Below, piece after piece: positions 1 through 64,000 of a stretch of DNA of 64,000 bases. The notes beneath the pieces are model-generated. The model was not told where the DNA came from. It worked only from the letters and a program-made list of their open reading frames with translations, and did not search any database. The stretch lies in contig NBIV01000159.1 in NCBI GenBank assembly GCA_003194525.1, positions 1 through 64,000 of the forward strand. The letters run 5' to 3'. The translations under genes were made by a program, and so were the position numbers. The stretch is from Gracilariopsis chorda. Lineage: Eukaryota > Rhodophyta > Florideophyceae > Gracilariales > Gracilariaceae. The stretch's first letter is position 1. Each line of letters begins with the position of its first letter.

Positions 1-289
1 AACCCTAAAACCCCTAAAACCCCTAAAACCCCTAAAAACCCCTAAAAACCCCTAAAAAACCCTAAAATCCCCTAAAAAAATCCCCTAAAAATCCCCCTAA
101 AAACCCTAAAAACCCCTTAAAAAACGCCTAAAAACCCCCAAAAACCCCTAAAAACCCCTAAAAAAACCATTAAAAACCCCTAAAAAAACCCCTAAAATCC
201 CCTAAAAAACCCCTAAAAACCCCTAAATCCCCTAAAAACCCCTAAAAACCCCTAAAAACCCCTAAAAAGCCGCTAAAAGCCCCTAAACA
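1..289. repeat. Telomeric repeat array, degenerate
   Basis: Tandem C-rich units of the form CCCCTAAAA run from base 1 to about 289. The A run varies from three to seven and the C run from three to five, with occasional T or G substitutions. The C-rich strand reads inward from the left end, as expected for a left chromosome terminus. The unit resembles but is not identical to plant/algal TTTAGGG or TTTTAGGG repeats. The irregularity is unusual for a terminal array and could reflect a sloppy telomerase template or the older inner part of a telomere. Confidence 0.9.
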
Positions 290-1917
290 ACTCTGCGAGT
301 TAAGAATCCACTAAAAACCCCTACAAATCTGTAGCATACATAGGACACCATGTACCGTAAACTTTAAAAGCCTCTTTTAGAGCACTAAACTCTTTTATAG
401 AAACCACTACCTTAGAACTGCTTCCCTTCCAAAGCGTAATGAAAGCTAAAACCACCTATTCAACATTAACAAGCCATTCTTACCCCCTCAACAAACAGAA
501 AAGTGCTATGACCGCTCTGCAAAGCCTCATATGTCTCGGGAGCGAAGAAAAACGCAGCTCAGATTGAGCATTTGCGCTTCACTTACACAAGCATAACCAC
601 TTGCACGCGTCTGACGGAATACTCGAAAAACGTTGTCCTAGGGCACGTTCATTTTGGCACGGAGAATGCCTTTACGTACCTCGAAAACCCGCTTTTGTGG
701 TGCACGCACCAGGCACGTGCCAAATCCTTCCGAAACCATATCCTAGGGGGGGTGAAAAATATTAATTTTTTGAACCCAGGACAAAGTTTTTGCAGAACGC
801 TGTCCTGTATAATCTGTGTCCACATTTTTCAGCCCGTCCGGAATGTATCATACAGTGCCTACAGGACAACGTACTCCACACAAGGGGTCAAAAATGCACA
901 TACACGCGCATACAGCGTTTCCATGACTAGGTCAACGTTCTGTGTCAGTACCATGCCCAAGCCGACACCGCCTGAAACGCTGTCCTAGCCCACACTTACA
1001 AGTAACACTACTATAATTACATGGAGCATGCAACCAAACCTTGCCAAAGCAGCTCAGAAATCATCCTTCCAAAGCCCACAACACGCACATATGCGCGTGC
1101 GCGCAGTTTCAGCACCTCCCTACAAGGTTGTGACAAAAAACCCCTAAAAAGAAGCGCTAGGGTACCCTGTATTGGCGCGCTAATCCTTTAATAATGCGCT
1201 TAGTTACAGTAACTACACGATATGCACGCGGCACGTGCGATATATGCCTAAAACCAGACGCAAACGGCAATGTCAAATCCTAATTTTTGCAGTATGCGCC
1301 TGGTTTCTAGCTGAACCAAGCAATCTATAAAATTTAGCCACATATTTTGAGCTTAAGCGCTTGTTTCATAACAGGCGCACAGCGCTTTGTCATCCACAGA
1401 AGGCATGGAAAACGTACATACAGCGATTCCACCACTGGTTAAACGTTTAGCGTCAGAACGAAGTGCTTGCCGACACCGCTCAAAACCAAGCGCAAACCCA
1501 AACTTACTTCCAACACTACTATAAGCCTATAAAATCTGTAGAATCCTCTAAAATCCTCCATACCCGAAGAAACCCCAAAAATCCTGTACTTCACCATATT
1601 CCACCACAATCCATAAAATCCCTGAAAACCGCCTCTTTTTAAAAGTCCTACCAATCCTCAATCTCTATAGCTATAGACGTGAAAACGCACGATTAAGTCA
1701 TGTGATAAATCTGGCTCTGAAAGCCCACAGCCACAGGCATTGGAGCCAAACGCTCGGACTGCTATTCAAATACGTCTGCTCCATCTTCTTAGAAAAACAC
1801 CCTCACGAAACCCTCTAAATTATGTAATGTTTGCAAGCGCCAATAGGACTCCGAGCTCGAAATCGCTGAATAACCTGAGCTAGGGAGGTGAAACCTTCGA
1901 TCCCACTCTGCATACTA
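290..1917. other. Subtelomeric region, no gene recognised
   Basis: Isolated telomere-like motifs continue (for example near 310 and 1139). A diverged direct repeat is visible: 898-1016 and 1411-1526 share GCATACAGCG, GCCGACACCGC and ACACTACTATAA in the same order. The open frames here have no recognisable protein features, so I call none. Confidence 0.5.
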
Positions 1918-2172
1918 AGAGAGGAAGGCAGACTGGACGAGAAACGGCAGTATTTCATTGCACGCTTCCTCTCTGCTGGGCTGAGCGATGGCGCTGAAGT
2001 GCACTACAAGGTTTGATGGTGTGGCTACGAGCCCGAAGACAAAACTTGGCTCCCAAGTCTAGCCATCCGCGATAAATCTGTCACCGGGTACTGGTCCAGA
2101 ACGGGTCACACGAAGCGTGACCTTAAGGAAGAGGGTATTCCTGGCCACATATTTGTGCCAGCGCGTGCCTAA
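1918..2172 (+). pseudogene. Chromodomain remnant of a Ty3/gypsy chromovirus
   Basis: One frame reads through a chromodomain-like segment. It has a YFIARFL start, an EVHYKV strand, then W-C-GYEPEDKTWLP, which matches the usual VKWxGY...E..TWEP core. A TGA at 2014-2016 replaces the basic residue just before the first tryptophan. The frame then continues to a TAA at 2170-2172. It resembles the C-terminal chromodomain of the gypsy-2 polyprotein in this window. No other part of the parent element is recognisable nearby, so this is a relic. Confidence 0.6.
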
Positions 2173-3157
2173 TCCGCCCTTGTCCAATGATATTCTTGGC
2201 ATTGGCCATGGCGCTCAAGGAATCATCTGCTGCTTATTGCCACTTGCCACGGCGCACAAGGAACCGCTTCCTGCTTACATCCCACTAGCTGGCTCAAGTG
2301 GGTTCCTCTAAAAGATTGCCGCCACGATTCCCAACTAGGAGCTCGCGTAGCTCCGAATTGCCTGGGTCGATGATGTTGAAAACCACGGGAACAAAACGAT
2401 GAATCGTATCCTATAGGAAGCGCGCACCAATAGACCAGACTTGTTTCGAAATTGACCTGTTGTCGTTTGAGTTTTGGTGTGAATACCGATATAACGCGGA
2501 AGAGAAAGGGCACTCGTAGACGCTAGAGGAGCAAAAGATGGACAATATTGATTACTGTAGATCTGTATCTGAAAAAAAGGGCTCTAGAACGACGCCACTG
2601 GTGGAGGAGGGGAACCTATGCGGGCCCTTGTATGAGTTGGACTCTGGACGGAAGTGAATGAGGGGCCACCAGCGCTCTCCATGTCCGCTAAGTTAAGGCC
2701 AAAGCGGTTATCAAGGTCCATTTAGACACGCTTGGATAACAACTTGGAGTTCCAGTATGCTCTGCAATGCGTCATTGTCCTCCTTGTTACGCTGAACCAG
2801 CGAGTTTGATCGTGAGGTCTGGCGAGCCCATGACTGGGTGGCGCGAAGAGCCTTAAGTATACCGGGGTTTCAAGAATACCAGCGGACGTGCATACATTCT
2901 TCAGTTCATCAACATCCATTGTAACGGCTTCAGAAATGACGGGCATAGAACACGGAGGAAGAAGCAAAGGGGTGGAAAACGACAGTGACGTAGGATGCTG
3001 CAAGACCGATGGACCAATAGTTAACTCTGGGGGCTTTACCAAGTCTGAATCACGAGAGGGCGCCAAAGACGACACAACCGATGAGACCCGTCCAGAAACC
3101 ACTGCCCGCTCCCGGACAGGACGACCAAGACAGTCTTCGTAAAATCCATGGCCTGTT
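2173..3157. other. No gene recognised
   Basis: Several open frames overlap on both strands (for example 2722-3102 minus and 2888-3142 plus). None has a motif, a compelling start or continuity with its neighbours. I see no structural RNA or clear repeat. Confidence 0.4.
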
Positions 3158-4620
3158 TTAATGTCCAGGTACGGACTGACGTCGTTCCTTCACGGGGACA
3201 GCCAGTAATGGTTTGGCTTGGTAAACGTTCTCATCGTCATGGCGCAGAGGATATTTTGGAAACGGGGGAAAGACGCCAGTGTCATAATCGTACCAAAGAT
3301 AACCGGAGGATTTCACCCAAGTCGATCTGAAGGACGTAATCCAGTAGAGCCTTAGCCTCTTCAACCCCGTAATTCGTCTTTTGGGCAATGTTCTGCACGC
3401 TCAACTCACGGATGAGCGGAGTTAAATGCCGTTCCAGAAGCACGAGGCGACCGTCCGGACTGGGGAGAAACAGTGCACTCAAGATACGATACTTGGCCTC
3501 TCGGACGTGATCTTCGACCCCGTATTGGGTGATATCTAGAAAGGCCATGAGATAGAGTACGGTCCGTTCAGCGACGAGCATCTGCCAGGACAACCAAGAG
3601 AGACGCTGAGTGACGTCAGGCTGGAGCTTATAGGTTTGGTAAGCCACGAATAACGAAATGGGGTACGTAAGGAGATTGGAAACATGCCAGATTGCAGCCT
3701 CAGGGATAGCGCAGAGCGCTGGAAGTGGGAGATATGGTGAATAACTACGGGAACGAGACATTTCATGGAACTTCACTTGGTGCCAACAGAAGAAATACTT
3801 AAGATTGGTTTGAATACGGACATCGGGCTCGATCATACCATTCCAATAGGTCCGGTTTGATAACCAATGCAATTCATCCCATGGGTGTTTGAAGCAGACC
3901 AGTCCGAGGACCTTATGACGAGGACGAGAAAAGGGGGCCTTGAAGTGATCATGCATGGGGTGCACGTCTTCGAGAAGCATGTTCAGTCTCCATTGGTAAA
4001 CAGCCTCCTCGCCCAACCAAACGAACCACGTGTCCGGCGGGACCAAAGCGCGGCAACATTTTATCGAACGGGCATCAGCAAAATGGTGAAGCTAGCGCTT
4101 GTACCATGACTTCTCTTCGGAACTTTCCTTCTCACCTACATAGTTGAGAATTGCAGCGAGCAAAAGGGCATCCAAGTGCTGGTCATTGTGTCGCACAAAC
4201 TCAGCGACCGAGCGGGTCAGGTGAGTATTTCTGACGACCATAGGATTCCAACCCAAGGCGTGCTCCTACTCGTCACCCCGAAGGGCATAAGCGCTGCTGG
4301 GGACCAGAGCCCTGTTCGTCCCTTCTATAGTGATGGCGGCTTGAGTGATAGGCCCAAAGCCGTAATAGTCTAGCAGGTAGCAATGGCAGCCCTTACATGC
4401 TCCCGAAGAAATGGCATAGACTTAATCGATGAGCATGCAGAGTGGACTCGGCGCCAGGGAAACCCGACGGTCAGGAAAATAAAAGGCCAAAGGAATGTAA
4501 CTAGATCCACAAAAGGGGCAGGAACGCTAGATGCACAGAGGCGGTACGTGAAAAGAGGGACGGCCAGAGAGCGAGGTAACCTGGACGGAAGTAAAGGGGA
4601 CCGCGCACGTGGTGACCGAA
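3158..4620 (-). pseudogene. Unrecognised degraded protein gene
   Basis: A long minus-strand frame can be followed from about 4620 down to 3282. In-frame nonsense codons lie at 4527-4529, 4422-4424, 4266-4268 and 4092-4094, all in one frame. The downstream part is open for 254 codons (4046-3282). A frameshift near 3320 moves the coding-like reading to the frame ending at 3158. The reading contains a possible zinc-binding CPFCG, then CKGCHCY about 45 residues later, followed by mixed hydrophobic and aromatic sequence. I do not recognise the family. Coding character is inferred from frame continuity and residue composition; four stops plus a frameshift make it a pseudogene. Whether it was a host subtelomeric gene or part of a mobile element is open. 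Confidence 0.45.
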
Positions 4621-6579
4621 ATGCAGGAGCACGGAAAGCGCCCTGAAGTTGATGTTCTCCGGGAAATGAGGCATCCTTGTCAGCGACCAGTCGCACGGCA
4701 GTGGCCACGTGCAACTAAGTTAAACAGCAACCAAATGGACGCAAACGGTACCGCCGCCATATCCATTACGGAAGGGGTGATCAACCCTCTTCAACCAGGG
4801 AAGGGTGGCTTACTCGACGATGAGGAGACAAGAAGAGCATTCCCATCGAGTTGAAAGGACGCCAGCCAAAGAAGTGGTAATTGTCAGTGGTAGAAAACTG
4901 CCAACGGGACGTCGGTTCTTACGAAGGGAAGTCTGTAAAAGAACGACCATTGGGGAGGTGAAGTCGTGTGGAGGAACCACGGGTCTGTGATGACAGAGGT
5001 ACGATCATTTCTGATATATATATTTTACGGGCCCAAACGGGGGAACGATGGCAGAGATACCAGGAGATATTGCCAATTTCAAGTACTCTAGCCTCCTGTT
5101 TTATTACGTAGCTAGCTTATTTCATTTATTTGGATAGTTTTCGGAGGTGCGATCGTCTCGTCGACCATAGATGTTGACTCGAGAGCCCCTGACCTCCGAA
5201 GAGTAAATGCGAGCACTATTGCAATCTTCTTGCAGCCGTAGGCAGCTAGCAGAAAGTTGAAGGGTTTCTGCTAGCTGCGCTTCAAGCCAGCGCTACCTTT
5301 CTCCCGACCTGTAGTGACTTGAAATAGTGCCCGTCCATTGCGCCTCGCTTCCAATCCGTGCTCGCGTCACTAGTAAATCCAGTGGACTCTCCCGGCAGTG
5401 GCGGGCCTTCTGGCGCTAGTAATCTTCGGTAGACTACTACCCTGGTTGGTCACATGACGTGGTATTCTTCTACAAACAATACTATTCAAAGCGAATATTT
5501 GCGGACACATCTCGAATTATAGTATTTGAGAACTCTTCGTTTGGGAATGCGGAAACCCTCCAACAGAGAGTACTGACTATCAACCAGTATCTGAACGGTC
5601 AACTCCAACCTGGATACTTTATCTATACCGCGATTCTGCAGAGCCAACGGACAACTGACCACAGGTTTGGGAGCAGTGGACAAGTCAGTTTAGGAAACCG
5701 ACATAACGCACAATTCATTTCGACAAACCAGAACAATATTATTATCAAAAACTAATTTTGACGCAAACGATGAACGTAGTTGAAGAGAACCATTTGATAC
5801 CAAGGAGGGTGTTAAATTATGGCATTGACGACTCTGCAACAAGTTAGACCTTTCAAAGTAAGAAACAGCTGGTAGTTGTGAAATCGATGAACTCAATTTG
5901 AGAAGTTGCGGACAACAAGAGAAATCTTTCCCAGCTTCTCCATGCACAGAGAACAAAACCAATAACCTTACAATTTTGACATTCCAAAACCTATGGGAAC
6001 ATGATAAAACAGGTTCTAGGTCAACGAAAATCTTCGGCTTCGATTACAGTTAACCAATTTTAGATAGTCAGAGCACTTGTTGAACAAAGTCGTCGGCCCA
6101 GAAATTTAATCAAGGTGTTCAAATTCTTGCTATCCAGGGAAGTTCATTCAACGAAAAAGACCTTCGTATACGTATGATATGGATGTAAATCTCCAATATC
6201 GTCGAAAGTACAATGGAGGGGGTTGGAAGGCTCAGTACGCTTTCACGGCGAAGCAAAGCGTCTACAGGTGAACCCAGCTGTGGTGCAACCAATTTTGTGT
6301 CTATTACTAGCTGAGTAGCTCGTTTGGATAACGTGCTGGAGAGAGCTCGGCGAGGGCTAAATCTCAAAGATGGAAGTTGGATAACAGAATGTGTGCCAGC
6401 ACAAAACCACTAGGGGCGCAAGATAGCCAGGCGGGCTAACCGTAAACAATTGGTAGCATTGGTGATACGCGCAAAAGGGCTAGTACAGCCTGAAGATTGG
6501 TTAAACGGGACAATCGACTGCAAAAATCGGATGTTAGCACAGTTGGTAGCACAGTTAGTCAGGACGTGCTTAGCTTTAC
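4621..6579. other. No gene recognised
   Basis: Short overlapping open frames on both strands lack recognisable motifs. The one clear structure is a hairpin at 5242-5278, listed separately. Confidence 0.4.
5242..5278. repeat. Perfect 14-bp inverted repeat (hairpin)
   Basis: Positions 5242-5255 and 5265-5278 are perfect reverse complements around a 9-nt loop. The stem contains GCTAGC. No following T-run or gene end explains it as a terminator. Function unknown. Confidence 0.6.
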
Positions 6580-6584
6580 AATGC

Positions 6585-7263
6585 TGTAAGGAACAGAGAG
6601 GCGGTGGTTGAATTGGTTGGAAGTCGGTGGTGATGATCCGAGTTAGAAGTTCGGAACATCAGTCGGAGTTTATATAGAATTTCTAGTCTAGTTCTATCAG
6701 TGCCACTAGTCGATGAGAATTCGTCCGAGTTAAACGGTATGTTGCTTGGTGTTCGAGCTGGTCTCCGTAGGCAACTGATTAACCGGGTTCAGTGCCAGTT
6801 CTAGTCATTTGATGACTTGGCAAATTCCATTAATGCTGATGACTTGGCAAATTCCATTAATGCTGATGACTTGTCATCAGACAAAGTCTTGATGATCTGG
6901 CATGGACCAAGGGTGCCAGTGAAGACTTGGCACGACTCCCTTGGGAATATTCCATGACTGTTCGATCCGCGCTGTACCGTGTGAAGTGTCTGTCAACGTT
7001 GTGAGTAGTAGGCAACGTGTAATTTAGAACCAATATGTCCACATTGTCAACGAAGACTTCTTTGACATGAACATGTTGTCATGTCATATTGACAGGGTGT
7101 CACGAATATGTCAACTCGGCTTTGAGGCCAGTTTGGCATGGCCAATGGGTAACCGATTTCTTCAGCTGATCGAGTAAAATACAACTAGCTGGTTTGTGCG
7201 CGTTACAACGGATGCTAGAGCCAACTTTATTAAAAGGAAGGTAAATAATAACTAAGTCTAACA
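6585..7263 (-). repeat. gypsy-1 3' LTR
   Basis: 679 bp, with terminal TGTAAG/CTAACA. It matches the other LTR along its length but is 27 bp longer. The difference is a tandem duplication of a 27-bp unit at 6810-6836 and 6837-6863, which arose after or during insertion. Confidence 0.9.
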
Positions 7264-7275
7264 TTACTTTCCCCT
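7264..7275 (-). other. gypsy-1 polypurine tract
   Basis: On the minus strand the bases next to the 3' LTR read AGGGGAAAGTAA. This is the expected plus-strand DNA primer for reverse transcription. Confidence 0.65.
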
Positions 7276-7312
7276 AACAGGAGACTCGACCCAACTCGTG
7301 ACGCAGATTTTC

Positions 7313-8338
7313 TTAGACTCGCACAAACCCAGATTCTGGAGGAACAGGGAACAGGTCGCGCTGAGGTTTAGATTCCAGGGTGAATGGGACTTGACCTTCA
7401 TCCTCAAAGCGGTTGAGGATTTCACCAGTTTTCTCCGTAAAACTTAGTTCACTCGTGAGGGGTTTATAGCGCGCAAACATATAGTTGAAGATATGCCTTA
7501 CGAACGTATCGTCCAAAATCGTAAGAATTACACCATCATAGTTGAAAAAGAGTCATTGCAGCAGTATTTCATTCTCATCGATGTAGAAGGGTCCACGTTG
7601 TTGGGCAAATGAGAACGAGATATGACAGGCTTCCCAGAAAAAATGTAGCCTGATTGCTTCAATGCCAGTGATTTCACCCATCCAGTGGTATAACGATCTT
7701 CCGCCGAGGTTGATATTGTTGTAAAACTCTCTTGCGTTTTCGACTTTGGTGTTTTGACTCATCTTCAACGTTTTTTGAGACGGGGACGCTTCGTTCCTTC
7801 TCGATATGAGTCCGTTCGTCTTCTTATACTGCCGGAGAAGTGATTTGCAGTTCGTGAGGTCTCTTTCTTTCATCTAAGTGTTCTCATGACTTTGGTATCT
7901 AAGCCATTTGACAAGAGATTCAAATCGTCTGGCCCGTTTTCTGTAGTTGACTATACATTCTACTTCACATTTTTCTGTCGCATCCTTCAATGTTACTGGG
8001 GTGGGATGATCTGGCTCGTGACGAATCGATTTGTCTTCTCGGTAAGGCCTGAGAACGCTAGCGTGGAACACATCATGAATTTTTGACTTCAGTGTATGAC
8101 TCACGTCTAGACGAAATGTTACTGGACCAAGCTTTTCTGTGATCCTGAACGGTTCACAGTATCGGATTTGTAGTTGGGGCTTCTTTTCCATGTGGGCCCC
8201 ATTGAGGGATTTTAGGGACAACATGACTTTCTGCCTCACTTGGAATGTGCAGGGGGACCGATTCTTATCGGTATAGGACTTGGAGTAACGGTTCTGTTCT
8301 TCAATGTGTGTTTTTGCTTCAACGATTGCTTGCTTCAT
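7313..8338 (-). pseudogene. gypsy-1 integrase C-terminus and chromodomain
   Basis: The frame from 8338 carries the end of integrase (KIHDVFHASVLRPY, the usual 'hvVFHVSLLKPY' block). It then runs into a chromodomain, EVECIVNYRKR...LVKWLRYQSHENT. A TAG replaces the tryptophan of the TWEP motif. The same frame continues as MKERDLTNCKSLLRQYKK, which is the rest of the chromodomain, then about 180 more codons with one further stop. That extension (with YHWMGEITG and HFFWEACHISFS) matches nothing I know and is longer than the usual tail. The chromodomain normally reads histone methylation to steer integration. Confidence 0.75.
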
Positions 8339-9178
8339 GCTTGCTATGAACTTCAGAGCTGTATCATTTTCTGAAAGAATGGTATCGAGTGGTAGTACTT
8401 TTGGGTGGTCCCTGTACGTTAAGAAGAAGGGCGTACACTTTGTGGTAGAATTCTCGAGTTGTATGCGACTTCGAATTCTATGAGGTGTTCATCCCAATTA
8501 CATTGCTTAAGTTTGAAGTATGCCCTAATCATTTCTTCAATTTTTTGTTCATTACCTCGGTTTGACCATCTTTCTGGGGGTGGTATGCTGTTGATTTCAT
8601 TATCTTAATACCCACGAGGCGGAATAGTTCTTTGCATAAGTTTCTCATAAAAATCTTGTCCGCGTCGGAGACTATTACTTCGGAGAGGCCTTGATGTCTG
8701 TATACGTGCTTAGAATATAGTTCTTCAGTATGACCTGCAGTGACATCTCATGTTGTTGGAATAATTCTGATCAACTTGGACAGGCAGTCTACTACAACGT
8801 ACAGTGCACTAATCCCATGTTTCGTTTTGGGAAGCGGTGTGATGAAGTGCATTGTAATTGGCGCCGACTTTTTTTTCGGAAGAGGTAGTGGTTTTAGTTC
8901 ACCCTGGGGTTTCTTGGGTCCTGATTTCGTTTCTTGACACTTCAGACATGAGTCGACGTATTCCTAAATCGTTTGGCGTAACGATTTCCAGTAGTATAGT
9001 CTCCGAATCTTTTCATATGTTTTCTTAAATGTTAGGTGAGCTGATATAGGTTGATCGTGGTAGTCTTGTAGTATCTTTAGTATTACTTCTCCTTTTGGTA
9101 CGCAGCTATACAAAAATCCATTTTGTTTGTGGACTGGGCCCTGCGGAGATTTTTATAGGTTTTTGGATTCCTTTTCGT
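8339..9178 (-). pseudogene. gypsy-1 integrase core, badly decayed
   Basis: No long open frame survives, but pieces are readable in order: CLKCQETKSG (end of the zinc region), SAPITMHFITPLP (where the first catalytic Asp of M-D-F-I is now His), VSDADKIF (second Asp) and YHPQKDGQTEVMN (catalytic Glu). Stops lie between them. The enzyme would have inserted the cDNA into the chromosome; loss of the first acidic residue alone would inactivate it. Confidence 0.65.
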
Positions 9179-9633
9179 TCATATATCCGTTAATGAATGC
9201 GTGCGTATCCTTTTTGGATACAATAACAAGCTGGATATACCATTGACTTTGGAGGTTCTGAGAATTGCTGCCTGAAGTAGTGACCGGTTCATTGCTTCAG
9301 GGTTTGCAGCGTGTTTTGGGTAACCTGAAAAAGCATCTGCGACAACGTTGGACTTTCCTTTGATCGGCTGAAAACAGAAGTCAAACTCAACGATTCTTTC
9401 CGGCCAGCGTACCTGTCTTTGAGAGATGTTCGGTTGAGATCCTAGATACTTCAAAGGGTAGTGGTCAATATAAACTGTAAACTTTTTGCCATGAAGGTAT
9501 ACTCTTCATTCCTCAACGTTTCTATTACCCCCAAGAGTTCCCTTTCGCGGGCTGCGTAACGTTTGTCTGCGCCGTTTAATGTTCTTGATGAAAATGCTAC
9601 AGGTCTTTTAACATTGTTTTCAACTTGTTCCAT
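9179..9633 (-). pseudogene. gypsy-1 RNase H
   Basis: Two overlapping frames carry PVAFSSRTLNGADKRYAARE and then the tail LKYLGSQPNISQRQVRWPE and KGKSNVVADAFSGYP. These are standard gypsy RNase H blocks. The DxxxDALSR-like end has become DAFSGYP. A frame change near 9455 separates the halves. Confidence 0.75.
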
Positions 9634-9892
9634 AACGGCTGCAATGGCATATTAAGAAGCGTCGGTAGTAACGATTATAGTTTTGGATCAAAGTGCCTTA
9701 GTATAGGGTTTTTCATGATAGCTTTCTTCAAGGAATCAAAACTTGCAGCTTGTTCTTGTTTCCATTCAAATTAAATTTTCCGCATAGTTTGGTGAAGGGT
9801 TTCGATATTCTTGAACAGTTCTTGATAAACCTTCGGTAGTATTTTTCTAATCCCAGGAATGCCTGGACGTCGGTCTTGTTTTTGGGTGTACT

Positions 9893-10366
9893 TTAGTTTA
9901 GGATTGAATCAACCTTCTGTGCCTCGACGGATATACCTTCTGCACTCAAAATGTATCCAAGATACTCAAATTTCTGTTTCATGAATTCACACTTTGAAAG
10001 CTTCCCATAAAGCTTTTGCTTGCAAAGCTTGTTGAGTACACATCTGAGATGCTTCAGATGTTTTTCTTTGTTCTTACTATAAATAATACTGTCATCTAAA
10101 TACACTAAGACGAAAAAGTCTATGTATTCTCTCAGTACCGTATCCGTCAGGCTCATAAATTAAGCTGGTGCCGTGGTAAGACCAAAACAAAGTACGAGGA
10201 ACTCAAAGTGACCGTATCTTGTACAGAAGGCTGTTCTCGAGATTGACTGTTCGCAAAGTCTTATTTGATGATATCCTGAACGAAGATCTATTCTTGAAAA
10301 TATTTTAGTGCCACTTAGCTTATCGAATACGTCATTAATCCGGAGTATGGGATAACTATTCTTCAC
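9893..10366 (-). pseudogene. gypsy-1 reverse transcriptase, palm part
   Basis: The frame holds [37 protein letters not shown] and the catalytic VYLDDSIIYSKN. It is in frame with the protease ORF upstream. A TAA (Tyr position of C-I-D-Y) lies near 10385 and another TAA follows FGLTTAPA. The enzyme would copy element RNA to DNA. Confidence 0.85.
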
Positions 10367-10387
10367 CGTTAGTTTGTTTAATCCTCT

Positions 10388-11416
10388 TTAATCAATGCAT
10401 AGTCTCAATGATCCATCTTTCTTGGCGACGAATAGTACGGGGGCACCCCAAAGGCTTGAACTTAGTCGGATAAGACCCTGTTGAAGTACATCATCGGGCT
10501 GCTTACGTAGTTCTGTAAATTCTTTATTTGACATTCGATATACTGTTTTCTTGAGTGGTGAAGAGCCTGGCAGTATGTCAATATGAAAGTCTTGTTCTCG
10601 CTGCAGAGGTAGTTCTTTTGGGAGTTGGTCTGGAAATACATCTTCAAATTCACCTAACAATGACTTTCGGTTGCGATTTTGTAGCTCTGTATTTTCTGGT
10701 TCATTTTGGGGGCGTACAAGAACCGCAATTACTGGTAACTTCTTCCGTATGCATTTCTTGATAGTGTTGATTGTCGTCATGTTGTTCCTTCGTTTCCACG
10801 TAGCATTAATGACCACTTGTTTATTTTCGTGGGGAAATGATATGACGTTGGTTCGGTGGTTGGCATAGGGGTTGTACTGGTGAAGCCAGTTCTTTCCAAG
10901 GATTGCGTCATATCCGTACAATGGGCAGATGGCGAACCGTTTCTTCTGTTTGAGGTGTCCTATTTCCAATGTAACACCATCTTTATCAGTCTCTTCTAGA
11001 ATAGTAGTTGATCCATTCGCCATCTCTGCTTGGTAGTTCGTTTTGACTATTGGAATTCCCACGCGTTTAACGAAAGCCTTTGAAAGGTAGCTGATTTCGG
11101 ATCCGTTATCAAACAACACTTTACAGATTTTTCCGTTTACGCGTACTTGCCCAAGTAACAGTCCTGGGGCTGGGGTTTCAAATGGTGATGCATGGTTTGA
11201 GGTTATAGGTCTGTATTTCTTGTGGTCTAATTTGGTATTCGCACTTGGGTGTTCCGTGCTTTCTTCGACCTTGACATAAGTCGTGGAGATCATGGTTGTT
11301 TCTGTGGGTACGGTGGTTTTAACTGAAACTGACGAATTTTGAGTAAGTTCCTCTGAGAGTTTTTTGGGCAGCGCAGGTCGTTCGCTCTGTGCCCTAGTCC
11401 TCTGCAACGGAAACAA
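10388..11416 (-). pseudogene. gypsy-1 protease and start of RT
   Basis: A 342-codon open frame. Around residues 90-115 it has the retropepsin block GQVRVNGKICKVLFDNGSEISYL. The catalytic D-S/T-G is D-N-G (residues 103-105), a change expected to weaken or kill the protease. After a linker it enters the RT fingers with GLIRLSSSLWGAPVLFVAKKDGSLRLCID. It is broken by the in-frame stop before the palm domain. Confidence 0.8.
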
Positions 11417-12241
11417 AGTCCGTTCTTGCGGCAGTGTCCTCTGGCTTCTGCTGTAAGCTTCTCTAACTTCACGTTTCCAATTTCCATTGGTACGGGTCCA
11501 TTATTATGCCGGTGGCCGCCTGCTCCTCTGCCAAATCTACTGGAATACCCTCTTTTGTACGCTGACTCGACTCTTTCCGCATCTTTCATCGCGTCTGTGA
11601 CAGATTTGTATTCCTTGGTACAAAGCTCTTTCCAAATAAAGCTCTTCAGTCCTCTTGTGTATCTGTCTACCTGTTCCTCCATACTGATACTGGGAATATC
11701 CAGTATGATCTTCAGAAAATCCTCATTGTACTGCTAAACGTCTTTCATTTGTTTTCACTTGCTCAGTTTAGCACGAGCAATTATTTCCTTGTTCACTATT
11801 CTGAAGCGGGTATCCGAACCGTCAAATAGCTCGTCGATTGTGGTGAAGTCTGTTCCATTTTTTTACTTGGGCGTGGTTCCAATTGTGAGCTGCTCAACCA
11901 ATATAGCTGAGCGCTATGGGGAGTGCTTTGTCCTTTGAGGTTCCTTCGAGATAGTTCCGGACATTTGTGATCCAGCTATCAATGTTCTGCTTTCCAGTAG
12001 ACACTGGCATTTTATTGATATTTGGTGCAGAAGAACCTCCGCCTCTAGAACTCAGGAATACGGTGAGAGCGGACTCGAGCGATGAGATATTCTGTTCGGC
12101 TTCTCTTTCCAGTCTTTCCATTCTACCACGTGTATCTTCTAGCGCTCTTCCCAGAATTTGGGTAATCTGGTTGCGCGGGACTGCAGTGAGGGTGCAGTAT
12201 TGGTCGGAGTGATCGACATTGCGCGAAATCAAGTGAAACAA
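11290..12241 (-). pseudogene. gypsy-1 gag
   Basis: Two open parts remain. The first (12241-11894) has a coiled-coil-like stretch (RMERLEREAEQNISSLESAL) and NIDSWITNVRNYLEGT, typical of gypsy gag capsid starts. The second (11682-11290) has RYTRGLKSFIWKEL and a nucleocapsid finger CFRCRGLGHRANDLRC. Its Cys spacing after the His is longer than the canonical C-X2-C-X4-H-X4-C. Frameshifts lie between 11683 and 11893. Gag would form the particle that packages element RNA. Confidence 0.75.
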
Positions 12242-12721
12242 AAAGTCTTGCCAAATGCGTCGGAGTTTCGGGCCAAAAATTTGGATCTCTTTAATTATAT
12301 TGCGGATTTTTTCGGAATTCTGCCAGAACGAAACAGTACGATGTGATAAAGTGGTTTCAGGTAATCAATCGGACTTTGGAGGTCTCGAGCTCAAATCCTT
12401 TCGCTGTAAGAACGTGGACACGTGTCGGAGTGGCTAAAGTAGAGTTCCTTCAGCTGAGGCTACCAGAGGTCAAGAGATTGAAAAGGTAGGAAGACCTGCA
12501 CGGCTACTTCTTCCCTGACAAAGCTTGGTAACCTTGGCGCAGTGGGAGCTTGAATACAGCCACAAGCGGTAGCTTAAAGGGTAGAACGACCAATTTTTAT
12601 TTTTCGCAGAACTGTGTTTACCGCGTTGAAAACGGCCATTGAAGTGATTCTGTTGACGCCTTTGTTCCCTTTCTTTAGCCAGACGATGCTTGTTACCTCT
12701 GCAGTGGTCCTTCTATTGCTT

Positions 12722-13354
12722 TCAGTTGTTGAACGATGGTATACGGCAAATAAAACAACCAGGTGTTGACGTCTTCGACAACACCTTATTATTGTGTTTG
12801 GTTCCGTGGAGTTGTTCCTCAGGTTGTACGTGGCTGTTGAAGCGTAAATTGCAGTCGTCACACCTAGTTGTACGAAGCCGACGACGAATTGTACGCTTTC
12901 TCTGGCGACGGATACGATCGTTTGCCACATGGTAGAGGTTAATGTTTTCGGCGTCACTGATCGGTAGGACACGTCTACGGTTCTGATTGGCGGAGTCGTA
13001 CGCTTGACGAATACGATCCCCGACTGTTTGGACTCCTATAGGTTTGGCCAGAATTGAAGTTGGTTGACGTTCGTCTGAGGGTCCTGGGGCTATGTCCACT
13101 GGCTCGGGAGATAGTGGTTGACTACAAGGCGTCCGGGGTTCAAGCTAAACGAGGTTTTCGATTGGTTCGGGTGAAGGCGTACGGGGTTCGAAGGAGAGGC
13201 TGTGGTCAGCTACGGGGGTTCCAGGATCGGCGAGTCTCACGGGTGGCGGCGGGGGCGGTGTTGAAGGTGGTTCGGAGTATATGTCAGTGTTGGTGTACAC
13301 TGACGACGAGGACGGCGGTAACCTGGATCGGAGTATTGAGCTGACTGGAAACAC
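12722..13354 (-). pseudogene. gypsy-1 leader-region ORF
   Basis: Two in-frame open parts (13354-13145 and 13099-12722) sit between the 5' LTR and gag. The first is Pro/Ser-rich (STPPPPPPVRL). The second is Arg-rich with two Cys pairs, CDDC and CFIC. It may be the N-terminal part of gag or a separate leader protein. I cannot assign a function. Confidence 0.35.
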
Positions 13355-13484
13355 ACAATTGGTCAGAAATCAACAGTCAGTATGAACTGGATCTCTGTGG
13401 CTCATCTAAACTTGGGGAGTTTTGTGTAGCAAATTCGACCAAGGCTGCATGATCACCAGTTTCAGGTAAGCGCAATATTTACTT

Positions 13485-13497
13485 CCTAATGCTACCA
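13485..13497 (-). other. gypsy-1 primer-binding site
   Basis: One base inside the 5' LTR the minus strand reads TGGTAGCATTAGG. A TGGTAGC start is complementary to a tRNA ending GCUACCA, as initiator tRNA-Met does. The same TGGTAGCAT opens the primer site of both copia elements here. Confidence 0.65.
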
Positions 13498-13498
13498 A

Positions 13499-14150
13499 TG
13501 TTAGGAGCAGGGGTGCAGTGGTTGAATTGGTTGGAAGTCGATGGTGATGATCCGAGTTAGATGGTCAGAACATCCATCACGGTTAATATAGAGTCCCTAG
13601 TCTAGTTCTATCAGTGCCACTAGTCGATGAGAATTCGTCCGAGTTAAACGGTATGTTGCTCGGTGTTCGAGCTGGTCTCCGTACGCAGCTGATTTACCGG
13701 GTTCAGTGCCAGTTCTAGTCATTTGATGACTTGGCAAATTCCATCAATGCTGATGACTTTTCGTCAGACAAGGTCTTGATGATCTGGCATGGACCAAGGG
13801 TGCCAGTGAAGACTTGGCACGACTTCCTTGGGATTCTTCCATGACTGTTCGATCCGCACTGTACCGTGTGAAGTGTCTGTCAACGTTGTGAGTAGTAGGC
13901 AACGTGTAACTTAGAGCCAATATGTCCACATGGTCAACGAAGAATTCTTTGACATGAACATGTTGTCATGTCATATTGACAGGGTGTCACGAATATGTCA
14001 ACTCGGCTTTGAGGCCAGTTTGGCATGGCCAATGGGTAACCGATTTCTTCAGCTGATCGAGTAAAATACAACTAGCTTGTTTGTGCGCGTTAGAACGGAT
14101 GCTAGAGCCAACTATATTAAAAGGAAGGTAAATAATAACTAACTCTAACA
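13499..14150 (-). repeat. gypsy-1 5' LTR
   Basis: 652 bp with terminal TGTTAG/CTAACA. It aligns with 6585-7263 end to end with scattered substitutions, which marks an old insertion. Confidence 0.9.
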
Positions 14151-14155
14151 TATGC

Positions 14156-15142
14156 TTGCAGAAGAAGCGCTGCACCCACGTTAAGGGTGAGCAGGGTTCG
14201 AACTCAGGTGCACTCTGCAACATGGCGTACGTTGGGGCCAGCCCTAGTAGCACAGCCCCAGGCTACGGTAGTGGAGTGTCACTACCTGTATAGAATAATT
14301 AATTAAATTAGCGCACTAATTAGTTAGCATCCCTAACCCATAAGTCACACGATTCAATCGGTGAAGCACGCATTACGCTGCCCACTTGGTTACTGTATTA
14401 CACCAGCAGCAATTTGGAAGAGAAAAAGCGAAGAAAATCAAGCGGGTCGTGCAGAAAGCAGGAACAGACCTGAAAAGAAAGGGTAAGAGAGAAAGGGGTA
14501 AAAGTGTTGCACTGTCCACACCAAACAGACAAAAACACGTTGCAGTGATAAACCCAATACTAGCGAAGAGTTTATATCTGCGCAAAAGCGATAATTGAAA
14601 AAAAAATCAAAAAACCAAAACCTTGTAAGCGATTCGGGAAAGTGACTATACGCAATCCCAGCGCAGTAAGGATTTTAATGAAGAATGTCATTATTGTGAC
14701 AAACTCAGTCAGATACGAACACTCGGCTTTCGAAAAATACTCAAGCGTTGAGTAGAACTTAGGTTACGTTTACTAAGCTGGGGTGATGGCGGAAAGTACC
14801 ATCAGTTATATATGAGAACAACACAAGTTTTACCGTTATGGTTCAACACACGTATGATATGTGTTCGTTCACTACAGCTGGTTTTCAGTATGACCGGCAC
14901 AAACAAAGTCAACCGTACTACTATGGAACCAACACAACTGTGTGTGAGTATCAAATATTCCTGTATTATCGGGTAGCAGATAATCTACATGCTGTTGATC
15001 ACGTAAAAATTTGTATCAGATCCTTACTTATTTACCAGGAAAAGTGGCCTTCGGCCACAGGCAGCGCTTTGTGCCGCGGCCAAAAGTTTGCACAACATAT
15101 CCGCACAAATTGTGGTTTACGCATAAACTAAACAAGGTCAAA
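14156..15142. other. Spacer between gypsy-1 and the Helitron
   Basis: No gene recognised. Near 14,185 there is a GGTTCGAACTC string resembling a tRNA B box, but no tRNA fold closes around it. The Helitron 3' end (CTRR with hairpin) should lie in this stretch if intact; I could not place it with confidence. Confidence 0.4.
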
Positions 15143-16951
15143 CTAATGACACCACTCTAAAAAGTCTACAGCTTCTTGTAGAACAGGGTGTTTGATGCAT
15201 GTTGGCATTGGATGGAAATCATGCGCATTTCGGGGCGTCTCGTCTTCATTATGCAGCACTAACACATCATCAGATGTTCTCACTCGCGAAAGTCCAACAC
15301 AGACCTGATTCGGCGAAAAAGCGTTTGTTCGAAACTCAATTATCATGTTCTTCATGGTTTTTTATTGCGCTATATGCACAGTTGCTGCAAATGTCAATCT
15401 GATGGGAAACTGTCGACGTTTGATTTTCACATCTGCAAACTTAAAACTAAAGTCAATGCGGTGCAGTAAAAAGATTTGCTGAGTTTCCCCATGTTCATCA
15501 ATGCCCAAAAGTCAAATCACTCTGCGAGATATGCTGGTAATGATAAAAATCTTTCCATTCAGCAAGTGCAGATGAAGTACATTTCGAATCAACGTAACAG
15601 GAACACCCAACTTCAGTTTCAAATAGTGGTGCGGGACTCCAGTTGGAGCGTAATTATACGTCAGTTCAGGTCCAATGATACTATTTGTGTGAAAGTTTTC
15701 ACCGGTTGGCCCTCGGTTGGGAACGATCTTCGTTGTAGACTTCAATTCAAACATCCTTCCTTGGAAATACTACAATGCGTTATGGTTATGTTCCTACACT
15801 AAATGATTTGTTGGCGCAACAATCAATCGGTGGAGCTTGACATCTTTTCTCTTCCGTTTTGTAAACCATTTCCAAACCAACTTGTATGCTTCGTGTACAT
15901 CTGACGTAGACTTGAGGGAAAGCCTTGCAGATGCTGGAAACGTCCCACGACCAAGGCTGAGCAAACCTTTGGCAAAAACTGGATCATTTTGTTGACGAAA
16001 CTGTTCTGTAAGCCAAAAAACTTTGAATCTTTTGTCCCAAAGATCGCAAGAGTACCATATAAGCTCCTGTAGGAGAATCACTGGAATAACACGAATTGTT
16101 TCATCCCTTTCGGATACTGTTCTCGTTCTTTGAACCACTGGACGCAGTTGCATATAGTCGCCTGCCATAACTATGACCATGCATCCAAAGTCTTTCGTAG
16201 AGTTTCTTAAGTCCTTCAAGACGGTGTTCAAAATCTCGAAGACCATTTTCGGTCATATTGAAGCTTCATCAATTACCAGCAAAAGCGTCTACTGTATTAG
16301 TTCTGCTCTCTGTGATCGTGGTCCGTACTTGAAAAGTGTTTGACGCTCTCTACTCTGCGAATCGTTCTTGTCACCAACTCCCAATCCAAGCAAACTATGC
16401 AAAGTTCTTCCACCTTCATATAGAGCAGCAGCAATACCTTTTGTGGCTGTCATCTGCACCAATAGGCAATCGTGCTCAACAATACCTCTCAGCAAAGATA
16501 AGAGATAGATCTTCCCTGTCCCCGCTCTTCCGTGTAAGAAGAAAACGCTTCCGTGTGTGTTGTGTCTTTCAGACTCCCCCATTCTCTCTCTGCACTGTAT
16601 TTTTTTCATTATTCTGTCAGTAACCTCCTTCTGGCCTTCTTTCAGATCATCGTATCGCTCTTTTAACCTTCGCCTGGACCTCGAAGAAGAGCTGCGACAT
16701 ACTTCAGCTTGTTACTCTGCTGATTGCAGTTCGCTCTCTCTGAGAGGAAGATGTGATACAGTATGATAAAAGAAGGGATCATTTCTAATAAGCTGACCAC
16801 CATGTCTGTCCAAAATCTTAATGATTCTTCGAAGTAGTTCTTCTCTTCTTTGTGCTCTGTTTCCCTCGGTTATATCTGCAGTTAGAGCTCGTTCGTGCTT
16901 TTCAATCACAGTTTTAGGATTTATCCCTTGTTGAAAGGAAGTGACGACCAA
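15143..16951 (-). pseudogene. Helitron Pif1-family helicase
   Basis: Motif I is readable as GRAGTGKIYLL (about 16,510): the Walker A Thr/Ser after the Lys is Ile. Motif Ia is TATKGIAAALYEGGRTLHSLLGLG. The Walker B block VIDEAS (about 16,265) is followed at once by a TGA. VIVMAGDYMQLRPVV is the 'GDFrQilPVi' block. The C-terminal block NQVCVGLSRVRTSDDVLVL is motif VI. Several frameshifts separate the parts. The helicase would unwind the donor strand. Confidence 0.85.
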
Positions 16952-16983
16952 GTAACGCAGCTCAGCAGGAGTAGCATGGTGTC

Positions 16984-17562
16984 TTACTGCCTCATCAAAA
17001 GCCGTTTCGTACTCGTCACCATGGATATATAGTCTGCAGAGTTCATGAGCAATATTTGAAGAGTGAATAGTTCGGGATTTGCGGGAGAAGCAAATGTAAT
17101 TCGAGTCACAGTTCGATCATTTTCGGATCGCGGCACTACATACATTCGTGGACTTCCTCCATCCCGAGTGGAGTCAGACTCTGGTACAGAGTGGGGTAGC
17201 TTATCGTATACACGTACAGTCTCGTAGTATGTCATGTACTCCAAGTCCATGTACCGGGAGGGTCTTCTGAAATATCTTTCCAGCAGGGAAGACTTCAGAG
17301 GTCTAGGCAGTCTTACGTTTCGAATCAAAACCTGTCGCTCTCCACGGAGATGTATGTCAAGTGCCTGTACAGTTAGATTGATGCGAAGATGCCTGAACTC
17401 AAAGAGGATCCATGCAGCTTCAACCGCGCCCACCACTCTCGCTCTCAAGTATGCCCTGATCTCATTTTGAAGCATGTCGCTCTGTGCACTTGATTGGCTT
17501 TCCGTTCGACTTGATACAAACAAATCCTGTTCTTTTGAAATCTTGAGAGCACAGTTCATCAA
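16984..17562 (-). pseudogene. Helitron Rep-helicase linker
   Basis: In frame with the nuclease part after the TAA. It contains RARVVGAVEAAWILFEF, LTVQALDIHLRGERQVL and MDLEYMTYYETVRVYDKL. These match the 'yvs..EA.Wrif.F....s.sV..L.vHLp..q' and 'LTYaEfP..yvw' blocks linking Rep and helicase. Confidence 0.8.
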
Positions 17563-18025
17563 TTATGCTACAGCACTTCCACCTTGGGTTCTTTCAACAT
17601 TGATGTGAGCCTTGTACTTCATTGTGAGATCTGGATTGTACGGAACCACTTTCAAATCTTCTGTCCTTCTTCTTCGGTAGGTTAATCGGTTTGTGTACTC
17701 ATTTATCATTGTTTCAGCCACAATTTCTTGTCTATCATACCCAAATCTGCACCTCCCGTCAGATGTACGACCACGGCAATATGGGCTGTGTCTGTGCATA
17801 TTGAATCTCTTCACCAATTTTCGGAGTTCCCGGCCCTCAGTCGAGTCAACCCGAGGCAGTTCGGCTTTGATCAAAGTGTCAATGGCCTCAGAATCTTCAA
17901 TTAAGCCCCCTTCAACCAATAAAGAATGTGATGATGCGGATTATTTCTCTCCTGGAATTAAAGTTTGGCGACAATCCCAATGTATTTCAAGCCAAAGCGC
18001 TCTTCTGAATTATTCTGTAGATCCT
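17563..18025 (-). pseudogene. Helitron HUH nuclease block
   Basis: After the frameshift the reading continues with FQERNNPHHHILYWLK, with the HUH metal-binding histidines at 17928-17936 intact. Next come IEDSEAIDTLIKAELPR, a histidine/cysteine stretch (RHSPYCRG...GRCRFGY), TYRRRR and VVPYNPDLTMKYKAHINVE, all Helitron hallmarks. The catalytic tyrosine pair should follow as Y-x-x-x-Y. Here the first is a TAA (17563-17565) and the second is Cys. The protein would nick and rejoin DNA; this copy cannot. Confidence 0.85.
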
Positions 18026-18946
18026 TCATGATTGGAATTGGTTGTAAACTCTTGCAATAAGATCTGGCCTATCAAAAGCACGGCTTCTGTCTCCCTGTGG
18101 AGAAAATGCTCCAGTGTTTTCGTTGTCCATACTAAGCCTTTTCATCTCTTCCCGCCATACATTCATTTTGATTGTGACGAAAAGCGTCGGGGAGCCCATT
18201 CGAGCGACCATTGCTTGCATATCCAGTCGTTTTTGCCTCAAGTACGCCGGAGAGTTTTTTTGACTACCTCGAAGGAAGAGTTTACCGGGAGGACCAAGTT
18301 CATCTGGTCCGGTATGGGTTCCAGCCCGCAGCTCCCGTTCTCCAACCACTCTCATCTGTTCTGTTTCCAAGTAACGAAGTCTCAAGTCTTCAATTTTTGT
18401 GCTAGTACGAAGCAACCATTGCTGAAGAAGAGTACCAGAGTTCAGCAGCTCATTATTGGTGTACAGTCTTTGCTTAGAGTGTTCTGCACATGTTAGGCTC
18501 CTTTCTTCTCGGTTGTTAGCATCGCTTGATGAAATATATGTTGCTGTATCATACGGGGCATGAATCTCACCGTAAGGGTAGAGCAGTGGAAAAAGCTCCT
18601 TTCTCAGTGTCCATTGAATCAGGATTCAAACGCTTGTACTTGAAAACTTGACTTCGAAGGTTTCCGGTTGACATTTGATGGGATTTCCTTCCCCCCACCA
18701 GCTGGGCAACTGGGGCTCCGACCTGAACAGTCCACTTGGCTCTACGACGAAAGCTCTCATTGCAAGAGGTCTGCCTCGACTGTTTTCTGGTAACGGTCCT
18801 ACACCAGAGATCACATCGATTCGGGCTTTGTGGGCACCTTGATAATTCCGGACAACTATTCCTTCCTGAATAGCATCTGCAGAGATGTCCAGAGTAGATT
18901 CGTCTGCTTTTGATCTCCTGCGAACACTTTCGTCTGGTCTGAACAA
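18026..18946 (-). pseudogene. Helitron-like N domain
   Basis: Readable blocks are DIS...GIVVRNYQG, then in another frame LFPLLYPYGE (the 'HPsYlPLhYpLlFPyGe' block), then QKNSPAYLRQKRLDMQAMVARMGSPTLF followed by VTIKMNVWREE and RPDLIARVYNQF. These match the conserved 'sp.y......D.mai....g.Pd.FiT.T.NP.W.E' and 'RPDlvaRvF' blocks. A frameshift follows QFQS at 18026. Confidence 0.8.
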
Positions 18947-19069
18947 ATTTCTATATCTCTGTCAGACAATATCTGGTCTTGGTTGCATGAGATCGTATAA
19001 ATTTGGAACCGAGTGTCGAATATTCGGGTTAAACACCATTCTTGTCGTGAAAGAATAATAATAATCCCG

Positions 19070-19870
19070 TTAATTAAGACTAGGAGGACCTTCCAACCAC
19101 AAATATATGTAGCGCACGTCATGGCCTGGAACAGAAAGAGACTCATTGCCTTGAAGTCGAAGAAATGACGGACCTCCACCCCGAGCGTACTTCATATCCA
19201 TGAATGTGACAACGGTTGCAAATAACACATTTAAGTGTGTTGATAGCGTTTGAAAAGAAAGCAAGCGATATATGTCTTCAAGTTGCGAATTGATATTCAC
19301 TCGTCTGAAAGAAACTCCAAGCGATCTGGAGCTTCTGTATCCAGAGCATATTCCTTAGGTATCTGCACCAAGCAGAACTGTGCCACAATATTTGCACATA
19401 CGAATACGAAGCACCCACCCCGAATCTTTGAGAAAACACCGAGGTGCTCCATGGCGATTTGCACCGCATTTCCCACAACACGCTGGAAGTGTGCCAGTGA
19501 TTGGTTGGTACTCCAGATATAAAGAGCTTGGACGTGCGAGGCCCTGACGAATACTTTCTGCACTTGTATCCCAGACATATTTTGCTCCATAGTGAATGCC
19601 TTGGCGAGGTCTCCCAGCAAACCGCATAACCGTCCTATCTCGTTCCTGTTGAACGTCGGAAGAATGAGAGGAGGTCAAGTAAATCTCTTCAGGGTTATGA
19701 GGTTCCATAATATTTTGAGGTAGCTCGGCTCTAGTTCCTAAGTCCATCTGCGCAAGGTCATCAGTTATGTCTCCATCATGTATGGGCTGTATATTTTCTC
19801 TTGGACAAGGGTCTGCTCTTGACCGGCACCCACCACGTCGTGATGGCGGTCGATGCGAAGAAGAGCTCAT
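19070..19870 (-). pseudogene. Helitron Rep, Cys-rich N-terminal part
   Basis: The frame 19870-19355 starts with a basic Ser/Arg-rich segment. It ends with CCGKCGANRHGAPRC and CKYCG, a plausible zinc-binding cluster like that at the start of many Helitron proteins. The reading shifts frame near 19,320 and continues through VVTFMDMKYARGGGPSFLRLQG, equivalent to the 'fsftSlg...g.p..frihG' block. Confidence 0.65.
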
Positions 19871-20183
19871 TTCGGACTGCGGGAGCCGGAGAGAGATTGA
19901 ATGATTTAATCATCACCTTTGGATGGAACATGTATCTTCTCTGCCCCTTAAGTAGAGAACTGGTGTTGCGCAATAATTTCCCGTCTGACTTATACGTATA
20001 CATATTGTCCCCATTGTCTCAAGATGTTCCTGACATCAGCAGTACCTTGATAGTTTACATACGTAGTACTTTACTAAGTACATATGCATTGCATTCTTAT
20101 TCGGTCTTGGTTTCAGACGTCAATACATATCGAGTACGATTTACCTACGCATGAAACGTATAGGTTGTTCCTATTCTTGTTAC
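19871..20183. other. Helitron 5' flank, no gene
   Basis: AT-rich sequence with TACGTA-type palindromes. The 5' TC end of the Helitron may lie here but is not identifiable by eye. Confidence 0.35.
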
Positions 20184-20555
20184 AGCGTTCTATTTTTGTG
20201 GAACTGCATGGCCTACTTATGCACTATATAGATCAAAACGATTTTTGTTCGAAGGGTAAACGTTTGTAGGACTGCGCAGCCTACGTATGCGCTACGTAAA
20301 ATATAACTTTTTTGTTAGAAGGGTATACGTTTGCAGTACTGCGCAGCCTACGTATGCGCTACGTAAACTATAACTACTTTTTTAGAAGAGTATACGTTTG
20401 CAGTACTGCGCAGCCTACCTATGCATTACATAGATTACAACTATTTTGTTAGAAGGGTATACGTTTGGCGTACTGTGCAGCCTACGTACGCACTACATAA
20501 AATGTAACTATTTTTGTTAGAAGGGTATACGTAGGTTGTACTATACGTTATTTAT
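20184..20555. repeat. Tandem repeat, about 67-bp unit
   Basis: Five to six imperfect head-to-tail copies. Each contains TTAGAAGGGTATACGTTTG, a GCAGCCTACGTATGCGCTACGTA core and an A/T-rich spacer. The best-kept copies lie between 20247 and 20520; the first and last are diverged or partial. The core is rich in TACGTA palindromes. Confidence 0.75.
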
Positions 20556-20642
20556 TTTTTTGTTTGAATAGGATAAGTTCTTATTTTACCAAATGTCTAA
20601 TGTGCTGACGATTGTGTATTTAAGGTAGATCGTAACCTAAAG

Positions 20643-21233
20643 TTGCAGAAAGCATTTCCCCAAGCAGCCACCTACAACTTATTTCACTCTACTTCTTCGT
20701 TTCACATATGGTCTACCACCATGGCCCATATGTCTCAAGCAGTGGTTCGCTACCTACAACTATGCCGTTTGCGCAAACAAAAGGATGCTATTCTACCGCG
20801 CTTGGGCACATTATTGGAAACATTGTGCATAATACAGGCTGCATTGAAACACATTGATATACAACACGGCAATGTCAATTGGTCTTTTTTGGAAGAGATT
20901 TAGTGCTCCATTGGCCGGAAGATCGACACCGTGTAGATGGAATTGGAAGACTACCGCCTGATTACACGCAGCAAAGATTTGCCTTTTCGCTGGCCGTCAG
21001 ATATATACACGTATGAGAGGGGTGCAATGGGTTTGATAGAAGTTGAGGCTATTGAGAGTGACAGATCATACACGTGCTTGACGGATTGGCGCCAGTAGGG
21101 CAAATCCTTTGATTACCATTGGCTAGTAGTATGGAGGGAAATAAATGTGCAGTTATTGATGTATTCTAAGGGGTCCACTTGCTCGTTGTCAGAGCAATTA
21201 TTAGGTAAGATAGAAAGGTGGAAACGGCCCTAG
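20643..21233 (+). pseudogene. Unrecognised degraded ORF
   Basis: One plus-strand frame can be read across 590 bp with three nonsense codons (20901-20903, 20934-20936, 21096-21098) and a final TAG at 21231-21233. An ATG at 20721 is a candidate start. The residues look coding: LETLCIIQAALKHIDIQHG, then MELEDYRLITRSKDLPFRWP, then FDYHWLVVWREINVQLL. I recognise no domain. It could be a host gene relic or part of an unknown element. Confidence 0.4.
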
Positions 21234-21550
21234 GCCGTTGGTTACGCTACGCGCCATCTCGTTTTTGTTGCTTTGTTGACTTAGTAGCGTTCGGAGGCTC
21301 TCCAAGCAATTTGGTCGCTTGTGATCGCGATACCACTCGTAGAACCCCGAGGCGCAGCGGTGCATAGATTATCTGAAGCCGTATAAGTTTGTGTGTAGGT
21401 GCCTAAATTGTGTTCAGTGCCAGCCAATGAGGGGAAAGTGCGATACGTTGCTTTCAGTAACTGAGTGGCACTACAGTCATTATGGGAGTGCCAGCCAGTA
21501 TGCAGCCAGCCGTCTTGCTGCTGCTGCTAAATGCTGTAAATGGAAGGGAG

Positions 21551-21618
21551 GCGTTGCGCCAAATGAAAGTTTTGCATGCACCTTAAGAGCTAGACAAAGT
21601 GGTTTATTGGCGCAACGC
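21551..21618. repeat. Inverted-repeat element, copy 1
   Basis: GCGTTGCGCCAA (21551-21562) is matched by its reverse complement at 21607-21618. The arms contain the self-complementary GGCG-TTG-CGCC. Flanks on both sides resemble those of copy 2 (CTG-rich on the left, an A/C-rich ACACCCCTCA string on the right), so a larger unit of about 150-200 bp was duplicated. Confidence 0.65.
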
Positions 21619-21860
21619 TTCCATTCAATCAAGAACACACCCCTCATACGCATTTAAATCAGTATAGTAGAGAAACAAGTAGGAGCGGCCTTCAGCCACG
21701 GGCGGCGCTGCGTGCTGCTGAATGAGGGTGATTTTGGAGATCTGCAGGCTGTTTCTGCTCGCTATCGCTCGCAGACGGCCTCCAAACCAATGAGAGCCAC
21801 GGTATGGAGAGCGAATATGGAATAGAGTTGCAGTTGAGCGCCCGCGCGTTGGTGATTGGC

Positions 21861-21995
21861 TGGCACTGCAGTTGGGTTTGCATAGTAAAGTAGATTTTAA
21901 CTGGCTGGCACTGCAGTTGGGTTTGCATAGTAAAGTAGATTTTAACTGGCTGGCACTGCAGTTAGGTTTGCATAGTAAAGTAGATTGTAACTGGC
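21861..21995. repeat. 45-bp tandem repeat, three copies
   Basis: Units start at 21861, 21906 and 21951 with TGGCACTGCAGTT. The first two are nearly identical; the third has two or three substitutions. Confidence 0.85.
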
Positions 21996-22078
21996 TGTTA
22001 CTGCTAAAATGAATGGAATGCCAGCCACTTACCAGCTGCGACAGTCAACACTCAGCAGCAGCCAATGAGCTCTGAGCT

Positions 22079-22112
22079 TTGCTGCTGCTGCTGCTGCTGT
22101 TGCTGCTGCTGA
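22079..22112. repeat. CTG trinucleotide run
   Basis: About ten CTG/GCT units with one TTG interruption. They lie just left of inverted-repeat copy 2. Confidence 0.8.
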
Positions 22113-22127
22113 ATGTTTTAATTGGTG

Positions 22128-22204
22128 GGGAGGCGTTGCGCCAAAGTGGAAATTTCAGGGACTGAAGGGGGCGTGCAAGGGGATTTTTTGGCGCAACGCC
22201 TCCC
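22128..22204. repeat. Inverted-repeat element, copy 2
   Basis: A perfect 18-bp inverted repeat, GGGAGGCGTTGCGCCAAA (22128-22145) with its reverse complement at 22187-22204, around a 41-bp centre. It is the same family as copy 1. It could be a miniature transposon or fold into a long hairpin RNA. No target duplication is clear. Confidence 0.75.
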
Positions 22205-22239
22205 GTTAGACAACAACACCCCCTCACACATGAGCAAAT

Positions 22240-22285
22240 CATCTCAACACCCCACTCTTAATCTTAAAAGTGGGGTGTTGAGATG
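22240..22285. repeat. 17-bp perfect hairpin
   Basis: CATCTCAACACCCCACT (22240-22256) and its exact reverse complement (22269-22285) surround a 12-nt A/T loop. It abuts the left member of the 215-bp inverted-repeat pair, so it may mark the edge of that block. Confidence 0.75.
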
Positions 22286-22497
22286 AGGACATCTATGTAG
22301 ATCCTTAGGAAATATGACACGTGTCCGACCTCCCCACTCACTGTCTTCCAATTCATAGATCCTTGCCCTCGCTTTCTCTCATTGGATAAGTTATACAGAT
22401 CTGCCTTGTACATCCATCGAATAGAACCTCCGTTCAAAATAGAAAACCGCGCCAAGCTGAGACAATGGCGGATATAATGCTACGAAGAGACAGAGCT
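22283..22497 (-). repeat. Outer inverted repeat, left member
   Basis: Reads as the reverse complement of 37301-37514 with moderate divergence, from ATGAGG... to the GTAGC...CCGCC...GTCTCAG block. On the minus strand it also encodes a peptide, RFSILNGGSIRWMYKADLYN, kept in the right member with mostly third-position and conservative changes. It may be a terminal repeat of a large Mutator-like element or two copies of a conserved exon. Confidence 0.65.
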
Positions 22498-22641
22498 AAC
22501 GGCCATGTCTCTCACATGCACCCCAGCGTTCTCAAATTCATCCCCGTATGCCGCTGGCTGATTCAAATGATTTACAATTCGACCAAAATGAGTACCTACT
22601 CTACACAGGGTCCCCGCTACACATACCTGTTTATTACGCCC

Positions 22642-24957
22642 TTAGGACTGGATCTTTTCTTTCTTCTTGTTCTTGGATAACCGCTCTCCTACTGATCTTT
22701 TCCTTTTTTGTGGTCTACACCTTCCCATGTTTGCGTTGTGAATTTTGGACACCTGATCAGAAGATTCGGTCATAACCAGGTTGTGCAGCAGACTTAATTG
22801 CGGTGGTGAAATGGCCAACAAGGAGGGCGGCCCTCCCGCACTCACTTCACCAATCCCATGCTGCAAGTACTGTTTCAAACTGTATTGAATTGATACGCTG
22901 TGCGCTTTCGCCGCTCTATGCATCTGATCGCATAGCCCTTTTACGTCGAAGCACAAGGTATACGTCTCGAATTCCTTTTTGCGAGTGTTGGAGACCATTT
23001 TAGTGTAGGCATCAATTGTGCCACCATTCAATACATCGAGAACTGCATTGCGTTCTTGAGATCCCGACAACCCATTTTCATTTGCAGCATCGTTCTTTTG
23101 GTATTGCTCTACCTCCAGTTTAACCTGATCCTTGCCAGTTCCCATTTTCGATCTCGCCGCAGTATTTCGTTCACATCCCAGAAGCTAGAGTTTCGATACC
23201 AGTATTTATGAAAGAACTGTCTGATCGTAAAGCAAACACCAATCAATTCTGATACCTGTGTATGGCTCTTTGACACTTCGTAGATAGCAGCGGACATTCT
23301 AGTTATGTGGGTGCACGGAATGCCGTTGATAATTGTCTAATAACATGAAAAGACTCCTCGCAGAGTGGAAGAAGTTCTATCGGAATTGGGGGTTTCAAGG
23401 TAGAAAAGTGCTGTACATGGCTTGGTGGATAATGCATTTGGAGACAACCCATCCATGGATGATGACGCATACGGTTCCAAACGAGCTTCCAAAAGCCCAA
23501 TGTGAAAGAAACACACCCATGTATTGGGATGATTGACAATGTCTTCTGGGTGCTTTTGGGGAATATCCAATGTAATAAAGGGATTTTGCTCAACCCACAC
23601 ATCCCTCAAAATATAAGAAGAGGACTTAACTATACTCTCATAGCTGAAATTCCTTTGGGAGTAGGGAGTCAAATTCTAAATCATAGCCTCAGTGATTGTA
23701 AGTGGCAGAGAAATTTGAGATGTCAACAACGCCTTTCAGATACCATTCTGATTACCACTTTGGCTCTTGTTCAGCTCCTGTTTTCGTCTTGCAGCTTATC
23801 TTCGCATTTTGAGTGGCAATTCGGAAAAGAGGACGTTTTCCTTCAGAACTAATTTCTGATGGCTGACTTGAAAGGCTTCTGTATAACCCGATCCTTGAAA
23901 GAAGAATCTACGGTGCAAAAATAAGTTCTTATAGCACGTCATCAGCACTGAAGGATTGTCGAGGTATAGAAACTGGTACCATTGAGGGGGTCTAAGGTTG
24001 TCTGCACACAAAAACCGCGTATCGTACTTATCCTCCAGTGCTTTACGGCGTTCCTCAAATGTTTCTATTGTGCTACAACTGCGGAGAGTATGGAGAACCC
24101 TAATAAGATCCCTGGCCCATTCACTGCTTCTAATTTTGTTGCACCAGCGACTGGCATTCGTAAGTTGGTTCTTGTTCAGAAGCCAGTCATCTAGTGATAT
24201 GTACGATACTGGAAAGACCTTCCGAATTGCAGCATTCGTATATGGGCTTTGATCGATAGCGACGGTACAGGGAGAGACGTTGACAATGGACTTTAACCTT
24301 TCAAGAACCCATTCTATGCTCTCTGTTTTTTCGTTGACTATGGACCTCATAAATAAGTCAGCACGGAACCACCATTATCGAGACCATGAATGGCTACAAT
24401 TGGTACTCCAAAACGCTTGGATACAGCTTTGCAGTCCAGAGAAACTCCAAGAACTATTCCATTCCTCTGACACTCTTCTATCCAATCGTGGTAGGCCCAT
24501 GCCATATATTGTAATGTCCGTTTCTCTTTCGTTGCACAGAACGTGTGATTATTAACATGGTCTTCCTGTATCGGGAGAAGTACTTGACACAAATTTAAAC
24601 TCTCCCGTTCTTTTGGATTTCTAAGCTCTGTGAAGTAACGTAATCGTTTGCGAAAACATTTTTTGTCCGTCCATATATCGTACTTATCTTCCAAGAGCTT
24701 CAAAAAAAAAATTTGTAGTTCAATCATAGATGCATGTAAAAGTCGTGTACCTCCTTCATCATTTCTGGCGGAAACCTGGTTTTTAGCCTCTGCAGTTTCG
24801 GGCCGTGGCTATGAAACGCCCTTGACCAATCTCCGTAGTAGTACCACTCACCCGTTTCTTTGCTTCCCGAAGAAGGTGTGGTACGCACAGCAATATTGAA
24901 GGCGCATTTTATGTCATCATCATCAAGAAGCTTGCAGACCAGCAAATCGCGAGCCAA
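22642..24957 (-). pseudogene. Mutator-like (MULE) transposase A
   Basis: Pieces in order on the minus strand form one transposase. The N-terminal part is 24957-24724, with PEMMKEVHDFYM. The MULE core starts at 24727 with RNGIVLGVSLDCKAVSKRFGV (first catalytic Asp). The next frame (24350) has PCTVAIDQSPYTNAAIRKVFP (second Asp) and the GYTEAFQVSHQ block (likely catalytic Glu). A SWIM-like zone near 23,500 is decayed. The end is a basic GRCRPQKRKR tail. Frame changes lie near 24,725, 24,350 and 23,300. It aligns with transposase B throughout. It would cut and paste the element at its terminal repeats. Confidence 0.8.
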
Positions 24958-25020
24958 TTGTCACGACCTTCCTTGTCCCCGGTACTCACAATCTCTTATT
25001 GTTGTAGAAAAACCGTGAAA

Positions 25021-25271
25021 CGCTTAGGATAAAACAAGTAGTTTTTAAGGCACATTCACTCGGCTTGACTTCTATCTTTCGTCAAGGAGAAGCTTTCAAT
25101 CATTCTTTTATACTGTTTCAATAAATATCTAAAGTGTTCTAGAGCTCTACTGAGTTTCTGTCATGATGTCTAAAATGGGTCTACATTGTTCTTCTATAGA
25201 ACCTTCCAGAAGTCTCTAGAAGATAGCAGTTTCCAGTTGCCTCTAAGAAGCTTCTGGATGCTTCTACAACA
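25021..25271. repeat. Dispersed repeat, inverted copy of 63025-63273
   Basis: Reading inward from CGCTTAGGAT it matches the reverse complement of 63273-63025. Shared blocks are ACTTCTATCTT-CGTCAAG, GTGTTCTAGA, CTCTACTGAGTTTCT and TGCTTCTACAACA. It is a non-coding dispersed repeat or a terminal fragment of an unknown element. Confidence 0.7.
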
Positions 25272-26653
25272 CTTATGAACAGGTGATACCCATGGCATTC
25301 GGAAATATACTGCCGGTGCTTAAGTATATCTTCGTTCGTCATGACAGGGAACGCAGAGAGATATGCATTACTTGCGTTTCGAGCGCGATCCTGATGGCTC
25401 ATATCTACATCGATATCGTCTGGAGATTATGATCTTGAGACGCATCCATGGGTTTTGTCTGAATCACTGTGAAGTTCTTCCTTGATGAATGGAGTGCTAT
25501 GCTCCAACTGTTCATCATCCATTGCATCTCCATGGCAATCACCTCTGAAAGCAATCGTAGTTTGCTTCTTAAAGTACGTTTAGTCACACACAATATGTCA
25601 GCTATCAGTGACAGCAAATGAACAGTGGCCGGAATGTGTGATAACTTTGGGCGCCATCACGAGACGGTGACGCAGGGGGCCAAAACGTTGTAATAATAAA
25701 AGCCAAAAGGGTGCTCTTCGTAGCTAAAAGCCCCAAAAAAAGTTGAAAACAGTTGGATCAAAAGAACTAAACCCACTCTATGAAATAAAACAACACTAGG
25801 GAGAGCAAGAGGCTCAATCCCCAAATAAAACTTCTTAATTTCTTGTTGAAACGGCGCGCAACCCAAGAATTATGTCAAGGATCACTAAGGGTCAGACCCT
25901 CGGCTTCCGGTGAGACACTCCGGATGTGAAGTGTATTCTGCAGCCTACCTACGTCTGCACTAACCAGAAGCAGGCGGATACAATCCTTACAGGGCTTCCC
26001 GAGGAGAGCTACTAACAGCGGGATATGCTTTCACTCTATACCCAAGCTGGCCCTTTGCAGGAAAGGTTGCACGGCACGTCGCCTGCGGATAGCTTCCCGT
26101 CAAGTACTGCCGTCCGGAAATCACCAGGTCTTTCGACTGACACCGTTATCCGAGCAAAGCTCCGGTGGGGCTCACAGAAGACAGAAACACCTTTGGTACA
26201 CACTACCCGTCTCTCGTCCACGCCTAAGGCGCTTCAACCGGTCTTAGCGACGGTACTTCCCCACCCTATTGGACAACTAGCGGCACACGCCTCACTAGAA
26301 GCCCTTCATCTAGTGGCGAACGCCTCACTGGTTGTTGATGATAGTTGAAGTGGCTGAAGGTTGATAGGGGGTGGGGCTTAGATGTTGGTCGATTGTTGAG
26401 GTGAGTTCAGACCGAAGTCCAAAGCTCAGGACCTCTTTTTATAGTGTTTAGAGGCACTACAAACGAGCCAAATACGCATTTCTACTTGCTAGTTACTCAT
26501 GTGTGCGTCTAGGTTACTCCATTGGCTTCTAGAGACCTCTGGAGCTGCACACTAACCAATAATAAAGCGACAATTTGCGCCAGCATCACTAAAATACTGT
26601 AGTCTTTGCTTGGCCAACAAAGCGTGCAATGTGCTAGACACTACTGGAACATT
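25272..26653. other. No gene recognised
   Basis: Minus-strand frames at 25617-25405 and 25402-25272 have plausible residue composition but no motif. The plus-strand frame 26025-26348 is Ser/Thr/Pro-rich and unconvincing. No clear repeat. Confidence 0.35.
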
Positions 26654-26986
26654 CTACACGTGTGTTCCAGCAATGTCTGGCACATTCCGCAACATTAGCG
26701 ACCGACAATAACTTACCGTAGTCGGAGCGAGGTACTGTGTGGGACTTAGATAAGTTTTTTTGGAGCAGTTGTAGTTGCTAAACGGAACTGCTATTTCAAC
26801 AGGCAGCTTTCCTTTGATCCCGCTTCTTACGCTTTGTATCCTCTTCCCTCTTTGTTCCGCACTGACCTGGTTCTGTTCATAATTGTGTTGGTCTGTTCCA
26901 TCTACCTCCCACCCAGAGCAATCACATCGGAGCTTTGCTAGAAATGAGGCTGTGCAACCTGATTTTTTCGGCCTAGACTTGTACAT
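26654..26986 (-). pseudogene. Possible MULE-type zinc/DNA-binding fragment
   Basis: 110 codons beginning MYKSRPKKSGCTASFLAKLRC, with a following C-S-G-W-EVDGTDQHNY. The spacing (basic-SGC-A..., Cys, then H-N) resembles FAR1/FLYWCH-type DNA-binding modules at the N-terminus of Mutator-like transposases. It lies upstream of transposase A on the same strand, separated by the dispersed repeat, and may be its detached N-terminal part. Assignment is by pattern only. Confidence 0.4.
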
Positions 26987-27513
26987 TAAACAGCTAATTC
27001 GTAGGTTGCATATGTATCAGTAACGCTTCCAAAAGGCTCTATGTCTATACAGACTGAACAGAAACCCCTTATCTGATTGCTTCCCAACAAAACCAGGGAG
27101 ATCTTTGACAAGCTTTTCAACGATATTGACCTCTTTTCGTTTTTTATGCCACTCAGGAAACGATTTACTTCTCGTTGGGAACTTCTGTACCGTATTAGGT
27201 TGTTGATCCGATACGTTCTCGTCGACGTTATCGTTCGTTTGCTTTGCACTAAGTTCTCCTGCGGAATCCTTCCTCGCCGTGTTCATTCTTCGTCTCTTCG
27301 TTCATTTCTGTTCAAAGACTGGAATGCGGAGCACACTTGAGACATTTTAGCTGCCTTAAAACGCGTCTCGCTCTTCTTGTAGTCTGCAGTTCCATTGCCT
27401 TTCCTTTCAGCAATTAGTGGAGCCGTTTGGGTCCCTTCCAGTGCTTGGGTAAGATTCTTCGTAGCCTCAGACCCCTGCCTCAATCTTGATTTAACGCTTC
27501 CTTGAGTATCCAC
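26987..27513 (-). pseudogene. Lys/Arg-rich hydrophilic ORF, frame-broken
   Basis: Two adjacent frames (27513-27283 and 27286-27017) form a continuous hydrophilic, Lys/Glu/Gln-rich reading (KSRLRQGSEATKNLTQAL; FPEWHKKRKEVNIVEKLV). They sit between the Ulp1-like gene and the zinc fragment, so they may be accessory element sequence. No domain recognised. Confidence 0.35.
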
Positions 27514-27594
27514 GCGCCTCTGTCTGTTCCTCCTCTTTCTAAATACCCGCTGTCTCCAAGCATCATGATCAGCACTTAAGGTAAATTCATTCTA

Positions 27595-28296
27595 TTAAAT
27601 GGAGATGGCAGGGTTCAGAGCGGCGCTCTGTGTGATAACGTCAACTGGTTTCTGGGCACAAGTACACAGATACTTCTCAGTAATACCACTGTTAAATGTA
27701 CCAACATACGTTAAACTTGGCATATATCCCCTTGTTTGGGAGTAATGCAACAGTAACGCAAGACAATATGCCCCACAACTGAAACTATCCCGTTGTTTTG
27801 CATACTTCAGGGTATCCAACATGTAATTACCTGTCTTATACATCCACGTTACCTTTTTCTCTAATGTTGCGTTTACTGCAGCAGCCACAATTCTTTTCCT
27901 GTGTGAAGCACAGTCTGTCGCCAAGCTATCACCCCAATAAAGCTCCCATGCACCAATCTCCATCTTGTCCGCTACCATTATGCCCCAGTGGTTTTGTTTA
28001 ACCTTCATTGGGAGAATCATACACTGAATTGGGCAATCGGTTCGGTACATCCTCTCTGATAGCCTTGTCTTATATCTTTCTAGGTCTTCCGTTTTGTATT
28101 CTTCTTCAACTTTTTCGTGATACGTATCAGTGACAAGACCCATCGTTGTACCTGTCTCTGCACTGACAAAGACAAAAACCTTCTTTGGGTTCCAGTTCAT
28201 AAATAACAGCTGTGACCAAAGTGTTACAAAACCATACAACTTTTTTAGAGCATTGAACGAACGAGGGCTGAAAACTTCGAGTTTCATCCCATTCAT
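27595..28296 (-). CDS. Ulp1/SUMO-type cysteine protease (C48-like)
   Basis: 233 codons from an ATG. The C48 catalytic arrangement is complete: His103-Trp104 in QNHWGIM, Asp123 in WGDS, Gln168 in KQRDS and Cys174 in SCGAYC, with spacing normal for Ulp1 peptidases. These enzymes cut SUMO or related C-terminal Gly-Gly peptides. Ulp1-like genes are carried by some Mutator-like elements in plants and protists, and this one sits between two MULE transposase genes on the same strand, so it is probably element cargo. A coding-like extension upstream (FDRGNTIGFKHLRYIW, 28375 downward) is in another frame, so the N-terminus may be truncated by a frameshift. Confidence 0.85.
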   Translation of the reverse strand: MNGMKLEVFSPRSFNALKKLYGFVTLWSQLLFMNWNPKKVFVFVSAETGTTMGLVTDTYHEKVEEEYKTEDLERYKTRLSERMYRTDCPIQCMILPMKVKQNHWGIMVADKMEIGAWELYWGDSLATDCASHRKRIVAAAVNATLEKKVTWMYKTGNYMLDTLKYAKQRDSFSCGAYCLALLLHYSQTRGYMPSLTYVGTFNSGITEKYLCTCAQKPVDVITQSAALNPAISI

Positions 28297-28375
28297 CTCG
28301 GACTAAAGGCTTCAATTGTATCCAAATATAACGCAAGTGTTTGAAACCAATGGTATTGCCTCGGTCAAAAGTCAT

Positions 28376-29225
28376 CGAGGTGTATTTCTGTAGATCTTTT
28401 AAGAACCAGACAGTTCTTTGTAGAGCGGTTTGCCCATCGGTTTGCTTGATTTTTTTGTTTCTGGCGATACGTTATAAAATTTGTTGTGTCACTCTTGTTC
28501 TTGTAGAGCAAAACCCTGCGAGGGGTAATGTCCACCGGATGTCCGGCGTTCGCTCCCTTAGGAAGTGAACAGCAGCGGAAACAGCCCTGTGTCCGTGCTC
28601 AGTGCTATGCACGGAGGGTGTAAGACGGAGACAGTTGCTGGATATATGTACAGATGTGGGAAAAAAGAAATGATATGACCAGTTGTATTGGCGGCAAACC
28701 TAAGGAAAAAGGGGCAAAAGACGACAACAATGGGCGCCGTAGAGCGGTGAGTGTGCTCGGGACACAACACCCGAAACGATGCCATGGACCGTGCGAAAAG
28801 CGGGAACCAGTCCGTAGGCGGAGTGACAGCGATAATATAAACCAGAGAAATATCTTATACAGGAACGGAAACCGATCGGACTATCGAGACGACGCTGAAA
28901 TCTGAAATAAAGGTGACAAGTGATAAATTGTTTCCTAGTTGACCCTGAAAGGTAGACGCACCTGGTTTCAGCATGGTTACTTTCCGCGAGGATTTGTACA
29001 CCTAAGCAGGTGGTGACGACTATAATATTGCCTACGAGAAGAAGACACGACTCAGTTACCCTTTTCTTCTGGCAGAGGTAGGTTGATGTCCGCCTCACCT
29101 AGAAAGGTTCCATTGAGATAAACTATAATAATGAAAAGATATAGTTCACACCTTACGAGGTCCACAGACGTGGTCAACCCACTACCAGCACGGTACATTC
29201 GCACAGTCGCGATACCCATATTCAC
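28376..29225. other. No gene recognised
   Basis: Open frames exist on both strands (for example 28700-29098 minus) but show no motif or continuity. Confidence 0.35.
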
Positions 29226-29465
29226 GGGAAAGGGCTAAACTACACGATGTAAATAGTGTAGGCAAGTCAGCGCACATTTGCACCAATAAAAAGAGAGAAT
29301 CAGCAGGCACGTGCCACGGCGAGCTGCACAAGTGCTCGTGTCACTTGAGATCTTACTGTAGCCAATAATACGCCCCTATTTTAGATTTCAACGAGTAGAT
29401 CCGCAGAGTCCGGGCATTTCCTCTATCCCTGCTCTCTTCAGCCGCCAAGTCAGCACACTGTAAAT
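29226..29465 (+). repeat. Inner inverted repeat, left member
   Basis: Reverse complement of 36555-36798, moderately diverged. The plus strand encodes CTNKKRESAGTCHGELHKC followed by SCHLRSYCSQ and a TAA. The right member encodes the same peptide on the minus strand with only a few substitutions and the stop in the same place. Confidence 0.7.
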
Positions 29466-29538
29466 ATCTTGATCGCTATTTAGTGGCTTTTTTGTGCAAG
29501 CTGGTGAGCGTAACCGAGCGAGAAGAGAGGTAGGGAAT

Positions 29539-29744
29539 CGTGATCGTGCTCTCTCAACATTCCTTCCCCATATTATCAGATTCAACCAAAGCTCGTAAGC
29601 ACCATCGAGAACTTGTTTCCCGAGGTTATTGGAAGTGGAATCGTGATCATGCACCCTCAAAATTCATTCCTCATATTATCAGATTCAAAAAAAAGCTCGT
29701 GAGCACCATCCAGGAAGTGTTTCCCGAGGATACTGGAAGTGGAA
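29539..29744 (+). repeat. 103-bp tandem duplication
   Basis: Two head-to-tail copies (29539-29641, 29642-29744), each with CATATTATCAGATTCAA, AGCTCGT.AGCACCATC and TTTCCCGAGG. Each copy can be read as PHIIRF...LVSTI..(L/V)FPE, but copy 1 needs a frame change, so a duplicated coding segment has since decayed. Confidence 0.7.
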
Positions 29745-30589
29745 CTGCTGATAAGGCTGAAGTTCGGGTCTACGGGGGTAACGCCTCGGCAATGGACGGA
29801 AGTGAAAGCAGTGGCTACGAGCCAGAAGTGTGAGAAATGGGAAGCATGGGGAAAATCAGATTGACTATGCGTTCTGTCTAGCCTGATTTTTGAGCTTCGT
29901 CTGAACCCAAGAAGCCAGGCCAGTTCCAGTCACCTTGCACAACCGTTGATCAGTGGTACTGAACGCTCCAAATCCATGATCTACCACTGTGCCGAGCAGC
30001 GTTTCAATAGCTTCAAAACTAACGGCTTGATTTTAATGCAGCTTTGTGACATTGTATGGGCAGCGATCTTTTGGTATTTGTACAAGAGAGACAAACAAAT
30101 GCGTAGACGCTCCCATCCCGGGCTGACGGTTCGTCTAGCCTTACGCGGAGGCTTTCTTCCCATTTAATTGGTGCCCCTCATTATTGGACTTCAGAGTTTA
30201 ACTCCTCTGCATCAACTAAAGGATAGCGGCGTAGCTGACTACCGTCCCCATCAATGGCCATACAGGGTGAAGAAGCATTTTGGATCAAGCATTTTGAATA
30301 CACTTTTCTTGTCACAGCTCAAATCCAAGTTTGAGCCTGGTTCAGCACCTACAGAATTCTGAAGACTGCCGATTCGATGTCCACAGAAGCGTCTCTTCGG
30401 TAATTTTTCGTTTCCATAGAAGAGAACAACGGTGCATGAAAGTGGCAGAAAAACGGGCGGCGCTTACGATAATTGCACGAGCTTTGCATCGAGCCTCTTT
30501 GTGTGAAGGAGAAGGCAATTAGAGCAAGAATCCTGGGCTTTTATGAAGATCAGGAAAAGCTCAAAGAGATTATGAAAAAAGGAAAGGGA
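29745..30589. other. No gene recognised
   Basis: Short plus-strand frames without motifs. The end of the duplicated peptide reading runs to a TGA near 29,833. Confidence 0.35.
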
Positions 30590-33030
30590 TCAAAAGGCTG
30601 TGGTCAATGCTACAGCTAGTAGATGTGTCCGGGAGACTTTGAAATAATTGGAAGTACTTTGTCTTGCACGTTTTGGGCTATGGAAGTTGAGGGTGCCACA
30701 GCTGGTTCTGAGGATGTTGAAGGTGGGTGACAGTCTTTCTGAGATGCTTCCTGGAATGATTGCGGGCTTGCCCTCGCTCGCTTTCACGTGCGCTCCAAGG
30801 AGCTTCTCTTCCTCCACTGTGCCCTGTGGCGTCCATTGTTTGGCGGACGGATCCCAGATGTACTGAAATCTGTTGTAGAAGAAGATGGATGCAGTAAAGT
30901 GACAGTGTTCTATGTTTCTTCTGCGTGTTCTGTAAATGAGGCCAGCCTTGTTTTAAAAGTACCTCTAGCTTCGAATTGTGTCGCTTTTCCTTGCTGAATG
31001 TCTGCGATGGCATCTCTTAAAAGACATAGAACCCCACTCACCGCAAAACGTCCAATTCCAGTAGCTTGTCGATGTAAGTCATAGTAGAGGTTTTTTCCTT
31101 CCATGTACGTATTGTACCCATCTACTTCCGAGGCTTTTCTACTGGTTCTAGGTATATCTGAGTCAGTTGGGATAAACTCTTTCTCCGTCCACTCATCGAA
31201 ATGGCGTAGTCGGTAATTTATCTCCTCGTTGTTGAAGTATCGGGTCTCTGACCTGAGTTTCGCCATGTATGGGACTGTCATAGCAGAAGTATCTTTTCTC
31301 CTGTATGTAGAGAAAAGCGCTTCAAGAGGTATGAAGAATCATAGTATGTTTCGTAGTTCAGGGAACCACAGACGTTGTTCCTGATAAACCACGGCACATC
31401 GAACCATGTGACAACAAGCAAAGCCAACGGACCACGGCTGCCCACAGGAACAGACACCAATAAACTCTGCCTTACCGTCATTCCCCGACCCCGTAAACTT
31501 TTTTGAGAAGTGTACAACAGTCTCCTGTGATGAGCGTTCTTCATCCACCGACGAATTCCGGGTCTGACTCAGATGGCTTCCCCATTTCAACTTAAAGCGA
31601 GCTACAGGTCCAATTGCTGGGATGGAACTACTTTCCAGGTTTCTGGTTGGTTCTGGCTATGCTTCCTGTGAATAATCCACAACCTCTGTGCTGGAAAGAA
31701 TGTAGTTCTTCGAGGGCTTAAAACTCAAATCTACGAAGTGCGCCAAAGCGCAGATAGTGTACCCCGCCACCAGGCTGTCTACAACTTCTACAGGTAGAAA
31801 GTGCTCAAGCTCTCTTGTCTTCTGATATCTCCCACTTTGAGAAGATAAGGTTCGTACAATCTCCAAGCTCCGGGTATCAGCCCGTTCTTGGGATATACGC
31901 CGAACCTCCAAAGGAACCTTGCACAAGGGAATCTTCTTCGATATAATGATCTTCTTGTATGCAGAATTAGAAGATTCGGTGTAGCCAGTTCCTTGAAACA
32001 TGTGACGGGTAGTTATAGCCGCATTTCGGAAGCAAGACATCAGCATATGTGGCTTATAGTGGTACAACTACTTATACCACACAGGGAGACGATCGTCAAA
32101 AGCATCAAAGTTATTGGATTCTAGCATTCTCTTCCTTTCGAAAAACGTTTCCGACATATATGCCTTTGTGAGGTTTAACAGGTCTTTCTTCATATCGTGC
32201 ATCCAATTTATCTTAACAATCTTTCTACACCAATTGGCCACATTCTTCTTCTGATTCTCGCTCAGATGCCACTCCTCGAGGCTTATACAGCACGAATTGA
32301 ACACCTTCTCAGCTGCATTTATACACGCAATTTTCTGGTACATCAGTAACATCGCCGGTGAGACGGGGACTATAGACTGATGTAGGACAGAATTCGTACG
32401 AAGTCCTCTTCTGTCTCGAAGCACATGTACCCCATGAAAAATTTCAACACATGACCATCTTTGGCTCTTCCATTAATGGTGACCAGAGGGAAACCGTATC
32501 TATTGGCTATGGCTTTACAATCAATACATACCCCCGGAACAATGCCGAGCTTCTGGTACTTTTCCATCTACTCTCCAAACGTACTTCATCCTACCTGAAT
32601 CATCCACAGCGAAGAATTCCTTATTCCCTGCATCCTCCTGGCTCAACGAAAAGGGCAGGGCACACAACCTTACACATTCTAAATCGCGGGGATTGTTTGT
32701 GGAGGAAGCATACCGCAACTACTTCCTCGCCGATACCGGATTTATCTTTTGATTGTACTTGTCTTCTAGGTATCGTATCGTATCTCTAAAGCTCATATGC
32801 AAATCTTTCGTCATATAAATCGCTTCAGAAGGAATTTTTGGCTTGAGATGTCTAATACCAAAGCTCCCAGAGGGACCATGTCCATGTTTACAACCATTTA
32901 AATTAGCCACATATATCATTCCACCATCTTCCTCCTGCCCAGAATCCTCTGTCTTAATCGTTATTGAGAAGAGGCATCGCCTCATCTTGTTATTGTATTG
33001 ATCGCACCTCAAGATTCCCTTCTTCAGCAC
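30590..33030 (-). pseudogene. Mutator-like (MULE) transposase B
   Basis: Most of the protein is in one frame from 33030 to 30910. A TAG lies at 32719-32721, more stops follow, a segment near 32,567-32,370 is in another frame, and the C-terminal tail (30817-30590) is in a third. Blocks: RYLEDKYNQ, GIVPGVCIDCKAIANRYG (first catalytic Asp), CISLEEWHLSE, GTGYTESSNSAYKK (Glu region) and a SWIM zinc finger C-S-C-x9-C-C-H in VCSCGQPWSVGFACCHM. Where transposase A has the second Asp (AIDQSP), B reads LMYQKI, so that Asp appears lost. A SWIM finger after the MULE core is standard for these transposases. Confidence 0.8.
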
Positions 33031-33312
33031 CCTTCTAATCCCACGTTCAGCACCACGACTCTTCGGAGACTTTGCCTTATCCAGAGATCGCTTTCGTTCT
33101 CCAAAGTATGTGGAAGTCCTTACGAATAAGCTGTACCCGAAGCATTCCGCGATACATTGAACTTCCTTCAGAACCCTGACACGAAGAGCATTGAGAGAAA
33201 GGGTTTCCAGGTAGGCTAAGACAGCTGCTTTATAACACTCCTCAATTCTCTCATTCGGTATCGTGTTCTGTAAGGATTCCGTGCCCAGTTCTTCATCACC
33301 ATCTTCTGTCCA

Positions 33313-34512
33313 TTACTTTTCGTCCTTCTCTCCAAGGGCATCCTTCTCCCTTGATTCTGATTCTTCTTCATTCAGGATGCCACCATCAGAGTCTTCGAAG
33401 AAGAATGAAGTAACCTCCTCTTCGTCATCTAAGAATCGATCAATGAGCAGCGCCTCATCTTCTTCAATGGATTTCTCGTCTGAAACCTGCTGCGCATATG
33501 CAACGTTTGCGTTGAGAATTTCACTCTCTTCACTCATTTTTGAGCCTAGCTCGGCGCTCACAGCGCTGTGGGGTTGACGCTCACATTTGGCATCCACTGT
33601 TAGTTTTGAGGAGTTTGGAGAAGCAGGAGGGCGGTCAGCTTCAAAACAGCTAATGATAAAATCGTCTTTTACGCCACTGTCGACGTTAAACGCGTTATCC
33701 AGAACTCCATCCGAGCATTTTACATTGTTAACGCCACCTTTCCCGATACCTTCCCTTGAGATTGGTCCTTGCTGCGGCGTCTTCGGTAGATTGGAAACTG
33801 GCCTACCTTCGTCCTGTGAAACTGAGGAGTGTTGCTTCCAAAGCTCGGATTTGGATTCGTGCACTCCTCTTTGCGAAGCACTGCAATCAGATACACCTCC
33901 CCGGTCAGGGCATTTCGGGCTATGCAACACGCAATAGAAGGGATAAAATTCCTCAGCGCCACTGCAGTCGCCATACGACATATCGTCTTCGCTACTTGTT
34001 TCTGCATCGCTTTGAGATAAAGGTCCATGTGAATGCTCTAGGAGGTAGCATGATGAGCTGTTGTAGGACTCGGTTCCGTGGAAGGGGGGTATGGTTCGAA
34101 ATATGCATGACAGACGTACATATTCTCCTTTTTTCCGCATGTGCTCTTCCCATTCTTGTAGACGGGAAGCTAAAGAGGAGCGAATGCCCTCAAACCTCCT
34201 TCTCACAACATCTTCGGAGCATGGAAGTTGTTGGGGGGTGTGCGTGTGTATCAGGTCATGTTCAATTACCCAACATCTCGCCATGGGATAGAACTTTGCG
34301 CGAATGTTGGAGCGGCACTGCGACTTGTGCCGCAGACACCGCAATTTTCTGGTGAGCAGCGCAAACGACCTCGAATACCTCGTCTGTAACACTGAGAAGT
34401 ATTGTACATCATAGAGGTATCCAGAGATTTTAGCGATGTTGGCAACCAGTATAGGGAGGTCAAAGACCTCCTTTAAACCTTTCAGAGCTGAGACAAGCCT
34501 CTCGTTTGACAT
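33313..34512 (-). CDS. FLYWCH-like zinc finger protein with acidic tail
   Basis: 399 codons from the first ATG (34512); the frame is open upstream to 34563 without another ATG. Residues about 50-95 contain RKLRCLRHKSQCRSNIRA, then ARCWVIEHDLIHTH. This is the C-x(n)-C...H-x-H layout of FLYWCH/WRKY-GCM1 DNA-binding fingers that MULE proteins carry at their N-termini. The C-terminal half is Ser-rich and strongly acidic (EEDEALLIDRFLDDEEEV). It lies just upstream of transposase B on the same strand, so it is probably the DNA-binding part of the same element, encoded separately or cut off by a stop. It is open and undamaged. Confidence 0.6.
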   Translation of the reverse strand: MSNERLVSALKGLKEVFDLPILVANIAKISGYLYDVQYFSVLQTRYSRSFALLTRKLRCLRHKSQCRSNIRAKFYPMARCWVIEHDLIHTHTPQQLPCSEDVVRRRFEGIRSSLASRLQEWEEHMRKKGEYVRLSCIFRTIPPFHGTESYNSSSCYLLEHSHGPLSQSDAETSSEDDMSYGDCSGAEEFYPFYCVLHSPKCPDRGGVSDCSASQRGVHESKSELWKQHSSVSQDEGRPVSNLPKTPQQGPISREGIGKGGVNNVKCSDGVLDNAFNVDSGVKDDFIISCFEADRPPASPNSSKLTVDAKCERQPHSAVSAELGSKMSEESEILNANVAYAQQVSDEKSIEEDEALLIDRFLDDEEEVTSFFFEDSDGGILNEEESESREKDALGEKDEK

Positions 34513-34800
34513 CGCAAGTTCTGTGTTACATTCACAACCGTCCTGAAGTTTCACATCAACCCCTTAAAGCCTTCCATTGTTTTTAAATCTCTCTTGTAAG
34601 TCTGCCTGAACCTCAGTGCATGACCTGGTCTTCATAGTTCGTCCTTCACATATATTCATTGATGGCATCTCCATGTACAGCTTCTCGTGTACCTGAGCAT
34701 CAGAACAGGCTGCCAGCTCTTCATTCAGCTCTTGAGCTTGACCACCATTCTCAGAAGCCTGCTTCTTCTCTTCAATCTGTTATTCAGTGTGTGCCTTCAC

Positions 34801-35520
34801 CTAGGAAGGCGCCACGGTATCCTTCCCCCTTTCTTCAGAATCAACTTCTACCTCTGCCTGTGTCCGACTGATGGTTTTTGCTGGTGAGTGTCCGTCAATT
34901 TCCATCTGTACTTCACTACCTTCTCCATTCTGAATCATTTTCTGCTCCGCTTCTACACCTGATACTTCACCTACTTCAGAATCTCTTCCAGTTTTCTCAT
35001 CTAGCGCTTTGTGCACCACCTCGGAGCCCTCTGATACACATCTCTCAATCAACGTGTTCCCAGTGTACGCTACAACCGGAGCAGAATCAGAAAACTGGAC
35101 TCGTCGCTTCATGCGAATCTTCAGGGATAGACACATCCCACTGCTCTGAACAGAACTTTGGTTCAGCTCATGAACACGCTTTGTTCGCTGGCTTTCCCGT
35201 AAAGCACGTGCTTCAGAGTCGCGCGTACTCAAGGGCATTGGCTGAAGACTCGTTTCTCTACAGGGGTTGTTGAAAACATCCAAGACCTTTTCTTCTCCTG
35301 CTTCCCGTTCTCCCAGAACTGTATTCACATCTGTTCCCTCTTCCTTTCTAGCTTCTTCCTTTCCAGTCTGCTTCCCAATGTTCAGCTGCACGCTTCGTTT
35401 CCTACGCTGCCATTGTTTACCTTCCTTCTCCATGCAAAAGAGTTCTAAACGATGCTCCGACCTGACCCGTGCGACCATTGTTTCAGTAACAATGTCGGCT
35501 TGAAAGAGCTCCTTCGCCAT
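34801..35520 (-). CDS. Hypothetical charged protein with RVxF-like motif
   Basis: 239 codons from the ATG that opens MAKELFQADIV. The frame extends further but only from non-ATG codons. The sequence is hydrophilic, first basic (QWQRRKRSVQL), later acidic. It contains KRRVQFSDSAP near the middle, which fits the RVxF docking motif for protein phosphatase 1. No folded domain is apparent. It is on the same strand as transposase B and the FLYWCH-like protein, so element cargo is possible. The PP1 link is motif-based only. Confidence 0.45.
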   Translation of the reverse strand: MAKELFQADIVTETMVARVRSEHRLELFCMEKEGKQWQRRKRSVQLNIGKQTGKEEARKEEGTDVNTVLGEREAGEEKVLDVFNNPCRETSLQPMPLSTRDSEARALRESQRTKRVHELNQSSVQSSGMCLSLKIRMKRRVQFSDSAPVVAYTGNTLIERCVSEGSEVVHKALDEKTGRDSEVGEVSGVEAEQKMIQNGEGSEVQMEIDGHSPAKTISRTQAEVEVDSEERGKDTVAPS

Positions 35521-35577
35521 CAGTATGTGTAGAATCCGAATTCTAATGGACATCCATCGAATCCTCTCAGTCAACAC

Positions 35578-36554
35578 CCGGCTGTACCCAGAGGCATAGG
35601 TTCACTTCTGGATACAGCCGTGGTCCGCACTGACCATGGTGAAAAGGGAAACTACGTAGCAACCACAGCTGTGCGAGTCCTTTTGTCTCTTAAAACATTT
35701 TACCTGTAGCATTTAGTTCCGCTCCGATATCACTGCACGTAGCGCTTCATCCCCTGTGAGGCAAAAGAGAAACAAAAAAAGACAAAAGTTTGAGAATCCT
35801 TCGATCAACAGACATTCCAAGACCGTCTCCAAACCAAACCGTCCATCGTTGAGTTCCTTGCGCCACATTGACTACTTTCTTCCCTACCAAAACACCCCAA
35901 TGGCTGTTAGACATGTTCAACGGGACTACAACAGAGTTTAGCTCTGCATCACCATTACCTTCGAAGGCAAACTACTTCTTGAACACCTCTAAACCCTGTT
36001 ATGGTATATTTTCCTTCATTTCCTTGAATGAACTCGATAGTATTGTAAGCATCACTTCAACAGAACATGAGACAAAAGCCACACCAACAGAAGGTACAAT
36101 GTTCAACACAGCTGTTTAGATCAAATCGGCACACATTTACGAATCAGGTCTTGAACTATGTACCAAAGAAACCGGTGATGTTATTATGCCTTCTGCGATC
36201 AAAATTCTGGCTACATGGTCCTTCAAAACCGCAAAAGAACTTCGGAATTCGCAGTGCCGTCTTTGATGCGCATTTGCGTACGATTTTCAAGATTCTGCCA
36301 GAAAGACATAAATGTTTCATGTATTTCAAGTTCTGGGAGAATATTAACGTAATCAGACCCTTTTTTTGCTGTATTGCTCAAAATAATAAAACAATTCACG
36401 AGAGCGATCAGGAAAGGAGGTTGGGAAGTAAACATAGTCAGCAGCCTTTGAAAAAGTCGTCAAAGATGTGACGGAGGACGTAGTACCTGATGTCTCTGTC
36501 ATTCCCACACGTTTCGACGACGCCGCGCGGTAACCTCGACTGCATTTACAACTC
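35578..36554. other. No gene recognised
   Basis: Plus-strand frames at 35756-36471 look weakly coding but carry no motif. Confidence 0.35.
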
Positions 36555-36798
36555 ATTTACGTTGAGCTTACTTGGCGCCCGGAGAGAGCAGGGATAGAGG
36601 AGATGTCCTGACTCTGCGGATCTACTGGTTGAAATACAAAATAGGGGCGTAGTATTTATTGGCTACAGTAAGATTTCAAGTAGCACGGGCACTTGTGCAG
36701 CTCGCTGTGGCACGTGCCCGCTGACTTTCTCTTTTTATTGGTGCAAATGCGCGCTGACTCGCCTACACTGTTTACGTCGTGTAGTTTAGCCCTTTCCC
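36555..36798 (-). repeat. Inner inverted repeat, right member
   Basis: Partner of 29226-29465. Homology ends near the AGCCCTTTCCC string at its right edge. The pair encloses transposase B and its upstream genes (about 7.6 kb). Confidence 0.7.
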
Positions 36799-36931
36799 CA
36801 TATTCACCTACCAGGTTTCCAGCGTACACAGTATACCACTTGTGCCGAGGTTGAACATCCAGTTCACCTTTAAGAGTTCCCATTACCTCTGGTTCCAAAA
36901 CAATCCAAAAGGGAGTGCACCTCGCGGCCAT
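36656..36931 (-). CDS. Small Cys/His-rich ORF overlapping inner repeat
   Basis: 91 codons from an ATG. The C-terminal third, CTNKKRKSAGTCHSELHKC followed by PCYLKSYCSQ, holds six Cys and two His in a zinc-finger-like spacing. It is conserved at peptide level in the left inverted repeat, with the stop codon kept. The N-terminal part (ARCTPFWIVLEPEVMG) has no partner in the window. Conservation in two copies argues it was once translated. Confidence 0.4.
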   Translation of the reverse strand: MAARCTPFWIVLEPEVMGTLKGELDVQPRHKWYTVYAGNLVGEYGERAKLHDVNSVGESARICTNKKRKSAGTCHSELHKCPCYLKSYCSQ

Positions 36932-37300
36932 ATCCACGTCAACTTGCGAGGTACTTCACTGTACATGAACGCATCCATCCCCGACACCACTGTTCCATTG
37001 CTACACACTTCTCACAAATAGAGATCGCAGTCATCGTCACTGTCTTCATTATCAGACGTAATCAAGTTGAATCCGTATCGATCCAGAAGGTCCTCGGGTG
37101 ATTGGCGTATTGAGACATCGCCTGGCTTACGTGTGCTCACGCGCGGAGTACCGTACATTATAGGAAGTGTCTTGCCGCAAGGTTTGGAGTTCTTCAAGAA
37201 ATGGTGAATGTTCTACTGAGCTTTTTTGAACGTTGTGTATGCTTAGGCTAAAAGAAAATTGGCGCAGATGACCCGTCTTTTTTGAGAGGAATGGGGAAGG

Positions 37301-37514
37301 TCTTAGCGAGCTACGTAGCTTTATACCCGCCAATGTCTCAGTTTGGCGCGGTTTTTTATTTTGAAAGAAGGTTCTGTTCGATGGATTTACAAGGCGGAGC
37401 TGTATAACTTATCTAATGAGAGGAAGCGAGCGCAAGTGTCTATGACTTGAAAGACGGTGAATGGCAGGGCGGACATGTTTCATATTTCCTAAGGATCTAC
37501 GTAGAGGTCTTCAT
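37301..37514 (+). repeat. Outer inverted repeat, right member
   Basis: Partner of 22283-22497. The plus strand reads RFFILKEGSVRWIYKAELYN and continues to a TGA where the left copy has Trp. Together the two members enclose 15.2 kb holding both MULE transposases and the Ulp1-like gene. Confidence 0.65.
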
Positions 37515-37674
37515 AAATAGGTAAGGATCTGATTCCACTTTCTACGTGATCAACAGCATGTGGATTCTCCGCTACCCTGTGTTATCTATCAAGGTACCGG
37601 TATTACCCAAAATAGAGCGAACTATATTTGTCTCCTTATTCGCACTGACTTCTGCTCTTTTCTAAATTCGTGTA

Positions 37675-37949
37675 TGTTGGATGGCTGACTCTCACTCATT
37701 GATGTAGAGTTCTATTCACATATTTATATGGCAACTGTGCCTATGTAAAACCCTGTAAAACCAAAGGCACTAAATAGATCTGTGGCCGAAAGACAGGGAA
37801 CCACACAATCCCGACATTACATCAAACTATCTTCAAGCTTACGAGAACATTAATGACACTGTCAATCTTACATCAACATATATGTCTTACGTGATATGTT
37901 CACGTTAGACCAACGTGTCTCATGGCATAATCAGTTCGCCATATTATCA
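37675..37949 (-). repeat. copia-2 3' LTR
   Basis: 275 bp. In element orientation it starts TGATAATATGG and ends CCAACA. The purine tract GGAGGGAG (37950-37957, minus strand) abuts it. Its first three bases, TGA, are also the stop codon of the RNase H frame. Confidence 0.9.
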
Positions 37950-39643
37950 CTCCCTCCATGCCATAAGTACCGTTGTAACGCCAAGTAAGCGTCGTAACTT
38001 TTGATAGCCTTCCCTTGTTACTGGTTTTGTCAGGAGGTCTGCAATCATATCTTCTGTATGGCAATGGTCTAGCTGAATTACTCCTGAACGCACTCCTTCG
38101 CAGACAAAATGGTATCGTAGCTCCACATGCTTTGCTCTTCTGTCACTACGTGCCCATTGTAGTACACCCATGTTTTCTTCATACACTGTGGTAGGCAACC
38201 GGTCCTTTTCACGATTTCCAGTTCTTTCAATAAATTTCGTGCCCATTTCACTTGCTTCAAGCACTCTGAAAGCGCAATGTACTCTGATTCAGTAGTGGAA
38301 GTTGCAGCACATTTCGGTTTCACGGTTCTCCAGGCCACAGCGTTTCCAAACAGGAACAAGCAGTATCCACTTTTAGACTTCCTATCAGTGTCATCACCAG
38401 CCCAGTCGGCGTCCGCATACGCAGTAAGAAGTTCTGGATCAGCATGTTCGAAGAACATCTCAAGCCCGTATCCTCTCGTGCCGTTAAGGTACCGGAGTAC
38501 TCTTTTCAAGCCATTCCAGTGTGTAATAGTAGGACCAGCTTGAGCTCTAGACAGTATGTTCACTGCGTTACAGATTTCAGGCCTTGTCCTGGTTGAGAGG
38601 TACAGGAGTGAACCAATAGCTTCTTGGTATAGGACTTTAGGCGAGAAGAACTCTCTTTCCAATGCAACAGAGGCCTTTTACCCAGTGTCCATCGGTGTTC
38701 CAACTGGGTTTGAATTTGCCATGTTGAAGCACTGGAGGATCTTCTCAGTGAATGGCAGCTGGTGAAGTAGTAGTCCCTTCTTGCTCCGTTGGATATACAC
38801 ACCCAGGAAACTGTCTGTCTCGGGGCATTCTTTCATCTCGAAGTCTGCGGAAAGCATCCCCTCCATTTCACTGATAAGGTCACCGTCATCACCGATTAGA
38901 AGAAGGTCGTCAACGTAAAGCAAAAGCCACAGTCGGTGTCCTCTGCGGTTCATGTAAAAGAAGCATTGGTCTCCCAAGGACTGTGTAAACCCGAGCTTCA
39001 GGAGGCGTTCAGTGAATAACTGACTCCAGATAGAGTTCGACTGCTTCAGACTGTAAATTGATCTGTTAAGCTTGAGTACCTGGCCTGTCTCCAAACCAAT
39101 GTCGAGTCCCTCTGGAGGTGACATGTACACAGGCTTGCTCTCATCAATGTGACCATTTAGGAAGGCACACTTCACATCAAGTTGGTGTATCTCGAAACCA
39201 AGTGTACAAGCAAGTGTTAGTGCCACGCGTACGGTTGCAAAGTCAACCACAGGAGAGTACACATGAGGCACATGACCTTGTTGGCATCCTTTCGCAACAA
39301 GGCGTGCCTTGTGCCTTGAGATTGAGCCATCGTCTTTGCACTTCGTGGCGAAGACCAGTTTAGAGCCAATGACCTTCACCACGTTTGGTCTGTCCACCAC
39401 ATCACAGGTGTTCATTGATCTCAAAGATGATAGTTCCTCCTCAATTGCTTTCTCCCAGCTCGCCCAGTCCGTGCATTGCTTCGCCTCAAGTACAGTTTTT
39501 GGGATAGGGGTCGAACTGTCTTCTCGTGTGACAAGACTGCTATGCTGCGTATCAGAGAATCGAGCAGGAGCCTGGCGGTTGCGATTGGGGTACCGTCGTT
39601 GCGGGTAATGGGTCAGGAACTCTTGAACACTGGGTGTCAACAC
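37947..39643 (-). pseudogene. copia-2 reverse transcriptase and RNase H
   Basis: The frame 39643-38678 holds the linker (FLTHYPQRRYPNR), the RT blocks (WEKAIEEELSSL, SKLVFATK, KARLVAKGCQQG, HQLDVKCAFLNG) and the catalytic LLLYVDDLLLIG. A TAA after PMDTG (Tyr in copia-1) interrupts it. The frame then continues with YQEAIGSLLYLSTRTRPEI and RNase H blocks ADADWAGDDTDRKS and TESEYIALSE. A frameshift near 38,200 moves the last part, RRAKHVELRYHFV...MIADLLTKP, to the frame ending at 37947. Confidence 0.9.
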
Positions 39644-39669
39644 GAATCTCCGTGGTTCTCACCTCCTTC

Positions 39670-41013
39670 TTATTCGGTATCTTCGGCATTCACTCGCTCA
39701 TCGTCCATATTTCCATTTCCATTAACTTCATTATCCGTGTTTTCTGGTTCCATAGAGCCGCTCCTCTCCTCTTCATCTCCGATGGGTGATTCCAACTGTG
39801 ATTCGTCACCATCTTGGTCAGAGCCCTCTGACTGCACGTTCGTTCCTTCACTCTGGGCTCCCAGAAGGTTCTGTACACTTTCCCCAAACAATGCTCTTCA
39901 TGGGAATACTGTCTCATTAATGGTAACGTGCCTTGCAAACGTTATGGATTCATTCTCAATGTCGTAGAAACGGTAGTTGTGGTGCGGAAGGCATCTCAGG
40001 AGAATCCCACGACGGGCTTTGCTCTCCAGCTTCTTACGTTTGGCAACATGGACCCAAACTTCACAATCAAATGTCCTCAGTGAACTGACATTGGGAACAT
40101 TACCTGTCATCATCTCGTGAGGTGTCTTTCCGTCTATTGCATCACTGCTTAACATGTTCATAATTCTCGTAGCAGTAATCACAGCTTCCCCCCAGAAGCA
40201 AGACGGGAGCCCGGCACTCCTAAGCATTGCCCTTACCATCTCCATGACAGTACGGTTGAATCGTTCAGTGACACCATTCTGCTGCGGCGTGTATGGCGCA
40301 CTATTCTCCCAGTCAATACCTTCAGCATTTAGGTGTTTGCAGAGTGCTACATTTTCTGGTCCATTGTCGGAGTAGACAAGCTTGATCTTTCTCTCTGCTT
40401 GTCTTTCGAACTTCAGCTGGAAACAGCTAAAGTGTTCAGTCAAGTCTTTCCTTTTCGCAAGGAGACGTACGTCCTTGTATCCTGATTTCTTATCAATAAA
40501 TGAAACAAAGTACTTCTTGTCTGAAATACTTGCAGTATGGAGAGGTCCACATATATCGGTGAAGATCACATCCCCAATGTGAATGCTGTCTTGGCTTCTT
40601 TCTGACAGACTTCGGCGAGTCATCTTCCCTTGGATACAAGGTAAACAATTGGTGCCTAGTTCTGGTTTGTCATCCAAGTCCAATCCAAGTACTGTCTTCC
40701 TCCTAGCCATTTGGCGGATCCTTTGCTTCCCAGAATGGCCAAGTCTCTCGTGCCACAGCCGTAGCCCAGCAGGCCCTTTCACAACAAGTGCTCGGTGCTT
40801 TTCTATCTTGGTCAATAAACGATACACTCCATCATTACGTAAAGCTTTGATTGCTTTCCCACGGCACACAATGGAGCAACCAGATACGTCAAACTGGATT
40901 TGATAGCCATCACCTGCCAGTTCTGCGCATGAAATCAAGTTGCAATCCATATCTTCTACAAAGAGCACATTTGTTAGCTCCAAGGGCAGCTCAGGTCTTC
41001 CTCGTTGACGCAC
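39670..41013 (-). pseudogene. copia-2 integrase and linker
   Basis: Begins with the gag-pre-integrase region (LWHERLGHSGKQRIRQM, then CLPCIQGKMTRRSL). The integrase core follows: GDVIFTDICGPL (first Asp), LVYSDNGPENV (second Asp) and TPQQNGVTERFNRTV (Glu), the copia DDE set, all present. A TGA after ETVFP ends the main frame near 39,900. The acidic linker (SIGDEEERSGSMEPE region) continues in frame to 39670, and a frameshift then separates it from RT. Confidence 0.9.
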
Positions 41014-41043
41014 CCTCAGCAGTAGAGTTCCTCCCTTAGATGC

Positions 41044-41973
41044 TTATACACGCCTTCCATCGCCAAGGGCAATGGTCCTACTCGGTACTAGGGTGAACTG
41101 CTCTGCCAAGGTACAGTCGCCAATTATGTGACAGGTAGCCCCGGAGTCAATTATGAAGCAGTGTTCTCTCTGGTGGGCAACCAAGGCCTGGTGTCTTCCA
41201 GACTTGTTGCCACTTCTTCCTTCTCTTTCGTTGTTCAAAGGACACTCTCGCTTGCAGTGACCCTTCATCCCGCATTTGAAGCACTTGCCCTTCAGTTTGG
41301 CTTTCAGTGCACGCTCCGTGCCCACTGGGGCCGTAACAGGCGACGTAATCTCCTTACTGTCTGTCGTCCTTGACTCGTACTCCTGCAGTAATCTAGCCGT
41401 TACCTTGTTCCATGAGAGATCCTCATCCGCCATTGTCTGTAGCGCAGAAATGACGGGTCCATAGGCACTATCTCCAGTACGTCCAAAGCTCGAGAACAAG
41501 ATAGCAATCTGCATTGTTTCTTCATTTGGACTACCCATAGCTTCCAATCCTGAGAACACAGATTCCAGCTAATCAACATAGTCCGACATCACCATACCCT
41601 CTTCGAATCGTGACTGATGAAGCTTAGTCTGTAGCTGGACCCTGGTTGCTGTGTTCTCTGTGGCATATCGTTCCTTGAGCTTTCGATACATCACAAATGG
41701 ATTTTTCCGTTCTGATGCAATGGCACGCAGTGGTTTGTTCCCTAATGACTGGACCAGGTACATGCGCGCATTCTAGATCTTGATCTTCATCTCATCTGAA
41801 AGAGCGTCCATGCTTCCGTCTACAGAGGGATCTTCAAGAACCATGTTCATTAAGTCCTTTGACTCAATTAATGCTTCAATTCTCATCTTCCACAGCGTAA
41901 AGTCTTCATGGCGTCCAGCGCAAATCCGGGGGAGCTTCTTCACCATATCCTCTTCCATGTTGAAGTTTTCCAA
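41044..41973 (-). pseudogene. copia-2 gag and protease
   Basis: Starts at MENFNMEEDMVKKLPRICAG. Two TAG codons (after DEMKIKI and after MSDYVD) sit where copia-1 has sense codons. The nucleocapsid finger is CFKCGMKGHCKREC and the protease motif is FIIDSGATCHI. A TAA after LGDGRRV (Gln in copia-1) splits protease from the following region. All parts are in one frame, so only nonsense changes damage this section. Confidence 0.9.
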
Positions 41974-42052
41974 AACACAGATAAATGGTTGAAGTGGAAT
42001 ATTGAGAGACGTCTGGACGGCAGGATCGATTGTTGACTGCAGTTGCCAGTGG

Positions 42053-42064
42053 GCGATGCTACCA
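42053..42064 (-). other. copia-2 primer-binding site
   Basis: One base inside the 5' LTR the minus strand reads TGGTAGCATCGC, identical to copia-1. It is consistent with initiator tRNA-Met priming. Confidence 0.7.
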
Positions 42065-42065
42065 C

Positions 42066-42342
42066 TGTTGAATGGCTGACTTTCACTCAGTGAGGTACAG
42101 TTCTAGCCATATCTTTATATGGCAACTGTGCCTATGTAAAACCCTGTAAAACCAAAGGCACTAACTAGATCTGTGGCTAAAAGACAGGGAACCACACAAT
42201 CCCGACATTACATCAAACTATCTTCAAGCTTACGAGAACATTAATGAAACTTTCAATCTTACATCAACATATATGTCTTACGTGATATAGGTTCACGTTA
42301 GACCAACGTGTCTCATGGCATAATCAGTTCGCCATATTATCA
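42066..42342 (-). repeat. copia-2 5' LTR
   Basis: 277 bp, closely matching 37675-37949. It contains a TATATAAAG-like TATA box on the minus strand (about 42113-42122) preceded by CAGGGTTTTAC, the same promoter layout as copia-1. Transcription would start within this LTR. Confidence 0.9.
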
Positions 42343-42347
42343 GTGTA

Positions 42348-45300
42348 CCACGCAGTGCGCTACCGCAACACATGATACGCTGCGTTTGAGGTATGCTTAG
42401 CTTTTATCAAAGAAACGTTATTCACAAAATCCCTTCAGCATTGTAGAGAAGATTTCGAACAAGTAATCAACTACGTTGATCGTCGCAAGGCTTTTGTGAT
42501 TGGCAAAAAAAACATGGCAACTGCAATGTCAAAGTAGAAGTTCTTTGCAAACAGAACTCGTGCCGACAGTTGTTTTGAAGTTTAGAACCTGGTATCTCTT
42601 TGTGCTGATAATCTCTCTTACCTGGCGTTTCACGTTACCCAAGAAATAAAAATCTCGCTTTATCGGTCCGTTTTGCATATGCAAGGTATTGTTACCATTT
42701 ACTTATCGTAATTAACTGCCACCTGCCATGCGCCGTTCAAATGAAAATTTAGTGTCTCCACCGAAGGCCGGTTCCAATCCAAACCAAACTGCGCGTGTAA
42801 ACATTCTATTGGCTGCTTCATTTGCGCAGCATACAGTTCAAACTCGACACTCAAAACATGTCGTTGAACCATGGTTCATCGCACCCGTCCGCAACTACCA
42901 CGTTGATTCAACGACTGAAAGTGATCATAAAAACCCCTAAAAACCCCACTCTGTGGCACTCGACGGTTTCTTCTACTACCGGAACACTATATCGTCTATT
43001 TTATCGTTGAAACTCAATGCGTTGTAAAACTTCACGTAGGACCTGCCATTCGTTACTGATTAGCGGTAAAGTTTGAACAGATATGATAACATAAAGGATT
43101 CTCACTTTTGGTAGGCCTAGATATACCAGAGACCGTAAGTCGCCTCTTTATTTCTGGGGACGCTTTAGTGGAAGAATATTCGCCGTAAGGGTCAGTCACG
43201 GTCACAGCTCCAGTACCAATGTCATGATCAGTTTATAGGTGTTTTCTACTTCCAAAAGCTCAGGAAAGCACGCTTCAAGCTCTGGAAGAGCCACAGAGCA
43301 ATGCAAGAACTCATTACCGCATATCGTGCCTTGGTCAAGTCGTCGGGCTACTGTAATACAGGGGCACCCAATAAGGCATACCACTATTAGATGTGATTCC
43401 ATCACAACCCCTTAATTAGTATAAGTACTGACGTCATTCTGGGCATGGCACTCATCGTAGTTCTAGTCATCGGCAGTTGCACTGCAGCTCTGAGCTGTAG
43501 ATCATCACGCAAAAATGTTGTAAAGACCTGCTCGCTTGCATTCTCTTACAGCTACAGCCATTAATGAACATAAGCATAAAGCACAGCAGACCAACTACGC
43601 CCTCCGCCATTGCAAAATTTGGCCCCGCCGAAAACTGCAGACAAGCCGTTGACCATTGTAATACCCCCTTCATCTGGTAGTCCGTCGCTCGGAGCAGAGA
43701 GCGTGCATCCGCTATAGAGATGACGGCCGCTGTTGACCAGTGTAGCAATCCGTTTTCAATATCTTTGGATGCTTGCCAGTTGCAAGGGTTAAGGAAGTCA
43801 GCATTACCCACTTCTCTACCATCGACAGAGATACGACAATGTTCTGTAGATTAAAATTGGCTGAAAGAAGGAGTGGTAGCCACAGAAGCAGTACTAGCAA
43901 TCCTCGAGGCAGCTCGCATGGAAAAATGCCGCAGGATAATTCCAAATACTTGGATGGGAATTACACAGCGAATAGAATTATGTCCATCGCTTTTCAGAGC
44001 CGCAAAGTAAATCAAAATTCGATTCAGTACCAACAGAATAAACGACTTTTATTGAGGTTGAGGGCTAGATGTCTTTCACTATCACCATTTTAAAATATGA
44101 CGTCAAGGTAACGAGATCCCAAATGGGTGTGACGCGTCGTATGACTTTGTAACACGTAGCGTCTTCGTGCCATAGACGCTTCTTGCTCAGCTGCAGAATG
44201 AAGCGGTTGGTTCTCGTTCCGGTACGCTGATCAAAACGTGGTATCAAGCAGTACGTATTGCTACTGCGATGACGGTAGCGCCAGCGAAAGGAACAGGCAC
44301 AAGGGCCTTGGAAGTTTCTGCAAGGATGTCTCTGATCCCTCGTGTTCCACGAGGAATCGAGCTTTATATACTGCCTACAATCGCATCAGTTTCTGTTTCT
44401 GTTGTAACACAGAAGACAGCCTACAAACCAAGCCACACCTGTTCATCGTGATCGGCTTGTAGCTGTCATGTTCAGAGACAGTAGCTGGCTTGTACGGTAG
44501 TCGCAGAAGTCTCTAGACCGCTACAAGACCTGTATAACATGAGAATCAGCCGACCTTGGTCTATATCTGGAGAAAGTCTGACTTTATGCCCCGTCACTTA
44601 GTTACATTTGATAGCTTTTTTCCCGATCCTCGCCGGCTGGGTCAAACGCGCTGTTACTACGCACGACGCTATGAGCTGCTGATCACCATCATTCAGCTAC
44701 TACGCGTTTTCTATTCTACTGCTCCAGGTTGTAGAACCCCGTCGCTTAGACACCGAGCACTAAGTCGCTGACAAGGACATCGCCTTCCACTTTTATTACT
44801 GAGTTCTTACACTCAGTCCCGCGATCATCTCCGATAAACGCCCCTCGTCCCTGTTCGTCATAGTGTTCCTCCACGCAGCACTACGATCACCACAATTGCA
44901 CACTGCCGTCAACTTTCACTGCTTCGTTCCTACACGCAACACCACGACCATCAAAATTGGAAACTGCCGTCCACTTTTCACCAGTAGTACTACCTTACGT
45001 CATGATCAATATTCCCGAATTAATGGCTTTGCCGTCGCCTTCCCTTTTCCGCAGAATAGAGATGCTTTACAAGCTATCGCACAATGACTTGTAATTGGTC
45101 TTAGCCTCTCGGTCGTTGATGTCGATTGTTGCTGTGCCAGTTTTTCATCCACTGGTTACTGTTCGTCTAATCGTATCTTCACCTATACTGTTCCGTAATA
45201 TTTGATACTGACCCGCGTAGAATGGGATGTATGAGCAAAAATGAAGTTCTCAGTCTATTCCCCGCAGCATGGAATTTAAACACACGTTGTTGATAATCTT

Positions 45301-45447
45301 CTCGATATCTTCCATTCCCGTTTGGCTACGCTTTTCATCACTACCTCTGTCCAATTTCTAGTAATGGCGCCGTTTCTATGTCCAGTTTAGCACTATATCT
45401 TTGTTATCGGTTCGCTGCTATCATCACTTTCACCGATTGATCCTGTT
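42348..45447. other. 3.1 kb without a recognised gene
   Basis: Short frames on both strands have no motif. A short interstitial telomere-like string (AAAAACCCCTAAAAACCCC) lies at 42928-42947. Between about 44,780 and 44,985 weak tandem similarity is visible around ACTGCCGTCAACTTTCACT-type strings. I see no RNA gene. Confidence 0.4.
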
Positions 45448-46623
45448 TTGGAACTATCAAGTGCACCACAAACGGTAAGCACTTGTTACCACACGTCTCA
45501 TATGATAGGCTTTAGAACGATGAAACTACCGCTCGGGAAAGCAATACTGTTATCTGCGAAGCATACGCCATCCTTCGAATCTAACTTCATATCCCTCTCC
45601 GTGCTTTCGAGGCAAGTAGATATGCAGTTTTCCAACAGCAAAGAAACTTAGATGTTCATCATCAAAGATTGTTCAAATGGCGAAGAACTTTACCATTCCA
45701 CACCACCAGACGAACTTCCCCTTTTGCTAAGTCCCATATGTCCACCTCGTGCACAAACGACGTCACACTCTCAGGTTAACACTCCCAAGGCCTGGCATGA
45801 GCAACTTGCACACCTCGGTCGTGACAGGCTGTTATCTTGCATCGACCAATGCGATGGAGTACCCACAGTCTCCACGAGAGAAAAAACCATGTTTACTGTA
45901 CCCCATGCATCGACGCTGGTACCAAACGTGCTCCACTTACACAATCTGACTCAGTCGCAGGACAACCATTGGAACTAACACACACGGACTTCAGCGGCCC
46001 CATAACATCGAGCTCCCTACAAGGCCCTGATTATATGCATGTACTTGTCGATGGTAACACAAGTGTAAGCTTTGTTTACTTTATCGAGAATAAAACTCAG
46101 TTTTTTGAGTCCGGACGTTGGTGCAAGGCTCGCCCAGAAAATTAACTCTCTCTGAACCGGATATACCTCGTTCGCCTTGGCGGTGTGGGGGTGGGGGGAG
46201 GGGTGAGAATAGGTCCGACGACATCGTCACCTACGCCGTGGAGAACGGAATGATACTCGAATTCATTCGACCGTATGCGCATCAATCAACTGGTGTCGCG
46301 GAGGAAATCATCCAGGACTTGTGGAAGATTGCAAGAACTTTCCTGTGCGCTTTAAACTGGCCTCACCAGCTATGGGACGATGCCATATCGCATGCCAACT
46401 ACCTAAGAAACCGGTTATCAAATCACCGAGTATGAATGAAGTTCCCCTTTACACTATGGTTCCGGCGAAAGCCTGACTTTACCAATATTCTAAAGTTTGG
46501 ACAACAGGGTTATGCGTACATATATATCTGTCCGAAACGTTATGTTTTTCCCGGTTTCTTGGCTGGCCAATCAATCACACCCGACGGCAACGGTACCACT
46601 GCTGACACTTACCGAACGCATGG
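45448..46623 (+). pseudogene. Ty1/copia remnant (copia-3), truncated by copia-1
   Basis: Readable pieces in copia order: ISLSVLSRQVDMQFSNSKET (end of protease), a TAG, MFIIKDCSNGEELYHS, the pre-integrase block AWHEQLAHLGRDRLLSCI, then in another frame CTPCIDAG and LELTHTDFSGPI (integrase first Asp), and later AYAHQSTGVAEEIIQDLWKIA (Glu region) and NYLRNRLSNHRV. At least three frame changes occur. It differs clearly from copia-1 and copia-2 in protein, so it is another lineage. It stops where copia-1 was inserted (46619-46623 is the target duplication). Confidence 0.75.
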
Positions 46624-46655
46624 TGATGAAGAACACGCAATCGTGATGCCATTAC

Positions 46656-47462
46656 TGTGGTGCAATGCCCCAAAGGGGAAAAACACCGAAAGACGTCCGG
46701 GATCTTCCTCTCACGAGGTGAACCCAGTTGGGTAGAGCCCTCCCAGAGGTGTCACGGCGAAGCCGGTTTGTAAGACCAGGGACACCTGTCGCGACTCGCG
46801 CAGGGAGGTGAAGGCCAAGAATCGGTATCCGCGTGAGCGGGGTGTGATCCTCAGTAGAGGTATGTTTCCACGTAAGTGGGGGTGTGTGAGCGGAAGCGCA
46901 CACGAGGGCCGCGGATAGCGGGAGGTGCTACCCTAAAAAGGGGAAGAAGGAAGGACGAAGTGGGTCGCGAGAGCGACGAGCAGATACGGCAATGCCGGTG
47001 GACAGGACTCCCTATACAGGGCGAAACACCAATGCAATTGGAACAATTATACTCCCAGTGATGGGTCCCTTTAGATGTGCAAGGGGGTTAGATGTCCCGT
47101 GGTTCACGGCGTTTCCCTCCAAGGAGGAGTAGAGTACGCGCGCAAGCGGCAACAACTAGAGCCAATTCCCCAGGTTGGGGTCCCTTGTTGGGGAAGGTTT
47201 ACTGGTGCGACGGCAGTGCGCCGTCGCACTAAGTACTAGCTTCCCAGAAATGGGTGTGAAAATAATAAATAATATTAACTAAAATACTCCACATTTCGTG
47301 GCAACATCCACTACTCTGGCCAACCGCCAATTGACCCAAAACCGTGTCCCACGTGTCCATATCCACCATAGTGGGGCGTAATTCATATACACACTACACA
47401 ACCGATAATATCAGGAAAGCGTTCAAGTACCCAGAATCCCTGCCTGAGGGCGTTGCACTTCA
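46656..47462 (-). repeat. gypsy-2 3' LTR
   Basis: 807 bp, TG...CA. It is nearly identical to the 5' LTR except for a block at about 47030-47160 where many substitutions and small indels cluster. It contains a 10-bp-stem hairpin, GTGCGACGGC (47205-47214) with its complement at 47220-47229. Confidence 0.95.
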
Positions 47463-47475
47463 TATCCCCCCCTAA
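47463..47475 (-). other. gypsy-2 polypurine tract
   Basis: On the minus strand TTAGGGGGGGATA directly precedes the 3' LTR. Confidence 0.7.
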
Positions 47476-47780
47476 GACGGGAAAACGACCGCGGACGCGG
47501 AGGGTTCCCAGACGAAAATGGGTGATAAAAGCGCGTGCGCCGTCTCCGGTTCTCCGGTAATTTCCTCTGCATCAGAGTCACCAGCCCCTGATACCCCAGC
47601 CGTTGTTTCCTAGTTCTTCTTTCCTGGCATAGCCAGCAGTGTAGTATAGTGTTGTGGGGAGCTAGCTGCTCCCTTGAATAAACTTTCCCGTTTAGAACGG
47701 TGCTTCTCGGTTGAGTTCCCCGTCTTCGACGGACTTTGCCTTGTTATCCTTTCCTTTCGCTCTCCGCTCACGCGGCAACG

Positions 47781-50700
47781 TTACCCAACTTGGGCATTAA
47801 CCAGCGTGGCTGGGGCTGCGGTTCCCGTTTGACGGTGGTATCGCAGGACCTGCGACCGCGGGAGGTGTTCAATTGGCTCCCACGTATCCCCACTGGGGTC
47901 GTACCCGTACCAGCGGACGCGGTATTGTAGAATACCATCCTGGTCCCAGGTGTGTCCGACAAGTCGGTCTACTACGAACTCTCGTTCGTAGACCTGCCGG
48001 CCGTGCCGGGTGGTGGTTGTACTTCCCTGCGGGGGCTGCCCGCTGTGCGGTATAATGTCCCTTAGCAGGGTGTTCGGCGATAACTCCGACGTTGCCGTGC
48101 GCTGTCCTAGTGGCCGCTGCTCATGCGGGAAAATATCCGTCAAGAGGGTGTGTGGTGTCACGGTTTTCCCCGGCAAGTCATTCCCCACTGGGGTGTAGGT
48201 GTTCCCGTCTTCACGGTAGGCCGGGCGAACCGCCAGTCGGCGGGGGACTTGGGCTCCGCCTTCGCGGTTGAGCTCACGAACCGCGAGTTTGCGGGAAGAT
48301 GACCACTCCTGCGGGATTGGCATTTCCACAATCCCCTGGGGGGTCCCGTGCGACACGGTGATTGGTTGGCAAACCGCCTCCCTGCCAGGCGCACGAGCGC
48401 TCTGCACCATACGTTCCGGCGACGCCGTGGTGTCCCCGGCTACTGACGGGTTGCCTGGGGCTAACTCTGGTACACCGGTATTTTGGTCAAAATTCCCCTT
48501 TGGGGGGTTCTGGGCAGGTGCCGATGACACCCTTTTCAGGGGAATTGCCGCTGAGCGCAGTGCACCATCTCCGTGAGGAGGAGCAGCGTCCGGTACGACC
48601 GGTTTCGAGCGTGCGATGGCGCGCGTTATTCCCGAGTTCCTCGGTTCTTCGCCGCAGCGATGCGGGGGTTGGCGCAAATTATTCCCCGTAGCGGGGGCTT
48701 TGATTCCGTCAACGACGGGAGGCGTTTCCGGTGCTTGCGAGCCAGGGCTTAAAGCTTCGACTGCAGCTTGGCCGCCTTTTTCCCCAAGAGGGGTGTGGGT
48801 ATTCCCCTGTGAGGCCGGCGTATCTGGGCGCCCCTTCTCCGCAGGGCGCGGGTCTGATCGACCTGATTGAACCGCTTCCGCGGGGACTTCCGCCAACGGC
48901 GGCTTCGAGGCATCGGGCGATTGCCTTTCCGCTGCTGCGGTATTGGAGTGAGGCTTCTCGTTTTCCCGTGACAAACGGTGTATTTGCCGCCTTTGCGGGG
49001 CCTGCGCGTCTGGTTCCTGTTGCACAGCACTGCCCGGGAACAGGGGATTAGTGTCGCGTGACATACTACGTGCTCCACGGTCAGTGTTCCGTATGTTACG
49101 GTGTGTTTCCCGTTGCGACGGTGATATCGTTCCTCGAAAACGAGTGTTCTCCTCCCCCTCCTTAGACGGAGCGGCGGGATAAGGGATAACATTCCCCGCC
49201 TGGCGGGTATATATGCGCGCCAGTGGGGCAGACGTGGTAGGGGCGGGCGCTGAGGGGCCCGAATTACCCGGCTGAGCCGGTGAGTCCGACAGAGTCGGTA
49301 GGTCTGAGAGTCCCTGGCTGGGGTGTGGTAGTACCGTAGGTCTAGTACTCCCGGATTGTTCCAGTGTAGTGGAGTCCGTAGAAACGGGGTTGCCTGGATC
49401 CAGGACTACCTCTGACGAGGGAGGAGGGGCAAGGACAACACGATCACGGGGAATCCGTTCGTGCGTGTCCCCCATCTCTACCACGACAGTGTCGGTGTTA
49501 ACAGAGATCACCTTGAAGGGTCCATCCGCCACAGGCGAGAGTTTGTGACGCTTCTCCCGTTCCGGGTTGTAGTATTCCTTCCTGATGAAGACGTAGTTAT
49601 TTGCCCGAATCGGAGACGGTTTTCCTCGCACGCGAGCGTCAAAATCCCGCTTGCAAGCGGCTTGGGCCCGTGCCATAGACTTCCGCGCAGCGGGGAACAG
49701 CTTGGAAAGCCATTGCTTCCATTGCTGCCGGTAGATACCCACAGATGGGAAATTGTCCAAGGTAGCTTGGGGTTCCAGCGCCACAGGAGGGGGTGTTCTA
49801 GATAGAACTAACTCGAATGGCGAAACTCCGGTAGTCAGGTGTACCTGCGTATTGTACGCGTAGGTTACCGCATCAGCGTAGAGATCCCAATTCGTTGGGT
49901 GGTCAGCGACGTAGGAACGTAACGCCGCGAGTAACGTCCGGTTAAACCGTTCAACTTGCCCATTACACTGGGGGTGGTAGGTAGTCGTGAACAAGTTCTT
50001 GACATCCAGGATGCGACAAACATCCTGGAAGAACTTGCTCACGAACTGCTTCCCGTTGTCAGAGAGCACCTCTACAGGGGGACCGTAGACAAAAATCCAG
50101 TGTGTCACCAGAGCCTGGGCCACCGTGAGAGCGGTTATCCTCCGAAGAGGGACAGTCCGTACCAGCTTAGAAAAGCGGTCGGTAATGACAAGTAGAAACT
50201 TGTTTCCACGTTTCGTGGTGAGTAATGGTCCGAGAATATCGATCGCAATAAACTCGAGCGGCGCCCTTGCGGGGAATAGTTTCATCTTCTTCGCATTTTT
50301 GCGGAGTTTGACGCGATTCTTCGCGCATTCGCTACAAAACCGCACAGTTGCGTAGCAATCCACCGCCATTGCGGGCCAATAGAAATCCCTTCGCAGGGTT
50401 AGGTAGAGTTTCCTCCCACCTGGGTGACCTCCAATGGGGGCGTAGTGTGATAGATGTAACACCCGCGATTGCAGGGAATGTGGTACCACAATCTGTGGGC
50501 GGGCTTCGACCTTTCTTACGAGGTAGCCTTTGTCGTTTACCCCGAAAGGGAGATCTTCACCACCGTTGATACGGGCACGAATTCTCGTACAGAATGGGTC
50601 GCCGAATTGTTCTCGGATCATTTCTTCCGGTGATACCGGTACAAAGTTTCCCGGTAACGGGTTCTCAGATTTATCTCGCGATGCGAGTAGATCGTCAAAA

Positions 50701-53342
50701 TCAGCATCCTCGTCCCAGTTTTCTGGCCTAGCCTCGACGGCATATTCCGGATCATCAGGGTCTATAGCCATGAAACATGGGACTTCATCATCCTCCGTTG
50801 GGAGTGCTTCCCCACTTTTGGGTAACCGCGACAGAGCGTCGGCTTGGGTGTTCTGCGCGCCCTTTTTATAAATGACTTGAAAGTCATATTCCGCGAGGCG
50901 GAGTCTCCAGCGCATGACGCGTCCCGACGGGTCGGAGATATTCATCAACCACCTCAATGAGGAATGATCCGTGTACACGGTGAAGTGAATTCCCATAAGG
51001 TAGGGGCGCAGAGTGGTCATCGCCCATACGACGGCGAGGCACTCTTTCTCCGATACGGAGTAGTTCCGCTCATGAACATTGAGCGAACGTGACCAATAAC
51101 CATTTGGATGTCGTTCCCCCTCGGGGGTGGTTTGAAAAAGAGCACACCCGACTTGGTAGTCGCTCGAGTCCGTATCTACGGAGTATGGCAACCCAAGTTT
51201 TGGGAGATGTAGGATTGGTGCTGATGTGACAGCCTCCTTCAAGGAGTTGAAGGCTTCCGATTGCTCGGGCGTAAATATTCCCAGTTTTGGGGGGTTCCCC
51301 TTTCGCAACAACGCGTTCAGCGGCGCTGCAGTATCCGAAAAGTTCGGGATAAACCGTCGATAGACGTTGACCAGCCCCAGAAAGGAGCGCAGTTCCGTTT
51401 GAGTACGGGGTTCTTTCGCCTCAACGAGGGATTTGACTCGAGCTTTCTCGATCGCTAACCGTCCAGGACGGATAATGTGACCCAGATACTTCACAGTATC
51501 TGTGAAAAACTCGCATTTCCTCAACTTGAGGGTAATTCCCGCATCGCGGAGTACGGTGAGCACGTCTCGGACGTGAGTGAGATGGTCGTCCAACGAGTTG
51601 GAGAAGATGATGATATCATCAAGGTAGACCAGACAACTCCGCCACTTAAAGCGGTTGAGTAGAATATCTACTGCACGCTGAAAGATGGCGGGGGCGTTGG
51701 TTAACCCAAATGGCATCCGCTTGAAGCGGTACGTTCCTGCATGGCAGGTGAATGCGGTTTTGTCGCGATCCTCCTGTCTGACAGGTACTTGCCAATATCC
51801 CCAATTGGCATCAAGGGCCGTGAACACGGTGGCGTCTCCAAGGGAGTCAATGCACCCGTCCATACGAGGGATAGGGTACGTGTCCCTAACGGTCACGGCA
51901 TTGAGCCGGCGGTAGTCGACACAGAACCTCCAGGTTCTGTCGGCCTTTAAAGCCAGTACAACTGGGGATGCCCAGGGTGATTGAACGGGCTCAATCACAC
52001 CCGCGCGGAGCATCTTGTCCACGTGGGACTGCTCCTCTTCCCGAGCTTTCGGACCTGCCCTGTAAGGGGGTTGTGCAACCGGTCGCGCACCGGGGATTAA
52101 ATCGATCCGGTGTTCCGTTGCATCAATCTCGCCAAGCGAGCCATCCCACATTGTGGTGAATTCCCGTAACATAGTACGGAGTTTGTCGCGGTGCGACTTT
52201 GGCACGTGGCTGAAGTCCAGCGCTTCAAGTGCTTTTTCCGGATCAATCCGGTCATTGCTCGATGGAGCATTGTCCTGTGGAACAGGTGTGGTTCGCAATT
52301 CCGAGTTACTCGGTATGTTCGGCGCTGAAGTAGCGGTTTCCTCCCCCTCCTTAGACTTGAAGTCTTCGGACGGCGGGGCAAACTCCTCAGAAGAGGTGGT
52401 AACTCCGAGTACATCGGCGGCTGTCATCTTTGTTGGCAGCATTCCCATAGGATGGGGGGTTACACTCCCAATTACTTGGTGTTTGACCAGATACTGGGGG
52501 TGTTTGCCAAGGTTGGCAACCAATATCCGGAAAGGAACATCCGGGGAAATAGAGACAATTCCATTAGCCAGCGCCAGCTGGGATTTCTCGTACAACGAGG
52601 CGAGGGGTTGTATAACCCGAAGACCGTGTTGACGGGAATTTACCTGCACCCAGACTTGGGACTCAGCCGGTATAGAAACCGAGGCAGCGACGCGGAGCTT
52701 GGTGGACTCGCAGGACGCGGGCGGCGGTTCCTGCGCAGCAGGGAGCGGAACTTGTTTCCGAGAGGACCGCTTTAGCGGGCGGCAAACAATCGGAACCGAC
52801 GATCCGTCGTCAAGTTCTACACGCCTGAGGCGGGGCCTGATTGCGTCGACAAATCTGTCGCAGTAATCACATCCCAGTATAACTGGTGCTGCCAATGAAC
52901 GGCAAACGATGAAGTCCAACTTCACCACAGAGGTACCAAGTCTAACGACGAGGTCGACTGTGCCCACCGTTTGTAACGGGTTGTTATTCGCATCCGAAAT
53001 GTCGGGGACCGCGTCAGAGCGGATACGAGACCGCAAAAGCGGGGGTAACAATGATTCCACAACGAAGTTGGGGCCTGCACCTGTATCCAGGACGGTGAGA
53101 AACCTCACCATGAACTGGGGATCAAGGCCAAGGTCGGCATAGACCTTGTAATTGCGCTTGGCCATGACCAAGACTCTACCGGGAATCCGGGGATTTTTAC
53201 TCCGTATCCACGGGCGACGCAACACACCGAGGTGCGCAGAGTCCGCGTCAGCGGTGTCTTTCCTCGAGAGGACTTTCACCGGGGAGCGAGGCGAGGACGC
53301 CTCGGGCGCCAACAGCCTCGTTCTTGAGGACGCCTCTCCCAA
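47781..53342 (-). CDS. gypsy-2 Pol polyprotein
   Basis: About 1,853 codons. The reported first codon is TTG (53340-53342), not ATG. The frame stays open upstream into gag in the -1 phase, so Pol is probably made by frameshifting from gag. Domains: retropepsin with VLDTGAG (Asp86); RT with YRRLNAVT, FTALDANWGYWQV, MPFGLTNAP and YLDD (573-576); RNase H with VDTDSSDYQVGCAL and YTDHSSLRWLM; integrase HHCC finger (HLSHYAPIGGHPG...CSEC) and DDE residues Asp1035, Asp1095 and Glu1131 with 35 residues between the last two; a long Pro/Ser-rich spacer of about 400 residues; and a chromodomain from about 1785 (YEREFVVDRL...YRVRWYGYDPSGDTWEP). All catalytic residues I can check are present. Confidence 0.95.
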   Translation of the reverse strand: MGEASSRTRLLAPEASSPRSPVKVLSRKDTADADSAHLGVLRRPWIRSKNPRIPGRVLVMAKRNYKVYADLGLDPQFMVRFLTVLDTGAGPNFVVESLLPPLLRSRIRSDAVPDISDANNNPLQTVGTVDLVVRLGTSVVKLDFIVCRSLAAPVILGCDYCDRFVDAIRPRLRRVELDDGSSVPIVCRPLKRSSRKQVPLPAAQEPPPASCESTKLRVAASVSIPAESQVWVQVNSRQHGLRVIQPLASLYEKSQLALANGIVSISPDVPFRILVANLGKHPQYLVKHQVIGSVTPHPMGMLPTKMTAADVLGVTTSSEEFAPPSEDFKSKEGEETATSAPNIPSNSELRTTPVPQDNAPSSNDRIDPEKALEALDFSHVPKSHRDKLRTMLREFTTMWDGSLGEIDATEHRIDLIPGARPVAQPPYRAGPKAREEEQSHVDKMLRAGVIEPVQSPWASPVVLALKADRTWRFCVDYRRLNAVTVRDTYPIPRMDGCIDSLGDATVFTALDANWGYWQVPVRQEDRDKTAFTCHAGTYRFKRMPFGLTNAPAIFQRAVDILLNRFKWRSCLVYLDDIIIFSNSLDDHLTHVRDVLTVLRDAGITLKLRKCEFFTDTVKYLGHIIRPGRLAIEKARVKSLVEAKEPRTQTELRSFLGLVNVYRRFIPNFSDTAAPLNALLRKGNPPKLGIFTPEQSEAFNSLKEAVTSAPILHLPKLGLPYSVDTDSSDYQVGCALFQTTPEGERHPNGYWSRSLNVHERNYSVSEKECLAVVWAMTTLRPYLMGIHFTVYTDHSSLRWLMNISDPSGRVMRWRLRLAEYDFQVIYKKGAQNTQADALSRLPKSGEALPTEDDEVPCFMAIDPDDPEYAVEARPENWDEDADFDDLLASRDKSENPLPGNFVPVSPEEMIREQFGDPFCTRIRARINGGEDLPFGVNDKGYLVRKVEARPQIVVPHSLQSRVLHLSHYAPIGGHPGGRKLYLTLRRDFYWPAMAVDCYATVRFCSECAKNRVKLRKNAKKMKLFPARAPLEFIAIDILGPLLTTKRGNKFLLVITDRFSKLVRTVPLRRITALTVAQALVTHWIFVYGPPVEVLSDNGKQFVSKFFQDVCRILDVKNLFTTTYHPQCNGQVERFNRTLLAALRSYVADHPTNWDLYADAVTYAYNTQVHLTTGVSPFELVLSRTPPPVALEPQATLDNFPSVGIYRQQWKQWLSKLFPAARKSMARAQAACKRDFDARVRGKPSPIRANNYVFIRKEYYNPEREKRHKLSPVADGPFKVISVNTDTVVVEMGDTHERIPRDRVVLAPPPSSEVVLDPGNPVSTDSTTLEQSGSTRPTVLPHPSQGLSDLPTLSDSPAQPGNSGPSAPAPTTSAPLARIYTRQAGNVIPYPAAPSKEGEENTRFRGTISPSQRETHRNIRNTDRGARSMSRDTNPLFPGSAVQQEPDAQAPQRRQIHRLSRENEKPHSNTAAAERQSPDASKPPLAEVPAEAVQSGRSDPRPAEKGRPDTPASQGNTHTPLGEKGGQAAVEALSPGSQAPETPPVVDGIKAPATGNNLRQPPHRCGEEPRNSGITRAIARSKPVVPDAAPPHGDGALRSAAIPLKRVSSAPAQNPPKGNFDQNTGVPELAPGNPSVAGDTTASPERMVQSARAPGREAVCQPITVSHGTPQGIVEMPIPQEWSSSRKLAVRELNREGGAQVPRRLAVRPAYREDGNTYTPVGNDLPGKTVTPHTLLTDIFPHEQRPLGQRTATSELSPNTLLRDIIPHSGQPPQGSTTTTRHGRQVYEREFVVDRLVGHTWDQDGILQYRVRWYGYDPSGDTWEPIEHLPRSQVLRYHRQTGTAAPATLVNAQVG

Positions 53343-53359
53343 AGGGGAGACTCCCTCAG

Positions 53360-55534
53360 TTAGTTTTCCGCCTTCGGCGGTGGGTTGGTTTCCTCGACAA
53401 CGAGTGCTTCATCCCGTTGACGGGGGTTTCTATCCGCATAAGCGGGGGTTGCAACGGATGGTTGCGTGATCTCCCGAATCGGGGTGTATGAAGCTTGCCG
53501 CGCACGCGGGGTCTGTGGTAGGGCGTGGGAAAAGTCCGTTTTAGCACGGAGGTAGGAAGCCGTCGGGACGGAACGTTTCTCCTCTGGAGTGAGGGCCTCA
53601 TAATTTGCCACCACCTTGGCCATATCCTTCAGTGAACAAATACACTGAGGAGAGGTATGGCCATGGGCATAGCACAGGTGGCAAATGAGAGCCAGCACCG
53701 CGACACGCGGATTATTATTCCGAGTATCGGAGAAGCGAACCGCAGGGCGGGTGTCAGTCCATCCAGGCCGTTGATAACGGGATTGACCGTTTGAAAACGG
53801 GAGTCGTTGGGGTTGAACCCGACTGTTACCACCGTATAGAACGGGATCTTCTGTTCCCGTATCATGGGTCATCTCCGTCGTTGACGGTAACTCACTGGTG
53901 GGTATCGACACACAATCCCCCTGCGCTAAATGCACGGTATCAAATCCCTGTCCAGGGTTCCCATCCGCGGTGAGCGGGAGAGAGGAAGCTTCGCTTTCCA
54001 GCAACAACGCCTTGGCGGATTTAGACCGATTGTTCGGAGTTCTTGCACGAAGTGCATCCCCTTCCGCTCGAGCGTGTTGGACTAGCTCGAGGTAGGTGAT
54101 CCTTCGCTTGTCCTCCCGATAACGGGTAACTAAACTCCGGATTGCCGGGTCAAGACCATCAATGAACATGTTACTGCGCTCCCCAGCGGGGTATACGTTA
54201 CCACATCTGTGGAAAGCCTTGTTAAGGCGCACCGAGTAATCGGTCTCGGTCTCTCCAGCACGCTGGCGTGTATCTCGCAAAGCGAGGATAGCCTGCTGAA
54301 TAGCGGTGTTGGTGGCGTAGGAGCGCAGAAGATACTGCACAGCCTCCGGCCAGCAAGTAACTCCTCCCTCGGAGGCGCGAGAAGATCCTCTGACAGAGGT
54401 GTATTGGTCCTCCGCCACTCCCCGTAAGAAATACGGTAAAGCCAAATAGGCTTGTCCCTCATTCATACCGAGGATATCGGCCTCCGCTACAAAGCGGGAT
54501 AGGAAATCCAGTACTAGGACTGGGTCCTCTCCAGTAAAATACTGGTTGCGGAGCGAGAGCTGCATTCGCTTAATGCATTCTCGCACCTTTCCCGTACCAC
54601 GGGGCGTACGTCCAAGTGACGAATCTTCAAGCCGGTAGTACCGGTATGATAAAAGCTTGCGGTAATCCGGGTTTGTCGGTTTCAATTCCCGGAGACCGGG
54701 GTGTCTTCTCCCCTTCTGGCGGGTTCGGATGAAACTTTCAGTGGCCGATGACCGCTTCGAGCGGGAGGAGTAGCCTCGCTTCTCGTCCTCCGAGTCGGAG
54801 TCCGAGGAGCTCGAGCTAACCGAATGGTTTCGGGATGAGTCCGACGATGTCGAAGAATCGGAGTCCGAATATTTTCGGTGGTGTTTCCGTCGGTGACGGC
54901 GTTTCTTCTTCCCAGCAAGCTGGTCGTTGTGCGATGCCTCGTTTACCGGATCACCCGGGGATGGTTTGTCCATGAGGACGAACTGCTCCAGCGTCTCCAG
55001 GCAGGCACCAATACGATCAAATCGGACTTCAACTCCTTCGATAAAGGCGGCGGGTTGTCCCAAACTCTCCAACACGGAGTTGACGTCCGACCGTAAAATA
55101 CGGAGTTCCTCGGCGACCTCCTTTACGGGGGTTGCCGAGACCACCTCTTGGAGGGATTTTAGTTCCCCTACAAGGGTGTCATGGGCGGTCCACAGAGCGC
55201 GGACCTGGGATTCCAGGGAAGTCCCCTGGGGGGTGTTATCGCCCGTTCCACGGGGGCTTGAAGCCGCGACAGCGGGAGCAGGCCAGGGTGCCTGGGGCAC
55301 TGCGGCAACAGCCGGAGTCGATGCTGCATTCCCCTGCGGGGGTGATAACGAGGGCAACAGGAGGTTCCGGGGTTCCCGGTCGGGGGTATCATTCCGCGAT
55401 GAAGCGGCGCCAGCACGGCTGGAACTTGTCCGTATAGGGATACGGGGTACGAACCGAACTTCGCAAGTGTCCGCGTTGTCGCCGGAGCGACTACGCGTAA
55501 GCACTGGCTCCGCGTCGGAGGGATTTCTCGACAT
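53360..55534 (-). CDS. gypsy-2 Gag
   Basis: 724 codons from an ATG (55532-55534). A disordered N-terminus is followed by a possible coiled coil, a Ser/Asp-rich basic segment (KKKRRHRRKHHRKYSDSDSS), the capsid-like region (KRMQLSLRNQYFTGEDPVLV...FLSRFVAEADI) typical of chromovirus gag, and a single nucleocapsid knuckle, CHLCYAHGHTSPQC (C-X2-C-X4-H-X4-C), near the C-terminus. It ends KAEN-TAA. The pol frame overlaps this end in the -1 phase. Gag would build the particle around element RNA. Confidence 0.92.
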   Translation of the reverse strand: MSRNPSDAEPVLTRSRSGDNADTCEVRFVPRIPIRTSSSRAGAASSRNDTPDREPRNLLLPSLSPPQGNAASTPAVAAVPQAPWPAPAVAASSPRGTGDNTPQGTSLESQVRALWTAHDTLVGELKSLQEVVSATPVKEVAEELRILRSDVNSVLESLGQPAAFIEGVEVRFDRIGACLETLEQFVLMDKPSPGDPVNEASHNDQLAGKKKRRHRRKHHRKYSDSDSSTSSDSSRNHSVSSSSSDSDSEDEKRGYSSRSKRSSATESFIRTRQKGRRHPGLRELKPTNPDYRKLLSYRYYRLEDSSLGRTPRGTGKVRECIKRMQLSLRNQYFTGEDPVLVLDFLSRFVAEADILGMNEGQAYLALPYFLRGVAEDQYTSVRGSSRASEGGVTCWPEAVQYLLRSYATNTAIQQAILALRDTRQRAGETETDYSVRLNKAFHRCGNVYPAGERSNMFIDGLDPAIRSLVTRYREDKRRITYLELVQHARAEGDALRARTPNNRSKSAKALLLESEASSLPLTADGNPGQGFDTVHLAQGDCVSIPTSELPSTTEMTHDTGTEDPVLYGGNSRVQPQRLPFSNGQSRYQRPGWTDTRPAVRFSDTRNNNPRVAVLALICHLCYAHGHTSPQCICSLKDMAKVVANYEALTPEEKRSVPTASYLRAKTDFSHALPQTPRARQASYTPIREITQPSVATPAYADRNPRQRDEALVVEETNPPPKAEN

Positions 55535-55623
55535 GAGAAAATACCGTTACGACGGGAAACGATCACGGAACTTCCGGTGAATGAAAACAAACCTCGTAAG
55601 AGGGAAAACAAAAACCGATTCTA

Positions 55624-55636
55624 GGTCGGGAGACCA
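55624..55636 (-). other. gypsy-2 primer-binding site
   Basis: Three bases inside the 5' LTR the minus strand reads TGGTCTCCCGACC. TGG pairs with a tRNA CCA end, and the rest would define an acceptor stem unlike the TGGTAGCAT used by the other three elements. The site is itself a small stem-loop (GGTC...GACC). Confidence 0.6.
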
Positions 55637-55639
55637 CTT

Positions 55640-56447
55640 TGTGGTGCAATGCCCCAAAGGGGAAAAACACCGAAAGACGTCCGGGATCTTCCTCTCACGA
55701 GGTGAACCCAGTTGGGTAGAGCCCTCCCAGAGGTGTCACGGCGAAGCCGGTTTGTAAGACCAGGGACACCTGTCGCGACTCGCGCAGGGAGGTGAAGGCG
55801 AAGAATCGGTATCCGCGTGAGCGGGGTGTGATCCTCAGTAGAGGTATGTTTCCACGTAAGTGGGGGTGTGTGAGCGGAAGCGCACACGAGGGCCGCGGAT
55901 AGCGGGAGGTGCTACCCTAAAAAGGGGAAAGAGGAAGGACGAAGTGGGTCGCGAGAGCGACGAGTAGATACGGCAATGCCGGTGGACAGGACTCCCTATA
56001 CAGGGCGAAACACCAATATGACTGGAACAATTAGTACCCCCAATGATGGGTCTCCTTTAGATGTGCAAGGGGGGTGAACTTCCGTACACTACGGTGCTTC
56101 CCTCCAAGGAGGAGTTGAGAACACGCGGAGGCGGTAAAGCTCAGAGCCAATTCCCCAGGTTGGGGTCCCTTCTTGGGGAAGGTTTACTGGTGCGACGGCA
56201 GTGCGCCGTCGCACTAAGTACTAGCTTCCCAGAAATGGGTGTGAAAATAATAAATAATATTAACTAAAATACTCCACATTTCGTGGCAACATCCACTACT
56301 CTGGCCAACCGCCAATTGACCCAAAACCGTGTCCCACGTGTCCATATCCACCATAGTGGGGCGTAATTCATATACACACTACACAACCGATAATACCGGG
56401 AAAGCGTTCAAGTACCCAGAATCCCTGCCTGAGGGCGTTGCACTTCA
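55640..56447 (-). repeat. gypsy-2 5' LTR
   Basis: 808 bp, TG...CA. Compared with the 3' LTR most of it is identical. The diverged block is at about 56015-56150, where stems CCCA/TGGG (56039-56050) and CCGT/ACGG (56082-56094) are kept but their loops differ from the partner LTR. Confidence 0.95.
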
Positions 56448-56452
56448 ATTAC

Positions 56453-56695
56453 CTACAGGTCTAGCTAGGACTCACTTAAGGTAGTTACGTGAGTCCCTTT
56501 GCCCGATAACTCTTGTGAGGTGTCGGACCCTACGTATTGATATACTATCTTGGGTTTGTGGTCCCCTGCTCGTTAGACTACAATAGACATACGTACTGTG
56601 ATTTTCGCAGGGTTTTACGCAGTTACAATCTATATAAAGAGTAAAGGAGTCTCCGCAGCTGAGAGAGCTGATCGGAGTCACCCAACCACTCAACA
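56453..56695 (+). repeat. copia-1 5' LTR, main part
   Basis: 243 bp that continue from 46655. It includes a TATATAAAG box at 56631-56639 preceded by CAGGGTTTTAC, the probable promoter, and ends CTCAACA. Confidence 0.92.
56631..56639 (+). promoter_or_regulatory. copia-1 LTR TATA box
   Basis: TATATAAAG about 57 bp before the LTR end, repeated in the 3' LTR and, in related form, in copia-2. Its position fits an RNA polymerase II promoter for the element. Confidence 0.6.
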
Positions 56696-56696
56696 G

Positions 56697-56708
56697 TGGT
56701 AGCATCGC
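56697..56708 (+). other. copia-1 primer-binding site
   Basis: TGGTAGCATCGC one base after the 5' LTR, identical to copia-2. It fits initiator tRNA-Met. Confidence 0.7.
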
Positions 56709-56782
56709 AGGCTAAAGAAAGCCGCTACCGTTGACCATCACTGAGCTTTTAACGCCTGAATACTGTTGTACTCACGTTGAAA

Positions 56783-57772
56783 ATGGAAGAAGACACGTAC
56801 AAAAAGCTTCCGCGCTTTTATGCTCGTCGGGATGAAGATTTTGCTCTTTGGACCATGCAAATTGAAGCGCTGTTAGAATCTAAGGATTTGCTTCACGTCT
56901 TGGTTGATGATGTGATTGGTACGGAAGGTATTGATGCAATTACTACGGAAATGAAGCAAAGAGTATTGAAGGCAAGGATGTACCTTGTACAGTCTCTCGG
57001 TGACAAGCCGCTGAGAGCAATTGCTTCGGAGAGACAAAACCCATTCGTTATGTACAGAAAACTCCGTGAGCGTTATGGAACTGAGAACGCAGCAACGAGA
57101 GTACAGCTTCAAACCAGACTACACCAATTCCGCTATACCGAGGGCAAGCCCAGGTCTGACTATGTAGATGAGATGGAATCCGTGTTTGCTCTTCTTGATG
57201 GGATGGAAAGTCCTCTCGAAGAAAGCATGCAGATTGCCATCCTCTTCTAAAGCTCTGGCTCCACGGGTGACAGTGCGTTTGGACCTGTGATATCTGCGTT
57301 GCAAACGATGTCAGACACTGAGCTTACTTGGGATAAGGTTACTGCGAGGCTCCTGCAGGAGTACGAAACTCGAGCAATTGAGACAACAACTGGAACATCT
57401 GTGCCACCGGATGAACACGTAGAAACCGAACGTGCCCTGAAAGCAAAAGTCAAGGGCCGTTGTTTCCTGTGCGGAAAGAAGGGCCATTACAAACGCAACT
57501 GCCGCTCACGGAATCAAAATCAAAGAGAAGGTGGTAGTGGCACAAGCGTTCATCGTGCTCTCCTCGCTCTTAGTGACCCAGGTTATCGCTTCTTGATTGA
57601 TTCAGGCGCTACGTGCCATATGGTTGGGATTCATGCTCTATCGCAATCGTTTACTCCAGTACAGCCTAGGACCATTTCCCTTGGAGATGGAAGGCGTGTA
57701 CAAGCCAAGAGTGAAGGACGAGTTATTGAGTGTGATCCAACCACGAGGACGTACTGCGTATCTAACACTTGA
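56783..57772 (+). pseudogene. copia-1 gag and protease
   Basis: From the ATG at 56783 (MEEDTYKKLPRFYARR) gag is open to a TAA at 57248-57250, where copia-2 has Ser. The same frame resumes and carries the nucleocapsid finger CFLCGKKGHYKRNC and the protease motif FLIDSGATCHM. It ends after RTYCVSNT; the homologous reading changes frame near 57,730. Confidence 0.9.
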
Positions 57773-58949
57773 TGGTGTGCTGTTCGCCGATGAACTGGAC
57801 TGCAACCTGATCTCGTGTTCAAAGCTAATTGCAATAGGACACCGCATCCGATTTGATACATCGGGATGCACGATAGAGATGGGGAATAAGAGGGTAACAG
57901 CTGAAGCCTATGAAGGGATGTATGTAATCCATGCTCACCTGAGCAACGAACGAGCGTACGTAGCCCAGAATGCGAGGGGTATCCAGTTATGGCACACGAG
58001 ACTTGGCCACATTGGCAGAAGTCGGATAAGGCAAATGTCCAACAGTCCTGCGGTAATTGGGCTAGACCTAACAAAGGGTCCAGAGTCTGGATTACGCTGC
58101 ACGCCATGCCTAGAAGGCAAAATGGTCCGCCGTACACTGCCGAGCCGAAGCGCCAATGACTCTTGTAATGTCGGAGATGTCATATTCTCAGACATTTGTG
58201 GTCCTTTCAGTACTCTGAGTATTGGAGGAAAGAAGTACTTTGTCTCTTTTATCGACAAAAGATCAAGATACAAGGACATTATACTTCTAAGTAGACGATC
58301 GGAACTCACACAGGAGTTCAGATGCTTCCAAGCAAAGTTTGAAAGGCAGGCTGAGAAGAAAATCAAACTGGTTTACTCCGACAATGCAAAAGAATACATT
58401 GCGCTCCGGAAGTACTTGTCTACTGAAGGCATAGATTGGGAAGCAAGTGCCCCGTATACTCCCCAACAGAACGGAGTATCTGAGCGGTTCAATCGTGCAG
58501 TGATGGAAATGGCACGGTCCACGTTGCGCCACGCTGGACTTCCGCATAGGTTCTGGGCAGAAGCTGTTGTCACTGCTACAAGGATAATGAACACCATCAG
58601 CTGTGACGCCAATAATGGCATGACACCACATCAAGTCCTCACAGGAACCGTCCCAAACCTTGAGTCATTAAGGAAATTCGGCTGTGAAGTCTGGATACAT
58701 GTTGCAAAGAGAAAGAAGCTGGAAAAGAAGGCAAGACGTGGGATTCTACTCAGGTCCCTGCCACATCTAAACTACCAAGTTTATGACATTGAACGGAGAG
58801 AAGTGACGTTTGCCAGACATGTGACGATCAATGAAGACGTCTTCCCTGGGAGGCTTTCATTTTCCTCGGGAAGAGAAATTGGAAGAGAGAATACCCTGGA
58901 TGAGGTCGGAGGCAACCCGGCACCAGACCTTGGCTTTGATGAAGACTAG
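57597..58949 (+). pseudogene. copia-1 integrase
   Basis: Homology to copia-2 begins near 57,730 in this frame (LDGVLFADELDCNLISC). The pre-integrase block LWHTRLGHIGRSRIRQM and CTPCLEGKM follow. The core has GDVIFSDICGPF, LVYSDNAKEY and TPQQNGVSERFNRAV, so all three acidic residues are present. A TAG (58947-58949) ends the frame after LGFDED, and the reading continues in the same frame. Confidence 0.9.
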
Positions 58950-60827
58950 TTGCTCACTGATGCGCAAGATAGTGAGCATAATGGCGCTAATGAGACCGCC
59001 GTTGATCGTGTGGGTTCAGTTGGAAACCCAACGGGCTCTGATGAACTACTCGCAGAAGCAAATTCAGATGAAGGCATCGAGTCCGATAATGTGGAAGATG
59101 CAGAAGCTGGCTCAATTACCTCCAGCATGCAGGACTTCCTTACCCACTATCCCATTAGACGCTATCCCGAGCGAAGCAGAAAGCCTCCAGAACGCTTTTT
59201 AGATACGCAACACAGCAGCCATGTGAGCCTAGTTCAGAAACCAACAAGATTACCTGCAGAACTCGATGACGCCAGGAAATCCTGGGACTGGGAACATTGG
59301 GAAGGGGCAATAAAGGAAGAACTAGCATCCCTCAGGTCTATGAACACATGGGATGTGGTACAGAGGCTACCGAATTCTCAAGTCCTGGCATCTAAACTCG
59401 TCTTTGCGACAAAGTTGAACGATGATGGTACAGTATCAAGGTACAAAGCACGGCTGGTTGCCAAGGGATGCCAACAGGGCCATTTGGAAAACATATAATT
59501 ACCTGTCGTTGACTTTTTCACAGTCCGAATCGCCCTTGCGCTAGCATGTGTGTACAAATTTGAGATACACCAACTGGACGTCAAGTGTGCTTTCCTGAAT
59601 GGGCGTATCGATGATACAAAACCAGTCTATATGGCTCCACCATCTGGATTAGATATATGCCTGAAATAGCACGAAGTCCTCAAGCTAAACCGATCTATAT
59701 ACGGTCTCAAACAGTCCAACTCGATCTGGAGTCAATTGTTCACGCAGAGATAACTGGCATTGGGATTTCAGCAATGCCTTTCTGACCCTTGCTTTTTCTA
59801 CATTAAGAAGGATGGCAGCACCTTTTGGCTACTCCTCTACGTGGACGACCTTCTGCTAATCGGCAATAGTGCGAAACTGATCAAGAATGTTAAGAAGATA
59901 CTGGGTAAAGAGTTCGAAATGAAGAAAGTGCTTTGCTCGAACAGTTTTCTTGGTGTCTACATACAGAGGGAAGCTGGAGGACTCATTCTGCACCAGCAGC
60001 TAATGGTTGCAAGAATACTGGACAGGTTTAATATGTCACAGTCGAGCCCTGTCCCCACACCGATGACAACAAGCTACAAGCCATCCGATGCCCTGAACGC
60101 AGAACCGATGACATCGAAAACATTGTATCAGGAAGCTATCGGCTCTTTGCTCTACCTCTCGACGCGCACAAGACCTGATATATGTGCTGCCTTGAACATC
60201 TTATCGCGCGCGCAGGCCACGCCGACATTATATCATTGGAAGGCAGTGAAGAGGATTCTGAGGTTAAACGGAACTCGAAGTTTATGTCTTAGGTACAGAA
60301 GGCCAGCGCATGGAATGGAGAATGTTTTGATGGCTTATTCAGATGCCTATTGGGCTGGGGATGACTTGGACAGGAAGTCTACAAGTGGCTTTTGTCTTTT
60401 TGTCCTAGGCAATGCAGTAGGCTGGCGCACACTGAAGCAGAGCTGTATTGCCACCTCTAAGACAGAAGCGGAGTACTTTTCTCTATGTGAATGTCTGAAG
60501 GATGTGAAATGGGCGCGTAACTTGCTGCGTGAAATTTGTATGCTTGACCCAGCAGTTCCATCTACTGTTTATGAAGACAGCACAGGGGTACTGGATTGGA
60601 GTCACGGAACGCGAAGAGCAAAACACATTGAGCTCAAATATCATTTCGTGGTTCAGGCAATTGAATCAGGAGAGGCCATTTTGAAGTATTGCACCACTGA
60701 TGCAATGCTTGCAGATATATTCACCAAAGCGCTGAGTGTAGACAGCTTTCGTCGATTGTTGACAAAGTTTGGACTGATCAGGAGTAACAATGGCATGGGA
60801 AGGGTGATGAGGAACACGCAATCGTGA
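58950..60827 (+). pseudogene. copia-1 reverse transcriptase and RNase H
   Basis: In frame with integrase. The linker and RT fingers run to a TAA at 59496-59498; two more stops lie near 59,668 and 59,750. RT blocks HQLDVKCAFLNG and LLLYVDDLLLIG remain. RNase H has SDAYWAGDDLDRKS and TEAEYFSLCE, then RRAKHIELKYHFV and LADIFTKALS. The final codons read into the 3' LTR. Apart from the stops, similarity to copia-2 is continuous. Confidence 0.9.
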
Positions 60828-61079
60828 TGCCATTACCTACAGGTCTAGCTAGGAGTCACGTAAGGTAGTTACGTGAGTCCCTTTGCCCGATACCTCTTGT
60901 GAGGTGTCGGACCCTACGTATTGATATACTATCTTGGGTTTGTGGTCCCCTGCTCGTTAGACTACAATAGACATACGTACTGTGATTTTCGCAGGGTTTT
61001 ACGCAGTTACAATCTATATAAAGAGAAAAGGAGTCTCCGCAGCTGAGAGAGCTGATCGGAGTCACCCAACCACTCAACA
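60805..61079 (+). repeat. copia-1 3' LTR
   Basis: 275 bp, TGATGAGG...CTCAACA. It is preceded by the purine tract GGGAAGGG (60797-60804) and followed by the target duplication CATGG. Confidence 0.95.
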
Positions 61080-61084
61080 CATGG

Positions 61085-61739
61085 CAACCAGGATGCATTA
61101 TCGGACCAGCCTCGTTGTTCGTGGGCACGATTTGTTAATACCTACGACAATGTTTAGATATCTAGTAAAGTTACTTATCTCGCACAGGTTCTGTATTTGT
61201 TCGACAGATCTTTTATTATTGGGTAGAAGGCGCCAGTAAAAACTGACCGGCCTAGACAGGGGTGAGCACCCACTGTCTGAAGAGGCTTAAAAGCCTGCTT
61301 AAAGTCAAAAGAATACCAGTGGGAATCGGAGGGATGGGAAAAAGAAATTGGTCAAGGAGCGGAGACAGCGACACACGACGATGGCGAGAGCTGACGACCA
61401 CGCGAGCGGGCGGTGCTTTGACCGCTCACAGCGCTAGTCCATGCAACGTGTCAGTCGCAGTCATTTGCTTGGATAAATCAACTTCTTCGTCCTCGAAAAC
61501 CCAGTGCCTTTACCATACGGCGCGTATCGTCGCTGCTTGCCAGAGACAAAAGCCCGTGCGTACGACATTGCAAACACTGTAAAGTTAACCTGTGGCAAGA
61601 ATAATACGAAGGTAGTACATATGCTTTGCTTTAAGCACAGCCGCAGGTTGTGCAATGGGCGGAAACCTTTCTAGGTACACATCTGCCCACTGCTCACGCC
61701 ACCTTGCAGCGCCGGCCGCTCCATCTCGTCGTGGGCCCC
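61085..61739. other. Right flank of copia-1, no gene recognised
   Basis: This should continue the copia-3 remnant, but I cannot recognise copia RT here. Open frames lack motifs. Confidence 0.35.
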
Positions 61740-62955
61740 CTAGAAAAAGAAGCGATCCTCTCCAAAATCCGGCTTGAGAACGCTCAACCAATTGACATTC
61801 GCGTCATACGCCGCGAACACAGTGCGATTCACCCACTCAGGATTGCGCGCCTGCAGATATTTGAGAACAAACACGCGCTCTTCGTACTGTCGACGCGAAG
61901 ATCACGACCACCTCAGTGTCGGATTCGTACTTGCTTTGACGTTGGCAAGCCATTCCAAGCCCACTATCTCCAGCTTACCTGGCGCACAGCTCATGCTCGG
62001 CCCGGGCGCTGTGCCCGCCAATCCGGACACACGAGCAATCGCTTCGTTGTACATCAGAAGACACCTTTCTAAAGGCACGCCGAACCAATCCTTGGCGCCC
62101 GTGTCACGCTCGATGAATATGCAGTACTGTATGATTCCAAGCTTTACCTACTCCTTCCACATGGTTGCCCAGTTCTCCGCATCGTTGTTGATTCTGTTTA
62201 CCCAGTGGCGCCTGAGCGCGGATGGTCACACCGGTCATACGAATCCGTCGGATTGCCTCCCGTACCACAGTGGCCTGTAGTTCGCGCGGGTGCGTGAAGT
62301 GCGCCATCAAGCTACCGTGTTTCTTTCCGATGTTCACCACGTTTTCAAACACCCTCAGAACATCATCGGCGTCACCACTGGTCACGTATTGTAAGACCAG
62401 TACGCCAAAGACTTTGATCCAATGCGAATGCTCTGTGCATAGTTCAAACTTGTTTCATTCAAAATCGGGTACAGATAGCGCGCAAGCTGCTTGGAGTTGA
62501 GAACCATAGAATCACCACCAGTGATCAACAAATCCGTTACGCTCTTGTTGCGCCGCAGACAGCTCACCGGCTGTTTCATTCGATGCAAACTGCAGATCAG
62601 AACAGCCTGCAAACTGCGCCCATCGAAAGCAATGTGTGCAGTAGCTGTGACAATATTGCCACTCGGACGGAAAGAACAACATCGTTTCCCGGTACTTGTG
62701 CTGCAGGCCAGTCTCAAACCTTCCCCCTCCCTGCTCTTCCACCACCCGACTCCGTACGTTCATCTCTTTTTGTTTCGCTGGGTGAGGGTTTACCTGCGCA
62801 CGAATTTTGTCGGCAAGAACACGCATCTCTTGCCGTCGTTCTCCCTGCCTCTTCGCCTCCATGATCTGCTCTAAATATTTGTACGGCAATATGCTGGGCT
62901 GCGGAAAGTTAAGCTGAAAGATACGATATTCGGGTACCTCGCTCCAGTTGATCAA
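61740..62955 (-). pseudogene. KamA-family radical-SAM aminomutase pseudogene
   Basis: The minus strand encodes, piecewise, a lysine 2,3-aminomutase-like protein. The start region is INWSEVPEYRIFQLNFPQP. The radical-SAM cluster motif is CHSYCTHC (C-X3-C-X2-C, about 62,652 downward) in YCHSYCTHCFRWAQF. After a frameshift come VTDLLITGGDSMVL, IRIGSKSLAYW, then in a third frame SLMAHFTHPREL and VVREAIRRIRMTG, and in a fourth IQYCIFIERDTGAKDWFGVPLERC, MSCAPGKLEIVG and VFVLKYLQARNPEWV. The likely natural stop is TAG at 61740-61742. Frameshifts lie near 62,555, 62,390 and 62,205; stops at 62148-62150 and 61902-61904. The family uses SAM and pyridoxal phosphate to move an amino group. This copy is dead. 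Confidence 0.85.
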
Positions 62956-63024
62956 CTCTTCTACAACTTAGTTGTTGGGCGGAAAGGCAGGATGTGCGCT
63001 AAAGTTTCGTACATGTGCAGATTC

Positions 63025-63273
63025 TGTTGTAGAAGCACCAGGAAGCTTTAAGAAGCAACTAGATAGTGCTGTCATCTAGAAAATTTTAGAACCTTCTATA
63101 GAAGAGAAAGGTAGAAAGAACTTATGCGTTATGTGAGAAACTCAGTAGAGGTCTAGAACACTATAGAACTTTAATGAGACACTACAAAAGAAAGAAATGA
63201 AGCTCAAACTTGACGGAAGATAGAAGTTTAGCCGAGTGTTAGCGATCACAACCAATCTCGTTTATCCTAAGCG
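63025..63273. repeat. Dispersed repeat, inverted copy of 25021-25271
   Basis: See 25021-25271. Here it lies between the KamA pseudogene and the ferredoxin region, showing that the family reaches gene-bearing sequence. Confidence 0.7.
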
Positions 63274-63287
63274 CCGAACTCCCGGAC

Positions 63288-63410
63288 CTACATCAGATTC
63301 TCCTCAATGAATTTCTGCTGCTTGTCTGAACCTCTTCTGCCGTACTTCTCGAACACCTCTGCAATATAAGATTTGGCTATATTGCGAAAAACCCGGGGTG
63401 GATTTCGGTG
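63288..63410 (-). other. Coding-like tail in frame after the ferredoxin stop
   Basis: The ferredoxin frame, read past its TAA, continues as NIAKSYIAEVFEKYGRRGSD and ends at a TAG (63288-63290). The composition is strongly protein-like (amphipathic, charged). It could be the end of another gene, a former C-terminal exon, or chance. Confidence 0.3.
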
Positions 63411-64000
63411 TTATTGCCGCTGTGATTGCCGATAACAGAGACAGGGACAGAGTAATGTGGTTAAAGCTGATAAAGAGGAGTTCTCTTCCTTGATCGCGGT
63501 ATGGCTCGCTGAATCCCCGTCCGCATTCTTCGTGTTTGCGATGGAGGTGTCAGACCCGCTTATCTTCTCGATCATGTTGGGATAGCGAATCTCCATACCA
63601 TCCATTGCCACAGTGACCCTGACTTGGCAGTTCAACCAACTCGTTTCCTCCACCGCGAAGGCGTTAGAAAGAATTTCATCCTCAATCATACGCTTGTACC
63701 TCAGTATATCTACATCACTCTCCTCTCTGTGTATGGCACTATGCAAAACTAGGTCCTCAAGCTTTTCGTACTGCTCCAGGGAACCAAGTACGTATTGACA
63801 AGTACTACACACCAATCGTCCCGAGCAAGTGCCATCCACGTCGATGTTATTCTCGTATGCAGCTTCGAGTAGGGTGGAACCTACCCGCGCCTTTATTTCG
63901 AGCACATCAGTAGGGTCACATGTCGGGCGTGCTCCGAACATATGCTTATTCTCGCCTTTCTTGGTTCCAGTTATTTTCAATGTTGCCGTATTTGCATTTT
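63411..64000 (-). CDS. Adrenodoxin-type [2Fe-2S] ferredoxin, 5' end beyond window
   Basis: The frame is open from the window edge to a TAA at 63411-63413; the only codon reported as a start (63980) is TTG, so the true start probably lies past 64000. Cluster ligands are C-X5-C-X2-C in DGTCSGRLVCSTCQYVL and a fourth Cys in EETSWLNCQV, followed by MDGMEIRYPN, all diagnostic of mitochondrial adrenodoxin-like ferredoxins. These pass electrons to Fe-S cluster assembly or P450 enzymes. Two oddities: 56 residues separate the third and fourth Cys, against about 36 in typical members (extra segment around HSAIHREESDVDILRYKR), and a roughly 55-residue tail ending in LLCPCLCYRQSQRQ follows the usual end. 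The mitochondrial signal would be outside the window. Confidence 0.88.
   Translation of the reverse strand, partial: NANTATLKITGTKKGENKHMFGARPTCDPTDVLEIKARVGSTLLEAAYENNIDVDGTCSGRLVCSTCQYVLGSLEQYEKLEDLVLHSAIHREESDVDILRYKRMIEDEILSNAFAVEETSWLNCQVRVTVAMDGMEIRYPNMIEKISGSDTSIANTKNADGDSASHTAIKEENSSLSALTTLLCPCLCYRQSQRQ

Follow-up and report, generated by a model that had tools for sequence, protein, structure and literature searches.

Why would a retrotransposon be filled, in its long terminal repeats (LTRs) and its genes alike, with short perfect stem-loops? The question is raised by gypsy-2, an element in the window analysed here (64,000 nt of the red alga Gracilariopsis chorda, contig NBIV01000159.1). 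Gypsy-2 is a Ty3/gypsy LTR retrotransposon with a chromodomain: Pfam matches in its pol frame follow the order RT, RNase H, integrase, chromodomain, and the LTR pair, the TG...CA ends and a 5-bp target duplication (ATTAC, 46651-46655 and 56448-56452) all fit this class (Table 1). Pfam gave no aspartic protease match in the pol frame at E <= 0.001. The core of the Gag protein is conserved, and a single CCHC-type knuckle can be recognised by eye. For three of three Gag proteins no Pfam family exceeded the cut-off, SR-25 matching only weakly (E 0.033 and 0.0035), and the window's Gag has no relative among solved structures. Rfam gave no match at gathering score over the whole window.

Table 1. 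Position of gypsy-2 and its features in the window
Feature	Position	Strand	Remarks
Gypsy-2 element with hairpin array	46656..56447	(-)	
Gypsy-2 3' LTR	46656..47462	(-)	807 bp, TG...CA ends, hairpin-bearing
Gypsy-2 5' LTR	55640..56447	(-)	808 bp
pol open frame	47781..53408	(-)	RT, RNase H, integrase, chromodomain; many hairpins
gag open frame	53360..55546	(-)	many hairpins
Hairpin CCGCTTcAAGCGG	51717..51729	(-)	in all four lineages, pairs changed
Hairpin CTCCGtatCGGAG	51048..51060	(-)	in all four lineages, pairs changed

An earlier note, made from the sequence by eye, had listed 12 stems in gypsy-2. All 12 exist at the coordinates given, but some had been misdescribed: the stem at 51922-51939 has 8 bp and a loop of 2 rather than 7 bp, those at 51717-51729 and 51773-51785 have in fact 6 bp and a loop of 1, and the one at 51791-51809 has a loop of 7, outside the range of 2-6 nt assigned to it. 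We counted as stems perfect pairings of at least 4 bp (or at least 5 bp) with loops of 2-6 nt. The gypsy-2 coding sequence contains 365 stems of at least 4 bp, whereas 300 codon-preserving shuffles give 158 +/- 12 (z 17.9). For stems of at least 5 bp the numbers are 153 and 42 (z 19.1), so that the suspected excess over codon-matched chance is real. In the 5' LTR, 35 stems of at least 4 bp stand against 13.1 +/- 3.9 in 300 dinucleotide shuffles; the two kinds of shuffle rule out codon or composition bias as the cause. The excess also extends throughout the element, as claimed: when the whole window was scanned in 2-kb bins with 20 dinucleotide shuffles per bin, all five bins of 46001-56000 had 60-76 stems of at least 4 bp where 27-31 are expected (z 6.4-11.4), and the remaining 27 bins reached a z of 2.7 at most (bin 1-2000). 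Copia-1, copia-2 and gypsy-1, which the note had read as free of such stems, indeed match their own shuffles (z -1.6 to 1.2). Neither of the two outcomes that the note had named as refuting is seen. Hairpins occur about once per 35 nt over the full length of gypsy-2, genes included. The excess is similar across most regions from LTR to RT, being as large in the RT core as in the LTR and the pol tail, and is greatest in the leader and the poorly conserved N-terminus of gag.

The hairpins share a definite form. The excess is confined to those spanning approximately 11-14 nt, typically with 4-5 Watson-Crick pairs and loops of 3-4 nt. The note had given each hairpin its own stem sequence, which is true of the inner pairs, but the outer pairs and flanks follow a motif common to the hairpins, which on the sense strand reads [A/C]CC...GGA(A). 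Over the first 9,000 nt in sense orientation, 267 hairpins of the enriched classes can be placed without overlap, some of them by chance, and 154 have CC...GG ends. CC-N8-GG with at least 2 further pairs is found 58 times (8.1 expected), compared to 52 (48.3 expected) with no further pairs, an enrichment that is at most weak. The flanks are specified as well, with A or C 5' of the stem in 85% of the excess and A 3' of it in 46%; they differ between the strands and so break strand symmetry. Linkers of 0-4 nt are avoided (18, 47.6 expected) and those of 5-12 nt favoured (91, 56.6 expected), a pattern as for a footprint wider than the hairpin. Pair distances hinted at a long-range periodicity of approximately 21 nt, which gap permutation explains (P between 0.03, at period 29, and 0.87 in 9 tests), so we retain the nearest-neighbour spacing rule alone. 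Imperfect pairing is not favoured: in hairpins with 5 bp and a loop of 3, interior positions 2-4 are not enriched in G-U pairs (24, 26.6 expected) and have 30 A-C mismatches (29.1 expected); other single mismatches show no excess, and near-perfect stems are not over-represented. Plain RNA-structure selection tolerating G-U pairs is thus not borne out.

Within the source genome, the trait marks four lineages with approximately 67-74% nucleotide identity. It is absent from all 38 gypsy-1 and copia loci and all three remote gypsy loci sampled; a genome-wide or all-retroelement property is not borne out among the families sampled. Beyond this genome, no relatives were found in viral_contigs or genome_contigs, neither of which holds eukaryote genomes as such, so that the result has no bearing on other red algae. 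As for non-autonomous passengers, 40 of 1,472 first-look LTR candidates were scored and flanks obtained for nine; after the LTR, eight of the nine do not match the window, and the remaining one, L086, is an internally deleted copy that resumes at 50966. Outer pairs or flanks differ among lineages A, B and C, and the motifs of A and D differ at one position only. Some stems are common to lineages with compensatory changes, and the majority are lineage-specific. The comparison with relatives that the note had proposed gave a divided answer: shared stems exceed the mean of a neutral permutation in all 12 cross-lineage comparisons, and compensatory changes exceed the null mean in all 12 but the null maximum in just one, with none in the A1-A2 tail. 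Recent private changes, chiefly single-base, cause stem loss and gain at an about random rate, suggesting upkeep by selection between replicating copies.

We tentatively favour the reading, to which we give somewhat less than an even chance, that the hairpins are a selected array recognised by a protein, perhaps as packaging sites for Gag. The whole sequence of the clade would have been shaped into an array of short hairpins, in the coding parts largely via codon choice, with outer pairs and flanks typical of each lineage and linkers mostly of at least 5 nt. Selection would retain the hairpins as binding sites for a protein on the sense strand, and the putative binder would be the nucleocapsid part of the element's own Gag; the genomic RNA would then bear many dispersed packaging or assembly sites, with each lineage favouring its own RNA. 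Support comes from the excess over codon shuffles and in the LTR, the dependence of CC-N8-GG enrichment on inner pairs, the specified bases outside the stem, the linker preference, the similar excess in most regions including the RT core, the restriction to one clade among the families sampled and the sharing of stems between lineages; the differences among A, B and C are as a co-evolving binder would give. Against it count the failure to enrich G-U pairs or single mismatches, an unusual trait in RNA stems under selection, the lack of an unusual Pfam domain in the candidate binder Gag, compensatory counts mostly within the null range and the single position separating A from D. According to PMC11381356, a Ty3 mini-element reduced to the 5' UTR plus portions of gag and of the 3' UTR is mobilised if proteins are supplied, which also argues against an array for Gag packaging. 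Doubtful, in our estimate, is the fuller proposal of a genomic RNA that is a distributed recognition polymer, carrying a lineage-specific hairpin 'address' some 200 times or more that is read by its own Gag, with packaging and assembly along the entire coding sequence and the lineages of one genome kept apart.

The earlier note had also suggested fold-back mutation during reverse transcription. In the form considered here, template-switch synthesis, whether in reverse transcription or in replication, would use one arm as the template for the other. Hairpins would build up where the protein tolerates them and the motif would mark enzyme switch sites, making selection for hairpins unnecessary. 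Strict Watson-Crick pairing without an excess of near-perfect stems, the short patches, the dynamic, lineage-specific positions and the regional peak in the leader and gag N-terminus agree with this, and the same all-or-none quality prompted the authors of PMC6649704 to propose repeat conversion. However, the RT core is as enriched as the LTR and pol tail, a minimum spacing and specified flanks would be unexpected, and by eye no loop inversions occur among the listed shared stems. The mostly single-base nature of private changes weakens the idea without refuting it: of the 31 multi-base private events, three gain and seven lose stems, a weak test because most private changes probably post-date insertion, and in lineage C all 49 events shared by two or more copies are single-base. 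We consider fold-back synthesis unlikely.

A role for the hairpins as single-stranded or extruded DNA, such as minus-strand cDNA, in reverse transcription, integration or chromatin would account for the unused G-U (G-T) pairs, which would not help in DNA, for the best loops of 3-4 nt and for the higher mean local pairing with DNA (0.59) than with RNA parameters (0.45). The asymmetric flanks argue against double-stranded DNA, though single-stranded cDNA is compatible with them; we know of no DNA step requiring hundreds of sites, which we count against this role, and judge it quite improbable. Selection on general RNA folding, for escape from host silencing or antisense pairing without a dedicated binder, could explain folding energies below those of shuffles (mean z -1.77 +/- 0.27 sense and -1.11 +/- 0.26 antisense, compared to -0.17 and -0.48 for copia-1). 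Selection on a structured nucleic acid does fit best among the three causes proposed in the note, but not as generic RNA structure: the span is fixed, the flanks are specified, spacing follows a rule, motifs are lineage-specific and the missing G-U enrichment speaks against ordinary RNA-fold selection, which leaves general folding with little probability. Motif, spacing and strand evidence are equally compatible with any dedicated binder, including a host RNA- or DNA-binding protein other than Gag that reads the hairpins for export, translation, stability or escape from repression. Since outer pairs or flanks vary among lineages that share a genome, a binder evolving with each lineage fits better than a single host protein, which we regard as very unlikely.

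Gypsy-2 shows how closely the codon choice of a mobile element can be bound to short local pairing. If Gag reads the hairpins, gypsy-2 would be an extreme natural example of dispersed packaging signals, and a group with poorly defined packaging sequences would gain built-in comparisons of lineage motif with Gag. Should reverse transcription be their source, they would reveal a mutational process producing perfect hairpins in coding DNA.

Searches of the open-licence full-text literature listed no LTR element with such hairpins. RNA viruses with genome-scale ordered RNA structure show a genome-wide folding excess over shuffles, as gypsy-2 does, and to our knowledge none has a single short hairpin type with a common motif. 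Ty3/gypsy chromodomain retrotransposons (Metaviridae) resemble gypsy-2 in gene content (gag, RT, RNase H, integrase and, here, a chromodomain), in TG...CA LTRs and in the 5-bp duplication; the RNA of yeast Ty3 (PMC11381356) is described as a folded core of approximately 20% plus local elements, and the excerpts used here, unlike our data, do not mention an array of one hairpin type. The nematomorph mitochondrial coding palindromes (PMC6649704) resemble the gypsy-2 hairpins in being perfect, dynamic and located in conserved coding sequence, with imperfect ones not in excess, but they are long (mean 43 bp among those of at least 15 bp), whereas ours have 4-6 bp, are far denser and follow a sequence motif and a spacing rule. 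Template-switch (quasipalindrome) mutation (PMC8794818) would create perfect hairpins and hold them perfect, and gypsy-2 has this perfect complementarity without near-perfect excess; the multi-base stem-making events expected of it are, however, not beyond chance in the clade. With the dispersed packaging signals of single-stranded RNA viruses such as MS2 (PMC6281560) gypsy-2 shares multiple scattered stem-loops with a degenerate common motif, but its hairpins, as putative sites, have this motif in the flanks and the base of the stem instead of the apical loop, are far more numerous and use Watson-Crick pairs only.

The Ty3/gypsy element gypsy-2 had been described in the earlier note as packed with short perfect stem-loops, and all 12 stems named there are present. 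Across the gag and pol frames together (7,815 nt, with a 49-nt overlap counted twice), we found 365 perfect Watson-Crick stems that are 4 bp or longer and have loops of 2-6 nt, versus 157.9 ± 11.6 in 300 shuffles permuting synonymous codons (maximum 190), confirming a density above codon-preserving expectation. For stems of at least 5 bp, the numbers are 153 and 42.3 ± 5.8 (maximum 58). The other LTR elements of the window were claimed to lack the property, and indeed copia-1, copia-2 and gypsy-1 have z-scores of -1.6 to 1.2 in their open frames (six tests); a scan in 2-kb bins confines the strong excess to 46 to 56 kb. Separately, window positions 1-2000 have a mild excess (35 versus 23.8 at 4 bp, z 2.7; 6 versus 1.6 at 6 bp).

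Features of gypsy-2 and of other parts of the window
Feature	Position	Strand	Remarks
LTRs	46656-47462 and 55640-56447	minus	TG...CA ends
gag frame	53360-55546	minus	
pol frame	47781-53408	minus	RT, RNase H, integrase, chromodomain by Pfam
Putative primer-binding site	55619-55636		TGG three bases past 5' LTR (sense strand); resembles tRNA primer-binding site, no tRNA matched
Differing LTR patch	47020-47160 / 56005-56150		LTRs near-identical outside it
Inverted repeat in both LTRs	47205-47229, 56190-56214		10 bp, perfect, 5-nt loop; exceeds usual hairpin length
Left flank	46240-46430		by eye resembles broken retroelement integrase stretch
PIF1-like helicase fragment	15794-16252		possibly part of a Helitron

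The element is flanked by a 5-bp target duplication, ATTAC. Within the differing LTR patch, hairpin places are kept and letters changed (CCGTG-aac-CACGG versus CCGTA-gtg-TACGG, sense strand); the patch perhaps stems from recombination with another lineage.

The genome matches phycobilisome linker polypeptides at seven places, which makes a red algal host probable. An RT protein search of the same genome, with 150 of 3,778 first-look candidates scored, gave 96-100% identity to the query in all 150 rows, including the window's own copy, and a Pfam RT search (150 of 3,380 candidates scored; 30 loci) included relatives 74-82% identical to the gypsy-2 RT. All 38 loci from these searches are stem-rich (z 7.1 to 26.1), as are all four additional loci of the clade that were examined (z 4.3 to 6.6). 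No stem excess was present in 8 gypsy-1 loci (one the window's own) and 30 copia loci (z -1.8 to 1.2), or in 3 remote gypsy loci of 33-38% amino acid identity (z -0.6 to -1.0). Fourteen representatives form four lineages: A (that of the window), D (74% nucleotide identity to A), B (67-69%; one odd copy 63%) and C (67-68%). Among eight 3.7-kb loci (L001-L008), five (L002, L004, L005, L007 and L008) switch in their last third, part-way through pol, from near-identity with the window copy to about 80% identity, as would be expected of mosaics of two sub-lineages. In an internally deleted copy, L086, the LTR is followed directly by sequence matching window 50966-50367.

When stems are classed by exact length and loop size, those in excess prove to be of 4-6 bp with short loops; little excess is left at loops of at least 7, so that hairpins mainly span 11-14 nt. 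Stems of 5 bp with loop 3 number 21 versus 2.2 expected in gag and 33 versus 4.4 in pol; for 4 bp with loop 4, the counts are 11 versus 5.9 and 51 versus 17.4. Within the first 9,000 sense-strand nucleotides of the element, 267 non-overlapping hairpins of the enriched classes could be placed, part of them due to chance (270 stems in these classes versus 70.9 expected), and 154 end in CC...GG. After subtraction of shuffles, A or C precedes the stem in 85% of the excess, the first two paired bases are C in 93% and 79%, and A follows in 46%, with the next base also at 46%. CC-N8-GG is enriched when two or more further pairs form (58 versus 8.1 expected), and hardly with none (52 versus 48.3). With other spacers (N of 5-11), CC...GG lacking further pairs reaches 1.2 to 1.35 times its expected count, which leaves some weak enrichment that does not depend on pairing. 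Strand symmetry does not hold for the flanks: p is 4e-9 in pol (103 hairpins), 2e-6 in gag (48) and 0.01 in the LTR (17), the pol and gag values partly reflecting coding composition. Even so, the motif is distinct both from the stems of codon-shuffled sequence and from dinucleotide shuffles, in which strand composition is preserved. Hairpins use all three codon phases.

Placement follows a spacing rule. Among the 233 hairpins in coding frames, linkers of 0-4 nt are depleted relative to random placement at equal density (18 versus 47.6), those of 5-12 nt are enriched (91 versus 56.6) and those of 35-45 nt are likewise scarce (10 versus 18.3); stems in shuffled sequence show merely a mild dip at 0-2. 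No long-range periodicity was found along the element. Stem excess per 100 nt is 2.4 in the LTR, 3.6 in the leader and gag N-terminus (the highest), 2.4 in the gag core, 2.3 in the gag C-terminus, 2.9 in the protease region, 2.5 in both RT and RNase H, 2.2 in integrase and 2.0 in the pol tail (errors 0.45-0.76), with 3.2 ± 1.4 at the chromodomain end and 1.3 ± 0.8 in the 3' untranslated stretch. Constrained and tolerant regions are similar in density.

Using one representative per lineage and a codon-permutation null, we compared stem positions in 12 cross-lineage comparisons. Relatives carry 1.9-3.0 times the stems of their own permuted versions. A and D have 15 stems at common positions, where codon permutation gives 5.6 ± 2.0 with A as reference and otherwise 4.2 ± 1.8, and the remaining 10 comparisons give 6-9 versus 1.6-3.3, with a null maximum at least equal to the observed count in 5 of the 12. 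Hairpins 51717-51729 and 51048-51060 are common to all four lineages, with changed pairs. The majority of stems are lineage-specific; what is kept therefore seems to be density, not a fixed architecture. The lineage pairs A/B, A/C and B/C differ in outer pairs or flanks; for A/D a clear difference is confined to a single position (20 uncorrected tests). In each of the 12 comparisons, 2-5 stems have a compensatory pair, where the null means are 0.5-1.3; the count exceeds the null maximum in one and equals it in three, and the A1-A2 tail has none in either direction. Of pairs changed on both sides, 116/226 are still Watson-Crick versus 259/692 in slid controls, rows that are not independent. One-sided changes yield G-U (156) and A-C (167) alike.

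Pooled over the lineages, the 5-bp, loop-3 class has 127 perfect stems versus 19.4 expected; at its interior pairs 2-4, G-U is not enriched (24 versus 26.6), with A-C at 30 versus 29.1 and other mismatches at 121 versus 110. At both end pairs every mismatch type is equally raised, the pattern that 4-bp hairpins would give. The missing G-U enrichment is the chief evidence against ordinary RNA-structure selection, although it could also arise if stems this small had to pass a steep stability threshold. Folding z-scores in 150-nt windows average -1.77 ± 0.27 for sense and -1.11 ± 0.26 for antisense gypsy-2 RNA (30 windows each), versus -0.17 and -0.48 for copia-1 (12 each). The mean probability that a hairpin forms locally is 0.45 on the sense and 0.43 on the antisense strand under RNA parameters, and 0.59 and 0.57 under DNA parameters. 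A role of the hairpins at the DNA level seems to us rather improbable.

Fold-back mutagenesis, by which mutation itself would build stems, is weakened by the mutation data. Private changes lose and gain stems near random expectation in lineages A (8 copies; 102 events, 31 lost and 5 gained versus 26 and 8) and B (6 copies; 59 events, 14 and 5 versus 13 and 4); in C (23 copies; 143 events), the losses are 28 and the gains 13, versus about 31 and 8. Multi-base private events gain stems in 3 of 31 cases and lose them in 7, and each of the 49 lineage C events found in two or more copies changes a single base. Apart from a slight and uncertain excess of gains in lineage C, recent mutation thus shows no stem-building tendency, an argument of limited force because most private changes probably post-date insertion. 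The spacing rule, the specified flanks and the density in constrained regions also favour selection, via a bound protein, and we consider fold-back mutagenesis unlikely. Our best-supported reading, held tentatively, is that the array was selected as binding sites, perhaps for Gag; in lineages A, B and C, Gag has a conserved core in common, together with an Arg/Ser-rich stretch and, as recognised by eye, one CCHC-type knuckle. That a host protein is the binder, or that the hairpins serve to evade silencing, we regard as quite improbable in either case.

For RNA viruses, a model in which packaging signals with a common motif are scattered along the genome is well established (PMC6281560). For Ty3, PMC11381356 describes packaging sequences as not precisely defined, with both UTRs and POL mattering, and reports that a mini-element retaining little internal sequence is mobile if proteins are supplied, an argument against internal signals being generally required. 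In the part of the open-licence full-text literature covered, we found no LTR element with a comparable hairpin array. Gypsy-2 belongs to a known superfamily; what sets the array apart is its density, its span limit and its lineage-specific motif.
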